Assembly: GCA_913049535.1 (NCBI GenBank)
Contig: CAJWYF010000008.1
Coordinates: 1 to 64,000, forward strand
Length of the DNA stretch: 64,000 nt
DNA from: an uncultured Synechococcus sp.
GTDB lineage: Bacteria; Cyanobacteriota; Cyanobacteriia; PCC-6307; Cyanobiaceae
Reading direction: 5' to 3'
Under the pieces are notes generated by a model. That model had not been told where the DNA came from and did not search any database. It worked only from the letters and a program-made list of their open reading frames with translations. Position numbers and translations under genes: made by a program. Of the stretch, positions 1 through 64,000 are shown piece by piece (position 1 is the first letter of the stretch; every line of letters starts with the position of its first letter).

Positions 1-94
1 AGGAACGCCAGCAGGGCAGCAGCCTGAAAGGACCACGCGCTGAGATGGCCTACCTAGGGGGTTGAGTCAAAGCACCGATGCGGAATTGCTGATC

Positions 95-457
95 ATGCGC
101 AAGGGTGTATCAGAGGCAACAGACGTAATGACGGTAAGCACCCCTCTGCAGACGAAGGAGAGCTACGAAACGCTGAAGGATCGCCACCTGGTGGCCCAAC
201 TGGCACAACAGCTGGCAGAAGCGCAGTTTGCCCACGCCGATGAAAGCAGGAGCCGCCGCCTTTGGGACGAGGTCGCAGCCCTTGGGCTTGATCCCGATCG
301 TGTGCTGCATCTTCTTTACGGGGGCCACGACCTCGATGATGAAACCGCACTGTGTGCCATCGACCGCTCTTTCCAGGAGACGCCTCGTCGCCGCAGGCAG
401 GCCCGCCGTTGGCTGAAGGGGGCCTGGCCGCTGCAGCGTGCGGCCACTCAGGTCTGA
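95..457 (+). CDS. conserved hypothetical protein (start uncertain: 62, 95 or 128)
   Basis: ORF with ordinary coding composition; 3' end overlaps hrpB by about 10 bp in convergent orientation. Confidence 0.6.
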   Translation: MRKGVSEATDVMTVSTPLQTKESYETLKDRHLVAQLAQQLAEAQFAHADESRSRRLWDEVAALGLDPDRVLHLLYGGHDLDDETALCAIDRSFQETPRRRRQARRWLKGAWPLQRAATQV

Positions 458-2964
458 AGCGGATCCTCAGGCCAGCGATGTTTCGGGTAGCGCCCGCGAA
501 GGTCCTTGCGGACCAGGGGGTATCCCTGCTGCCAAAAGCTGGCCAGATCTCTGGTGACTGCAGCTGGCCGGCCGGCCGGTGAGAGCAAGTGCACCAGGAC
601 CGTGTGGCGACCAGCGGCCAAACGCGGTGTTTCGAGCACCCCAAAGAAGTCCTGCAGGCGGCTGCTGAGCACAGGCTCTTCACCGCTGTAATCAATGCGG
701 CCCGAGCGGCCATTGGGCAGCATCCAGCGCAACGGAGCCAGAGCGTCCAGTTGGCTGCGCAGCGACCAGTCGAGGCGATTGAGCAGTGCTGAGCTGAGAT
801 CCACCGCTTGAAGATCATCCAAGCTGCGCACTCCGCTCAGATTCGGGGCCAGCCAGAGCTCCAGCTGCTGCAGCAATGCGGTGTCATCGACTGCAGGCCA
901 ATGGGTCGAATCGAGCTGATGCAGAAAGGCGAGGCGCCCCCGCAACTGCTGCTGCGCAGGCGTCCAGTTCAGCAACGCCAAACCACGGCGGCGCACCTGC
1001 TCCAACACACAGGCCTGCACAGCCTCCGCATCGGGGCGCTGCAGCGGTGATTCGCTGAGCACCAGAGCCCCCAGACAGCGGCGTCTGCTGGCCACCACCT
1101 GCTCCCTCTGGCCATCCCAGGCCAATTGATCCTCGTCGCGCACCTGCTGGGGCTGGAGCCACTCCAGCGCCGCTCGCGGCAGCGATGCGGCAAGCCAGAT
1201 GCGGGCCTGACGGCGATCACCATCGAGATGGGCCGCCACCAGGGCGGAAGCAGCACAGAGAGGGTCACCAGGGTCCAGGGCAGCACCGCGGCCACCGGAA
1301 AGCAGCACAACCCCCGGGCGCGCCTGATCGCGCGGCAGGGCCAAGCGATCGGGATAGGCCAGTGCGAGCATCACCCCCACCCAGGCTGGCCATCCCTCAC
1401 AGAGGAGGGGCAGGTGCCGCGGCAGCCCCACCTGCCGGCGCAACTGCAGGGCCAACTGGCGCACTGATGGCAGACCACCGCGACGGCGCTCCAGCAGATC
1501 CAAGCGCAGGTTGAGATCAGCGCCAGGGGCTTCAGCGCGCAAGGGATCCCGCTCCGAGAGCACGGCGGCCACAACACAGGCCAGCCCCTGGCGCTCCTCG
1601 GCATTCCAGTCCGGCAGCTGGAGCTCATCGGCAGGCAGCTCCAGCACGGCGGCCTGGAGCACCATGGCGCCGAGGCGGGGGTGCAGACCCAACGCTCCGA
1701 GTCGCCGGCCTTGATCGGTTGGCTGACCGGACGGGTCCAGGGCACCGAGGCTGACCAGCAGCTCACGCGCCTGCTGCAGCGGCGCCGCTGGAGGCGGATC
1801 AAGAAAGGCCAGCTCCTCCCCCGCGGCCGATCCCCACAAAGCCAGCTCCAGGGCTAGCGGGGCTGGATCGCTCGTGAGGATGTCGGCCTTGGGCTGGGCT
1901 GGACGCCGCTGCTGGTCAACGGCGGTCCAAAGCCGGTGGCAGAGACCTGGGCCCAACCGTCCAGCACGGCCGCGGCGTTGATCAGCCTGGGCGACGGCCG
2001 CTTTCTCGGTCACCAGCTGAGCCAGGCCGGTCGTGGGGTCAAAGCGGGACACCCGGCTCCAGCCGGCATCGATGACCACATGGATGCCATCAATGGTCAG
2101 GCTGCTCTCGGCCAGCGCTGTGGCCAGCACCAACTTGCGCTTGCCAGGGGCAGCCGGGGCCACTGCAGCGTCCTGAGCTCGGGCATCGAGGTCGCCGTAC
2201 AGCGGCGTGAGCTCGACATCTGCTGCCAGATCATCCTCCAGTTGCTCCACCAGGCGGCGGATCTCGGCCTGGCCGGGCAAAAACACCAGCACGCTGCCCA
2301 CCTCCTCTGCCAACACCTGACGGATGGCAGGCCGCACCTGATCGGCGATGGCGCGCACCGTGGGCTGCTCGGGCGCCGGTCGCTCGGCGTAGCGGGTCTG
2401 CACGGGAAAGGCACGGCCCTCACTGCTGAGCACCGGAGCCCCATCGAGCAAGCGGGCTAAAGGCTCGGCATCCAACGTGGCCGACATGGCCACCACCGCC
2501 AACTCAGGGATCAGGAGCTGGCGTGCCTGCCAGGTCAGAGCGAGGGCCAGATCACTGCCGACCCCACGCTCATGCACTTCATCGAAGAGCACAGCGCTCA
2601 CACCGCTGAGTGCGGGGTCGTCCTGCAGCAAGCGCAGGAACAGGCCATCGGTGAGCAGCTCAACCCGGGTGTTCGGGCCCACGCAGCTGTCGAGCCGCAC
2701 GCGATAGCCGACGGTGTCGCCAACGGCTTCGCCAAGGGAGCGAGCCATCTGCCGCGCGGCCATCTTGGCCGCCAGCCGCCGCGGTTCAAGCACCAGCACC
2801 TTGCCTGAACTCCAGGGCAGCTGCTGTGCCAGTGCCAGGGGGACACGGGTGGTCTTGCCAGCACCCGGCGGTGCCTGAAGCACCAACCGGCCGTGCTGCT
2901 TCAGCGTCTCAATCAGCTCCGGCAAGAGCGGCTCAATCGGCAGCGGCGTGGAAGCAGACCCCAT
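448..2964 (-). CDS. hrpB: ATP-dependent helicase HrpB (DEAH-box)
   Basis: GAGKTTRVPLAL Walker A, DEVHERG, SATLDAEPLARLL, QRRGRAGRLGPG motifs; full-length 838 aa. Confidence 0.95.
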   Translation of the reverse strand: MGSASTPLPIEPLLPELIETLKQHGRLVLQAPPGAGKTTRVPLALAQQLPWSSGKVLVLEPRRLAAKMAARQMARSLGEAVGDTVGYRVRLDSCVGPNTRVELLTDGLFLRLLQDDPALSGVSAVLFDEVHERGVGSDLALALTWQARQLLIPELAVVAMSATLDAEPLARLLDGAPVLSSEGRAFPVQTRYAERPAPEQPTVRAIADQVRPAIRQVLAEEVGSVLVFLPGQAEIRRLVEQLEDDLAADVELTPLYGDLDARAQDAAVAPAAPGKRKLVLATALAESSLTIDGIHVVIDAGWSRVSRFDPTTGLAQLVTEKAAVAQADQRRGRAGRLGPGLCHRLWTAVDQQRRPAQPKADILTSDPAPLALELALWGSAAGEELAFLDPPPAAPLQQARELLVSLGALDPSGQPTDQGRRLGALGLHPRLGAMVLQAAVLELPADELQLPDWNAEERQGLACVVAAVLSERDPLRAEAPGADLNLRLDLLERRRGGLPSVRQLALQLRRQVGLPRHLPLLCEGWPAWVGVMLALAYPDRLALPRDQARPGVVLLSGGRGAALDPGDPLCAASALVAAHLDGDRRQARIWLAASLPRAALEWLQPQQVRDEDQLAWDGQREQVVASRRRCLGALVLSESPLQRPDAEAVQACVLEQVRRRGLALLNWTPAQQQLRGRLAFLHQLDSTHWPAVDDTALLQQLELWLAPNLSGVRSLDDLQAVDLSSALLNRLDWSLRSQLDALAPLRWMLPNGRSGRIDYSGEEPVLSSRLQDFFGVLETPRLAAGRHTVLVHLLSPAGRPAAVTRDLASFWQQGYPLVRKDLRGRYPKHRWPEDPLQT

Positions 2965-2967
2965 GGT

Positions 2968-3693
2968 TCAGCCCAGCAGCAGCTTGCTGCCGGCAAAGCC
3001 AGTCACCAACGCCAGAAGGCGACGAATGGTGGGCACAGCCCAACGATGGCTGCCGGCATGGGCACCGAGGCCACCGGCCACCAGCACCACCAGCACCCAG
3101 CTCCACGGAAGTGGCGGCAATGGCTGTGCTGATCGTGCGAATCCCGCCAGACCAGCAAGGGAGTTCATCAAGATGAAGACCACCGATACAGCAGCGGCTT
3201 GACGGGTGCCGCACCAACGCCGCAGCAGCATCCAAGGGCTGAGGAAGACCCCACCACCGGTGCCCGTGAGCCCGGCCATCAAACCCAGGCCGCTGCCAGT
3301 GGCGAGCAGCGTCCAGCGGCTCGGTGGCTGGACGCGATCCGGATCACGCGGTTGCAGCACGAACCGCACAGCAGCGGCAAGCAACACCATCCCCAGCAGG
3401 ACTCTCAAGCCGCGGGTCGGAACAACGAGCCAACCGCCGAAAAAGGCTGCAGGCACCGCCAGGGGCAACAACGGCCAAAACTGCTGCCATTGCAGATGGC
3501 CGGCTCGGCAGAACTGCCAGGTGCCAAAACCAGCCACCACCACATTGAGCATCAAGGCACTGGGCCGGATCAGCTCAGGGCTCAGTCCGGCGAGTGCGAA
3601 AACGGCGATGTAACCGGTGGCCCCGGCATGGCCAACAGCGCCGTAGAGAAACGCCACGACAGCCAGTGCCAGCGGCAACAGCTCCGGGCTCAT
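2968..3693 (-). CDS. TauE/SafE-family membrane transporter
   Basis: Multi-TM protein with GLTGTGGGVFLSPWML motif; ATG at 3693 overlaps the moaB stop (ATGA), so the longer ORF start at 3852 is unlikely. Confidence 0.85.
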   Translation of the reverse strand: MSPELLPLALAVVAFLYGAVGHAGATGYIAVFALAGLSPELIRPSALMLNVVVAGFGTWQFCRAGHLQWQQFWPLLPLAVPAAFFGGWLVVPTRGLRVLLGMVLLAAAVRFVLQPRDPDRVQPPSRWTLLATGSGLGLMAGLTGTGGGVFLSPWMLLRRWCGTRQAAAVSVVFILMNSLAGLAGFARSAQPLPPLPWSWVLVVLVAGGLGAHAGSHRWAVPTIRRLLALVTGFAGSKLLLG

Positions 3694-4193
3694 GGCTGCT
3701 CCTGCAACCGCGGCATCAACTGAACAAGGTTGCAGGGCCGGGTGGAGGGGTCGAGTTGGGCGGCGATCAACCGCTCCCAGGCTGTGGTGACGGCATCCAG
3801 CGAACCGGGCAGCACAAAAAGGAATGTCCCGTTGGCAACACCAGCCAGACAACGGCTTTGCAGCGTGCTGGTGCCGATGGTTTCAAAGGAAAGAACGCGG
3901 AAGAGCTCACCAAAGCCATCGATGGTTTTATCGAGCAGCGGTGCCACCGCTTCCGGGGTGCCATCACGACCCGTCAGACCGGTGCCGCCGCTGCTGATGA
4001 TCACCTGCACTGCCGGATCGGCGATCCACTGACTGATCACAGCGCGAATGGCGTAGCGATCGTCGCGGACCAGCGACCGATGCTTGAGCTCATGACCGGC
4101 GTGCTGCAGTGCGTCCTGCAATGCATCGCCGCTGGGGTCATCCGCCAGGCTGCGGCTGTCTGAAACCGTCAGCAACGCGATCGCAAGAGCCAT
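3690..4193 (-). CDS. moaB: molybdenum cofactor biosynthesis protein B
   Basis: ISSGGTGLTGRDGTPEAV and LPGSLDAVTTAWE motifs of the MoaB/Mog family. Confidence 0.9.
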   Translation of the reverse strand: MALAIALLTVSDSRSLADDPSGDALQDALQHAGHELKHRSLVRDDRYAIRAVISQWIADPAVQVIISSGGTGLTGRDGTPEAVAPLLDKTIDGFGELFRVLSFETIGTSTLQSRCLAGVANGTFLFVLPGSLDAVTTAWERLIAAQLDPSTRPCNLVQLMPRLQEQP

Positions 4194-4255
4194 AGCCAGC
4201 AGGTTCAGATCTCGATTGTGGCCTCCGTAGGCTCATCTCTCAGCCTTGGTCATGG

Positions 4256-4507
4256 ATGCAGCCCCCGTCAGCCACCATTGAGGTGCTGCTGTTCGCAGCT
4301 CTGCGCGAGCAGGCGGGCTGGGCCCGCCGGCGCCTGCCCCTGAAGGAGCCGTGTACACCGCTTCAGTGCTGGAAGGACTTGCAATTGGGGGGTGACACCC
4401 TGCCAACTGAGATCCGCGTGGCCATCAATCAGCGCTTTGCCGCAGCTGACACCCCGTTGATCGCTGGGGATGAACTGGCTTTCCTGCCCCCCATCAGCGG
4501 TGGCTGA
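4256..4507 (+). CDS. moaD: molybdopterin synthase small subunit
   Basis: Ubiquitin-like small protein ending in LPPISGG (C-terminal GG). Confidence 0.9.
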   Translation: MQPPSATIEVLLFAALREQAGWARRRLPLKEPCTPLQCWKDLQLGGDTLPTEIRVAINQRFAAADTPLIAGDELAFLPPISGG

Positions 4508-4512
4508 CGGCC

Positions 4513-4965
4513 ATGGACAACAACAGCGGCATCGCACTGGATCTGGCACTGTGCCAGCAAGACTTTGACCCCCACGCCCTGCTGTCCAGCTGGGAGGGCA
4601 ATCACCGAAGTGCAGCAACAGCGGTCTTTCTGGGCCGCATGCGCGACCGCAGCCTTGCCGGTGAAACACTGCTGGCCATGGAGCTGGAGCACTACCCCGG
4701 GATGTGCGAAGCCCAGCTGCAGGAGCTGGCGATGCACCACAGCTCAGCCCATGCCGTTGATGCCGTGCTGCTGCGCCACCGCGTGGGGCGGGTGCAACCG
4801 GGCGAGGCCTTGGTGGTGCTGGCGGTGGCGGCGGCGCGGCGTGGGCCGGCCCAGCGCTGCTGCCAGGACTTGCTGGAGGCGGTCAAACACCAGGCCCCGT
4901 TCTGGAAACGGGAGATCACCGCCGCAGGACGCTGTCACTGGGTGCAAGGCAACACCCCCCTGTGA
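4513..4965 (+). CDS. moaE: molybdopterin synthase catalytic subunit
   Basis: GNHRSAATAVFLGRMRD, LELEHYPGMCEAQLQEL, HRVGRVQPGEALVVLAVAAARR, PFWKRE motifs. Confidence 0.93.
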   Translation: MDNNSGIALDLALCQQDFDPHALLSSWEGNHRSAATAVFLGRMRDRSLAGETLLAMELEHYPGMCEAQLQELAMHHSSAHAVDAVLLRHRVGRVQPGEALVVLAVAAARRGPAQRCCQDLLEAVKHQAPFWKREITAAGRCHWVQGNTPL

Positions 4966-4967
4966 TC

Positions 4968-6221
4968 TCACAGCAGGGGCAAGCGCAGCAGCTGGGCCCA
5001 GAGCAAGCAGCCGGCAGGGAGTTGATCGGCGTCATGGGGCAGCTCCAGCAGCAGATCAGCGTTCTGCAGCGAAGCGATGCGAGATGAGGCTTGAGAACCC
5101 TCCACCAAGGCCGAAAGACCACCAGAGGCATCCACCAGCAAGCGGCCTCGAGCCAACTCAGGCCGGCCGGCGACTCGGCTCAGATCGCGCGCCAAAGGGA
5201 GCTGGATCCGGGGCAGCCGCTGGGGCTCAGCCCCCTCCAGCTGCTGCAGCGCCGGCCAGAGCAACTGCAACGCCGTCACTGCAGCAGCCACAGGATTTCC
5301 GGGCAAGCCAAAAAACGGCAATGGGCCGTTGACAGCACCATCGAGCCTGCCGAAGGCAAACGGCCGCCCCGGCTTGAGAAACAGCTTCCAGAACTCCACT
5401 TGCCCCAGTTCAGCCAGCAGCGGCCGGATCCAGTCACTGTCTCCAGCGGAGACGCCACCGGTGCTCACCACCACATCAGCACTGACAGCCAAGGCCTCAA
5501 GCGCTTGGCGCAGGGCCACAGGATCATCAGCCACCACCAGCCGCTGACTGACCCGGTAGCCAAGCCGCTGCAGCAATGCCTCCAGCAACGTGCCATTGCT
5601 CTCCCAGATGGCTCCTGCCGGGCGTGGTTGCCCCGCTGGCACCAGCTCATCACCGGTGATCAGCAGAGCGATCCGCGGGGCAACGCGCACGGGCACCGTT
5701 GCGATGCCGCAGGAAGCCAGACGTGCCAGCTCGGATGGTCCCAGCCGCTGAGCCGCACCAACCAGCTGCTGGGCGGCCGCTGTCTCCTCCTCTGGCCCTC
5801 TGACCCAACGCTTAATCCCGCAGGGACGCTTCAAGACGATTTGAGCCTCGCCTTGAAGCTCAATCAACTCCTGAGCCAGCACGCGCGCGGCGCCTTGCGG
5901 CAGGGGCGCGCCGGTGAGGATGCGGACAGCTTCACCTGGGGCGAGCACGCCTGGGTGCGGCGATCCTGGAGCGGCACGACCCACCAGCTGCCAGCGCGTG
6001 GAGCACGGCGGCTCCTCCGCATCGGCAACGGCATAACCGTCAAGGATGGCCGCGGAGAATCCAGGCACCGCTTCCGGGGCGAGAAGCGGTGCTGCCGTGA
6101 CACGGCCAAGAGCCTGCAGCAGCGGCAGCGTCTCCACCCCCTGCAATGGCTGGATCCTGCTGAGGACGGCGCTGCGGGCCTCCTCCAGCTCCAGACCCTC
6201 GCGGGCAAAGGGTTCAGCCAT
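4968..6221 (-). CDS. moeA: molybdopterin molybdenumtransferase
   Basis: [32 protein letters not shown] motifs; start set at internal Met (MAEPFAREG). Confidence 0.93.
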
Positions 6222-6768
6222 CTGCGCCGGCCTCCAGGCCCGGGTGCTGCCAGTCCCCATGGCGCCCACCCTGTTTACGCAGCAGACGAACGCCTTCGAT
6301 TGTCATGGCCGGATCGGCACTTTTGAGCATGTCGTAAAGGGTGAGCAGGCCCACTTGCACCGCCGTGAGCGCCTCCATCTCGACGCCGGTGGGACCGACC
6401 GTGCAAGCCGATGCCTCCACGCGCAGCCCATCACCTGCAGGGGCCGGATCGATCACCACCTCAAGACCCGTCAAGGCGATGGGATGGCAGAGGGGCACCA
6501 GCTCCCAGGTGCGCTTGGCCGCCTGAATCGCCGCCACCCGGGCCACGGCCAGCACATCACCTTTGGGTGCACGCCCTTGCAGCACCAACTGCAGCACCTC
6601 TGGCCTGAGGCGGATCCAGCCTTCTGCCGTGGCCTTGCGCTCGGTGGCGGCACGATGGCCGACCTCGACCATGTGCACCTCACCTTGGGCATTGAGGTGG
6701 CTCAACGCGGAATCGTTCATCCATGCCGCCGCTTCATGCAGCAAGCTTGCGTCATTCAGCACCGGCAT
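6214..6768 (-). CDS. moaC: cyclic pyranopterin monophosphate synthase accessory protein
   Basis: [52 protein letters not shown] motifs. Confidence 0.95.
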
Positions 6769-6770
6769 CG

Positions 6771-7262
6771 ATGTCCAGCGCCGAGCAGCACAAGCGCTTC
6801 ATGGCGCTGGCGATCGAGACGATGCGTCGCACAGCACTGGAGGAACGCAGCGGTGAACCGTTTGGTGCCGTCGTGGTGAAAGACGGTGAAGTGATTGCCG
6901 ATGAAGGGAACGGGGTCGGCCGTGACAACGACCCGACAGCGCACGCGGAGATCAATGCAATCCGCGCCGCCGCGCGCGCCTTGGGAACCTGGGACCTCAG
7001 CGGCTGTGTGCTGTACGCCAGCAGCCGCTGCTGTCCCATGTGTTATGCCGCGGCCCACTGGGCCGCCATCAGCAAGATCTATTACGGCGCAGGCTGGGAG
7101 GACTACAGCGACTTCTACGACGATTCGGCAGCCATCACCGAAATGAACCTGCCGCCAGAGCGGCAGGCCATGGCTCCAGAGCAGCTGCTGCGCGATGAAG
7201 CGGTCGAGGTCTGGAATGCCGTGCGCCAGGACCGCGGCATGAAACCAGCCGAGACCGACTGA
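6771..7262 (+). CDS. nucleoside/guanine deaminase (cytidine deaminase superfamily)
   Basis: [10 protein letters not shown] and CCPMC zinc-site motifs; start at [10 protein letters not shown]. Confidence 0.85.
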
Positions 7263-7263
7263 C

Positions 7264-8478
7264 TTGAAACGGCCCTCGACCCTGCTCTGCGTCTTCGCAA
7301 CGCTGCTGAACGACCGGATCAGTGAAAGCCTTGTCTTTCCGCTGCTGGCCTTCCTTCTGGCCCGCTTCACCAGCAGCGGCACCACCTTGGGACTGCTGGC
7401 TGGCAGCTATGCCCTGGCCCAATTTGTCGCCACCCCCTTGATCGGCGCGCTGAGCGATCGCTACGGGCGTCGGCCGGTGATCGCCACCTGCGTTGCAGGA
7501 ACGGTGGTCGGCCTCGGTCTGTTTGCGCTCACCCTGGAATTGCCCTGGCCAGCAGCCAGTCCCTGGCCGCTGCTGTTGCTGTTCACCGGCAGGATGATTG
7601 ATGGGTTCAGCGGTGGCACCGCTGCCACAGCCGGTGCTGTGTTGGCCGACATCAGCAGCCCTGAAAATCGGGCCCGGGCCTTTGGGCTGATCGGAGTGGC
7701 CTTCGGGCTTGGCTTCATCCTGGGACCCGGTCTGGCAGGGGCGTTGAGCCGCTGGGGCACCACCGTGCCGGTGTGGCTGGCGGTGCTCATCGCCGTGACC
7801 AACCTGCTGCTCGTGCTCAAGCTGCTGCCGGAAACCCATCCGATCCAGCAGCGCAGAGCGTTGCCACGCAAGCGCGAGCTCAACCCCTTCACCCAGTTGG
7901 CCGGCGTGTTCAGCAACCCTCAGGTGAGCCGGCTCTGCCTTGGGTTTTTCCTCTTCTTTCTGGCCTTCAACGGCTTTACAGCCGTGCTGGTCTTGTTCTT
8001 CAAGCAGGTTTACGGCTGGGGGCCAGGGCCCGCCACCACCGCTTTTCTAATCGTCGGAATCGTGGCCACCGTGGTTCAGGGAGGACTGATCGGACCACTG
8101 GTGAAACGCTTCGGCGAACAGCGCCTGACCCTCACCGGTCTGGCGCTGGTGCTCGTGGGCTGCCTGCTGATTCCATTGGCGCCCGTGGAGCGCAGCCAAC
8201 CAGTGGTCTACGTCTCGGTGGCTCTGCTGGCCTTCGGCACAGGCTTGGTCACCCCATCACTGCGCAGCTTGGTGTCCCGCCGGCTCAGCAGCGGCGGCCA
8301 GGGGGCTGCCCTTGGCTCACTCCAGGGGCTCCAGAGTCTTGGCAGTTTTCTGGGTCCGCCGCTGATGGGACTCAGCTACGAGCTGCTGGGACGCAGCAGC
8401 CCTTTTCTGCTTGCGGCGGCATTACTGATCGGTGTTGCGGCACTGAGTGCTAACGGTTCCCTTAAACAAGCTGGCTAG
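7264..8478 (+). CDS. MFS transporter (TTG start)
   Basis: 12-TM-like protein with GALSDRYGRRPV MFS loop motif. Confidence 0.88.
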   Translation: MKRPSTLLCVFATLLNDRISESLVFPLLAFLLARFTSSGTTLGLLAGSYALAQFVATPLIGALSDRYGRRPVIATCVAGTVVGLGLFALTLELPWPAASPWPLLLLFTGRMIDGFSGGTAATAGAVLADISSPENRARAFGLIGVAFGLGFILGPGLAGALSRWGTTVPVWLAVLIAVTNLLLVLKLLPETHPIQQRRALPRKRELNPFTQLAGVFSNPQVSRLCLGFFLFFLAFNGFTAVLVLFFKQVYGWGPGPATTAFLIVGIVATVVQGGLIGPLVKRFGEQRLTLTGLALVLVGCLLIPLAPVERSQPVVYVSVALLAFGTGLVTPSLRSLVSRRLSSGGQGAALGSLQGLQSLGSFLGPPLMGLSYELLGRSSPFLLAAALLIGVAALSANGSLKQAG

Positions 8479-8507
8479 TTTCCGGCCATCTGGCATTCCC
8501 CCGCTCC

Positions 8508-10640
8508 ATGGCGCCCGCTGCTCTCGCCCCCGAGCTGTATCTCAATCGCGAACTGGCCTGGATCGACTTCAATGATCGGGTGCTGGCCCAGGCATTGGAT
8601 CAACGCACGCCACTGCTGGAGCAAGCCAAATTCAGCGCCATCTTCAGCAACAACCTCGACGAGTTCTTCATGGTGCGGGTGGCTTCGCTGAAGTCACAGG
8701 TTGATGCCGGTATCGAGACGCCCAGCGTCGATGGACTCACACCACTGCAGCAACTGCAGGCGATCCAGGCGAAGCTCCGCCCGGTGCTGGAAAAACAACA
8801 AGACCATTACCGCAACACCCTCAAACCGGAGCTGGCACGCCATGGCGTCCATGTCCTGGACTATCCCCAGCTCAATGAAGCGCAGAGGGAATGGGCCCAG
8901 AACCATTTCCGCAGCGCGATTTTCCCGGTGCTCACACCACTGGCGGTGGATCCGGCTCACCCGTTTCCCTTCATCAGCAACCTGAGCTTCAACATTGCGG
9001 CCCTGATCCGCGATCCGGAAAGCGGTGAGCAACAGTTTGCACGGGTCAAGGTTCCGCAGAAGAACCTGCCGCGCTTCATCAAACTGCCTTTAGAGCTGAC
9101 TGACGACAGTGACAGCCTCTACACCGCATTGCCGCTGGAACAATTGGTGGCCTTCAACCTCGGCCTGCTCTTTCCGGGCATGACCATTGAGGGGCACTAC
9201 TTCTTCCGTGTCACCCGCGACGCTGATCTGGAACTGCGTGAACTGGAAGCAGACGATCTCATGATTGCCCTGCAGGAGGGCCTGCGCAAACGCCGCATGG
9301 GAGGCGAGGTGGTGCGCCTTGAGGTCACCGATGAGATGCCCCAGGACGTGGTGGATCTGCTGATGGAGGGCATGGCCGTGGAGGCCGAGGATCTCTACCG
9401 GGTCAATGGCCCCCTGGCTCTGGATGACCTCTTTGGCTTGATGGGGGTGCCCCTGCCGCAGTTGAAGGACGAGCCACAGCAGGCGCGGGTGGCGGCGCCC
9501 CTGGCCAGGGCACAAAAAGCCTTGCTGACCGATGGCTCGGTGGCCGAAGAGGAATTTGAAAGCGTCTTTGACGTGTTGCGACGGGGTGATGTGCTGGTGC
9601 ACCACCCCTATGACCTGTTTCCCTCCTCAGTGGAGGAATTCATCATGCAAGCAGCCGAGGACCCTGATGTCCTGGCCATCAAGATGACCCTCTACCGGGT
9701 GTCCAAGGACTCCCCTGTGATCAGCTCGCTGATCACAGCTGCAGAGAACGGCAAGCAAGTCATGGCCCTGGTCGAACTCAAGGCCCGCTTTGATGAAGAA
9801 AACAATATCCAGTGGGCCCGCCACCTTGAAAATGCAGGCGTGCACGTGGTGTACGGGGTGATTGGCCTGAAGACACACACCAAAATCACACTTGTCCTGA
9901 AGCGGGAAAAGGAAGAATTGCGGTCTTATGTGCATATTGGCACTGGCAATTACAACTCAAAGACATCACGCCTTTACACCGATCTTGGCTTGCTGAGTGC
10001 ACGTCAGGACCTGGGACAAGACCTCGTGGAGCTGTTTAACTACCTCACCGGTTTCTCAAAGCAGCAAAGTTTCCGCAAGCTGCTGGTGGCGCCAGTCACC
10101 CTTCGCTCCGGTATGGAGGCCTTGATCCGCCGCGAAATCGAGCATGCCAACGCCGGTCGCGGCGGCCACATCATCGCCAAGATGAATTCATTGGTTGACC
10201 CAAGGCTGATCGCTTTGCTCTACGAGGCCTCCCGCGCTGGTGTGAGGGTTGAGCTGGTGATCAGGGGGATCTGCAGCTTGATCCCCGGCCTGGCTGGCCA
10301 CAGCGACAACGTCACGGTGATCAGCATCATCGGCCGATTCCTTGAGCACTCCCGCATCTTCTGGTTCGGCAATGCTGGAGCTGCGGAGGTCTTCATCGGC
10401 AGTGCCGATTGGATGGGCCGCAACTTGGATCGCCGTGTCGAGGCGGTGACGCCTGTCGAGGACACCGTATTAAGAGAGCGCCTTGAGCAGCTGCTGCGCA
10501 CCTATCTCGACGACAACCGAGGCGCCTGGGATATGCAGAGCGATGGCCACTTCATCCAGCGGCAACCCGAGGGCAACGAACTTAATTCTCAACTGCAACT
10601 GATGCATGAATGGTGCTCAGTCCAGGGCCAGCCTGTGTGA
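8508..10640 (+). CDS. ppk: polyphosphate kinase 1
   Basis: LYLNRELAWIDFNDRVL, LYRVSKDSPVISSL, HIGTGNYNSKTSRLYTDLGL motifs. Confidence 0.97.
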   Translation: MAPAALAPELYLNRELAWIDFNDRVLAQALDQRTPLLEQAKFSAIFSNNLDEFFMVRVASLKSQVDAGIETPSVDGLTPLQQLQAIQAKLRPVLEKQQDHYRNTLKPELARHGVHVLDYPQLNEAQREWAQNHFRSAIFPVLTPLAVDPAHPFPFISNLSFNIAALIRDPESGEQQFARVKVPQKNLPRFIKLPLELTDDSDSLYTALPLEQLVAFNLGLLFPGMTIEGHYFFRVTRDADLELRELEADDLMIALQEGLRKRRMGGEVVRLEVTDEMPQDVVDLLMEGMAVEAEDLYRVNGPLALDDLFGLMGVPLPQLKDEPQQARVAAPLARAQKALLTDGSVAEEEFESVFDVLRRGDVLVHHPYDLFPSSVEEFIMQAAEDPDVLAIKMTLYRVSKDSPVISSLITAAENGKQVMALVELKARFDEENNIQWARHLENAGVHVVYGVIGLKTHTKITLVLKREKEELRSYVHIGTGNYNSKTSRLYTDLGLLSARQDLGQDLVELFNYLTGFSKQQSFRKLLVAPVTLRSGMEALIRREIEHANAGRGGHIIAKMNSLVDPRLIALLYEASRAGVRVELVIRGICSLIPGLAGHSDNVTVISIIGRFLEHSRIFWFGNAGAAEVFIGSADWMGRNLDRRVEAVTPVEDTVLRERLEQLLRTYLDDNRGAWDMQSDGHFIQRQPEGNELNSQLQLMHEWCSVQGQPV

Positions 10641-10860
10641 TTGGCTACAACAGTGACTGGCATTGCAGAGAGTTAACAAAAAAGCGAAAAAGATCTGGGT
10701 TCTTTTGAACACCATTCGCAAGCCAAGGTCAGGGCTCGAAAACGATGCGATCGGTCACCAATTCCACACTGCTTGCTAAATCCAGATTGTCTTCCCAAAA
10801 GCACTGATTCAACGCTCACCACAGTGCTAAGTTCTGGCCAAATTAAATTCGGAGGCCGGG

Positions 10861-11835
10861 GTGATGGGGACACCACTGGGACACCGAGCTGGGGCTTCAT
10901 CGCCCTCGCCTCGTCCTGCCAGTAATCGCAGTTCCAGTCGCGGGGGCGGCCGCCTCAGCACCGACTCCATCGGCTGGTACCTCAGCAATATCGGCAGGGT
11001 TCCCCTGCTGACACCTGCAGAAGAAATTGAGCTGGCTCACCAGGTCCAGCAGATGAAGCGTCTCTCAGAGATCGCCGTCGAAGAGCGCACGCCGAAGCAG
11101 AGACAGCAGATCCGCATGGGATGCCGTGCTCGCGACCGGATGATGGCGGCCAATCTGCGACTGGTCGTCAGCGTCGCCAAGAAGTATCAGAACCAAGGCT
11201 TGGAACTGCTGGATCTGGTCCAGGAGGGAGCCATCGGTCTGGAGCGGGCCGTCGATAAGTTCGACCCAGCCATGGGTTACAAGTTCTCCACCTATGCCTA
11301 CTGGTGGATTCGCCAAGGCATGACCCGCGCGATCGACAACAGCGCCCGCACAATCCGCCTTCCCATCCACATCAGCGAGAAGCTCTCCAAGATGCGCCGC
11401 ATCACCCGGGAGCTGACCCACCGCTTTGGACGACAGCCCAATCGCCTTGAGCTGGCCCATGCCATGGGCATGGAGCCCGACGAACTCGAAGAGCTGCTGA
11501 GTCAGAGCGCGCCCTGCGCCTCGCTCGATGCCCACGCCCGTGGGGAAGAGGATCGCAGCACCTTGGGAGAACTCATCCCTGACCCCTCCTGCACCGATTC
11601 CATGGAAAGCATGGATCGGCGCATCCAGAAGGAGCACCTCGGCACCTGGATCACCCAGCTCAACGAGCGGGAGCAGAAGATTCTCAAACTGCGCTTTGGG
11701 CTGGAAGGCGCCGAACCCCTGACGCTCGCTGAAATTGGCCGTCAGATCAACGTTTCTCGCGAGCGTGTGCGTCAGCTGGAAGCCAAGGCGATCTCAAAGC
11801 TCAGACTGATCACCAGTCAGCAACAGGCCGCCTGA
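10861..11835 (+). CDS. group 2 RNA polymerase sigma-70 factor (GTG start, GGAGG 5 nt upstream)
   Basis: NLRLVVSVAKKYQNQGLELLDLVQEG, FSTYAYWWIRQ, HTH INVSRERVRQLEAKAISKLR. Confidence 0.95.
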   Translation: MMGTPLGHRAGASSPSPRPASNRSSSRGGGRLSTDSIGWYLSNIGRVPLLTPAEEIELAHQVQQMKRLSEIAVEERTPKQRQQIRMGCRARDRMMAANLRLVVSVAKKYQNQGLELLDLVQEGAIGLERAVDKFDPAMGYKFSTYAYWWIRQGMTRAIDNSARTIRLPIHISEKLSKMRRITRELTHRFGRQPNRLELAHAMGMEPDELEELLSQSAPCASLDAHARGEEDRSTLGELIPDPSCTDSMESMDRRIQKEHLGTWITQLNEREQKILKLRFGLEGAEPLTLAEIGRQINVSRERVRQLEAKAISKLRLITSQQQAA

Positions 11836-11837
11836 AC

Positions 11838-12476
11838 TTGAGCCCGGCGTTTGGAATCCTTCTGGCGGGCCTCTGGCTCGCAGCGGTTCTCGCTGCAGCG
11901 CTGGGGGCACGACGGATCTGGCCCCAGCAACGGGAACTCAGCCGGAAGCTAGTTCATATGGGCGCCGGTTTGACCGTGCCGCTGGCCTGGTGGCTGCAGA
12001 TCCCAAGACCCATGGCTCTGCTCGCTGCCGCCTTGGCCACGGCCGCGGCAATCATCAACCACCGAGCCCATTTGCTGCCTGCGGTGGAAGACGTCGGGCG
12101 GCGCAGCGCCGGCACCATTGCCTATGGCCTTTCCATCACTGTCTTGATTGCCTGGGGCTGGCCGGAACGGGCTGATCTGGTGAGTGCTGCTGTCCTGGTG
12201 ATGGCCCTCGGCGATGGTGCTGCTGGGCTGGTGGGCTCGAGCCTGAGCTCACCGCGCTGGCAACTGCTGGGCCAGAGCAAATCCCTGCTGGGCACGGCTG
12301 TGATGGCAGCCATGAGCCTGCTGGTCCTGGCCCTGCTGCTCGATGGACTGAGCTGGCCCGCACTGCTGGCACTCAGCGGCGCCGCCACCGCTTTAGAGCA
12401 ACTCAGCTGGGGCGGTCTGGACAACTTGACCGTGCCGCTGGGCGTCGCCGGACTCGGGGCTGGACTGGGGGCTTGA
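11838..12476 (+). CDS. phosphatidate cytidylyltransferase/phytol kinase-like membrane protein (TTG start)
   Basis: ELSRKLVHMGAG and VMALGDGAAGLVG motifs of the dolichol/phytol kinase family. Confidence 0.75.
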   Translation: MSPAFGILLAGLWLAAVLAAALGARRIWPQQRELSRKLVHMGAGLTVPLAWWLQIPRPMALLAAALATAAAIINHRAHLLPAVEDVGRRSAGTIAYGLSITVLIAWGWPERADLVSAAVLVMALGDGAAGLVGSSLSSPRWQLLGQSKSLLGTAVMAAMSLLVLALLLDGLSWPALLALSGAATALEQLSWGGLDNLTVPLGVAGLGAGLGA

Positions 12477-12499
12477 GAGCCAGGTCCAAACCGCGGACA

Positions 12500-12829
12500 T
12501 CAAGCGTCAAAGAGTTGCTCGCAGCGCTGCTGCCAGTCACGCTCACTGCCAAGACCGGTCACCAAAAGCTGATTGGACGGTGAGGCACGCAGACGAAACT
12601 GCCACTGGCGAATCAGCTCTTCCCGCTCCAACCAGCCCTTCAGGACTGCCTGATGCACCAGGTCCAGATCCCAGCAGCGGCGCTGGGCCGTCTGCTGACC
12701 CCAGCTCAGGAGTCGATCAAGCTGGCAAGGGCGGAATCCAGCAAAGACAGGACCGAGCGGGTAGCGCTGCTCCAGTTCGTACAGATGCAGCGCATCACTG
12801 ATGCCAAAAAACTGCAGGAGCAGCGTCAT
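12500..12829 (-). CDS. conserved hypothetical protein
   Basis: 109-aa ORF with ATG start in an otherwise non-coding slot. Confidence 0.65.
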   Translation of the reverse strand: MTLLLQFFGISDALHLYELEQRYPLGPVFAGFRPCQLDRLLSWGQQTAQRRCWDLDLVHQAVLKGWLEREELIRQWQFRLRASPSNQLLVTGLGSERDWQQRCEQLFDA

Positions 12830-12911
12830 AACCCACCAGGATGTGGTGAGAAAAAATTAAGCGGATCAATCAGATCGCTGGTATTTGCCGATACGGGAAT
12901 AAAAAATCGAC

Positions 12912-13988
12912 TCAGACCGTGACCGGCACGGCTGCAGCCAGCTGCTCAAGCAGTGACTCGGTGGTGGACAAATCGATGCAGGCATCGGTGATGCTCTGTC
13001 CGTAGGTCAACTGGCTGAGATCGGCAGGCAGCTTCTGATTGCCGGCAACGATGTTGCTCTCGAGCATCACCCCGAGCACCGAACGGGAACCACCCCGCAC
13101 CTGCTGAGCCACCGACTCAAGGACTTCCGACTGCCGCCGGTAATCCTTGTTGGAATTGCCATGGCTGCAATCCACCATCACCCGATGGGGCAAGCCCGCT
13201 GCCTGCAGGGTCTCAGCCACCGCATTAATCGATTCAGCGTGGTAGTTGGTGCTGCCGCCGCCACCGCGCAGAACCAGGTGGCCATCCGGATTGCCGGTGG
13301 TGGAAACAATTGAGGCGTGGCCTTGGCGATTGATGCCGAGAAAATGATGCGGGCGCGCAGCCGCCTGCATCGCATTGATCGCCACGGTGACCCCCCCGTC
13401 GGTGCCGTTCTTGAAGCCGATGGGCATGGACAGACCTGACGCCATCTCCCTGTGGGTTTGGCTTTCCGTGGTGCGCGCCCCAATGGCGGTCCAGCTCACC
13501 AGATCAGCGATGTACTGCGGCACGATCGGATCGAGCAGTTCAGTGGCAGCCGGCAGACCACGTTCAGCCAGATGCAGCAGCAGGCCCCGTGCCCGGCGCA
13601 GACCGGTGTTGATGTCGTAGCTGCCATCCAGCTGAGGGTCATTGATCAGACCCTTCCAACCAACTGTGGTGCGTGGCTTTTCGAAGTAGACGCGCATCAC
13701 CACCTCAAGGCTGTCCTTGAGCCGCTCTCGCATCAGGGCCAAAGCGCCGGCGTACTCCTCGGCAGCGGCAACGTCATGCACCGAACAGGGGCCAACGATC
13801 ACCAGGAGGCGGTGATCCTCTCCTCGCAGGATGCGCTGGATGCGTTGCCGGGTCTGCCGCACCGTCTCGATGGCCAGATCGGAGAGCGGCAGATCGCTGT
13901 GCAGGATGGCCGGCGCCACCAGAGGCCGGGTCTCCACCACGTGCAGATCGGAGGTGGGGAGCATGGAGTGCGCGGAATAGCGCTCCAC
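12912..13988 (-). CDS. 3-deoxy-7-phosphoheptulonate synthase (AroF/G/H type)
   Basis: [39 protein letters not shown] motifs. Confidence 0.95.
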
Positions 13989-14053
13989 AGCCTAAGAGCA
14001 GATCCCGGCAGGGCAGACAATGGACAATCCCTGCCCCTTCCGCAGAAGAGCCG

Positions 14054-16675
14054 ATGAGCACCAGCAACGCCGTGCCCACTGACCCCTCCGCCTTCCTGCC
14101 GGCGTATCGCGCAGCAGCTGCAGAACGGGAAGCCCTGGGCATTCCGCCATTGCCGCTCGATGCCCCCCAGGCCCAGGCCCTGACCCTGCTGCTGGAGACC
14201 CCCCCCGCTGGTGAGGAGGAGGCCCTGCTGGAGCTGCTCAGCGAACGGATTCCACCAGGGGTGGATGAAGCCGCCTACGTGAAAGCGGACTGGCTCAGTG
14301 CCGTGGCCCAGGGCCAGCGCACAAGCCCGCTGGTGAGTCCTCTGGAGGCGACCAAACTTCTGGCCACCATGATCGGCGGCTACAACGTCGCCGCGCTGAT
14401 CGCGCTGCTCAGCAACAGCGACAGTGCCATCGCCTCAGCCGCTGCCAGCGGACTCAGCCGCACTCTGCTGGTTTACGACGCTTATAACGATGTTCTGGAG
14501 CTGGCAGCGAACAACAGCTACGCCAAGCAGGTGATCGACAGCTGGGCAGCAGCCGAGTGGTTCACCGCCAAGCCGGAACTGCCGGAAGCGATCACCGTCA
14601 CCGTGTTCAAGGTGGAAGGGGAAACCAACACCGACGATCTCTCACCAGCCACTCACGCCACCACGCGTCCCGACATTCCGCTCCATGCCACCGCAATGCT
14701 GGAAACCCGCATGCCTGGCGGGCTGGCGGAACTCGAGGCCCTCAAGGCCAAGGGGCACCCGGTGGCCTATGTGGGTGATGTGGTGGGCACCGGCAGCTCG
14801 CGCAAATCAGCGATCAACTCGGTGCTCTGGCACACCGGCAACGACATCCCCCATGTCCCGAACAAGCGTGGCGGCGGGGTCATCCTTGGCGGCAAGATCG
14901 CGCCGATCTTCTTCAATACCGCTGAAGACTCCGGCGCGTTGCCGATCGAATGCGACGTCACCAGCCTCAACAGCGGTGATGTGATCACCATCCGGCCCCA
15001 TGCCGGCACGATCGAGCGTGATGGCGAGGTGGTGAGCCGCTTTGAACTCAAACCCAGCACCATCAGTGATGAGGTCAGAGCAGGTGGTCGCATCCCCCTG
15101 CTAATCGGCCGTGCCCTGACTGACAAAGTGCGGGCCCAGCTGGGGCTCCCCGCCTCTGATGTCTTCATCCGCCCGGGTGCTGCAGCGAAGAGCAGCTCAG
15201 GCTTCACCCTGGCCCAGAAGATGGTGGGCCGGGCCTGCGGTCTGCCCGGCGTTCGACCGGGCACCAGCTGCGAGCCGCTGATGACCAGCGTCGGCAGTCA
15301 GGACACCACAGGGCCGATGACCCGCGATGAGATGAAAGAGCTGGCCTGCCTTGGCTTCTCTGCTGATCTGGTGATGCAGAGCTTCTGCCACACCGCGGCT
15401 TACCCCAAGCCAGTGGACCTCAAGACCCATGCCGAGCTGCCGGACTTCATCAGCTCCCGCGGTGGGGTCTCGCTGCGCACCGGCGACGGCATCATCCACA
15501 GCTGGCTGAACCGCATGCTGTTACCCGACACCGTGGGCACCGGCGGTGACAGCCACACCCGTTTCCCCCTCGGCATCTCCTTCCCCGCCGGCTCCGGCCT
15601 GGTGGCATTTGCCGCTGCCATCGGCGCCATGCCCCTGGACATGCCCGAGTCGGTGCTGGTGCGCTTCAGCGGTGAACTGCAACCCGGCGTGACCCTGCGG
15701 GATGTGGTCAATGCCATCCCCTATGTGGCCATCGAAAAAGGCCTGCTCACGGTGGAGAAAGCCGGCAAGAAAAATGTTTTCAATGGCCGGATCATGGAGA
15801 TCGAAGGCCTGCCCGACCTGAAGCTGGAGCAGGCTTTCGAGCTGACCGATGCCACGGCCGAACGCTCCTGCGCCGGCAGCACGATCAAGCTCAGCGTCGA
15901 AACGGTGAGTGAGTACCTGCGCAGCAACGTGGCGCTGCTCAAGAACATGATCGCCCGCGGCTACAGCGACGCCCGCACCCTGGCGAGGCGCATCAAGGCG
16001 ATGGAAGCCTGGCTGGCTGATCCCCAACTGCTGGAAGCCGATGCCGACGCCGAGTACGCCGCCGTCATCGACATCGACCTCAACGCCATCAAAGAGCCGA
16101 TCGTGGCCTGCCCCAACGACCCCGACAACGTCAAGACCCTCTCCGCTGTGGCTGGCGACAAGGTGGATGAGGTGTTCATCGGCTCCTGCATGACCAACAT
16201 CGGTCACTACAGAGCAGCTGCAACCGTGCTCGAAGGCCAGGGACAGAACACGGCGCGACTCTGGGTCTGCCCGCCCACCCGTATGGATGAGGAGACGTTG
16301 AAGGAGGAGGGCTACTACGCCACCTTTCAAGCAGCCGGTTCGCGCATGGAGATGCCCGGTTGCTCGCTTTGCATGGGCAACCAGGCCCGGGTGGAGGACA
16401 ACACCACGGTGTTCTCCACCAGCACGCGCAACTTCAACAACAGGCTCGGCAATGGGGCCCAGGTGTATCTCGGCAGTGCGGAACTGGCGGCGGTCTGCGC
16501 CCAACTGGGACGCATCCCCAGCAAGGAGGAGTATCTGGCCATCGCCGCAGACAAGATCGACCCCAACCGCGACCAGCTCTACCGCTATCTGAACTTTGAT
16601 CAGGTGGAAGGCTTCGCCGATGAAGGCCGGGTCCTGAGCGACGTGGAAGAGGCCAAGCTGCTGGCCGAGGCCTAA
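14054..16675 (+). CDS. acnB: bifunctional aconitate hydratase 2/2-methylisocitrate dehydratase
   Basis: 873 aa; [58 protein letters not shown] motifs. Confidence 0.97.
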
Positions 16676-17478
16676 AGCAGCGGCGGCTGGTAGCCATAAC
16701 GCTCAATGATCAGCTGATCGCGCTGGGCCACCAGCGCGATGCAGGCTGGGTCGTAATACTCCTGCCAGGTGGTTCGCTTGCCGCGCGAAGCATTGCTGCG
16801 GCCGCCGCCGAGAATCTGCAGGCGCTGCTCAGCGCTGACGGGCACCTGCTCAGCGGCAAGCACCGCCAGCAGATCCTGCTCCAACTGTTCAGTGCGGATC
16901 ATGTGGTCGATGTAGTTGTGGGCTTGGTTGAATCGCATCAAGCCCTCGAGATCAGCAATGCGGCGAAAGTTGCCGCTGCAGAAAAAATCGAGATACCGGT
17001 AGGTCATCAACCCCACGGAACGGCAGCAGGCATGACGGGCGAAATGCTCCCCGCAGTCCCAGCGCCGCGGCCAGTCATGGAGCCGATGCAACCAGGTGCG
17101 GAACGCATCGACGTTCTGCGCATCGCGGTAGAGCTCTGACCAGCGGCGGCTCTGTTGAGCAAAGCTGTGCCACCAGCGACGCAGGGCATAGGTCGGCTCA
17201 GCCCGCCAGCCCAGACCACGGGGGCTGCCACGCCGATGGGTGAGGGCCTGATGCAGCATCCCTTCCTTCTGACAGCCATAGGCCCAAAGCGAGACATACC
17301 AGGCCCAGGGGTTACGGACCGAGCCGACAAAGATGGGACGCCGAGCCAGCAGTGCCGCATCGGGCTTGTTGTGCTTACCGATCTGCCGGCCGGGGAGCAC
17401 AGCGGCAAGCAACTTGCCGATGTGGGTGCAGCCGGTCTTCTGCAGCTCCACATAGACCAGCCGATCTGTGATGAACAT
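16672..17478 (-). CDS. sulfotransferase-family protein
   Basis: N-terminal [14 protein letters not shown] (PSB-loop-like) and [14 protein letters not shown]; start set at [11 protein letters not shown]. Confidence 0.65.
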
Positions 17479-17519
17479 CCCCGGGCGGTCGGTGGCGCCG
17501 CAGATTACCGGCGCCAGGG

Positions 17520-19148
17520 ATGATGGTCGGTGGCGACTGGATCTCCCTGAACCAGGAAACACTGCTGTTCGAACCGGCCCAGCCCAGCAGCGATGCTCTG
17601 CGAACGGTGCTGGCCTTCCCCAGCACCTATTCCGTCGGCATCACCAGCCTGGGGTACCAGGTGGTCTGGGCCAGCCTGGCCAGAAGGCCTGACCTCGATG
17701 TACGCCGCCTGTTCACCGATCAGGGGGATCCACAGCACCGCCATTGCGAGCTCTTCGGGCTGTCCCTGAGCTGGGAACTGGACGGACCGGTGCTGCTTGA
17801 TCTGCTCGAGCAGCAGCGCATTCCGCTGTGGAGCCATGAACGCGGTGATGGTGATCCGATCGTCTTTGGTGGCGGACCGGTCCTGACAGCCAACCCTGAG
17901 CCGTTGGCACCGTTCTTTGATGTGGTTCTGCTTGGTGATGGCGAGCTGTTGCTGCCGGCCTTCATTGATGCCCTGCAGGAGCTGCGCGGATCACCACGGC
18001 GCGAGCGGCTGTTGCGCTTGGCCCAGCTGCCAGGCGTGTACGTCCCCAGCCTCTATGCACCGCGCTACGACAGCGATGGACAGCTGATCGCCATCGATCC
18101 GCTCACAGCTGAGGTTCCAACCCAGGTGGCAAAGCAGACCTGGCGCGGCAACACCTTGAGCCACTCGACGGTGATCACACCGGAGGCCGCCTGGCCATCC
18201 ATTCACATGGTCGAGGTGGTGCGCAGCTGCCCGGAACTGTGCCGCTTCTGCCTGGCGAGCTACCTGACCCTGCCGTTCCGCACGCCATCACTGGATGACG
18301 GGCTGATCCCAGCGGTGGAAGCCGGCCTTGGCGCCACGCGCCGGCTAGGGCTGCTGGGGGCCTCCGTCACCCAGCACCCGCAATTTGATGAGCTGCTGCA
18401 GTGGCTGAACCAGGAGCGTTTTGCCGATACACGCATCAGCGTCAGTTCCGTGCGAGCAGCGACGGTGACGCAGGAGCTGGCGTCGATCCTGGCCAGACGC
18501 GGCAGCAAATCGATCACCATCGCCATCGAGAGCGGCAGTGAGAGGATGCGGCAGGTGGTCAATAAAAAACTGAGTGAGGAGGAAATCCACGCGGCGGCGC
18601 GCCACGCCAAGGCAGGGGGCCTGAGCGCCTTGAAGCTCTATGGCATGGCCGGTCTGCCCAGCGAGGAGGAGGCCGATATCGAAGCCACGGCCTCCTTGCT
18701 TTTGGCCCTAAAAAAAGCCACCCCAGGTCTGCGGCTCAGCCTTGGTGTGAGCAGTTTTGTGCCCAAAGCCCACACACCATTTCAGTGGGAAGGGCTTCGG
18801 CCTGAGGCAGACAAGCGGCTCAAGCTGCTGGCCAAACGGCTCAAACCCAAGGGCATCGAGCTGCGACCGGAGAGCTACGGCTGGAGCGTGATTCAAACCC
18901 TGCTCTCACGCAGCGATCGCCGACTGGCGGCCGTGATCGCGGCCGTGCGCGGCAAAAGCGACAGCCAGGGCAGCTGGAAACGGGCGTACAAAGAAGCGCA
19001 GGATTCCCTGCCCCCCTGGGATGAGGTAATCCACCAGCGCTGGGACACAGGCAGGGTGCTGCCCTGGGCGCACCTGCAGGGACCACTGCCTGTGGCCACC
19101 CTGGCCAAACACCGCGAGGAAGCGCTTAACGCAGCTGCTGCGGCCTGA
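17520..19148 (+). CDS. B12-binding/radical SAM protein
   Basis: RSCPELCRFCLASY cluster motif, GLPSEEEADIEAT, SSFVPKAHTPFQW. Confidence 0.88.
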   Translation: MMVGGDWISLNQETLLFEPAQPSSDALRTVLAFPSTYSVGITSLGYQVVWASLARRPDLDVRRLFTDQGDPQHRHCELFGLSLSWELDGPVLLDLLEQQRIPLWSHERGDGDPIVFGGGPVLTANPEPLAPFFDVVLLGDGELLLPAFIDALQELRGSPRRERLLRLAQLPGVYVPSLYAPRYDSDGQLIAIDPLTAEVPTQVAKQTWRGNTLSHSTVITPEAAWPSIHMVEVVRSCPELCRFCLASYLTLPFRTPSLDDGLIPAVEAGLGATRRLGLLGASVTQHPQFDELLQWLNQERFADTRISVSSVRAATVTQELASILARRGSKSITIAIESGSERMRQVVNKKLSEEEIHAAARHAKAGGLSALKLYGMAGLPSEEEADIEATASLLLALKKATPGLRLSLGVSSFVPKAHTPFQWEGLRPEADKRLKLLAKRLKPKGIELRPESYGWSVIQTLLSRSDRRLAAVIAAVRGKSDSQGSWKRAYKEAQDSLPPWDEVIHQRWDTGRVLPWAHLQGPLPVATLAKHREEALNAAAAA

Positions 19149-20424
19149 AGCCCTGGGGCCAACACGCAGCCCGCAGCCCAGCCAGCAGGATCCACCCGGC
19201 CACATTGATGCGCCCGTCATAAAGGGGCAGGTCCGTGGCGTGCAGCACCACCAGGATGAATGCAGCGCTCCACCATGCCCGCTCGTAGGGACTGGCACGG
19301 AACAGGCCCCGCTGCAGCGATCGCAGCAGCAACCACAACACCACCCCAACCAGCAGCACAGCCACAGGCAGGCCATGGCTGATGGCCAGATCCAGAGGGA
19401 GGTTGTGGGGGTGGCCATGCCAGACGCCGGTGCGCTCGGGGTAGATCAGGGTGAAAGCGGCGGCGCCCCACCCCAGCCAGGGCCGTTCCGCCACCAGCGT
19501 GGCAGCGACTGACCACTGCCCCAAGCGGGTGGACGCCAGGGGGCGATCACTGAAGGCCAGATCGCTCAGGCGACCCCAGATCGCTTCGGGCAGCAGGGCA
19601 CGGGCGGGGAGTTGCAGCAGCTCCGGCACCCCGGGCAACACCGCCAGGATCACCGGCAGCAGCAGCAGCAGCAGCAGCGGCAGCAGCCAGATCCAGCGGG
19701 CTGGACCAAGCACCAGGGGCACTGCCAAGACGGCAGCACCCCAACCATTGCGGGAGTCGGTCAGATAAAGCGCAGCCAACTGGGCCACCACCAGCAGCAG
19801 CAGCGCGGGCTGACGCCAGCTCCAGCGCTGCAGCCAGCCCCGGCCGGTGGCCACCACAGCGGCCAACAGCAAGGGCCAGCTGAACGACAACCAGGCCGCA
19901 GCGATGTTGGCGTAATCAAACAGCCCTGACAGGCGTCCGGGCGGATGGCCCCCCGGGTCCATGTGCCAGATGATCAGCTCTCCAAGCACCTGCCAGGGTC
20001 CACTCCAGCCCAGCCACAGCTGTCCAAGGCCGCTCACCACCACCGGCACGGTGCCAGCGACAAACAACAGAGCGACACGACGCCGCGCCTCCGGGGTGGC
20101 CATGTAGGGCTGAAAGCCCCAAAACCCCCAGAAAAAGGGGATCCAGTTCATCAAGCCCACCCAAGCCAACCAACCACTGCGGGCCAGCGGTGCACTCAGC
20201 ACGAGCAGGGCACCGATCAGCAACAGGACGCGGTTGAGCCGATCGCCCCACCAGGGGCGACGCAGTCGACGGCTGCCCTCCAGCAACGCCCAGAACAAGG
20301 GCACAACCGCCAAGAGCAGGCTGCTGGCCAGCAGCAACACCCCCAGCTGAAACGCCAACCAACCGGAGGCGGTGGCCCCCACGGGCCGATGCTGCTGCAG
20401 GCGCTGAATCAATCGCTGTGGCAA
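19126..20424 (-). CDS. O-antigen ligase/IctB-like polytopic membrane protein
   Basis: Multi-TM; DSRNGW, GHPHNLPLDLAISHGLPVAVLL (Wzy_C-like). Confidence 0.8.
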   Translation of the reverse strand: MPQRLIQRLQQHRPVGATASGWLAFQLGVLLLASSLLLAVVPLFWALLEGSRRLRRPWWGDRLNRVLLLIGALLVLSAPLARSGWLAWVGLMNWIPFFWGFWGFQPYMATPEARRRVALLFVAGTVPVVVSGLGQLWLGWSGPWQVLGELIIWHMDPGGHPPGRLSGLFDYANIAAAWLSFSWPLLLAAVVATGRGWLQRWSWRQPALLLLVVAQLAALYLTDSRNGWGAAVLAVPLVLGPARWIWLLPLLLLLLLPVILAVLPGVPELLQLPARALLPEAIWGRLSDLAFSDRPLASTRLGQWSVAATLVAERPWLGWGAAAFTLIYPERTGVWHGHPHNLPLDLAISHGLPVAVLLVGVVLWLLLRSLQRGLFRASPYERAWWSAAFILVVLHATDLPLYDGRINVAGWILLAGLRAACWPQGFRPQQLR

Positions 20425-20433
20425 CCCGATGGC

Positions 20434-21288
20434 TCAGTCAAACACCGCTGTGCGGCCGCGGTAGACCATCACTTGATGGCGCAGATGCTGGCGCAGCGCC
20501 CGGGCCAGGGCCAGTCGCTCCATATCGCGGCCCTTGCGAATCAAATCCGCCACATCATCCCTGTGACTCACATGCACAGTGGCCTGCTCGATGATCGGCC
20601 CTGCATCCAGCTGCTCAGTGACGTAGTGGGCTGTGGCACCGATGAGTTTCACCCCGCGCTCCCAGGCCCGCTGGTAAGGCTGCGCGCCTGTGAATGCCGG
20701 CAGAAAGGAGTGATGAATGTTGATCACCGGGCCGAATTGCTGCAGGAACCCACCACTGATCACCTGCATGTATTTGGCCAAGACGGCCACATCGATGCTT
20801 TCCTCCTGCAGCAGGGCCAGCTGTGTGGCTTCCGCCTCCGGCTTGTGCTCGGCGAGCACCGGCACATGCTCAAAACGGGCACCGAAATTCTCCGCAATGG
20901 AGCGCAGGTCGGGGTGGTTGCTGATCACCAACGGCACCTCCATCGGCAGCTCCCCTGCGCGGGTCCGCCACAGGAGATCCAGCAGGCAGTGGTCCTGCTT
21001 ACTGACAAAGATTGCAACCCGGGATCGTTGATCGGAGAAGCGCAGCTGACCGTCTCCGCCAAGGCGCTCAGCCAGGGCATAGGCAGCCGCTGGCAGGCTG
21101 GCTCTGGGCAGACCGAACCCCTCCAGGTCCCACTCGATTCGGCTGAGGAAGAGGCCGGCACCACTATCGGTGTGGTGATCGGCATGGCGAATGTTGCCGC
21201 CATTGGCAGCCACCCACCCCGACAGTTCACTCACCAAGCCGGGACGATCGGGGCAGATCAGCTGCAGGATCGCCGTGGCAGGAGCCAT
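20434..21288 (-). CDS. purU: formyltetrahydrofolate deformylase
   Basis: N-terminal ACT domain CPDRPGLVSELSGWVAANGGNI; INIHHSFLPAFTGAQPYQRAWERGVKLIGATAHYVTEQLDAGPII. Confidence 0.95.
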   Translation of the reverse strand: MAPATAILQLICPDRPGLVSELSGWVAANGGNIRHADHHTDSGAGLFLSRIEWDLEGFGLPRASLPAAAYALAERLGGDGQLRFSDQRSRVAIFVSKQDHCLLDLLWRTRAGELPMEVPLVISNHPDLRSIAENFGARFEHVPVLAEHKPEAEATQLALLQEESIDVAVLAKYMQVISGGFLQQFGPVINIHHSFLPAFTGAQPYQRAWERGVKLIGATAHYVTEQLDAGPIIEQATVHVSHRDDVADLIRKGRDMERLALARALRQHLRHQVMVYRGRTAVFD

Positions 21289-21352
21289 GGATTGAAGACG
21301 TTGACCCTTGTTTTAGGGCCGCCGGCTCAAGCTGCAGCAATGCTTTCCGTGG

Positions 21353-22954
21353 TCAACACTGATTCGCGGCGCGCAACGCCGCTCGACGCGTCAATGCCAT
21401 CGAGGTGAGCGTTGGGCTCTGCCAACCGGCCGAACTCCAGCAGGCCCCATCGGTGACCAGCACATTGGCGCAGCGGTGCAGCCGGTTCCAGCGATCGACG
21501 ACCGACCCGGCAGGATCGTCCCCCATCGGCGCACCGCCGAGTTCATGCACGTAATAGCCCGGTGGTGTGAGCTGCTGGGAGCCCGCCACAGAGCCGCGCA
21601 CCAACGGCTCCACCAGCGGCATGCGCAACAGATCCTCCACCGGTGCGACCAGGCCGCCGGCCTGATCCACCACAGCGTGGATGCGAGCCTCCATGTGCCT
21701 GGCCATGGCGTGATCGGCAGGCGAGCGTTGCTGAGCGATCCACGGCGCGGGCACACCCCAGCCATCTCGCAGGTCAGGGTCGAGCTCCACCCGGTTGTGA
21801 TGTTCACGGGCCACCTCGCCATGGCCAATCAGAAAGCCAAGCGCTGCGGCAGGGTCCCGGCGCAATGGTGACGGCACATCAAAGCGCTGCACGCCGCACC
21901 AGAGGCCATAGCCCTCATCGCCGGTGTTGGGAATGAAGCTGCTTTCTGCGCCGGAAAGACCCGTGCCAGCCGGTGGCGCCGGCTGCGGCGGCAGGTGGAA
22001 GAAGCGCGCCAGCGAGAGGTGATCCATCAAGCCTCGCCCGATCAGTCCGTCCGGATCAATCAGGCCGCCCGTGATGCGATCGTCTCGGGAGAGCAGCAGC
22101 AGGCGCAGGCTCTCAATTGTCGAAGCGCAGAGCATCACCAGCTCAGCTTTGACCTGATGCAGCTCACCGCTGCTGGTGTCGAGAAAGAGCACACCTTCAC
22201 AGCGATCCTGGGACGGGTTCAACAGCAGCTGAATGGCCATGGCCTCACTGCGCAGGGCCACCCGACCGGTGGCCATGGCCTGAGCCAACGCACCCCCTTG
22301 CGCGCTGAAGCGGGGCCAGGCGCCATCGCGCTGCGGGCAATGGCGAGGGAAGCCGCGGGAAGGAATGAAGGGCAGATCAAGCTGCTGGCAGCTCTGCGCC
22401 AAGGCCTGCTCCCCTGGGGTCAGGGGCGCCGCTGGCTGGTAGTCGCCATCGGGCAGCAACGGCAGACCATCCCGCTGACCCCAGACGGCGAACTGACGTT
22501 CCAGGGCGCTGTAGTGAGGGTCAAGATCGCTGTGGCTGATGGGCCAGCCCTGGGCAAATTCCCGTTCGGAGAGGCGCAGGGTGATGCCGCCCCAGGTGAG
22601 GCTGCGGCCACCCACCTGACGACCCCGCGTCCATAGAAAGGGCTGATCGGCGGGCGTGCTGTAGGGGTTGCGCCCCTCATCAGCAAAGAGATCAGGATTG
22701 TTCTTCCAGTAGCCCGGGTGCTGGCATTGGCGGCGGTGACGGCCGGCGCTGAGATGCTGCAGGCGCCTGAGCATGTTGCGGGGCTCATTGCCGAGCGCTC
22801 GGCGGGCCGTCAGCTCAGGGCCAGCTTCCAGCACCAACACCTGCAGTCCCTGCTGAGCAAGGGTCTGAGCGGCCACGGCTCCGGTGGCACCGCTGCCCAC
22901 CACCACGGCGTCATAGGTGCGGGCCGGATCAAAGGAAGCAGCCAAGGCCTGCAT
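21353..22954 (-). CDS. GMC-family (glucose-methanol-choline) oxidoreductase
   Basis: VVVGSGATGAVAAQTLAQQGLQVLVLEAG; GGRSLTWGGITLR; C-terminal HELGGAPMGDDPAGSVVDRWNRLH. Confidence 0.9.
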   Translation of the reverse strand: MQALAASFDPARTYDAVVVGSGATGAVAAQTLAQQGLQVLVLEAGPELTARRALGNEPRNMLRRLQHLSAGRHRRQCQHPGYWKNNPDLFADEGRNPYSTPADQPFLWTRGRQVGGRSLTWGGITLRLSEREFAQGWPISHSDLDPHYSALERQFAVWGQRDGLPLLPDGDYQPAAPLTPGEQALAQSCQQLDLPFIPSRGFPRHCPQRDGAWPRFSAQGGALAQAMATGRVALRSEAMAIQLLLNPSQDRCEGVLFLDTSSGELHQVKAELVMLCASTIESLRLLLLSRDDRITGGLIDPDGLIGRGLMDHLSLARFFHLPPQPAPPAGTGLSGAESSFIPNTGDEGYGLWCGVQRFDVPSPLRRDPAAALGFLIGHGEVAREHHNRVELDPDLRDGWGVPAPWIAQQRSPADHAMARHMEARIHAVVDQAGGLVAPVEDLLRMPLVEPLVRGSVAGSQQLTPPGYYVHELGGAPMGDDPAGSVVDRWNRLHRCANVLVTDGACWSSAGWQSPTLTSMALTRRAALRAANQC

Positions 22955-23032
22955 GCTGTTACGGCCGATGCTGCCTCAAGCCAGGCCAGTCGCTGGGGCC
23001 CGTAAAATCCGCAACACTCCTCCCTCCCTCAG

Positions 23033-23503
23033 ATGGTGTCCGCTCTGGCCTCTGTGTTGCGTCGCCTCGCTGCCCTGGCGCTGGCCCTGGTGCTCTGTTT
23101 CGGCCTGGTGTCTGCCGCTGAGGCCAAACGGAGCAAAGCCAAGACCATCAGCCCAGAAGACATGGCGGTGATCCGCCGTCAGGCCGAGGGCTTCATGGAA
23201 TCCAAATCCCGCCTGCCTGAACTCGCCACCCTGGTGAATGAAAAGGACTGGGTCTTCACGCGCAACCTGCTGCATGGCCCGATGCAGAGCCTCGGTCGGG
23301 AAATGTCCTACATCAACCAGCGGCTGCTGCCAGCGGATCGGCCCCAAGCCGACAAGCTCGCCACTGAGCTCAAGACCGCCCTGGCGGAACTGGATGAAGC
23401 AGCCCGACTGCAGGACGGTGCACGTCTGAGCAAGGAGTACATCAAGGTGGCCAGCGGCTTCGGCGCCTACGCCGAGGTGATCCCCAGCGCTGCCTTGAAC
23501 TGA
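23033..23503 (+). CDS. psbQ: photosystem II protein PsbQ (cyanobacterial, CyanoQ)
   Basis: Signal-peptide-like N-terminus; FMESKSRLPELATLVNEKDWVFTRNLLHGPMQSLGREMSYINQRLLP. Confidence 0.88.
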   Translation: MVSALASVLRRLAALALALVLCFGLVSAAEAKRSKAKTISPEDMAVIRRQAEGFMESKSRLPELATLVNEKDWVFTRNLLHGPMQSLGREMSYINQRLLPADRPQADKLATELKTALAELDEAARLQDGARLSKEYIKVASGFGAYAEVIPSAALN

Positions 23504-24600
23504 GCAGCACAACAAGGATTGGTGTCATTGGTGCGGGCTTTTGCGGCCACTGCACCGCATGGCTGCTGACGCGTCTTGGCCATGAGGTCTGCCTGATCGG
23601 ACCGGAGCAACCCACCGGTCCGGGACAACGCCCGGGCAGCTCCGCTGCACTGGGCGTGCTGATGGCTGATGTCTTCCAGCGCCGCAGCGGCCGCGGCTGG
23701 CGATTGCGCCAGCAATCGCTGCAGCTGCTGCATCAATGGCAGGAGATCCTGCACAGCGAAGGCCGTGCAGCGCCCGTGCAGCGCGGTCTGCTGCTGCTGG
23801 CCTCCAGCGCGGAGGAGCTCGAGCGCCTGACGCGACTGAAGCACGGGCGGCAACCACCGGGGGCCCAGCTTGAGCTGATGGCTGCCGAGTCACTGCAGCA
23901 GATGGTGGCGCTGCAACAGCTGCCTCCCCTGCCAGGTGAACCCCTTGGGGGCCTGTGGTCCGCACGGGATGGCCAACTTGATCCGATCGTCTGGATGCAA
24001 GCGCTGCAGGACTCAGCGCTGGCCAATGGACTGCAGCGATCCCGCGCTGTCGTGCAAACGCTGAATCCTCAGGGGCCCCGCTGGGTCCTGGAGCTGAGCA
24101 CCACAGAGCAGCTGAACTGCGACTGGGTGGTGCTCTGCGCTGGATTGGAGTCCCAGACGTTGCTGCATGGCCTGGGGCTGCAGTGGCCGATGGAACCGGT
24201 CAGTGGCCAGGCGCTGGAGCTGCAACGACGGCCGGAACGCAGTGACTGGCAGCACCCCATGGTGTGGCGCGGCATGAACCTGGTGCCACGCCCCGGCGGC
24301 CGCCTCTGGCTGGGGGCCACGGTTGAATCCGGCACGGTGACCAACGGCGATGAGCTCGAGCAACTGCGCCAGCTGCAGGGCGATGCGCCGGGCTGGCTGC
24401 TGGATGCTGAGGTGATTCAGCGCTGGCAGGGACAACGCGCACGACCGGTGGACCGGCCCGCGCCACTGCTGGAGCAACCACTGCCGAGGCTGCTCCTGGT
24501 CAGCGGCCATTACAGAAACGGGATCGTGCTCGGTCCTGCCAGCGCCGCCTGGGCTGCAGATCAGATCACCATGGTTAATTCAGCTGTTGCCGGCTCTTAA
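23500..24600 (+). CDS. FAD-dependent oxidoreductase (DAO/ThiO-like); probable non-ATG start
   Basis: In-frame sequence upstream of the listed ORF encodes (L)SSTTRIGVIGAGFCGHCTAWLLTRLGHEVCLIGPE (Rossmann GxGxxG); C-terminus LVSGHYRNGIVLGPASAAWAADQI. Confidence 0.8.
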   Translation: MSSTTRIGVIGAGFCGHCTAWLLTRLGHEVCLIGPEQPTGPGQRPGSSAALGVLMADVFQRRSGRGWRLRQQSLQLLHQWQEILHSEGRAAPVQRGLLLLASSAEELERLTRLKHGRQPPGAQLELMAAESLQQMVALQQLPPLPGEPLGGLWSARDGQLDPIVWMQALQDSALANGLQRSRAVVQTLNPQGPRWVLELSTTEQLNCDWVVLCAGLESQTLLHGLGLQWPMEPVSGQALELQRRPERSDWQHPMVWRGMNLVPRPGGRLWLGATVESGTVTNGDELEQLRQLQGDAPGWLLDAEVIQRWQGQRARPVDRPAPLLEQPLPRLLLVSGHYRNGIVLGPASAAWAADQITMVNSAVAGS

Positions 24601-24641
24601 AAAAGCACCCGTAGACAGCGAGCGGACCTTTTTCTTGCCCA

Positions 24642-25631
24642 ATGGCCCGCCGAATCCTTGCCCTGGCTGCCGCAGGCAGTCTCAGCGCCATCAGCCTTAC
24701 CGCCTGCTCCTTCGGCGGAAGCAGCGGTGGTGGCACCCTCACCGGCGCCGGCGCCTCGTTCCCAGCTGCCATATACAACCGGTGGTTCCAGCAGCTCTCC
24801 CAGAAACCAGAGGGCGTCAAGGTGGCTTACCAGTCCGTCGGATCCGGCGCTGGCGTGCGCCAGTTCACCGGCGGCACCGTTGATTTCGGTGCCAGCGATG
24901 TGCCGATGAAGCCCGAGGAGATCGCCAAGGTCAGTCAGGGTGTGGTGCAGGTGCCGATGACCGCTGGTGCCATCGCCGTTGCTTACAACAACAAGGACTG
25001 TGATCTCAAACTGAACCAACAACAGCTGGCCGATGTCTTCCTCGGCAAGATCACCAATTGGAAGGACCTCGGCTGTGGCGACAAGAAGCTGACCATCGTC
25101 CACCGCTCCGACGGCTCGGGCACCACCGCCAACTTCACCGCTCACCTGGCTGCCATCAGCCCGGACTGGGCTGATGGTCCAAGCCAAGGCAAGACCATCA
25201 ACTGGCCAACCGGTGTTGGCGCCAAAGGCAATGAAGGTGTTGCCGCCCAACTGGGTCAGGTGGAAGGATCCCTCGGCTACGTCGAGGTGGCGTATGTCAA
25301 GGACCCCCTGCAAGCAGCCGCCCTCACCAATGCCTCCGGCGAGGTGGTCAAGCCCACGGCAGAGACCGAGAGCCAAGCCCTGGCCTCCATCGACCTGGGC
25401 CCTGAATTGACCGGCAGCAACCCCAACCCCGCCAAGGGCTATCCGATCGTCACCTTCACCTGGATCCTGCTCTACAAAGAGGGCAACGGCGACAAGCTCA
25501 AACCCCTGCAGACGGCGTTTGAATACACGCTCTCCCCAGAGGCCCAGCAGCAGGCACCTGAGATCGGCTATGTGACCCTGCCTGAGGAAGTGGTGACCAA
25601 GGCCAAGGCCGCCTTGCAGACGATTCAGTGA
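24642..25631 (+). CDS. pstS: phosphate ABC transporter substrate-binding protein
   Basis: Lipoprotein-like N-terminus (LTACSFGG); LTGAGASFPAAIYNRWFQ, GSGAGVRQF, RSDGSGTTANFTAHL. Confidence 0.95.
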   Translation: MARRILALAAAGSLSAISLTACSFGGSSGGGTLTGAGASFPAAIYNRWFQQLSQKPEGVKVAYQSVGSGAGVRQFTGGTVDFGASDVPMKPEEIAKVSQGVVQVPMTAGAIAVAYNNKDCDLKLNQQQLADVFLGKITNWKDLGCGDKKLTIVHRSDGSGTTANFTAHLAAISPDWADGPSQGKTINWPTGVGAKGNEGVAAQLGQVEGSLGYVEVAYVKDPLQAAALTNASGEVVKPTAETESQALASIDLGPELTGSNPNPAKGYPIVTFTWILLYKEGNGDKLKPLQTAFEYTLSPEAQQQAPEIGYVTLPEEVVTKAKAALQTIQ

Positions 25632-25650
25632 TCAGTCGCAACTGAGCATG

Positions 25651-25679
25651 AAAAAGCCCCCCAATTGGGGGGCTTTTTT
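25651..25679. terminator. bidirectional rho-independent terminator between pstS and dnaK
   Basis: AAAAAGCCCCCC-AATT-GGGGGGCTTTTTT: perfect inverted repeat with T-tracts on both strands. Confidence 0.93.
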
Positions 25680-25703
25680 GTGTTCAGCCTCAGGCGCTGC
25701 AAC

Positions 25704-27611
25704 TCACTTGGATTCGGTGAACTCAGCGTCAATGACATCCTCACCACTGCTGGAGGAAGACTCGGCAGAGGCACCATTGGCGCCGGCAGCAGCATCGGGA
25801 GCTCCTTCCGCGCCCTGCTGGTACACCGAGGCACCAGCGGCATAGAGCGCTTGCTGCAGCTGCTCCTGCACGCTCTTCATGGTGTCGTAGTCCTCCTTCT
25901 CGATCGCCTCCTTGAGCTGGGTGGTGAAACCTTCCACCTTGCTCTTGTCATCTGCGGAGACCTTGTCACCGAGCTCGCTGAGCTGCTTCTCGGCCTGGTA
26001 GACGAGGGTTTCGGACTGATTCTTGAGATCGATCCGCTCGCGCTTCTCCTTATCGGCTGAGGCATTGACCTCAGCGTCTTTGACCATCTTGTCGACCTCG
26101 TCATCACTGAGGGTGGATGCACCGGTGATGGAGATGGTCTGCTCCTTGCCGCTGCCCTTGTCCTTAGCGGTGACGCTGAGGATGCCGTTGGCGTCGATGT
26201 CGAAGGTCACCTCGATCTGAGGCACACCCCGGGGAGCCGGAGGAATGCCATCGAGACGGAAGGTTCCCAGGGACTTGTTGTCGGACGCCATCTCGCGCTC
26301 ACCCTGGAGCACGTGGATCTCCACGTTGGTCTGACCATCCACAGCCGTGGAGTAGGTCTCGGTTTTCTTGGTGGGAACCGTGGTGTTGCGGGTGATCATC
26401 TTGGTCATCACACCACCGAGGGTCTCCACACCGAGAGACAGCGGTGTGACGTCGAGCAGCAGGATGTCCTTGACCTCACCGGCCAGCACACCGCCCTGAA
26501 TGGCGGCGCCGACGGCCACCACCTCATCGGGGTTGACGGTCTGGTTCGGATCCTTGCTGGTGGTGCGCTTCACCAGCTCCAGCACGGCCGGGATGCGGGT
26601 GGAACCACCCACCATCACGATCTCGTCCAGCTCACTGGAGGAGAGCTTGGCGTCCTTGAGCGCCTGCTCCACAGGGATGCGGCAGCGGTCGATCAGGTTG
26701 GCGGCCAGCTCTTCGAACTTGGCCCGGGTGAGGGTGAGATCCAGGTGCTTGGGACCCTCAGGCGTGGCCGTGATGAACGGCAGGTTGATCTCGCTCTGCG
26801 TGGCGCTGGACAGCTCGATCTTGGCCTTTTCGGCCGCCTCAGTCAGACGCTGCAGAGCCTGCTTGTCCTGACGCAGGTCAATGCCTTCGTTCGACTTGAA
26901 GGTCTCAGCCAGGTGATCGACGATCACTTTGTCGAAGTCATCGCCACCCAGGTGCGTATCACCGGAGGTGGAGAGCACCTCAAACACTCCGTCACCCACC
27001 TCGAGCACAGACACGTCGAAGGTGCCGCCGCCCAGATCGAAAACAAGGATGCGCTCGTTGCTCTTCTTGTCGAGGCCGTAGGCCAGAGCCGCCGCGGTGG
27101 GCTCGTTGATGATCCGCAGCACCTCGAGGCCGGCGATCTTGCCGGCGTCCTTGGTGGCCTGACGCTGGGAATCGTTGAAATAAGCGGGAACCGTGATCAC
27201 CGCCTGGGTGACGGTCTCACCGAGATACTTACCGGCATCTTCCGCCAGCTTGCGCAGCACCTGAGCGGAAACTTCCTCGGGGGCGAACTGCTTATCGAGA
27301 ACGGGGCACTTCACCTTGACGTTGGAGCCGGCCTTCTCAACGCCGTAGCTGACCTCCTTGGACTCCTCATTGACCTCATCGACGCGACGGCCGATGAAAC
27401 GCTTCACGGAGTAGAAGGTGTTGTCGGGGTTCATCACCGCCTGACGCTTGGCGATCTGCCCGACCAGCTGATCCTGGTTCTTGGTGTAGGCCACCACCGA
27501 TGGGGTGGTGCGGAACCCTTCCGCGTTGGCGATCACCGTGGGCTTGCCGCCCTCCATGACCGACACGCAGCTGTTAGTGGTGCCGAGATCAATACCGACG
27601 ACCTTGCCCAT
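25704..27611 (-). CDS. dnaK: molecular chaperone DnaK (Hsp70)
   Basis: [32 protein letters not shown] start at 27611; the longer ORF (27788) extends through aroE. Confidence 0.97.
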
Positions 27612-27713
27612 AAGAACTCCCTGTTGGACCGCTCGAACTGGTTGCATCCTCGTCAGCAGCCCACCATCCCGACGAGGGGTGGTTCCCGAACACCCGTGCG
27701 CACCACCTGCCCC

Positions 27714-28601
27714 ATGAGCCCCGCTGTTCAGCCGCCAATCGATGCCAGCACCAGCCTGTTGGCGGTGATCGGCCAGCCGATCCACCACTCACTCTCCCCG
27801 CTGATGCACAACGCCGCCCTGGCGGAACTGGGGCTGAACTGGCGCTACATGGGCCTGGAAGTATCACCCGAGCGGCTGGCGCAAGCCATCACTGGCCTGG
27901 CAGCAGTCGGTTGCCGCGGCCTCAGCGTCACCATCCCCCACAAAGAGCAGGTGCAGCCGCTGCTCAGCGGCATGGATCCTTTGGCCGCTGCCGTTGGAGC
28001 GGTCAATTGCCTCATCCCCGATGGCAACGGCGGTTGGCGGGGTACCAACACCGACGTGATGGGGTTTGTGGCCCCGTTGCAGGGGCAGCTCCGCCCCGGT
28101 GGCACGGCCCTGGTGCTCGGCAGCGGCGGTGTCGTTCGCGCCGTGCTGCGCGGCTGCTGTGACCTGGGGGTGGAGCGCGTCGTGCTGCGGGGGCGCAACC
28201 GCCACAAACTCGAAGCGCTTGCCCGTGATGTGGCGGACTGGGCACCGCCGCTGACGTTGAGCAGCCCGGATGAAGCACTCGAACCCCATCTTGCGTGCAG
28301 CAGCTTGGTGGTGAATGGGACGCCGCTGGGCATGGCGGACCTGAAGGACCAGTCGCCCCTCAGCGTTGAGCAACTGGCCCAATTGCCGCCTGAGGCAACC
28401 GTGTATGACGTGGTGTACACGCCGCGGCCCACCAAGCTGCTGCGGCTGGCTGCGGCACGCCAACTGCGCACCATCGACGGGCTGGAGATGCTGGTGCAAC
28501 AGGGCGCAGCCGCCCTCAAACTCTGGACGGGGCTGGAGCAGGTGCCTGATGCGGTGATGCGCCAGGCCGCCGCCGCCTGGCTGGACGCCCGCCAGCCCTA
28601 G
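27714..28601 (+). CDS. aroE: shikimate dehydrogenase
   Basis: [40 protein letters not shown]; start ATG 27714, the upstream part of the ORF is antisense to dnaK. Confidence 0.95.
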
Positions 28602-28626
28602 CCTCTGGCGTAAATGAGCGGAGCCC

Positions 28627-29091
28627 ATGGCTGACACCCCCCTCTGGCAGCGACTGCTCGGGCTCCTGGCCTACCTGCTGCCCTGGTCTGACGCCCTCGG
28701 CTTTGGGCGGGAGCTCTACGGGCTGTTCCCCTGGGTCTCCTATCTGGCGCTGCCAGCGACACCGGTGCTGCTGTTGCAGCGGGCGATTCCCTTCGGTGGT
28801 TTCCTGCTGTTCCTGGTGCTGTTCCTGGTGGTGGTGCGCAACCCCCAGGTGCCGTACTACCTGCGTTTCAACGTGCTGCAGGCGATCCTGCTCGACATCC
28901 TTCTGGTGGTGTTGTCACTGGCCTTCAACGTGCTGTTGAGCCCCTTGGGCAACAGCTTGATGATCCGCACCTTGAACAACACGGTGTTCATCGGCGCCCT
29001 GGTGCTGATCCTCTACGCCGTGGTGGAGTGCAGCCGCGGCCGGGAACCGGATCTGCCCAGCCTCTCCGAGGCAGTGCGGATGCAGCTCTGA
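28627..29091 (+). CDS. Tic20-family protein
   Basis: Four-TM protein; LLAYLLPWSDALGFGRELYGLFPW, RNPQVPYYLRFNVLQAILLDILL. Confidence 0.85.
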   Translation: MADTPLWQRLLGLLAYLLPWSDALGFGRELYGLFPWVSYLALPATPVLLLQRAIPFGGFLLFLVLFLVVVRNPQVPYYLRFNVLQAILLDILLVVLSLAFNVLLSPLGNSLMIRTLNNTVFIGALVLILYAVVECSRGREPDLPSLSEAVRMQL

Positions 29092-29103
29092 GGCCAAGGC
29101 TTA

Positions 29104-29168
29104 GGGTGAGTGGTTCGACGAGAACGTCGAATTCAGCCTCCGGATCAATCCCTGGTCCGGGTTCACCC
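29104..29168 (+). promoter_or_regulatory. structured rpsF leader (predicted three-way junction)
   Basis: Hand-paired helices: 29104-29109/29163-29168 (GGGTGA/TCACCC), 29114-29120/29125-29131 (TTCGACG-AGAA-CGTCGAA), 29140-29144/29156-29160 (CCGGA/TCCGG). Confidence 0.5.
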
Positions 29169-29178
29169 CACAGGCAGC

Positions 29179-29598
29179 ATGAGCGCAAAGCCCAACTACG
29201 AGACGATGTACATCCTCCGGCCTGACATTGCCGAAGAGGAAATCGAGACCCATGCCAACAAGTACCGGGACCTGGTGGTCGAGTCCGGCGGCGAAGTGAT
29301 CGACAGCCAGCTGCGCGGCAAGCGTCGCCTGGCTTATCTAATCGGGAAGCACCGCGAGGGCGTCTACATCCAGCTGAACTACAGCGGTGACGGCAAACAG
29401 GTGGGGCCTCTGGAGAAGGCCATGCGCCTGAGTGAGGACGTGATCCGCTACCTGACCGTCAAGTACGAAGGCCAGCACAGTTCCTTGGGCCGCAGCACCA
29501 ACCCGATCACCACAGCGGACACCACCGCCCGCCAGGGCCAGCAGGAGCAACAGCCCAAGAAAGAGGAGCAGCCGGCATCCTCAGAAGGCCAGGGCTGA
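29179..29598 (+). CDS. rpsF: 30S ribosomal protein S6
   Basis: [51 protein letters not shown]; start ATG 29179. Confidence 0.95.
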
Positions 29599-29671
29599 CG
29601 CCCCGCCAGCTGTCCTGCCTTGCTGGGAGGGGTTGCGACCGATAGGGTCCCGCCAGGAGCGGCGCAGGGCC

Positions 29672-30106
29672 ATGCAGGCGGAGCAGTCAGTGGAACGGGA
29701 ACCCCTGCCCCACTGGCTTGAGGAGCTGGAGCAGCAGGCCGCAGAAGCTCGTCTCGAGCTGGAGCGCGAGCAAAGTGCCGCCAAGTTGGCGGAACTGGAA
29801 ACCCTGCTGGCCGATCTGCCCGGCATCTTTGAGCGCAAGTTCTCCCAACGGCTGCAGCCGGTGCTTGAGCGTCAGCAGCTGCTGATGGAAGAGAACAGCC
29901 GTCTGCGCCTGCAGGTGGAGCGGCTGTTGCCGGCGCCCGGTGAGGTGCGGCTGCGCTTCCCGCAAGGGCAGCAGAGCTCGGGCTCAGCGACACCACCTCA
30001 ACCGGACCCCGAAAGCCTGCCGCCACTGCTGCGGCTTATCCGCGGTGGCCGTCCTGACGCCTGGCCGCAGCCCACAGCCGAGTGGGAAGACCCCAAACGT
30101 AGATAA
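29672..30106 (+). CDS. conserved hypothetical coiled-coil-rich protein
   Basis: ATG 29672; Glu/Leu-rich [35 protein letters not shown]. Confidence 0.65.
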
Positions 30107-31253
30107 AGCCCTCGGCGGCGCGGTGATCGAACTGATCCTCAGCGCCATAGGTGGCCATATCGGGTTCGTAGAGGCTGTCCTCGCTGGTGCGACCCACGAC
30201 CGTGGCATTACCGCGATGCAACTTGATGCGCACGGTGCCGTTCACCGTGCGTTGCGTGCGTTCGATGAAACCATCGAGTGCGTCCTTGAGCGGGCCGAAC
30301 CACAGACCCTGATAGACGAGATCGGCCCACTGCATCTCAAGTTGCCGTTTGGTGCGGAGCACATCGGCCGCCAGCGTGAGGCTCTCGAGTTCCTGGTGGG
30401 CCTGAATCAGCAGTAGCAGGCCGGGGGTTTCGTAAATCTCACGACTCTTGATGCCCACCACCCGATTTTCGATCATGTCCAGGCGACCGACGCCGTGACG
30501 GCCGGCCAGGCGGTTGGCCTCGCGGATCAAGCCGACCGGATCGAGGGGCTGACCGTTGATGGTCACCGGATAGCCCTGCTGGAAGCCGATGGAGATCAGT
30601 TCCGGCTCAGCAGGAGCCGCGGCGATGGAGCAGGTCATGGCGAAGACCTCCTCAGGGGGCTCGACATCTGGATCCTCCAGGGGGCCGGCCTCAATCGAAC
30701 GCCCCAGCAAGTTGAGATCAATGGAATACGGGGAGCGCTTGCTGACCGGCGCTGGCAAGCCAAACCGCTCGCCGTAGGCGATGGTCTCCTCGCGGCTCAT
30801 GCCCCACTCGCGGGCAGGTGTGAGCACCTTGAGCTCCGGTGCCAGGGCACCGATGGCCACATCAAAACGCACCTGATCGTTGCCCTTACCGGTGCAGCCA
30901 TGGGCGACGGCATCGGCGCCCACCTCACGGGCGATCTCCACCAGACGGCGAGCGATGAGCGGACGGGCCAGGGCCGTGCTGAGGGGGTAACGCCCCTCAT
31001 AGAGGGCATTGGCACGGATGGCGGGGAAGGCGAACTCGTTGATGAACGGCTCAATCAGATCCCCGACGATCGACTGGCTAGCGCCGGCATCGAGAGCTTT
31101 CTGACGGATCGGTTCCAATTCATCACCCTGACCGAGGTCGGCCGCAAAGGTGATCACCTCCTCAACGCCCCACTCCTGGCGCAGATAGGGAATACAGACG
31201 CTGGTGTCCACCCCACCGGAGTAGGCCAGCACCACCTTCTTCGCCCGAGCCAT
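30036..31253 (-). CDS. argG: argininosuccinate synthase
   Basis: [47 protein letters not shown]. Confidence 0.97.
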
Positions 31254-31268
31254 GAAGCGCTTCCGCAA

Positions 31269-31481
31269 TCAGCTCAACGAATTGTCCGATGCCGCGCGCC
31301 ACTGGTTCCAGCGCCAGGCGATCCACAGGCCCATCAGCAGCGGTGGAGCGGCCACCAAGCTCAACGCCAACACGGCGCTGTCCTGCAGCGGGGGATGCTG
31401 AACTCCGGCCTGGCGCAACAGGGCGGCACCGAGCAGGGCGCCGCCCCAGGCCAGCAGCAATTGCATCGTCTTGGGGAGCAT
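31269..31481 (-). CDS. small conserved hypothetical membrane protein
   Basis: 70-aa ORF with two predicted TM segments, upstream of argG. Confidence 0.55.
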   Translation of the reverse strand: MLPKTMQLLLAWGGALLGAALLRQAGVQHPPLQDSAVLALSLVAAPPLLMGLWIAWRWNQWRAASDNSLS

Positions 31482-31523
31482 CAGTTATGATTTTGGATTG
31501 TCCACGCCGGCAAGAGCGAACGG

Positions 31524-31778
31524 ATGCTGAGCAAACTGGATAGTTTCAACCCTTCACTCACCCGCTACAACCGCAGTGATAACGCGCCAGTGCTGCCACT
31601 GCGCGATGAGCCCGATCTGCTGAGCTGGCTGGAGAGCAGCGGCCGGCTGGTGGCTGATGAAGAGACCGGAAACACCGATCTGGCCACCGTGGAGGAGGAG
31701 GAGCTCTCCGCGCTGATGGGCGAGAAGGAGGATTACTCCCAGCAGGACGAGAACCAAGAGGAGAACTGGGAGGACTGA
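31524..31778 (+). CDS. DUF3134-like acidic protein
   Basis: NPSLTRYNRSDNAPVLPLRDEPDLLSWLESSGRLV; acidic C-terminus. Confidence 0.75.
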   Translation: MLSKLDSFNPSLTRYNRSDNAPVLPLRDEPDLLSWLESSGRLVADEETGNTDLATVEEEELSALMGEKEDYSQQDENQEENWED

Positions 31779-31834
31779 GCCGGGCAGAACGGCAGCGGTT
31801 GACCTAAGGTCCCGGCGCCCGCGGCCTGAATCCG

Positions 31835-32911
31835 GTGGCCCCAAGCACCTTCCCAGGCAGTGGCCAGCAGTGGGCCGTGGCACTGATCAGCCTCGTGCTG
31901 ATCTGCTGCGGCATCACCGATGCCTGGACCTCATCCCTGCAACTGAGTGCGCCCTTGGTGGTCGCCGGGCTCCTGAGCTGGGGTGTTTGTGCCCTGGGCA
32001 TTCCCCGTCTGCGTGCCCTGAAGATGGGTCAGGTGATTCGGCAGGAAGGCCCCCAATCCCACCAGAGCAAATCGGGCACGCCCACCATGGGGGGCCTGCT
32101 GCTGGTGCCCTGCGGAGTGCTGGTGGGCAGCCTGGTCAGTCCAGCTGATCCGCGGCTGCTGCCGATCACCCTGGTGACCTTGGCCTTCATGGTGATCGGC
32201 GGCGTGGATGACTGGCGCAGTCTCACCAAGCGCCACAACACCGGTCTCACCCCTCGGGGCAAATTGTTGCTCCAGGGTTTGGCGGCCGCCCTGTTTCTGC
32301 TCTGGGCTGGCCTCGATGGGGCGTTGAGCACAAGCGTCGCCCTCCCGCTGGGCTGGATGCTGCCCCTGGGGCTGCTGATCTGGCCCCTGGGCCTGTTTGT
32401 GTTTCTAGCTGAGAGCAACGCCACGAACCTCACAGACGGCCTGGATGGCCTGGCAGCTGGGGTGGGGTCACTGGTCTTTCTTGGCCTGGGCGTCCAGCTG
32501 ATGCTGCGCGGCAACAGCGGTGATCCTGCCCTGGCCGGCTACTGCGCTGCCCTGGCCGGCGCCTGGCTGGGGTTCCTGCTGCACAACCGCAACCCCGCCC
32601 AGGTGTTCATGGGCGACACCGGATCCCTGGCCATGGGAGCTGCCCTGAGCGCCATTGCCCTGCTGAGCAACAGCCTCTGGCCCCTGCTGGTGATGGGGGG
32701 ACTGCTGCTGGCTGAATCCCTCTCGGTGATCCTGCAGGTGTGGGTGTTCAAGGCCACCAAAGGCGCCGACGGCCAGGGTCGCCGGCTCTTCCGCATGGCA
32801 CCGCTGCATCACCATTTCGAGTTGGGAGGCTGGAGTGAGCGGCGCGTTGTCATCAGCTTCTGGGGCATCACCTTGCTGCTGGTCATCGTTGGCCTGCTGC
32901 TGCGCCCCTGA
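31835..32911 (+). CDS. mraY: phospho-N-acetylmuramoyl-pentapeptide-transferase
   Basis: [73 protein letters not shown]. Confidence 0.95.
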
Positions 32912-32958
32912 CGCCTGCGGCGGCGGTGGACAGAATTGAGTCAGTGGACCCGGCACCC

Positions 32959-33219
32959 ATGCCTTACTTCACCTGGAAGGAACAGGGCCTGACAGAGGAT
33001 TGCGCCAGCCTCGATGCCATGGCCTCCCGCTTTGAGGAAGCAGCCCAGCTGATGCGTCGCATGGCCAATGAAGGCTTCCGGGTCGAGCGGATCAAGGGGT
33101 TGCAACGCATCACCCATGACGACGGCGCCCTGTTCAAGGCCTACGGCTTCATCAGCGAGGAATCCGCGGAACGCCAGCTTGATCTGGTGCTGGAGGACAG
33201 CGGCGGCGCCAACAGCTAA
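32959..33219 (+). CDS. conserved hypothetical protein
   Basis: ATG 32959; MPYFTWKEQGLTEDCASLDAMASRFEEAAQLMRRMANEGFRVERI. Confidence 0.7.
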   Translation: MPYFTWKEQGLTEDCASLDAMASRFEEAAQLMRRMANEGFRVERIKGLQRITHDDGALFKAYGFISEESAERQLDLVLEDSGGANS

Positions 33220-33368
33220 CGCCGGACGTAACCCACAATCCAGATGATCATGAAGACCAGGCCTGAGAGACCCAGGTAGACCAGCACCCCGCTCTGCAAC
33301 CCGCCCAGATCCAAGCCAAAGGGCATCGGGCCGGGGTCACCGACCGTGGCATAGGCAAACAATTGCAT
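33216..33368 (-). CDS. 50-aa single-TM small membrane protein (absent from the supplied ORF track)
   Basis: Hand translation: MQLFAYATVGDPGPMPFGLDLGGLQSGVLVYLGLSGLVFMIIWIVGYVRR*. Confidence 0.7.
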   Translation of the reverse strand: MQLFAYATVGDPGPMPFGLDLGGLQSGVLVYLGLSGLVFMIIWIVGYVRR

Positions 33369-33427
33369 GGGCTCATCGATCCACACGACTCTTTAGCAGC
33401 CTCCACCTCCCTTTTCGCTCTCCTCCC

Positions 33428-34606
33428 ATGACCCCAGCGACTCTGCCCGCCACCTTGCTGCTGCTCGGCAGCGGCGAACTTGGCAAGGAGGTAGCGATCG
33501 CTGCTCAGCGCCTGGGGTGCCATGTGGTGGCGGTGGACCGTTATGCCAATGCCCCGGCCATGCAAGTGGCTGATCAGGCGGTGGTGATCCCGATGACCGA
33601 CGCGGAAGCTCTCAAGCAGGTCATCCGTGAGCACCAACCGGCCATTGTCATTCCCGAAATCGAAGCCCTGGCCGTCGATGCCCTCGCCGAACTGGAAAGC
33701 GAGGGGATCACGGTGATCCCAACAGCGCGCGCCACGGCAATCACGATGAACCGGGATCGCATCCGCGACCTGGCCGCCAGCGAGCTGGGACTGCGGACCG
33801 CCCGGTTTGGCTATGCCCGCTCCGCCGAGGAACTGGCTGCCGTGGCCGCTCCCCTGGGCTGGCCTGTGGTCGTCAAGCCGGTGATGAGTTCCTCCGGCAA
33901 AGGGCAGAGCGTGGCCACCAACCCGGCGGAGCTCGCCCAGGCCTGGGTTGCCGCCACCGAGAAAGCCAGGGGCGACGCCAGCTTGGTGATTGCAGAGGAA
34001 TTCCTCAACTTCGAGCTGGAAATCACGCTGCTGACGGTTAAACAGCAGCAGGGCCCCACATTGTTCTGCCCGCCCATCGGCCATATCCAGGAGCGGGGGG
34101 ACTACCAGACCAGCTGGCAACCGGCTGAGCTGGCCCAGGCCCAGCTGCTGGAGGCCCAGCGCATGGCACGTCAGGTGACCGATGCACTGGGGGGCTGCGG
34201 GATTTTCGGGGTGGAATTCTTCATTGCCTCAGGAGAGGTGATCTTCTCGGAGCTTTCACCTCGACCCCATGACACCGGCCTGGTGACCCTCAAAGGTCAG
34301 AACCTCAGCGAATTTGAGCTGCACCTGCGGGCTGTGCTGGGACTGCCGATCCCGGCGATTGAATCCAGCGGAGCGGCTGCCAGCCGCGTGATCCTGGCTG
34401 GAGCGGAACAGCAGGGAGCGCCGGTTCGCTACTGCGGTGTGGACAAGGCCCTGGCCATGGAGGACACCACCCTGCTGCTATTTGGAAAGCCGGAAGCGCG
34501 GCCCCTGCGGCGCATGGGCGTAGCCCTGGCTGGTGGCGAGGACCTGGCGGAAGCGCGCCGGCGCGCTGATGCGGCGGCGGCGGCTGTGGGGCTTGAGGTT
34601 GGCTGA
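33428..34606 (+). CDS. purT: phosphoribosylglycinamide formyltransferase 2
   Basis: LLLLGSGELGKEVAIAAQRLG, KPVMSSSGKGQS, FSELSPRPHDTGLVTL. Confidence 0.96.
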   Translation: MTPATLPATLLLLGSGELGKEVAIAAQRLGCHVVAVDRYANAPAMQVADQAVVIPMTDAEALKQVIREHQPAIVIPEIEALAVDALAELESEGITVIPTARATAITMNRDRIRDLAASELGLRTARFGYARSAEELAAVAAPLGWPVVVKPVMSSSGKGQSVATNPAELAQAWVAATEKARGDASLVIAEEFLNFELEITLLTVKQQQGPTLFCPPIGHIQERGDYQTSWQPAELAQAQLLEAQRMARQVTDALGGCGIFGVEFFIASGEVIFSELSPRPHDTGLVTLKGQNLSEFELHLRAVLGLPIPAIESSGAAASRVILAGAEQQGAPVRYCGVDKALAMEDTTLLLFGKPEARPLRRMGVALAGGEDLAEARRRADAAAAAVGLEVG

Positions 34607-35956
34607 CTCCAGCAGGGCCGCCGCGCACAGGGGGCGGGCCACCTGCAGGTAACGGGCGGCATGGGCTGACCAGCTGTAGGCCTCACTGACGGCCTCAAGG
34701 CCCTGCTGGCGCCACTGATCCCAGGGGGCATCGGCGGCCATGGCCTGCTCAAGGGTGGTGCGCAGACATTCGCTGCTGGAGACATCGACCAGAAGGCCGT
34801 TGCGGCAACGGCCGAGAATGTCGATCGGCCCACCGTCATTGGTGGCGACGATCGGCAGCCCGCAGCCGGCAGCCTCAATCAAGGTGAGACCGAAGGGTTC
34901 CGTCAGCGCAGGATTGACGAACACACCACGGCGCGAGGCGGCCCAGCGATAGATGGCAGGCACCTGATCGCGGCTGTGGTGTTTGGGATAAGCAACCTGG
35001 CCGTAAAGGTTCTGACGATCAATCGCCTCGACCACGTGCTGCCATTCCTCGCGCTGGCTGCGCTCAAGCTGGTGAAAACCATCACGGTTGCCGAGCACCA
35101 GCACCAGATTGGCCTGCTCCCGCAGGGTGGGGCTGCTGCCAAAGGCATCAATCAGCGCGGGAATGTTCTTGCGGCGATCCGGCCTGGAGAGGGCCAGCAG
35201 ACAGGGACGATCGGGATGCCGCAAAAACGGCTGCATCAACGCTGAGATGTTGGCGTCTTCTTCGGCGCTCCCCTCAGGTTGGAAGCAGGCAATGTCGACC
35301 CCGGGAGGAATCACCTCGGCTAGATCAGGATGGAAATAGCGGTAGCGGTCGTATTGGACCCGGACCTCCTGGCGGGTGCTGGTGACCACAAGGCTCGCGG
35401 CCGCCAGGGCATCTTCTTCTGCGCCGATGCGGCGCTCCATGGCGTAGCGCTGGTTCACCTGCTCAGGGTTTTGACCGATGTCCAGCAGACGGCGCTGCTT
35501 CTCGCGGCCGAGGGAGTGACCGGTGAAGACCAGGGGAATGCCAAGGCGCTGCTGCACCTGTGCTCCCACCCAACCCGCATCGGCGTAGTGGGCATGAATC
35601 CAGTCAGGGCGACGTTGCTGGCGCGTGATGTGCAGCACCAGAGCATCCACCAATTCCTCAAGGTGGGACCAGAGCAGCTCCTTGCGGAGGTAGCGCCTGG
35701 GGCCAAATGGCAAGCGCAGGATGCTGGCCTTGGTGCTGAGGGACTCGCGGTGGACGGCATAGTCAGCGCTAACCCGGCGATCCTCGATGCAGCGAGTGAT
35801 GACCTCTAACCGGTCCACATCGCTGTGGTGGCCTAATGCTTTGGCCAGTTCAAGCACATAATTGGTCTGGCCTCCGGTATCAGCATCACGCCCTAATTCC
35901 AGATCATGACCTCTGAGAAGACCATGTAGATGCAAATGCAAAACATATAAACCCAT
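34478..35956 (-). CDS. sucrose-phosphate-synthase-like glycosyltransferase (family 4), single-domain
   Basis: LHGLLRGHDLELGRDADTGGQTNYVLELAKAL, FTGHSLGREKQRRLL, NPALTEPFGLTLIEAAGCGLPIVATNDGGP; no phosphatase-like C-domain. Confidence 0.9.
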   Translation of the reverse strand: MGLYVLHLHLHGLLRGHDLELGRDADTGGQTNYVLELAKALGHHSDVDRLEVITRCIEDRRVSADYAVHRESLSTKASILRLPFGPRRYLRKELLWSHLEELVDALVLHITRQQRRPDWIHAHYADAGWVGAQVQQRLGIPLVFTGHSLGREKQRRLLDIGQNPEQVNQRYAMERRIGAEEDALAAASLVVTSTRQEVRVQYDRYRYFHPDLAEVIPPGVDIACFQPEGSAEEDANISALMQPFLRHPDRPCLLALSRPDRRKNIPALIDAFGSSPTLREQANLVLVLGNRDGFHQLERSQREEWQHVVEAIDRQNLYGQVAYPKHHSRDQVPAIYRWAASRRGVFVNPALTEPFGLTLIEAAGCGLPIVATNDGGPIDILGRCRNGLLVDVSSSECLRTTLEQAMAADAPWDQWRQQGLEAVSEAYSWSAHAARYLQVARPLCAAALLESANLKPHSRRRRISAPARFRQVLATSQGYAHAPQGPRFRLSK

Positions 35957-36103
35957 AGGTACTTCTTCTGCCTCGTTAAACCATAGACCGAATTTCGATT
36001 ATTGACAACAAATCTGCTGTTGGTTTTCTAACAAAAACTAAATCTGTAATTGGATTTACACGAATTCTTCAGCTTCTGTTCAGAATGAACCCATCGGTGG
36101 GGT

Positions 36104-37543
36104 TCAGCGCAGGTCAAACAACGGCAATCCTGCAGGGTCACTGACCGCTGCTGCTGCCGGCAGCGGTTGGCCCCCAACCCAGCTCAACAGCAGCGCCCGT
36201 AAAGGGCCGCCATCGGCTCCAGCAGCAGAGGGCAGGTTGAAATGGGTGCCACCGTCAGCCAGCACAAGCCGATGGCGATCGCCGGGGTAGCGGCGGAATG
36301 GTTCCAACGCCTCTGGCTGGGCTGGCACCACCAGATCGCGGCTCCCACTGACCAGAAGCACCGGAATGCTGAGATCCTGCAGGCCAGCTGCAAACACCAA
36401 AGCCTGGGGCGGACTGACCGCCACAACCCGGCTCAGTCGCCCATCGAGCAGTGACTGCTCCGTTGCCGCCTGAACCAAGCTGCATTGCAACACCCAGCTG
36501 GGATTCCGCCCGCTGTGCTCCACCCCATCACAGGCACGCCAAAGCGGCGCGGGGAGACTGCGGGCCCCGGCCAACTGCAGCGCTGTAGTGGCTCCCCAGG
36601 AATGGCCGATCAGCACCACCTCCCGCACCGGTGCATCCCCCTCCCCAGGCAGCTCCCCTGCCTCAAGGGCATCGAGCAACGCCTTGATCTCCTCTGGACG
36701 GCGCAGGAATTCCCCTGGCTCCGGTGGTGGGACCTGACCCGCAAGCATGGCGACCTGCTGGTCGATGTCACTGCCGCGGTGGCGCGGCAACAACACCACA
36801 GCGCCGTGGGAAGCCAGATGGTCGGCCCAGCCCAAAAAACTGCGTGGCGCGTCCCAGAGGCCGTGGGAGATCACCACGGTCGGAAGTCGCGGGGCACCCG
36901 TCGGGCGCACCATCGTCACCTCAAGACCACTCGATAACTGGAACGTTCTGCGCTCCAAGGACTGCGGGCCGGCAGCGAGCGCCTGCGCGGGTGCCGCGGG
37001 CATGGGCGCCAGGCCAGACAGGCGTTGATCCACAACAGCGTGCTGAGCGCCCATGCGCTGCAACAAAGGCAGGGCCTGATCGAGGCGGATGGTGCGCTGC
37101 TCACCAGGCAGGGCCTCAAGCACACGCTTCAACGTGATGGGTTCAGCACTGGCGGCCAGCTGCCGCAACACAGGCCGTGCGGCGGCAACCGGCGCATCAT
37201 CAGCCTTGGGTGCTGGCTGCAAGCCAGGCTGCACCAGGGATTGCAGCAGCAACTCCAGTTGCTGAATCATCGGGTTGTCCAGGTCCTGCTGCAGGGGCAG
37301 CGGTGCATTCAGCAAGCTCTCGATAGCACGGGCGTAACGACCGCCTGTGGCGCGGTTGAGCTGGGCCAGATCACTGTCCCCTTGCCACAGCGCCTGCGGC
37401 GATGCCAGTTCACTGAGACGAACGCTGAGCCGCTGCTGAGCGAACGGACCCTGCAGATAGATCCAATCCACCGCACCAACCGCTGATGACGAGGCCAGGA
37501 CCAAGGCCCCGGCCGCCAGCAATCGCCTCAGCGGGATGGCCAT
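36104..37543 (-). CDS. alpha/beta hydrolase with N-terminal DUF1400-like domain
   Basis: Signal peptide, VLIGHSWGATTALQLAG (GxSxG), SGSRDLVVP. Confidence 0.82.
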   Translation of the reverse strand: MAIPLRRLLAAGALVLASSSAVGAVDWIYLQGPFAQQRLSVRLSELASPQALWQGDSDLAQLNRATGGRYARAIESLLNAPLPLQQDLDNPMIQQLELLLQSLVQPGLQPAPKADDAPVAAARPVLRQLAASAEPITLKRVLEALPGEQRTIRLDQALPLLQRMGAQHAVVDQRLSGLAPMPAAPAQALAAGPQSLERRTFQLSSGLEVTMVRPTGAPRLPTVVISHGLWDAPRSFLGWADHLASHGAVVLLPRHRGSDIDQQVAMLAGQVPPPEPGEFLRRPEEIKALLDALEAGELPGEGDAPVREVVLIGHSWGATTALQLAGARSLPAPLWRACDGVEHSGRNPSWVLQCSLVQAATEQSLLDGRLSRVVAVSPPQALVFAAGLQDLSIPVLLVSGSRDLVVPAQPEALEPFRRYPGDRHRLVLADGGTHFNLPSAAGADGGPLRALLLSWVGGQPLPAAAAVSDPAGLPLFDLR

Positions 37544-37554
37544 CCGACCTGCAT

Positions 37555-40506
37555 TCAGGCCGCGGCCACTACAGGGGGGTGCTGTTCAAGCACCTGCCGC
37601 AAATAGCGGCCGGTGTGGCTGGTGGGATGGGCCGCAAGATCCTCAGGCGTGCCGCAGGCCACGATCTGACCGCCGCGGCTGCCGCCTTCTGGGCCAAGGT
37701 CGATCACCCAGTCAGAGCAGCGGATCACGTCAAGGTTGTGCTCGATGACCAGAATCGAATTCCCCTTCTCCACCAGGCGTTGCATGACCTCCATCAGCTT
37801 GTGGACGTCATAGAAACTCAAGCCGGTGGTGGGCTCATCAATGAGATACAGGGTCTTACCGGTGGCGCGGCGTGACAGCTCCGTGGCGAGCTTGACCCGT
37901 TGGGCTTCACCACCGGAGAGGGTGGGAGCCGGCTGGCCCAACTTCACGTAACCCAGTCCCACATCCACCAACGTGCGCAAACGATCAGCAGCCTGAGGAA
38001 TGGCGGAGAAGACCTCGGCGGCTTGCTCCACCGTCATCTGCAGCACGTCAGCAATGGTGTGGCCTCGGTATTTCACCTGGAGGGTCTCGCGGTTGTAGCG
38101 GGCCCCCTTGCAGACATCGCACTGGACGTAGACATCCGGCAGGAAGTTCATCTCGATCACGTTCACGCCCTGACCGCCGCAGGCCTCACAGCGACCACCT
38201 TTGACGTTGAAGCTGAACTGGCCGACCTGGTAGCCGCGGGCCTTGGCCTCGACGGTGGCAGCGAACACCTGACGGATGGGATCAAAGGCGCCGGTGTAAG
38301 TGGCGGCGTTGGAGCGGGGGGTACGGCCGATGGGGCTCTGGTCGATGACAATGACCTTGTCAATGGCACTGATGCCGCGCAGTTCCTCGAGGCCAGCTGG
38401 GAAGGGAACCTTGTGACCGAGCTGATGTTCGAGCGCCGGATGCAGCAGCTCGTTGACCAGGGTGCTCTTGCCGCTGCCGCTCACCCCGGTGACTGACACC
38501 AGACGACCAAGGGGAATCTCAACGTCAAGGTGATTGAGGTTGTTGCGGTGGCAATCCACCAAGGTGAGCTTGCGGGTGCCGCCTGTGCGGCGCACCGCTG
38601 GCGTGGGAATGGCACGGCGACCGCTCATGTATGCACCGGTCAGGGACTCTTCCGATGCCATCAGATCAGCCAGGCTGCCCTCCGCCACGATGTGGCCGCC
38701 GTGGACACCAGCACCCGGACCAATATCAACAATGTGATCGGCAGCGCGGATCGTGTCTTCGTCGTGCTCAACAACGATCAGGGTGTTCCCCAGATCCCGC
38801 AGCCTCAGCAAGGTGTTGAGCAAGCGATCGTTATCCCGCTGGTGCAGACCAATGCTGGGTTCATCGAGCACGTAGAGCACACCGGTGAGTCCGGCGCCGA
38901 TCTGGGTGGCCAAACGGATGCGCTGGGCTTCCCCGCCCGAGAGGGTCATCGCCGGGCGATCAAGGCTGAGGTAATCGAGACCGACGTCAATCAGGAAACG
39001 CAGTCGCATGCGGATCTCCCGCAGCACCAGATCAGCGATCTTGATCTGACGCGGTGACATCAGCGGCTCACCATCGCTGCCTGTCCCCATCAGGGCATCG
39101 ATGCGCTCAAGACATTCACCGACGCTGACCGATGTCAGGTCGGTGATGCCGTAGGGGCCGATGCGCACAGCGAGTGCCTCGGGACGCAGCCGTTGACCAC
39201 CGCAGGTTTCACAGGGCATCAGCTCCTGGTACTTCTCCAGCTTCTGACGAGCCGACTCACCACCGGCATCGCGCAGCTGACGCTCGAGGATCGCCAGGAC
39301 GCCTTCAAAGCGTCGTTCGTAACCCTTTGATTTGCGGAAGCGGCTGTCGGCCTCAATCAAGATCGGCTCCATCGTGCCGTAGAGAACCGCTTCCTGCTGG
39401 GTGCGCGAAAGATCCTTCCAGGGCGTCTTGAGCTCAAAGGCAAAGGCCTGCCCGACGCTGTAGAGCAAGGAGAAGTAGTAGCTGCTCTCCTTCTCACTCC
39501 ACGGCGCAATCGCGGCATAGACCGGCAGGGTGGGATCAGGAACAACCCGCTGTTCAGTGAACTTGCGCAGATAGCCGATGCCGTGGCAATCGGGGCAGGC
39601 GCCATAGGGGCTGTTGAAGGAGAACAGCCGCGGGGACAGTTCTTCGATGACGGCGCCGTGCTCAGGGCAGGCGAAGTTTTCGGAATACAGGCGTTCCCGC
39701 TCAATCCCCTCGGGCAGCTCCTCGCCGCTCTTGGGAACCACCTCCACCAGAGCGAGACCATCGCCGCGCTTGAGAGCCGTGCGCAATGAATCCGTCAGGC
39801 GCTCTTGAACCCCCTCGCGAGCAACGAGACGGTCGACCACCACCTCGATGTCGTGGGCATGGTTTTTATCGAGTTCGATGTTGTCGGAAAGCTCCCGCAC
39901 CTCCTTATCGATGCGCACCCGGGCGAAGCCTTCAGCCACCAGGCTGCTGAGCAGTTTGGTGTGGGTGCCTTTTTTTCCGCGAACCAATGGTGCCAGCAGC
40001 TGGTAGCGGCATCCCTCCGGCAGCGTCAGGATCTGATCGACCATCTCGTCGATGCTCTGGGGCCGGATCGGGCGGTCGCACTTGGGGCAATGGGGCTCAC
40101 CAGCACGACCGAACAGCAGGCGCAGATAGTCCTGGATTTCGGTCACCGTTCCCACCGTGGAACGGGGGTTGTGACTGGTGGATTTCTGATCGATCGATAT
40201 GGCCGGTGAAAGGCCCTCGATCGCATCGACATCGGGCTTGTCCACCTGGCCAAGGAATTGGCGCGCATAGGTGGAGAGGCTCTCGACGTATCGCCGCTGG
40301 CCCTCAGCGAAAATCGTGTCGAACGCCAGTGAACTCTTACCGCTGCCGCTCACCCCGGTGAACACCACCAGCTGGTTGCGGGGCAGGGTGATATCGACGT
40401 CTTTCAGGTTGTGCTGACGGGCTCCGCGCACCCGGATCACATCGCTCTGTCCGCCCCCATTCAGGGCTTGAAGAGCCTTGCCAGCTGCTGCTTTGGCGCG
40501 GGCCAT
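37555..40506 (-). CDS. uvrA: excinuclease ABC subunit A
   Basis: 983 aa; two ABC ATPase domains (GVSGSGKSSLAFDTIFAEGQRRYVESLS; GVSGSGKSTLVNELL), zinc-binding CxxC motifs. Confidence 0.98.
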   Translation of the reverse strand: MARAKAAAGKALQALNGGGQSDVIRVRGARQHNLKDVDITLPRNQLVVFTGVSGSGKSSLAFDTIFAEGQRRYVESLSTYARQFLGQVDKPDVDAIEGLSPAISIDQKSTSHNPRSTVGTVTEIQDYLRLLFGRAGEPHCPKCDRPIRPQSIDEMVDQILTLPEGCRYQLLAPLVRGKKGTHTKLLSSLVAEGFARVRIDKEVRELSDNIELDKNHAHDIEVVVDRLVAREGVQERLTDSLRTALKRGDGLALVEVVPKSGEELPEGIERERLYSENFACPEHGAVIEELSPRLFSFNSPYGACPDCHGIGYLRKFTEQRVVPDPTLPVYAAIAPWSEKESSYYFSLLYSVGQAFAFELKTPWKDLSRTQQEAVLYGTMEPILIEADSRFRKSKGYERRFEGVLAILERQLRDAGGESARQKLEKYQELMPCETCGGQRLRPEALAVRIGPYGITDLTSVSVGECLERIDALMGTGSDGEPLMSPRQIKIADLVLREIRMRLRFLIDVGLDYLSLDRPAMTLSGGEAQRIRLATQIGAGLTGVLYVLDEPSIGLHQRDNDRLLNTLLRLRDLGNTLIVVEHDEDTIRAADHIVDIGPGAGVHGGHIVAEGSLADLMASEESLTGAYMSGRRAIPTPAVRRTGGTRKLTLVDCHRNNLNHLDVEIPLGRLVSVTGVSGSGKSTLVNELLHPALEHQLGHKVPFPAGLEELRGISAIDKVIVIDQSPIGRTPRSNAATYTGAFDPIRQVFAATVEAKARGYQVGQFSFNVKGGRCEACGGQGVNVIEMNFLPDVYVQCDVCKGARYNRETLQVKYRGHTIADVLQMTVEQAAEVFSAIPQAADRLRTLVDVGLGYVKLGQPAPTLSGGEAQRVKLATELSRRATGKTLYLIDEPTTGLSFYDVHKLMEVMQRLVEKGNSILVIEHNLDVIRCSDWVIDLGPEGGSRGGQIVACGTPEDLAAHPTSHTGRYLRQVLEQHPPVVAAA

Positions 40507-40549
40507 CGGGCTGACACAAGGCCCAAAAGCTTAGCGGCGCTGCCGGTGC

Positions 40550-42232
40550 TCAGGCGACGGATCGGGCCAGCAAACGGGCCACAAATGCCCGGGCTTCGCC
40601 ACTGTCTCCCCCGGCCAGTTCGGCCAGTTCCTGCTCCCGCTCCTGGAGGGTTTGCAACCGTCGCACCTGGGAGATGGTGCGTCCTGCGCTCACCTGCTTG
40701 GACACCAGTAGGTGCTGATCAGCTGCCGCAGCCACAACGGGCTGGTGGGTGACGCAAAACACCTGGCGATGCTGAGCCAGCCGTTGCAGCAGCGCCGCCA
40801 TCGCTGCACTGACACGGCCACTGACCCCGGTATCGATTTCATCGAACAAAAGGGTGATTCCTGAATCGGCTTGGGCCAGGCATGTCTTGAGGGCCAGAAG
40901 AAAGCGACTCATCTCACCACCCGATGCCACCTCTTTGAGGGGAGCCAACGGCTGTCCTGCATTGGCTGAGAAAAGGAACTGGACGGTCTCAGCACCGTCG
41001 TCTCCAGGCTCGCAAGGCTGCAACTCCACTTCAAAACGCACCGCCGGCAGCGCCATGGGCCGCAGCTCCTGCATCAGCTGCTGCTCAAGGGCCCGGGCGG
41101 CGTGCTGGCGCTGCTGCGACAGCTGAGCGCAAAGCTCATCGCGCCGCACCCGGGCACGCTGCTCAGCCAGCTCGAGAACCTGCAGAGCCGCATCGGCACC
41201 GCCGGGCTCCAGGTCCTGCCGCAGGGCATCACGACGGGCAATCAAACCAGCCAGGTCCTGACCATGGCGTCGCTCCAGCGACTTGAGCTGAGCAATGCGC
41301 TCCTGCAATGCCCCCAGGTGCTCGGGGTCAGCCTCCAGGGCCGAGGCGTAACGATCCAGCTGCCGCACCAGGTGATGGATCGAGGCATGGGTGTCATGCC
41401 ATTCCTGCTGAAGCTCCTGCAACGACCCATCAATGGCAACCATCGCCGTCAGTTCCTGATCGCAGACGGCCAGATGATCCAGCACCGAAGGAGCATCGGC
41501 TGCACCGTCCTGCAACCGTCCCTGCAACTCCTGACAGCCCTGCTGCAGGCGCACCCCATGGCAGAGCCGGTCCTGTTCCTGCTCCAGCTGGGTTCGTTCC
41601 GCCGGATCCTCCAGAGCCGCGGCCTCAAGTTCATCCAGCAATTGGCGGCGGGCCTGGTGGTCTTGCAGCAAGGCCTGATGGTCCTGCTGAGCCTGCTGCA
41701 GCGCTGCCGCCGTCTGCCGCCAGTGGCGCTGGGCCTGGCGCGCTGGCTCAAGGCAGCGCTGCAGCCCCTCACCACCGAACTGATCCAACCAGCGACGCTG
41801 CTGACCGGGGCGGGCCAGCTGCTGCGTCTGTCCTTGCCCGGTGAGATCGAGCAACAGAGGCCGCAGCTCAGCGAGCAGTGCACGGTTGAGCAGCACCCCA
41901 TTAAGGCGGCTGCGACTGCTGTAGCGGCCCTGTTGCAGCCGCAGCTCACGACTCAGGAGCAACTCCTCCTCGTCATCAATGGCGATGTCCTGGGCTTCAC
42001 ACCAACTGCGCAGAGATGGTGTGAACGAGAAGCAGGCCTCAATCGAACCGCGATCACAACCATCGCGCAGCAAGCGTTGGGGCTGACCACCGCCGGTGAC
42101 CGCATCAAGAGCGTCCAGCAGGATCGATTTACCCGCGCCGGTCTCACCGGTCAGCACCGTGAAACCCGTGTCGAACACCAGCTCCTGGTGGTCGATCAGA
42201 GCGATATTGCGGATGCTGAGCCCGGTGAGCAC
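40550..42232 (-). CDS. recN: DNA repair protein RecN
   Basis: IRNIALIDHQELVFDTGFTVLTGETGAGKSILLDAL; LLFDEIDTGVSGRVS. Confidence 0.95.
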   Translation of the reverse strand: MLTGLSIRNIALIDHQELVFDTGFTVLTGETGAGKSILLDALDAVTGGGQPQRLLRDGCDRGSIEACFSFTPSLRSWCEAQDIAIDDEEELLLSRELRLQQGRYSSRSRLNGVLLNRALLAELRPLLLDLTGQGQTQQLARPGQQRRWLDQFGGEGLQRCLEPARQAQRHWRQTAAALQQAQQDHQALLQDHQARRQLLDELEAAALEDPAERTQLEQEQDRLCHGVRLQQGCQELQGRLQDGAADAPSVLDHLAVCDQELTAMVAIDGSLQELQQEWHDTHASIHHLVRQLDRYASALEADPEHLGALQERIAQLKSLERRHGQDLAGLIARRDALRQDLEPGGADAALQVLELAEQRARVRRDELCAQLSQQRQHAARALEQQLMQELRPMALPAVRFEVELQPCEPGDDGAETVQFLFSANAGQPLAPLKEVASGGEMSRFLLALKTCLAQADSGITLLFDEIDTGVSGRVSAAMAALLQRLAQHRQVFCVTHQPVVAAAADQHLLVSKQVSAGRTISQVRRLQTLQEREQELAELAGGDSGEARAFVARLLARSVA

Positions 42233-42322
42233 TGCGCGTCTTGGCAGGCGGCCGCAGCGTAACGGCTCCTACATCAATTAAAAGGGTGTGACGCCAGCGT
42301 TCGTTTCTCACCCGGATCCGCC

Positions 42323-44215
42323 ATGACCGCGTTCAGCGATTTCATCGAAGCGGCGGGGCTGAACAGCTACGACCCGGCTGCCATCACCAGGATTTATGCC
42401 GGACATCCGCTCCGACTGCTGAAACGGCTGCGGGAAACCCTGATTCCCATCGGCCTGCTGTTGGTGGGAGTCTTGATCGATCGCCTCAGTGGGCGACTCA
42501 ACGACCCAGTGGTCTCCCGCAATCGCGCCCGAGAAGCAGCGAACCTGCTGGCCGATCTGGGTCCCGCTTTCATCAAGGCCGGTCAGGCCCTTTCGACGAG
42601 GCCCGACATCGTGCCGCCGGTGCTGCTGGAAGAGCTGGCACGGCTGCAGGACCAACTGCCCGCATTCCCCAGTGATCAGGCGCGGGCCTGCATTGCCGAG
42701 GACCTCGGTGCACCGGTCGATGAGCTCTACGGCAGCCTGGAGCCAGAACCGATCTCCGCGGCATCACTGGGTCAGGTGTACCGCGGCACGCTCAAAGATG
42801 GCCGCGCTGTGGCGGTGAAGGTGCAGCGCCCCGGACTGCGCGAGCAAATCACACTCGACCTTTACATCGTCCGCAACATCGCCGCCTGGCTCAAAGCCAA
42901 CATCGGCCTGATCCGCAGCGATCTGGTGGCGCTGATCGATGAGCTCGGGCGCCGGGTGTTTGAGGAGATGGACTACTTCAATGAAGCCTCGAATGCCGAG
43001 CGCTTCGCGGAGCTGCACAGCCATAACCCCCGCATCGCTGTCCCCGAGATTCACCGGGAACTCACCAGCCGCCGGGTTCTGACCATGGAGTGGATCGAGG
43101 GGGTCAAGCTCACCCGCCTCGATGCCGTCAAAGCCATGGGTGTGGACCCTGATGAGCTGGTGGATGTGGGCGTCAACTGCAGCCTGCAGCAGCTGCTTGA
43201 GCATGGGTTTTTCCACGCTGATCCCCACCCGGGCAACCTGCTGGCCCTGGCTGACGGCCGTTTGGCCTACCTCGATTTCGGCATGATGAGCGAGGTGACC
43301 CGCTCCTCACGTACGGGGCTGATCCGGGCAGTGGTGCACCTGGTCAACCGCAATTTCGATTCCCTCTCCAAGGATTTCGTCACCCTGGGCTTTCTCGATG
43401 AGGAAGTGGATCTCAAACCGATCGTGCCGGCCTTTGAAGAGGTCTTCGGTCAGGCGATCGAAGCCGGTGTCAGCCGCATGGATTTCAAGGTGGTCACCGA
43501 TGACCTCTCGGGTGTGATGTATCGCTTCCCCTTCCAGGTTCCGCCCTATTACGCCCTGATCATCCGCTCCCTGGTCACCCTTGAAGGCATCGCCTTAAGC
43601 GTCGATCGGAACTTCAAGATTCTTGGTGCGGCCTACCCCTACTTCGCCCGTCGGTTGCTGGAGGACGCCGATCCAGATCTGCGTCAGTCCCTGCGGGAAA
43701 TGCTGTTTGACGGGGATCAATTCCGTTGGAGCCGCCTGGAGAACCTGGTGCTCAGTGCCGCCAAGCAGCAGCAGTTGGACCTGGAACTGCTCCTGGATCA
43801 GACCCTGGATTTCCTCTTCTCCGCCAAAGGCGGACTGCTGCGCCAGCAACTGGTGAATGCAACGGTCGATCAGGTGGATGCCGCCGGTTGGCGTCTGGTG
43901 CAGGGCCTGGGCCGCCGCCTGCCGCTGCGCTTGCGTCCACCAGGTTTGAAAGGTCCACCGCTTGAGCGCAGCAGCGCCACACTGCTTGACCTCGAGCCCA
44001 TCCGTGAACTGGTGCGGATCCTGCAGCAGCTGCCTGGGTTTGAACCCCGTCTGATCACCAGCCGGCTGCCTCGTCTGCTGAATCAACCGGAGATGCGGGC
44101 CATGGGGGCAGACCTCGCCCGGGGTCTGGCGGAGCGGAGCATGGTGCGCCTGGTGCGGGATGTGTTGGTGGAACCGCAAATTCGCCAACAGGTGCAACTC
44201 GAGCAAGCCGCCTAA
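42323..44215 (+). CDS. ABC1/AarF/UbiB-family protein kinase-like
   Basis: LGPAFIKAGQALSTRPD, AAASLGQVY-like region, HGFFHADPHPGNLLAL, YLDFGMMSE. Confidence 0.95.
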   Translation: MTAFSDFIEAAGLNSYDPAAITRIYAGHPLRLLKRLRETLIPIGLLLVGVLIDRLSGRLNDPVVSRNRAREAANLLADLGPAFIKAGQALSTRPDIVPPVLLEELARLQDQLPAFPSDQARACIAEDLGAPVDELYGSLEPEPISAASLGQVYRGTLKDGRAVAVKVQRPGLREQITLDLYIVRNIAAWLKANIGLIRSDLVALIDELGRRVFEEMDYFNEASNAERFAELHSHNPRIAVPEIHRELTSRRVLTMEWIEGVKLTRLDAVKAMGVDPDELVDVGVNCSLQQLLEHGFFHADPHPGNLLALADGRLAYLDFGMMSEVTRSSRTGLIRAVVHLVNRNFDSLSKDFVTLGFLDEEVDLKPIVPAFEEVFGQAIEAGVSRMDFKVVTDDLSGVMYRFPFQVPPYYALIIRSLVTLEGIALSVDRNFKILGAAYPYFARRLLEDADPDLRQSLREMLFDGDQFRWSRLENLVLSAAKQQQLDLELLLDQTLDFLFSAKGGLLRQQLVNATVDQVDAAGWRLVQGLGRRLPLRLRPPGLKGPPLERSSATLLDLEPIRELVRILQQLPGFEPRLITSRLPRLLNQPEMRAMGADLARGLAERSMVRLVRDVLVEPQIRQQVQLEQAA

Positions 44216-44244
44216 ATTTCCTCTGACCAAGCGGCTCGGGATCC

Positions 44245-44745
44245 ATGTTCGATCTGCCTCCTGTGCTGGCAACGGAGAACGTTGTTTTTGTCAGCGGAGC
44301 CTTCCGGCGCACCCTCAAGGTCAGCTCCCTGGAGAATTTCGTTGAAACCGGCGTCCCCAAAGGACTGCTGGGGGACCTGCTGCGCTTCACCAACCAGAAT
44401 CCGGCCGACGTGCGCGGCCTGCTAAAAACGCAGGTTCCACTACCGGTCACCCTCACCAGCCGGCTGCTGGGCACCCGCATCGGCGAAGCGATCCTGGAGC
44501 GAGCAACGGCCATCGTCCATCCGCTGCGGGCCCCTCAGGCAGGGGTCAACGCCCTCAGAGCAGCACTGGTGCTGGGGGTTGCTGAAAACGACGGCGTTCT
44601 CACCCCCATCAGCTTTCTCAAGGCCTACCCAGCCGAGGAGATGGCCATCAATATTCCCCAGCTGCTGGTGATCGTTGAAAAGGCCGCCTCCATCAGCGAT
44701 CTGGTGCAATTTTTCTCGGATGCACCACTCGATGGGCTGCGCTGA
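44245..44745 (+). CDS. stand-alone DUF1400-like protein
   Basis: SGAFRRTLKVSSLENFVETG resembles N-terminal part of DUF1400 alpha/beta hydrolases; no hydrolase domain. Confidence 0.65.
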   Translation: MFDLPPVLATENVVFVSGAFRRTLKVSSLENFVETGVPKGLLGDLLRFTNQNPADVRGLLKTQVPLPVTLTSRLLGTRIGEAILERATAIVHPLRAPQAGVNALRAALVLGVAENDGVLTPISFLKAYPAEEMAINIPQLLVIVEKAASISDLVQFFSDAPLDGLR

Positions 44746-44772
44746 AGCCAGCTTCATGGCTGAGAAAGTAAA

Positions 44773-45900
44773 TTGACGCTTCCTCAGGCCGCCCCTGTGC
44801 CCTTGCTCCGTTCCGTCCGTGGCCTGTTCAGTCGGCCCACCACACAGAACTGGTCAGGGCTGATCCATGCCTACGGCCGCTGGTTGCCTGTGAGTGACCG
44901 CACGCCAGTGGTCAGCCTGTGTGAAGGCGCCACACCCCTGGTCCCTGCTCCGGCCATATCCCAGCGTCTGGGACGGGGCATCGAGGTGCATCTGAAGGTG
45001 GATGGACACAACCCCACCGGCAGCTTCAAGGACCGTGGCATGACCATGGCGGTGAGCAAAGCCAAGGAAGCCGGCGCTGAGGCGGTCATCTGCGCCAGCA
45101 CAGGCAACACCTCAGCGGCGGCCGCGGCCTATGCCCGCCGCGGTGGCATGCGGGCTTTTGTGCTCATTCCCGATGGCTATGTCGCCCAGGGCAAGCTGGC
45201 CCAGGCCCTGCTCTACGGCGCTGAAGTTCTGGCGGTCCGTGGCAACTTCGACCGGGCGCTCACCATCGTCCGAGAGATGGCGGATCAATACCCCATCACC
45301 CTGGTCAATTCGCTGAATCCCTTCCGGCTGCAGGGCCAGAAAACAGCCGCATTTGAAGTAGTCGATGAGCTTGGTTGCGCGCCCGACTGGCTTTGCATCC
45401 CCATGGGCAACGCCGGGAACATCAGCGCTTACTGGATGGGTTTCAAGGAGTACCACCAGGCGGGCCACTGCCGCAATCTGCCGCGCATGATGGGCTTCCA
45501 GGCCGCTGGCTCAGCGCCCCTGGTCAACGGAACCACCGTGGAGCAGCCCGACACCATCGCCACAGCGATTCGCATCGGCAACCCCGCCAACCGCGACAAG
45601 GCGCTCAAGGTGCGCGAAGAGAGCGGTGGTGGTTTCGCTGCAGTCAGCGATGAAGAGATCCTTGATGCCTATCGCTTCCTCGGCCGCGATGAAGGTGTCT
45701 TCTGTGAACCGGCCAGCGCAGCCTCAGTGGCCGGTCTGCTCAAACGCGCTGATGAGGTGCCGGCCGGCGCCAAGGTCGTCTGTGTCCTGACGGGCAACGG
45801 CTTGAAAGATCCCAACACCGCGATTGATCACAGCGGCGGTGCCTTCCATGGAGACCTCAACCCCGATCTTCAGACCGTCGCCAAGGTGATGGGCTTCTGA
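44773..45900 (+). CDS. thrC: threonine synthase (TTG start)
   Basis: [23 protein letters not shown] (PLP Lys), [25 protein letters not shown]. Confidence 0.96.
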
Positions 45901-45925
45901 GCGATCCACCGGTGATGTCAGCCAA

Positions 45926-45947
45926 GGCCCGGGAAACCGGTTTTTTT
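45926..45947 (+). terminator. rho-independent terminator downstream of thrC
   Basis: CCGG-GAAA-CCGG followed by TTTTTTT (short 4-bp stem). Confidence 0.6.
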
Positions 45948-46304
45948 ATGGCTTGATGCAGCAGTCAACCGCCGAACTGTCTGCGGAAAGAGCCGGTTGC
46001 TGTTGTGAAAAATCTGAGGAAGAAAGAACCACAGGATGGAGCCCCCATCTCCCCAGGCTGGGGAAATGGGGGAGAAGCCGCTGACTCTCCCAAGCTGGAG
46101 ATCACCACTCCACAACGCCATGGCCGTCAGTTCCCTGCTGACTTCTGCCATGCAGCCGTTTTCCCCCGTCTCCCCAGGCCCTACGACGGCTGTTTTATTC
46201 GTTCTTCTTCTTGAACTCTTGAAAGAACTTCAGAAGAGCCTGGGAAACGCGTTGCGGTTTAGCCAGTCGTGTGGAAGCTTGGTAGCGCCTGAAGCCGCAT
46301 TGGG
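45948..46304. other. candidate replication-origin region upstream of dnaN
   Basis: Long intergenic next to dnaN; inverted repeats; one DnaA-box-like TTTTTCACA on minus strand (46004-46012); relatively AT-rich segment about 46190-46235. Confidence 0.45.
46042..46072. repeat. imperfect inverted repeat (31 nt)
   Basis: CCCCCAT C TCCCCAG G CTGGGGA A ATGGGGG. Confidence 0.85.
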
Positions 46305-47444
46305 ATGAAACTGGTCTGCAGCCAAGCGGAACTGAACGGCAGTCTTCAGCTGGTCAGCCGGGCTATTGCCGGTCGTCCCACCCACCCGGTGCTGGCCAAT
46401 GTCCTGGTCACCGCTGACGCTGCAGCCGGCAGGCTCAGCCTGACGGGCTTTGATCTGAGCCTCGGCATCCAGACCAGTTTCCCGGCGGTGGTGGAAGCCA
46501 GTGGTGCCATCACCCTGCCGGCCAAGCTGCTCACCGACATCGTCAGCCGACTGCCGTCGGAAGGTCCCATCACCCTGGCCTGCCCTGAAGGCGAAGAGCA
46601 GACCGAGCTCTCAGCGTTGACCGGGAGCTACCAGATGCGGGGTCTCTCCGCTGAAGATTTCCCTGAGTTGCCCCTGGCTCAGAACGGCCAGCCCCTCCTG
46701 CTGAGCGGCGAAGCGTTTGCTGAAGGACTGCGCAGCACGCTGTTTGCCAGCAGTAGCGATGAATCCAAACAGATCCTCACCGGTATCCACCTCAAGGTGG
46801 AAAACGGCGGACTGGAGTTTGCTGCCACCGATGGACACCGCCTGGCGGTGCGCCGCAACGCCGCTGGCGGGCAGGAGGGGACCGATTCCTTTGCGGTCAC
46901 GGTTCCCGCCCGTTCCCTGCGCGAGCTTGAGCGTCTGCTCTCGGCTCGCCCTTCAGAAGAGGCCATCAGCCTGTTCTGTGATCGCGGCCAGGTGGTCTTC
47001 CTCTGGGCGGATCAGGTGTTGACCAGCCGCACGCTCGAGGGCACCTACCCCAATTACGGCCAGCTGATTCCTGACAGTTTCGGCCGTTCCATCAGCGTCG
47101 AGCGCAAGCCCTTCATGGCGGCCTTGGAGCGCATCGCGGTGCTGGCCGATCAGCACAACAACGTCGTCAAACTCACCGCTGAACCGGCCAATGCCCAGCT
47201 CCAGCTCAGCGCTGATGCCCTGGATGTCGGTAGTGGCTCGGAAGCCTTGCCCGCCCGCATCGAGGGCGACGAGATCGCCATGGCGTTCAACGTCCGCTAC
47301 CTCCTGGAAGGCCTCAAGGCGATGCCCGATGCTGAGGTCCGTCTTAATCTCAACACCCCCACCAGTCCTGCGGTGCTGAGTGCAGCTGACGCAGATGCCA
47401 GCGGCTTCACCTATCTGGTGATGCCGGTGCAGATCCGCAGCTGA
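46305..47444 (+). CDS. dnaN: DNA polymerase III subunit beta (sliding clamp)
   Basis: MKLVCSQAELNGSLQLVSRAI, RPTHPVLANVLV, FAATDGHRLAVR, YLVMPVQIRS C-terminus. Confidence 0.97.
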   Translation: MKLVCSQAELNGSLQLVSRAIAGRPTHPVLANVLVTADAAAGRLSLTGFDLSLGIQTSFPAVVEASGAITLPAKLLTDIVSRLPSEGPITLACPEGEEQTELSALTGSYQMRGLSAEDFPELPLAQNGQPLLLSGEAFAEGLRSTLFASSSDESKQILTGIHLKVENGGLEFAATDGHRLAVRRNAAGGQEGTDSFAVTVPARSLRELERLLSARPSEEAISLFCDRGQVVFLWADQVLTSRTLEGTYPNYGQLIPDSFGRSISVERKPFMAALERIAVLADQHNNVVKLTAEPANAQLQLSADALDVGSGSEALPARIEGDEIAMAFNVRYLLEGLKAMPDAEVRLNLNTPTSPAVLSAADADASGFTYLVMPVQIRS

Positions 47445-47460
47445 GCGCCGGCAGGAACCG

Positions 47461-48198
47461 ATGGTGCCTCCTCGTCAGATTCTGATCAGCGATCTGTTGC
47501 GGGCCCGCATCCGCGATGGTCTCGGCCAGGACCTGGGCGTCGGTCATCAGATTTGGATGCATCCCCCCTGTCACCGTCTGCTGGGCTGGAGTTCCAGGCC
47601 TTCGGCCTTCGGGCCTCACCGAATGGTCTGGCGCCTTGATCAACTGCTGCAGCTCGAGGAGGGAGAAGCCCTGGTCGAGGGGGATCCTTGCGACTCCGAG
47701 CAGAGCACTCTGGATCTGCTGCCGACGCTGCTGGATGCTGCCCTGTTGGGTCGCGGCGAGCGCACGCTGGGGCGCCTGGTGGATGGGGTGGTGAATCGTG
47801 CCAATGGCCGTATTGAGTACTACCTGGTGGCCCGCAGTGATCCCCGGCTGCCGGGCAGCAGTCGCTGGCGCCTGGAGCCCGACCGGCTGATCGATCAGCA
47901 ACCCGGTCAGGTGCAGGCTGCTTTGGAGGAGCTGGATGACCTGCCGCTGGATCGCGCCAGCATCCGTCAGCAGGTGTTGCGCCGTAGCCGTCAGTGGCGC
48001 GAGCAGGTGCCTGACTCGGTGGATGGGTTGGAAGACCGTCTGCGCTCCTGGGGGCAGCGCCTCTGGGATGGTGGTGAGGATCTGATCGAGCGCTGGCGGG
48101 AAGACGATCTGCCCCCGCAGCCGGAGCGGCGTGATTCGCGCCCGCGTGATCGCACCCGTGACTGGGACGATGAGCCCGATGGGGATCCCTGGATCTGA
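47461..48198 (+). CDS. conserved hypothetical protein, PRC-barrel-like region
   Basis: GRLVDGVVNRANGRIEYYLVARSDPRLPGSSRWRL; position between dnaN and purL. Confidence 0.75.
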   Translation: MVPPRQILISDLLRARIRDGLGQDLGVGHQIWMHPPCHRLLGWSSRPSAFGPHRMVWRLDQLLQLEEGEALVEGDPCDSEQSTLDLLPTLLDAALLGRGERTLGRLVDGVVNRANGRIEYYLVARSDPRLPGSSRWRLEPDRLIDQQPGQVQAALEELDDLPLDRASIRQQVLRRSRQWREQVPDSVDGLEDRLRSWGQRLWDGGEDLIERWREDDLPPQPERRDSRPRDRTRDWDDEPDGDPWI

Positions 48199-48238
48199 GC
48201 TCATCCAGACTGGTGCAATCCGTTGAGCTGCAAAGCCC

Positions 48239-50614
48239 TTGGTCTCCACCCCTGCCCCCGGTGCTTCCGCCTTTGATCAGGCCCCAGCCGCCATTGCGGC
48301 CCAGGTCAAACAGGAGGGACTGACCCGTGAGGATTACAACGAGATCGTTCGTCGCTTAGGCCGGCATCCGAATCGCGCCGAACTGGGGATGTTCGGTGTC
48401 ATGTGGTCAGAGCACTGCTGCTACCGCAATTCACGGCCGTTGCTCAAGCAGTTTCCGACCGAGGGTCCGCGCATCCTGGTGGGCCCCGGTGAGAACGCCG
48501 GGGTCGTTGATCTTGGTGAGGGGCATCGCCTCGCCTTCAAGATCGAAAGCCACAATCACCCCTCAGCGGTGGAACCGTTTCAAGGGGCAGCCACCGGTGT
48601 GGGCGGCATCTTGCGGGACATCTTCACCATGGGAGCCCGCCCCCTGGCCCTGTTGGATGCCTTGCGTTTTGGTCCCCTTGAGGATCCTCGCAACGCTGGG
48701 CTGATGGAGGGGGTCGTCGCCGGCATTGCCCATTACGGCAACTGCGTCGGGGTGCCCACCGTGGGCGGTGAGGTGGCGTTTGATCCGAGCTACAGCGGCA
48801 ACCCCCTGGTCAATGCCATGGCGTTGGGGCTGATGGAGACCGAGGAGATCGTGCGTTCCGGTGCTTCGGGGGTGGGCAATCCCGTCGTTTACGTGGGCAG
48901 CACCACCGGCCGCGATGGCATGGGGGGCGCCAGCTTTGCCAGCGCCGAACTCAGTGAGGACTCTCTGGATGATCGCCCTGCGGTTCAGGTGGGGGATCCA
49001 TTCCTCGAGAAGGGGCTGATTGAAGCCTGCCTGGAGGCGTTCAAAAGTGGTGATGTCGTCGCAGCCCAGGACATGGGTGCCGCCGGCCTCACATGCAGCT
49101 GTGCCGAGATGGCGGCCAAGGGCGATGTCGGCATCGAGCTGGATTTGGATCTGGTGCCAGCCCGCGAGAGCGGGATGACGGCTTACGAGTACCTGCTCTC
49201 GGAATCCCAGGAGCGCATGTTGTTTGTGGTCGAGCAGGGCCGCGAACAGCCTCTGATGCAGCGCTTCCGCCGCTGGGGACTGCAGGCTGCTGTCGTCGGC
49301 CGTGTGCTGGAAGAGCCTGTGGTGCGCGTGTTGCAGCAGGGACAGGTGGCCGCTGAAGTGCCTTCGCGGGCCTTGGCAGAAGACACACCGATCAACCGCC
49401 GGGCCCTGCTGGAGCAGCCCCCTGAATCGATTCAGCAGCACTGGCGTTGGAGTGAGCAGATGCTGCCTGCGCTGCAGGCCGCTGAGGTGCCTGAGGTGCT
49501 GTTGGCGCTGTTGGATGACCCCACCATCGCCAGCAAACGCTGGGTCTGGCGCCAGTACGACCATCAGGTGCAGGCCAATACCGTCGTCCCGCCTGGTGGC
49601 GCCGATGCGGCGGTGGTGCGTCTGCGTCCCCAGGAGGGAGAGCGGGCGCTGCAAGCCAGCGGGCGTGGTGTGGCCGCAACGGTGGATTGCCCCAACCGCT
49701 GGGTGGCGCTTGATCCCGAGCGCGGTGGCATGGCGGCCGTGGCAGAGGCGGCGCGGAACCTCAGTTGCGTGGGCGCTGAGCCCGTGGCGGTCACGGACAA
49801 TCTCAATTTCCCCTCTCCAGAGACGCCGACGGGGTACTGGCAGTTGGCGATGGCCTGTCAGGGCTTAGCGGAGGGTTGCCGCGCGCTGGCGACACCGGTC
49901 ACCGGTGGCAATGTTTCGCTCTACAACGACACGCGTCTGCCCGATGGGCGGGTCCAGCCGATTCAGCCCACGCCTGTGGTTGGCATGGTGGGCCTGGTGG
50001 AGCGGCTTGAGCGGCTGGTGGGCCTGGCGTGGCCCCAGCCTGAGCAGGAGGCTGCGGCCCATCAGGTGCTGCTCTTGGGTCTGCCTTTGGACTGTGGTGC
50101 TGAGGACGACCGGCTTGGTCTGGCGGGCAGCAGCTACCTGCAGGTGCGCCATGGCTTGTGCACCGGCCGCCCACCGCGTCCGGACCTGGACTTTGAGCGG
50201 CAGGTGCAGGGGGCGCTGCGGGCCGCCATTGCCCAGGGTCTGGTGAGTGCAGCCCATGATCTCTCTGATGGTGGGTTGCTGGTGGCGGCCTCAGAGATGG
50301 CGATGGCGGCCGGTTGCGGTGCCCAGCTGGAGCTGCCGAGCTCTGCGCTGCGGCTTGAGCGTTTGTTGTTTGCCGAAGGCGGTGCCCGGATCCTGGTGAG
50401 CGTCAGCCCGGATCAGCAGCAGGACCTGGAGTCCATGCTCCGGTCCCAGGGCTGCCCCAGCCAGTGGTTGGGACGTGTGCAGCAGGACCCCCAGCTGGTG
50501 GTGCGTCAGGCTGGAAGCACGCTGGTGGACCTGCCCCTGATCAGCCTGCACGATGCTCACGATCAAGGGCTGCCGCGGCGCCTGCAACAGCAAGCCCTCG
50601 GGCACAATGGTTAA
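48239..50614 (+). CDS. purL: phosphoribosylformylglycinamidine synthase II (TTG start or GTG 48242)
   Basis: [66 protein letters not shown]. Confidence 0.97.
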
Positions 50615-50620
50615 GCAATT

Positions 50621-52109
<1,489 letters not shown>

Positions 52110-52120
<11 letters not shown>

Positions 52121-54572
52121 TCAAGGGGATCAGCTCCTCAACAGCTTGCGTTTTGGGGAGCTCCAGCTGGGTGCCTGAGCCTCGCCCATCCTCGACAGCC
52201 AGCGCAGTGGTGTTCACCCGCATGCTGCCGCCTGAGGTGCAGACGCTGACCATGGTGGTGGTGGCCCGCAGATCCACCAGTTGATCAGAACGTTCGCTGA
52301 AGCGCAGTCCGATCTCGCCGAGATCACCTCGCTGGCAGCGGCGCAGGCTGCCCATGGCCAGACGCTTGAGTTGCCCCTGCTGGCTGATGAGCAGCAGGTC
52401 ACCGCCGGAAGCCGCCGCCGCGGCACCCACGATCGATTCGCCCGGCAGCAGTCGCATCAGCACGGGACCCTGGGCGGTGCGTCCCATCAGCGGTACGGCG
52501 CTGTCATCAATGGGCAGGCGCAGCATGCGTCCGGTGCTGCTGGCCACGGCCAGGTCCTCACCGCTGCGGCACAGCACCGCCCGCTCGAGCTGAACACCGT
52601 CCTTGAGTTTCAACACCGAGGTGGCACGGCCTGACAGATCCCGCAGGTCAGCTCCGGCCAGACGCTTGAAGCGGCCGTCGCTGCTGAGCAGACCGATGCT
52701 GAAATCCGTATCGCCCGGTGGCAGCAGGATCACATCCACCACCTGTTCGGTCTGACCGGTGACGCTGTCCGGCAGGAATTTGTCGAGCGCACCGGGCTGT
52801 TGGGCTGCAAATTCCCAGCGCAGCGCCGCCACCCGCCCTCCGCTGGTGAAGGCCAGAAGTTGGGGAACCGGTTGCACCGGCAGGATCAGCCGCGCGCAGG
52901 CACCGTGCTCACCGAAGGGAACCGCGTCCTGCAGATGCAGGCGCCCCAGCATCTGCGGACTGGCGATGCGCAGCAGGCCATCGTTTTGCAGCAGCAGGCT
53001 GTGATCACTGCTGATTGTCGCCAGGGCCTGCTGGCGTTGCATTTCGGTGTTGGGTCGTTGCGCCGCGGCCCGTTGCGCCACCAGGTCATCACCCCCTTCC
53101 TGCAGCCGGGTGCGCCGGGGGGAGGCGTAGCGCTTGCGCAGACTCTTGAGCTCATCGACCAGGGTGTCGAGCAGGGTGCCGCGGTCATCCAACAGATGCC
53201 GCAGGCGTCCCTGCTCCTGGCGCAGCTCGCCTAGTTCCTGGCGCAGGCTTTCCTGCTCAAGCCCCGTCAGGCGCCGCAGCGGCATAGCGAGCACGGCATC
53301 GGCCTGCCGCTCGCTCAGATCCAGCCTTACCTGCAGGCTGGCCCGTGCGGTGGCTGCATCGCGGGCGTTCTGAATCATCTGGATCACCTCGGCCAGGGCA
53401 TCGAGGGCCTTGATCAGACCCTCCACCACCTCGAGCCGTTCTTCGCAGCGGCGCAGGGCATAACGGGTGCGCCGCACCATCGTCAGTTCCCGGTACTCCA
53501 GGAACTGCGTCAGCAGCTGACGCAGGCTCAATTGCAGCGGCTGCCCATTCACCAGCGCCAGCAGGATCGCGCCGAAGTTCGATTGCAGGGCTGTGCGTTT
53601 GTGCAGTTCAGCCAGCACCTGTTCTGGATTGGCATCACGGCGCAGCTCCACCACGACCCGCATCCCCTCGCGGTCGCTTTCATCGCGGATGTCGGCAATG
53701 CCGGCCACCTTGCCGTCATTGACCTGTTCGGCCAGTTTTTCAATCCAGCCGGCTTTGCTGAGTTGGTAGGGCAACTCGGTGATCACCACCGCATTGCGTT
53801 TATGGCGTCCCTTCCCTGGCTGGACTTCCTCAACGTGGGCCACCCCGCGCATCGGGATGCTGCCGCGGCCGTTGAGATAGGTGTCCCGCACCCCACTGCC
53901 CGTGAGGACCACCCCACCTGAGGGGAAATCAGGTCCTGGGATCAGCTCCAGCAGCTTTTCATCGCTGAGCTCGGGATTGCGGGTCAGGGCCACCAGGGCA
54001 TCGACCACCTCGCCCAGGTTGTGTGGCGGGATGCTGGTCGCCATGCCCACGGCAATCCCGGTGCAGCCGTTCAGCAGCAGAAACGGCAGTTGGGCGGGAA
54101 GAACGGTGGGTTCCTGCTGGGAGCCATCGAAGTTGGGGGCGAAATCGACGGTGTCATTGCCGATTTCTTCCAGCATTCCCTGGTGGGATATGGGCGCCAG
54201 GCGGGTCTCGGTGTACCGCATGGCCGCCGGTGGGTCGTCGTCCACCGAGCCGAAGTTGCCGTGGCCATCGAGCAATGGGTGCCGGCAACCGAAGGTCTGC
54301 ACCTGCCGCACCAGCGCGTCATAGACGGCCTGGTCGCCATGGGGGTGGTACTTGCCCAGCACATCACCCACCACCCGGGCGCACTTGCGGTAAGGGCGAT
54401 CTGGTGTGAGCCCCAGCTCGTGCATCGCATAAAGAATCCTGCGCTGCACCGGCTTGAGGCCATCCCGCACATCGGGAAGGGCTCGTCCCACGATCACGCT
54501 CATCGCGTATTCGAGATACGAGCGCTGCATCTCCTGATGCAGGGAAATCGGAACGATGCGCTCGTCCGCCAT
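52110..54572 (-). CDS. gyrA: DNA gyrase/topoisomerase IV subunit A
   Basis: [55 protein letters not shown]. Confidence 0.94.
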
Positions 54573-54620
54573 GCGGCGTGGGTCAGGCCCGAACAGTGGC
54601 GCTCAGCCTACAGATGCTGA

Positions 54621-55508
54621 TCAGGAATCTTCAAAGGTGGCCAGGCCCTTGGCGCGATTCACAGCGCTCTTGAGCCGCTCGTCTTTGAACATCTCAGCGG
54701 TCACCTCCCGCAGCTTGGGGCCCCACAGCTGGTCTTTTTGAAAAGCACCCAGGACGTAGTCCGGCTGCTTGATCAGGGCCTGCACCGCCAGCCCGACCAC
54801 ATCAGCTGAGGTGTCACCGTCGGCATAGAGGGCCGCGGCCAGGGCCAGGGTCGGCTCGGCTTCTCCTGAACTGAGATCCACCGCGCGTCGCCAGCGGCCG
54901 ATGGCGGCGCTGGTGTTGCCCTGCTCGTAGAGAACGATCCCCTGGTTGTTGACCGCTTCCCAGAAGTCCTCCCGCAGGCCAGAGGCCTTCTCGAAGGAGC
55001 GCAGGGCAGGACCCAGTTCGTTCAGCTTGATCTGAGCATTGCCCAGATCGAAGTAAGCACCTGGGTTTTTAGGGTCCAGTCGCAGCCCTTCCCGCAGCAA
55101 TTTCTGGGCGGTTTCAGGTTTTTCATTGCGCAGATTCAGGGCGCCTTCGGCGAACCAGACCCCAGGGTTTTTGGGATCCAGCTCTTTGGCCCGGCCAAGG
55201 GCTTCTTCGGCCCGCTGGGTCTGTTCGGCTTTGTTTTTGTCGTTGGTGCTGCGCAGTTCCGCCTCGGCGAGCACCAGCCAGGCCCGTGGATCTTTCGGCA
55301 GCAGCTGCACGGCCAGCAGCCCCAGTCGACGGGCCTCCTCCACCTGGCCGATCCGCAACAGTCCAGCTGCTGCACCGGCGATGTTGAGACCGGCGTCGTT
55401 CAGCTCTTCCGTTGAAGGCAAAAACACGTAGGGCACCAGGGCCCGTGCTGGCAAAGGGGCACACCAGAGCGCAGCAGCAGCGATCAGGGGTGGCAGCCAT
55501 CCACGCAT
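54621..55508 (-). CDS. secreted/lumenal TPR-repeat protein
   Basis: Start ATG 55508 (MRGWLPPLIAAAALWCAPLPARA signal peptide); repeated TPR-like segments. Confidence 0.85.
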   Translation of the reverse strand: MRGWLPPLIAAAALWCAPLPARALVPYVFLPSTEELNDAGLNIAGAAAGLLRIGQVEEARRLGLLAVQLLPKDPRAWLVLAEAELRSTNDKNKAEQTQRAEEALGRAKELDPKNPGVWFAEGALNLRNEKPETAQKLLREGLRLDPKNPGAYFDLGNAQIKLNELGPALRSFEKASGLREDFWEAVNNQGIVLYEQGNTSAAIGRWRRAVDLSSGEAEPTLALAAALYADGDTSADVVGLAVQALIKQPDYVLGAFQKDQLWGPKLREVTAEMFKDERLKSAVNRAKGLATFEDS

Positions 55509-55531
55509 TGCCACTCCCGGCAGACGAGGGC

Positions 55532-56443
55532 TCAGCCTAGGTGCCGCAGATTGCGCCGCCACATCCACGGTTTGATGCGCCGCAGCGCTGAAGCCCGCAA
55601 CTGCTCCCCCCACTGTGTGTCGCTCCAGCTCAGCAGCTCCGCTCTGCTGCTGTTGAGAACCCATGGCCGCGGCTGCACCTGGGGGTCATCACTGGAGCGG
55701 GCCCGCTGCTGATTCCAGGGGCACACCTCCTGACAGATGTCACAACCGGCGATCCAGCCATGGGATGGGACTGGCAACACCGCTTCCCGGTTTTCGATCG
55801 TGTGAAAGGCGATGCAACGCCGGCTGTCCACAACAAAGGGCTCTTTGAGCGCATCGGTGGGACAGGCGGGCAAACAACGGCTGCAACCTCCGCACAAGGG
55901 TTGGGCGGGTTGATCAGCGTCCAGCTCTAGATCGGTGAGCAGGTGGCCCAGCAGCAGCCAGGAGCCATGGCTTGTGCTGATCAGGTTGCCGTTTTTGCCG
56001 ATCCAGCCCAGTCCTGCTTCTTCCGCCCAGGTCTTGTCCATCAGCGGTGCACTGTCGACGCAGGCCCGCCACTGGCAACCGGGTTGCTGTTGATCGAGCC
56101 AGCGCCCCAGGCGCCGCAGCCGCTGATCGATCACTCGGTGGTAATCGCGCCCCCAGCCATAGCGCGCGATGCGAGGGCTGCCGGGCTGCTGATGCGCGTT
56201 GACGTAGTAGTTCAATCCCACAGCCAGCAGGCTGCGCGCCCCCGGTAAGAGGGTCGAGATGGCCTGTCGCCGTGGGTCTCGCATCCAGGCCATGTCGGCC
56301 TGGTGCTCCTGCTCCAACCAGCGCTGCAATGCCGCAGTGCGCAATCGGATGCGCTCCCCACCGGGGATCAAGGCAATCCCGGCAACGGCAAAACCCTCGC
56401 GGATGGCCTGCGCCTTCAGTTGTGCTGCAAGCCCGGCCGGCAC
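55532..56443 (-). CDS. queG: epoxyqueuosine reductase (GTG start proposed)
   Basis: CGGCSRCLPACPTDAL and CDICQEVCPWN 4Fe-4S motifs; YVNAHQQPGSPRIARYGWGRDYH. Confidence 0.92.
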   Translation of the reverse strand: MPAGLAAQLKAQAIREGFAVAGIALIPGGERIRLRTAALQRWLEQEHQADMAWMRDPRRQAISTLLPGARSLLAVGLNYYVNAHQQPGSPRIARYGWGRDYHRVIDQRLRRLGRWLDQQQPGCQWRACVDSAPLMDKTWAEEAGLGWIGKNGNLISTSHGSWLLLGHLLTDLELDADQPAQPLCGGCSRCLPACPTDALKEPFVVDSRRCIAFHTIENREAVLPVPSHGWIAGCDICQEVCPWNQQRARSSDDPQVQPRPWVLNSSRAELLSWSDTQWGEQLRASALRRIKPWMWRRNLRHLG

Positions 56444-56474
56444 CCGTACAGTTGCGCCGCTTCTGCATTCTCCC

Positions 56475-57125
56475 GTGCCCGACACCTCTCCTTCCCGCCT
56501 GGCAGGGCTGCTCCGCTGGATCGGCGGGGTGCTGGTGATCCTGCTGGGCTTCGAGCTGCTGGCTGTTCTCGTTGCCAATGCCTGGGACGAGGAGGCTTTC
56601 CGTCAGTTGGTGGTCGACACGTTGATCACCAATGGGCCGATGGCTCTCATTGGTCTGTTGCTGATGCTGCTGGCCTCTCGGATTGATCTGCCAGCCCAGG
56701 GCCGTACGCCCCTGCGTTGGACGGTCATGGCGGTGGGCGGCCTGCTGTCGGTGGCCATGTTCGTCGCGGTGCCCGTGACCATCGCTGGCAATCGGCTGAT
56801 CCAGGCCGATGCTGACCAGGCCGTCACCCAAAAGCGTGGCGAGCTGGAGCGCGCCGAATCAGAGAGCCAGGAGCCCAAGCTGCTGGAGGTGCTCGAGGGT
56901 CAGTTGGTGCAGGCCGGCCAGGTGGCTGCTGATGCCAAGCCGGAGGACAAAAAGGCGCAGGTCCAGGCCCTGATCGACCAACGCCTCGATCAGTTGCGCG
57001 ATCAGCTCACCCAGGCCGAGCGGGCCCGTGATCTGACTATGGGGCAGCGACAGCTCGGCGGAACGGTGGTGGCACTGGTGCTGGCTCTGGCCTTCCTCGC
57101 CGTTGCCTTAGCAGCAGTCCTCTAA
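56475..57125 (+). CDS. HpsJ-like membrane protein (GTG start proposed)
   Basis: Multi-TM with coiled-coil central region; start at VPDTSPSRLAGLLRWIGG. Confidence 0.7.
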   Translation: MPDTSPSRLAGLLRWIGGVLVILLGFELLAVLVANAWDEEAFRQLVVDTLITNGPMALIGLLLMLLASRIDLPAQGRTPLRWTVMAVGGLLSVAMFVAVPVTIAGNRLIQADADQAVTQKRGELERAESESQEPKLLEVLEGQLVQAGQVAADAKPEDKKAQVQALIDQRLDQLRDQLTQAERARDLTMGQRQLGGTVVALVLALAFLAVALAAVL

Positions 57126-57178
57126 GCGGGGGACGCCCGTCGCTAAGTTGCAAAGGCGTTTTTGTACGCGTTGCTGCT

Positions 57179-57922
57179 TTGGTTCAGTCCCGCTCACGTC
57201 AAGAGCCCCCGGTCAATGTGCGGCTGCAGCAGGATCTGAAAAATGACCTGATCGCTGGTCTGTTGGTGGTCATTCCGCTGGCCACGACCATCTGGCTGGC
57301 CACGATCGTCACCCGATTCGTGGTGAGTTTTCTGACCTCGGTTCCCAAGCAGTTCAATCCGTTCAACACGCTCAACCCGCTGCTGCAGGAGCTGATCAAC
57401 CTCTCCGTGGGTCTTCTGGTCCCCCTGCTGGGAATCCTGCTGATCGGTCTGATGGCCCGCAACATCGTCGGGCGTTGGTTGTTGGATTTCGGTGAAGGCA
57501 CCCTGGCCCGGATTCCGCTGGCGGGATCCGTCTACAAGACGCTGAAGCAGATCCTTGAAACGGTGCTGCGCGATAACAGCACTCGTTTTCGCCGCGTGGT
57601 GCTGGTCGAGTACCCGCGGGAAGGCATCTATGCCCTCGGGTTTGTGACCGGAATGCTCAGTGCTGGCATGCAATCGAGTTTTCCCCAGCCCATGGTGAGC
57701 ATCTTCATTCCAACGGCGCCGAATCCCACCACCGGCTGGTACAGCATCGTCCCTGAAACATCCGTCAAGGATCTCGACATGAGTGTTGAGGACGCCTTTC
57801 GAACGATCATCTCCGCTGGCATCGTCAATCCCGATGAGCGTCCGGCTCAGAGCAACCGCAGTTTTTCCAGCCTGCTTGCTCAGCTCCGTCCCACCCCGAT
57901 GGCAGCCCCCCCCAAGTCTTGA
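57179..57922 (+). CDS. DUF502 membrane protein (TTG start)
   Basis: LIAGLLVVIPLATTIWL, RIPLAGSVYKTLKQILET, VSIFIPTAPNPTTGWYSIVPE. Confidence 0.88.
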   Translation: MVQSRSRQEPPVNVRLQQDLKNDLIAGLLVVIPLATTIWLATIVTRFVVSFLTSVPKQFNPFNTLNPLLQELINLSVGLLVPLLGILLIGLMARNIVGRWLLDFGEGTLARIPLAGSVYKTLKQILETVLRDNSTRFRRVVLVEYPREGIYALGFVTGMLSAGMQSSFPQPMVSIFIPTAPNPTTGWYSIVPETSVKDLDMSVEDAFRTIISAGIVNPDERPAQSNRSFSSLLAQLRPTPMAAPPKS

Positions 57923-57925
57923 TTC

Positions 57926-58537
57926 ATGCAGAACCGCACCATCGCCAGGGAGCTGGCGCTGCTGATCCTCGGCCAGTTTCAAGACCCTGCAGAGCGGGGC
58001 GATCAAAGCACCGAGCAGCTGTTGGCCCAAGCCATGGCATCGCTGAACAGCCACCTGCGCGAGTCACTGGATCGCAGCGCTGAGGAGCTGCAGCAGGCAC
58101 AGCAGTCCTTGCTGGACAGTGAACTGGCAGAAGGCGAACTCCCCAAGGTGCGGGACCACCTGCGCCAGGGACTCGAGCGGGCTGAGCAGGTCCTCAACCG
58201 TCTTTCTTCCAGCCTGGAATTTCCCCGTTTGCTGCTGCTGGCCGATCAGCGTGAATTGCGCGCCTGGGCCCTTGAGCGCTCTGGTGCGGTCGCTGCTGCG
58301 CAACCTGAGCTGGACCAGCGCATCGACGGGGTCATGGAGGGTTGGCGTCTCACGCGCCTGCCCCGGATTGATCAGGACATCCTGCGGCTGGCGGTCGTTG
58401 AGATGGATCGCTTTGCCACCCCAGCTGCTGTGGCTTGCAATGAAGCCGTTGAACTAGCTCACCGCTACAGCGATGAAGCGGGCCGGCGCATGATCAACGG
58501 TGTTTTGCGGCGCTACACCACCGCGCACCACGCCTGA
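57926..58537 (+). CDS. nusB: transcription antitermination factor NusB
   Basis: C-terminal RLPRIDQDILRLAVVEMDRF ... ACNEAVELAHRYSDEAGRRMINGVL. Confidence 0.92.
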   Translation: MQNRTIARELALLILGQFQDPAERGDQSTEQLLAQAMASLNSHLRESLDRSAEELQQAQQSLLDSELAEGELPKVRDHLRQGLERAEQVLNRLSSSLEFPRLLLLADQRELRAWALERSGAVAAAQPELDQRIDGVMEGWRLTRLPRIDQDILRLAVVEMDRFATPAAVACNEAVELAHRYSDEAGRRMINGVLRRYTTAHHA

Positions 58538-58541
58538 GCTC

Positions 58542-60089
58542 ATGGCTGATTTCGACTGGTTCCAGCGTCAGGACGGCAGCGACGCTCAAGGTGCATCACC
58601 GGATGATGCCCTCGACTGGGCACGCCAGGCCTACGCCCGGCTCAAGGCACAGCAGCAGGCCGAGAAGCTTGCTGCTGAGGCTGAACCGGCGTCTCCATCA
58701 GCACCAGCTGCTGCACCCGTGTCTGAACCAGCTCCTGCAGCTGCCGTGGCCCTCGAACCACAGCAGGAGGTTGAGGCCACGGCTCCAGCAGAGGAGCCAA
58801 CGGTCGAGCCCTCTCCCCCCATGGCCCAGTCGCTGGAGCCATCCGGGCAGCTTGATGCGGAGCCCGAACCTGCCTCTGCCCCGGCGTTGTCCTGGCTTGA
58901 GCAGGCCGCGGCGCGCCGCCAGGAACGGTTGGATGAGCTGGTGGTTCCTGAACCGCAGCAGGAATCCCAGAGCCCTGCAGAGCCTGTCGTGCCGTCGATC
59001 GACGCCAACCTCGCCCAGCAGCAGCAGGCCCCAACAACCCCTTCCGATGTCGCCGATGCCGAACCGGCCTTGGGGCAGCTCGATGAGGAGTTCCTCTGGT
59101 CCGCTGAGGTGCTGGCTGCCCAGGGCCGCAGCGTCGAGCAGGTCTCGCTTGAGGAGATCGATTGGCTCGGACGCTTGCGGCGCGGCATGGAGAAGACGCG
59201 TCAGAACTTTGTCACCACCCTGCTGGAGAACCTCGGCTCTGATCCGCTGTCTGAGGAATCCCTCGATGACATCGAGACCCTGCTGCTGCAGGCCGATGTT
59301 GGAGTGGAAGCCACCGATCAAGTGCTCGAGCGACTGCGGCGGCGCATGAATGAGCAGGTGGTGGATGCCAATGCCGCCATCGACCTGTTGAAACAACAGC
59401 TGCGTGAGCTCCTTGATGCCCCGCTGCACAACAGCGACACGCCCGCTCTGCTGGCACCCAAAAAAGGCGCGCTCAACATCTGGCTGATGGTGGGGGTCAA
59501 TGGCGTCGGTAAGACCACGACCCTCGGCAAGTTGGCCAACCTGGCTGTGCGCAGTGGTTACAGCTGCCTGGTGGCGGCGGGCGACACCTTCCGGGCCGCG
59601 GCCGTGCAGCAACTGCAGGTGTGGGCTGAGCGCAGTGGGGTGTCCGTTGTGGCCAACCCGTCAGCCAACGCTGATCCAGCGGCTGTGGTGTTCGATGCCA
59701 TCGGTGCCGCGCGCTCCAAGGGCAGTGAACTGCTCCTGGTGGATACCGCCGGGCGGCTGCAGACCAAGCACAACTTGATGGAAGAGCTGGCCAAGGTGCG
59801 CCGTGTTGTCGATCGCCTTGCCCCGGAGGCCGTGGTGGAGTCACTGCTCGTTCTTGATGCCAGCCAAGGCCAGAACGGTCTGCGGCAGGCCATGGCCTTT
59901 GCTTCTGCCGCTGGACTCACCGGTGTGGTGCTCACCAAGCTCGATGGCACGGCTCGTGGTGGTGTGGCCCTGGCTGTGGCATCGGAGAGCAAGCTGCCGA
60001 TTCGTTTCATCGGCGCCGGCGAAGGCCTGCGTGATCTACGGCCGTTCAACAGCTTTGAATTCGTGGAGGCCCTGCTGGCGCGGGCTTGA
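58542..60089 (+). CDS. ftsY: signal recognition particle receptor FtsY
   Basis: GVNGVGKTTTLGKLA, AAGDTFRAAAVQQL, LVDTAGRLQTKHNLMEEL, TKLDGTARGG; start at MADFDWFQRQDG. Confidence 0.96.
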   Translation: MADFDWFQRQDGSDAQGASPDDALDWARQAYARLKAQQQAEKLAAEAEPASPSAPAAAPVSEPAPAAAVALEPQQEVEATAPAEEPTVEPSPPMAQSLEPSGQLDAEPEPASAPALSWLEQAAARRQERLDELVVPEPQQESQSPAEPVVPSIDANLAQQQQAPTTPSDVADAEPALGQLDEEFLWSAEVLAAQGRSVEQVSLEEIDWLGRLRRGMEKTRQNFVTTLLENLGSDPLSEESLDDIETLLLQADVGVEATDQVLERLRRRMNEQVVDANAAIDLLKQQLRELLDAPLHNSDTPALLAPKKGALNIWLMVGVNGVGKTTTLGKLANLAVRSGYSCLVAAGDTFRAAAVQQLQVWAERSGVSVVANPSANADPAAVVFDAIGAARSKGSELLLVDTAGRLQTKHNLMEELAKVRRVVDRLAPEAVVESLLVLDASQGQNGLRQAMAFASAAGLTGVVLTKLDGTARGGVALAVASESKLPIRFIGAGEGLRDLRPFNSFEFVEALLARA

Positions 60090-60131
60090 GCCTGGGGCCG
60101 TCGCTAGCTTGGAAGCCCCAGCGGCAGCCCC

Positions 60132-61511
60132 ATGGGCGGAACGCCGCCTACCCATCGCTCGCCTTCTTCTGCGGCAATTACCCCGGCAGCATCGCTGCGG
60201 CAGTTGATCGACAGCCTCAACCGTGAGCAGCGCCGCAACCAGGAACTGCTGGCGTCCCTCGGTTTTGCCCTGCGAAGTTTCACCAACCTCAGTCGCTTTC
60301 TTGAGTTGGTGCCGCTGCTGACGGCCCGGTTGGTGGAGGCAGAGGGTGCGGTGCTGCTGACCTTTCGCAGTGATGGTGGTCTCTGGCGTGAGCAGCTGCA
60401 TGGCTCATCCCAGGAACGTTGCGGCAAGCTGTTGCGCCTGCTGGCCGGCCTGCAGGACAGCGAGCTGGACCGTGATGCCGGTGATGAGGCGATGGCCACC
60501 CGTCTCGATCAGTTGGTGCGCCGCCAGCTGGGTGATGTGCAGCTTTTCGGCACCTCCGTGGTGGCCAAGAACCGTCAACGCGGGCGCCTTTATGTCTTCA
60601 GTGGCGACCCGCAATTCTCCTGGAGCGAAGTGCGCCGCCGGCATGTGCAGCTTGTGGCTGATCAGACGGCGGTGGCGATTGAGAATGAACTGCTGCTGGA
60701 GGAGATGCGCCGCCACCAGCGGCTGGACCAGCAGCTCAGCATCGGCGGTGAGATTCAGGCTCAGCTGCTGCCCAGTCGCTGCCCGGTGATCGATGGGGTG
60801 GAGCTGGCCGCCAGTTGCCGCCCGGCGTTTCAGGTGGGCGGTGATTACTACGACTTCATCCCGACCCGACCTCAGCTCAGCGGCAAACGCCGTGAACAGG
60901 GTCGTTGGGCAGTGGTCATGGGCGATGTGATGGGCAAGGGCATCCCGGCTGGTCTGTTGATGACCCTGTTGCGGGGCATGTTGCGCGCTGAGGTGCTCAC
61001 CGGCCTACCGCCGGACCGGATCCTGCATGACCTCAATGAGCTTGCCCAGGAGGACCTGGCCCATTCCAATCGCTTCGTGACGCTCTTTTATTCGGAGTTT
61101 GATCCACGAACCCGGGTTTTGCGATTCAGCAACGCCGCCCACAACCCGCCCCTGATCTGGCGCCGTCAGGGGCACACCGTCGAGCGTCTCGACGCTCCGG
61201 GCCTGTTGATCGGTCTGCAACCCGATGCTGATTACGGCTGCGAGCAGGTGCAGCTCGAGCCCGGGGATGTGCTGCTCTATTACACCGATGGGGTCACCGA
61301 AGCCAGTGGCGTCGGTGGTGAGCGTTTCGATGAAGAACGCCTGATGCGAGCACTGCTGGCGATCTGCAAGAACGTTCCCGATGCCCAGGGCATTCTTGAT
61401 CAACTGTTTGCGCGTCTTGATCGCTTTGTCGGCGCCGGCCGGCAGCTGGAGGATGACGCCTCCATGGTGGTGCTCAAGGTCCACGACGAAGTGGTGTTGC
61501 CGTCCATTTAG
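60132..61511 (+). CDS. GAF domain/PP2C-family (SpoIIE/RsbU-like) protein phosphatase
   Basis: QVGGDYYDF, VMGDVMGKGIPAGLLMTLLRGMLRAE, LLYYTDGVTEA. Confidence 0.92.
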   Translation: MGGTPPTHRSPSSAAITPAASLRQLIDSLNREQRRNQELLASLGFALRSFTNLSRFLELVPLLTARLVEAEGAVLLTFRSDGGLWREQLHGSSQERCGKLLRLLAGLQDSELDRDAGDEAMATRLDQLVRRQLGDVQLFGTSVVAKNRQRGRLYVFSGDPQFSWSEVRRRHVQLVADQTAVAIENELLLEEMRRHQRLDQQLSIGGEIQAQLLPSRCPVIDGVELAASCRPAFQVGGDYYDFIPTRPQLSGKRREQGRWAVVMGDVMGKGIPAGLLMTLLRGMLRAEVLTGLPPDRILHDLNELAQEDLAHSNRFVTLFYSEFDPRTRVLRFSNAAHNPPLIWRRQGHTVERLDAPGLLIGLQPDADYGCEQVQLEPGDVLLYYTDGVTEASGVGGERFDEERLMRALLAICKNVPDAQGILDQLFARLDRFVGAGRQLEDDASMVVLKVHDEVVLPSI

Positions 61512-61520
61512 GCTGCATTC

Positions 61521-62936
61521 ATGAGCGGATCAGACGGCGTCACCGGGGGCTCCGGCAGTGGTTGGAGTGATCGTTTCGAGCAGGGGCTGCATCCCGCCAT
61601 CGAGCGCTTCAATGCCTCCATTGGTTTTGATATCGCTTTGCTGCAGCAGGATCTTGATGGTTCTGTAGCCCATGCGCGCATGCTCGGCCGCTGCGGGTTG
61701 ATCAGTGAGGCCGAAAGCGAGCAGCTGATTGCTGGCCTGGAAGCGGTGCGACAGGAGGCTGCTGCTGGTGCCTTCAATCCAGGTCTGGAAGCTGAAGATG
61801 TTCATTTCGCCGTTGAGCGCCGCCTGATCGAACAGCTCGGTCCGTTGGGCAAGAAGCTCCACACCGGTCGCAGCCGCAATGATCAGGTGGGAACGGATCT
61901 GCGCCTATGGCTGCGTGAGCACATCGATGGCATTGATCAGCTGCTGCGCCGCTTTCAACGGGCCCTGTTCCGCCATGCCCATGAGCATCTCGACACCCTG
62001 ATCCCGGGCTACACGCACCTGCAGCGCGCCCAGCCTCTGTCGCTGGCTCACCATCTGCTCGCCTATGTGGAGATGGCTGAGCGTGATCGAAACCGTCTTG
62101 AGGACGTGCGCCGCCGGGTCAATTGTTCTCCCCTCGGTGCAGCCGCCCTGGCGGGTACGCCGCTGCCGATTGACCGGCGCCAGACCGCCGCAGAGCTTGG
62201 CTTCGAGGCCATCTATGCCAACAGCCTGGATGCGGTGAGTGACCGCGATTTCACGGTGGAATTCAGCGCCGCCGCTTCCCTGGTGATGGCGCACCTCAGC
62301 CGGTTGGCGGAGGAGGTGATCTTTTGGGCCAGCGAGGAATTCGCTTTCATCCGCCTCACGGATCGTTGCGCCACAGGCAGCAGCTTGATGCCGCAGAAGA
62401 AGAACCCTGATGTGCCTGAGTTGGTGCGCGGCAAGACCGGTCGGGTCTTTGGACACCTCCAGGGTCTGCTGACCATGATCAAGGGGCTGCCTTTGGCCTA
62501 CAACAAGGACTTCCAGGAGGACAAAGAAGCCCTCTTTGATGTGGTCGCCACCACGGAGGCGTGCCTCGAGGCGATGGCGATCCTGCTGGAGGAGGGCCTG
62601 AGCTTCCGCCCCGAACGGCTCAACAGTGCTGTGGCCAGTGATTTTTCCAATGCCACCGATGTGGCTGATTACCTGGTGGCCCGCGATGTTCCCTTTCGCG
62701 AGGCCTACCAGCTGGTTGGCCGCTTGGTGAAGACTTGTCTGGATGAAGGTGTTCTGCTGCGCGATCTTCCCCTGCCCCGCTGGCAGGAGCTTCATCCCGC
62801 TTTTGATCAGGACATCTTTGCTGCCATCGCTCCACGGCAGGTGGTTGCAGCCCGCTGTAGCGAAGGCGGTACGGGCTTTGATCAGGTCAGTTCACAGCTG
62901 GAGCGATGGCATCCTCTGCTGATGTCGTCTCCATGA
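61521..62936 (+). CDS. argH: argininosuccinate lyase
   Basis: [61 protein letters not shown]. Confidence 0.97.
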
Positions 62937-63032
62937 CATCGATCAGTAGGGGGCTGCCGGTCTAGATTTTGGATGTTCCTCACGCTGTGGGGAGACTTTC
63001 CCTATCAACGGTCCATTGGGTCCCTACGGCCA

Positions 63033-63722
63033 GTGAGTATTTTTGTCGGCAACCTCCCCTTCCGCGCGGAGCAGGAGGACATCATCGAACTGTTCGCCTC
63101 CTTTGGTGAGGTCACGAACTGTTCGCTTCCTCTCGAACGTGACACCGGCCGAAAGCGTGGTTTTGCTTTCGTCGAGATGGTGGATGAAGCCACAGAGGAG
63201 CGGGCGATCGAGGGGCTTCAGGGCACCGAGATGATGGGACGCCCCCTGCGCATCAACAAGGCTGAACCCCGTGGCGGCGGTGGCGGCGGCCGCGGCGGTT
63301 ACGGCGGCGGCGGTGGTGGCCGCGGTGGCTATGGCGGCGGCGGCGGTGGTTACGGCGGCGGTGGTGGCCGCGGTGGCTATGGCGGCGGCGGCGGTGGTTA
63401 CGGCGGTGGTGGCGGCGGCGGCTACCAGGATCGCGGTGGCTATGGCGGCGGTGGCGGCGGTGGCGGCTACCAGGACCGCGGTGGCTATGGCGGCGGCGGT
63501 GGTGAGCGCGGCTCAGGCGCCCGTGGTTGGGAAGACCGCAGCTACGGCGGTGGCAACCAGGGCGGCGGCGGTGATGCCTACGGCGGCGGTGGCGGCTACG
63601 GCGGTGGCGAACCCAGTCGCGACAGTTTTGATGAAGGGCGCAGTCGCCGCAAGCGCGGCGGCGGCAGCGGTGGTGGCGCCCCCTCTGAGGACTGGGGTGA
63701 TTACGGCGGCGCCGAGGGCTGA
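63033..63722 (+). CDS. glycine-rich RRM RNA-binding protein (GTG start proposed)
   Basis: RNP2 IFVGNLPF and RNP1 RGFAFVEM; Gly/Tyr/Arg-rich C-terminus. Confidence 0.92.
   Translation: MSIFVGNLPFRAEQEDIIELFASFGEVTNCSLPLERDTGRKRGFAFVEMVDEATEERAIEGLQGTEMMGRPLRINKAEPRGGGGGGRGGYGGGGGGRGGYGGGGGGYGGGGGRGGYGGGGGGYGGGGGGGYQDRGGYGGGGGGGGYQDRGGYGGGGGERGSGARGWEDRSYGGGNQGGGGDAYGGGGGYGGGEPSRDSFDEGRSRRKRGGGSGGGAPSEDWGDYGGAEG
63283..63610 (+). repeat. GGC/GGT-rich imperfect tandem repeats encoding GGYGGGGGG and GGGYQDRGGYGGGG units
   Basis: Direct reading; repeated ggctaccagga(t/c)cgcggtggctatggcggcgg. Confidence 0.9.
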
Positions 63723-63725
63723 GCC

Positions 63726-64000
63726 CTAGAGCCCTCGCTCTTCCAACTGCCGAGCGGCCCGTTCCAGCACATCGGGGCGTGCTGAGCGTTCGCTGGCCTC
63801 CCTGCTGAGCTGTCGTCTCCAGTAGCGGGCGCCGCTCACACCCTCCACCAGATGAACCAGATGCCGGGCTATGGGCCAGAGACGTCCACCGGAGCTGCAC
63901 CATCGTTCGGCATGGGGGATCACACCGCGCAGCACCTCTGAAGCCTTCACCGCGTTGCGGCTGTGGTCTCCAAAGAGCTGCTGATCCACCTGGTTCCACT
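63726..64000 (-). CDS. tRNA-dihydrouridine synthase (DusA-like), C-terminal part; cut by window end
   Basis: C-terminal WNQVDQQLFGDHSRNAV...ARHLVHLVEGVSGARYWRRQLSREA. Confidence 0.6.
   Translation of the reverse strand, partial: WNQVDQQLFGDHSRNAVKASEVLRGVIPHAERWCSSGGRLWPIARHLVHLVEGVSGARYWRRQLSREASERSARPDVLERAARQLEERGL

Follow-up and report, generated by a model that had tools for sequence, protein, structure and literature searches.

The leader of the gene for ribosomal protein S6 (rpsF) in the DNA examined here, a 64,000-nucleotide stretch of a Synechococcus genome that we call the window, is probably a divergent autoregulatory operator for the S6:S18 heterodimer. We place it in this RNA class because of its layout, its synteny, and changes in its closing stem between lineages, although no covariance model detects it. 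The original prediction had raised leaders that bind S6 or S6:S18 as a possible class, and layout, conservation, and position all speak for that proposal. It had also paired nearly the entire leader by hand into a three-way junction, in which a helix P1 encloses hairpins P2 and P3. All strings and coordinates given for these stems are correct in the sequence (6 pairs for GGGTGA/TCACCC of P1, 7 for TTCGACG/CGTCGAA of P2, and 8 for CCGGATCA/TGGTCCGG of P3), as are the flanking stop codon of the Tic20-like gene and the rpsF start codon, but the closing of the structure by P1 proved unsupported.

Features of the rpsF leader and its surroundings in the window (P1 to P3 as named in the original prediction)
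Feature	Positions	Strand	Remarks
Tic20-like gene upstream of rpsF	28627..29091	+	Pfam PF16166 TIC20, E=2e-20; stop 29089-29091
TAGGGT, predicted -10 box (TANNNT)	29102..29107	+	overlaps 5′ arm of P1
Predicted transcription start	29112..29114	+	inferred from -10 spacing
P2, hairpin UUCGACG-AGAA-CGUCGAA	29114..29131	+	clade-specific, 5′-terminal
Closing stem, 5′ arm GCCU	29136..29139	+	missed by the original prediction; invariant; chosen by RNAalifold
P3, the P2 hairpin of an S6:S18-type layout, CCGGATCA/TGGTCCGG	29140..29160	+	
3′ bulge GUUCACCCCAC, 11 nt	29161..29171	+	CC 29168-29169, two nt before 3′ arm of closing stem
3′ arm of P1, UCACCC	29163..29168	+	inside conserved bulge; pairing with 29104-29109 unsupported
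Closing stem, 3′ arm AGGC	29172..29175	+	3 nt ahead of rpsF ATG
rpsF, ribosomal protein S6	29179..29598	+	Pfam PF01250, E=7e-27; ATG at 29179

For comparison, 94 Cyanobiaceae regions upstream of rpsF were gathered by protein search, along with 25 rpsF leaders from other cyanobacteria and a few additional ones. Leaders of the window type number 13 (10 of them distinct) and come from an RCC307-like genus, from S. lacustris, and from a third genus; the Synechococcus of the window is close to RCC307 and TMED19. The relatives carry the same gene end upstream of rpsF as the Tic20-like gene of the window. Pairing counts for the helices and the RNAalifold consensus derive from an alignment of the 10 distinct leaders. 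The window leader itself is modestly more stable than shuffled versions of its sequence (-37.1 versus -29.7 kcal/mol, z -2.2, with 5 of 200 shuffles equally good). A terminator was rejected for lack of a T-run.

Three parts make up the proposed operator: the short stem GCCU/AGGC that closes it, a hairpin, and a 3′ bulge. The two arms of the closing stem are complementary and invariant in 10/10 distinct leaders, and in all 10 GCCU directly abuts the CCGGA arm of the hairpin (CCGAA or CCGAG in some) with no 5′ linker. Compensatory changes, which the original prediction had proposed as its check, are present for P2 and P3 and absent for P1. Specifically, P3 is paired in 98.6% of alignment cells, with one compensatory pair and three one-sided pairs. 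The bulge GUUCACCCCAC is nearly invariant in the 10 relatives even though S6 identity drops to 71%. The closing stem comprises only 4 bp. Because it is invariant within the clade, covariation there lends it no independent support. The best structure of an RNA running from 29112-29115 to 29190 includes this stem with a probability of 0.5-0.7, and its predicted probability falls to 0.03 when 40 coding bases are added; thus the stem is weak alone and would require a protein to persist.

We also searched for the arrangement itself, defined as a 4-bp stem, a 5-bp hairpin, a bulge of 10-13 nt, CC at offset 2, and no 5′ linker, which fits the form of this clade and not the marine form. All 10 clade leaders match with identical geometry. 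When the leader of the window was shuffled 5000 times, 20-30 of the products matched too (0.4-0.6%), a figure that is slightly optimistic since the limits on bulge length were widened once the leaders of this clade were known. Across the whole window the arrangement occurs at 0.27 matches per kb.

Among the closest known systems is the RpsF leader, or S6:S18 leader (RF02893; Matelska 2013, Fu 2014, Babina 2015). The E. coli representative matches RF02893 at 110 bits and has an adjacent closing stem and hairpin, together with a 12-nt 3′ bulge, UGAAUAAUCCGU, in which two nucleotides separate the CC from the closing strand. The window leader resembles this RNA in residing upstream of rpsF beside the start codon (3 nt to the ATG), in a closing stem that runs straight into the hairpin, and in a bulge of 11 versus 12 nt with CC at the same distance from the closing strand. 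It differs in the sequence of the stem (GCCU/AGGC versus UUCCUU/AAGGAG) and of the bulge (GUUCACCCCAC versus UGAAUAAUCCGU), in a stem that lacks a strong Shine-Dalgarno sequence, in its extra 5′ hairpin, and in falling below RF02893 detection. Moreover, rpsR lies outside the rpsF operon of the window, although cotranscription is typical of this RNA class and not required for it.

The S18 site of E. coli 16S rRNA has the sequence ACCG. The corresponding site in the window clade is ACCA, and the base after the bulge CC is likewise A in this clade and in canonical cyanobacterial leaders, whereas it is G in E. coli; this parallel between rRNA and bulge is suggestive only. In E. coli, S18 touches the bulge cytosines of the leader through K60 and R63, and these cytosines imitate C719/C720 of the 16S rRNA (Babina 2015, PMC4647458); translational repression has been shown there as well (PMC4647458). 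A CCG bulge has been described as the conserved feature of the S6:S18 leader (PMC10931766). By analogy with E. coli and with other cyanobacterial leaders, whose bulges are of similar length and have CC at an equal offset, the CC in the window bulge is a candidate S18 contact.

Related leaders occur elsewhere in the phylum. Cyanobacteria outside Cyanobiaceae carry UCCUU-GCUUC..GAAGC-N7GUCCAY-AAGGA, in which the hairpin arms covary strongly. A strict pattern for this canonical leader, used after an earlier loose pattern search had been unspecific, finds it in 32/370 genomes. The window leader shares with it layout, gene, and phylum, whereas the canonical form has a UCCUU/AAGGA stem and a GUCCAY bulge. 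Marine picocyanobacteria have UCCG(UC)-GCUCA..UGAGC-N8CCNN-(GU)CGGA, with a bulge of 10-12 nt and CC near offset 2, and the window clade has GCCU-CCGGA..UCCGG-GUUCACCCCAC-AGGC. The closing stems by lineage are UCCUU/AAGGA, UCCG/CGGA, CCGUC/GACGG (L160), CAGAC/GUCUG (L166), and GCCU/AGGC. Within the clade, compensatory changes occur in the hairpin, while the invariant closing stem differs on both strands only between lineages; this stem therefore appears to have been altered on both strands several times with the geometry kept. An S6:S18 leader reported from Chlorobi, which we compared with the window leader by description, is also lineage-specific and located before rpsF, and is reported to show no resemblance to rRNA (PMC7247131).

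Rfam models, including RF02893, gave no match in the window or in 14 relatives, so that the comparison with the Rfam S6 leader model proposed in the original prediction left the window leader unrecognized. This model detects the leader in 0/194 cyanobacteria and thus is a weak test for the phylum; its miss lowers the chance that the window leader is an RF02893 member more than the chance that it works like an S6:S18 leader. RF02893 appears too narrow, given the many cyanobacteria that carry the canonical motif. Among 14 named control genomes it found only one, that of E. coli. Of two covariance models that we constructed, R1 from canonical cyanobacterial leaders and R2 from marine picocyanobacteria, R1 recovers the leader of E. 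coli in its true position (14.9 bits, E=5e-4) and finds 14 cyanobacterial leaders, some of them in or near the training set. Neither model matches any leader of the window clade, the window leader included, and R1 matches none of the picocyanobacterial forms tested. In the genome of the window, R1 also matched the last part of rpmG, just ahead of rpsR (20.5 bits; L127:1781-1812, minus strand). This candidate second S6:S18 site was rejected: its wobble positions vary freely among 28 cyanobacteria, and the match seems to have come about by chance from L33 codons.

Of the other Cyanobiaceae leaders, 77 have a recognizable leader box TCCGTCGC, and all 77 carry a TANNNT box exactly 12 nt 5′ of it; two further leaders lacked a recognizable box, and two were left out as divergent. 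In window-type leaders TANNNT lies 33-37 nt before TCCG in 13/13 cases (17 nt where the 5′ hairpin is missing). Sigma-70 -10 elements are expected to follow the pattern T, A, three variable bases, T; in the 10-leader alignment the T, A, and T columns are invariant and the inner bases vary. Because this box is conserved at a fixed spacing from the leader, we predict a transcription start shortly downstream of it, and rpsF thus appears to have its own promoter. The window box, TAGGGT, agrees with the E. coli consensus at only 3/6 positions, the compared leaders show no conserved -35 element upstream of TANNNT, and a promoter scan of the leader region found no promoter. In some genomes the TA of the box forms part of the stop codon of the upstream gene. 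The leader box went unrecognized in two Cyanobiaceae upstream regions, L165 (G029) and L104 (G289), one seemingly without it and one with a degenerate-looking version. In marine relatives we first suspected a pseudoknot joining the -10 region to the bulge. This idea was dropped because TANNNT stays invariant around variable inner bases, in the manner of a -10 box, and because complementarity fails to persist.

These data bear on the proposal that the three-way junction is the functional fold, with P1 enclosing P2 and P3 and gating the start codon. Read-through RNA in which 29092-29111 is present has that structure as its minimum-energy fold, with a pair probability of at least 0.9, and in such RNA P1 is preferred over the closing stem GCCU/AGGC. 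However, P1 is paired in only 82.8% of alignment cells and shows zero compensatory changes; variation in the 5′ arm opposite an unchanging 3′ arm breaks the helix in several relatives. RNAalifold chooses P2, P3, and the different closing helix and leaves P1 out. Finally, the 5′ arm overlaps the conserved TANNNT box, and to judge from this box transcription apparently begins downstream of 29104. Both outcomes that the original prediction had itself set against its fold, missing compensatory changes and such a start, seem to apply to P1. We find the three-way junction unsupported since one strand of P1 appears to be promoter rather than RNA, and we regard it as very unlikely to operate in the mature leader. 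A promoter -10 box can mimic a helix arm when a leader is folded by hand.

Both structures might still be used if two transcripts carried two mutually exclusive leaders, such that promoter-started mRNA would form the S6:S18 operator and Tic20 read-through RNA would not. In the latter, GGGTGA would pair with CACCC of the bulge and mask the S18 site. If this were true, read-through rpsF mRNA would escape autorepression and the -10 box would double as an anti-operator, but we give this arrangement very little credence.

The 5′ hairpin (P2) is paired in 98% of alignment cells, and two of its pairs show compensatory change. It is an element separate from the operator and, given the predicted start, would stand first in the mRNA, where it probably serves as an end protector. 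One could accordingly argue that the leader is a stabilizing 5′ hairpin accompanied by incidental structure and involves no autoregulation, given that this hairpin covaries and begins 0-3 nt from the predicted start. This explanation is unlikely: the hairpin at 29140-29160 also covaries, and the unpaired bulge is among the best-conserved parts of the leader and persists in L047, of the S. lacustris Tous type, from which P2 is deleted.

Under the S6:S18 operator hypothesis, rpsF would be transcribed from its own promoter to yield an mRNA whose leader comprises the 5′ stem-loop and then the operator, wherein the hairpin stacks on the short stem and is followed by the 11-nt bulge. The bulge CC would mimic the S18-binding cytosines beside 16S helix 23a, and S6:S18 present in excess of its rRNA sites would bind there. 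The bound heterodimer would steady the closing stem just before the ATG and thereby block ribosome entry. That S6:S18 binds and represses in this organism is what we infer from the E. coli system. As the original prediction had noted, rpsR does not follow rpsF; it resides behind rpmG on another contig, in an rpmG-rpsR arrangement, and feedback would therefore match S6 to S18 supply.

This separate location of rpsR, together with a closing stem and bulge unlike the canonical sequences, might instead indicate an S6-type operator by ancestry that now binds another factor, either S6 alone or a different ribosomal protein. We judge such a replacement improbable, because the canonical CC bulge is kept in other cyanobacteria, and both CC and its offset are kept here as well. 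If the leader is indeed an S6:S18 operator, such feedback may extend to abundant picocyanobacteria in which rpsF and rpsR occupy separate operons. The RNA would seem to have swapped its closing stem and bulge sequence with geometry retained, so that the Rfam model misses cyanobacterial leaders, and the lineage variants would offer a natural series for learning which features S18 needs.

Two further observations concern the promoter regions of relatives. The transcription start predicted for marine and freshwater picocyanobacteria is flush with the 5′ arm UCCGUC of the closing stem, and the operator would therefore open at the extreme 5′ end of the mRNA. In many marine Synechococcus and Prochlorococcus (L020-L038, L068, L071-L106), an inverted repeat of ACC and GGT separated by about 10 nt surrounds the rpsF -10 box, an arrangement that is not universal.
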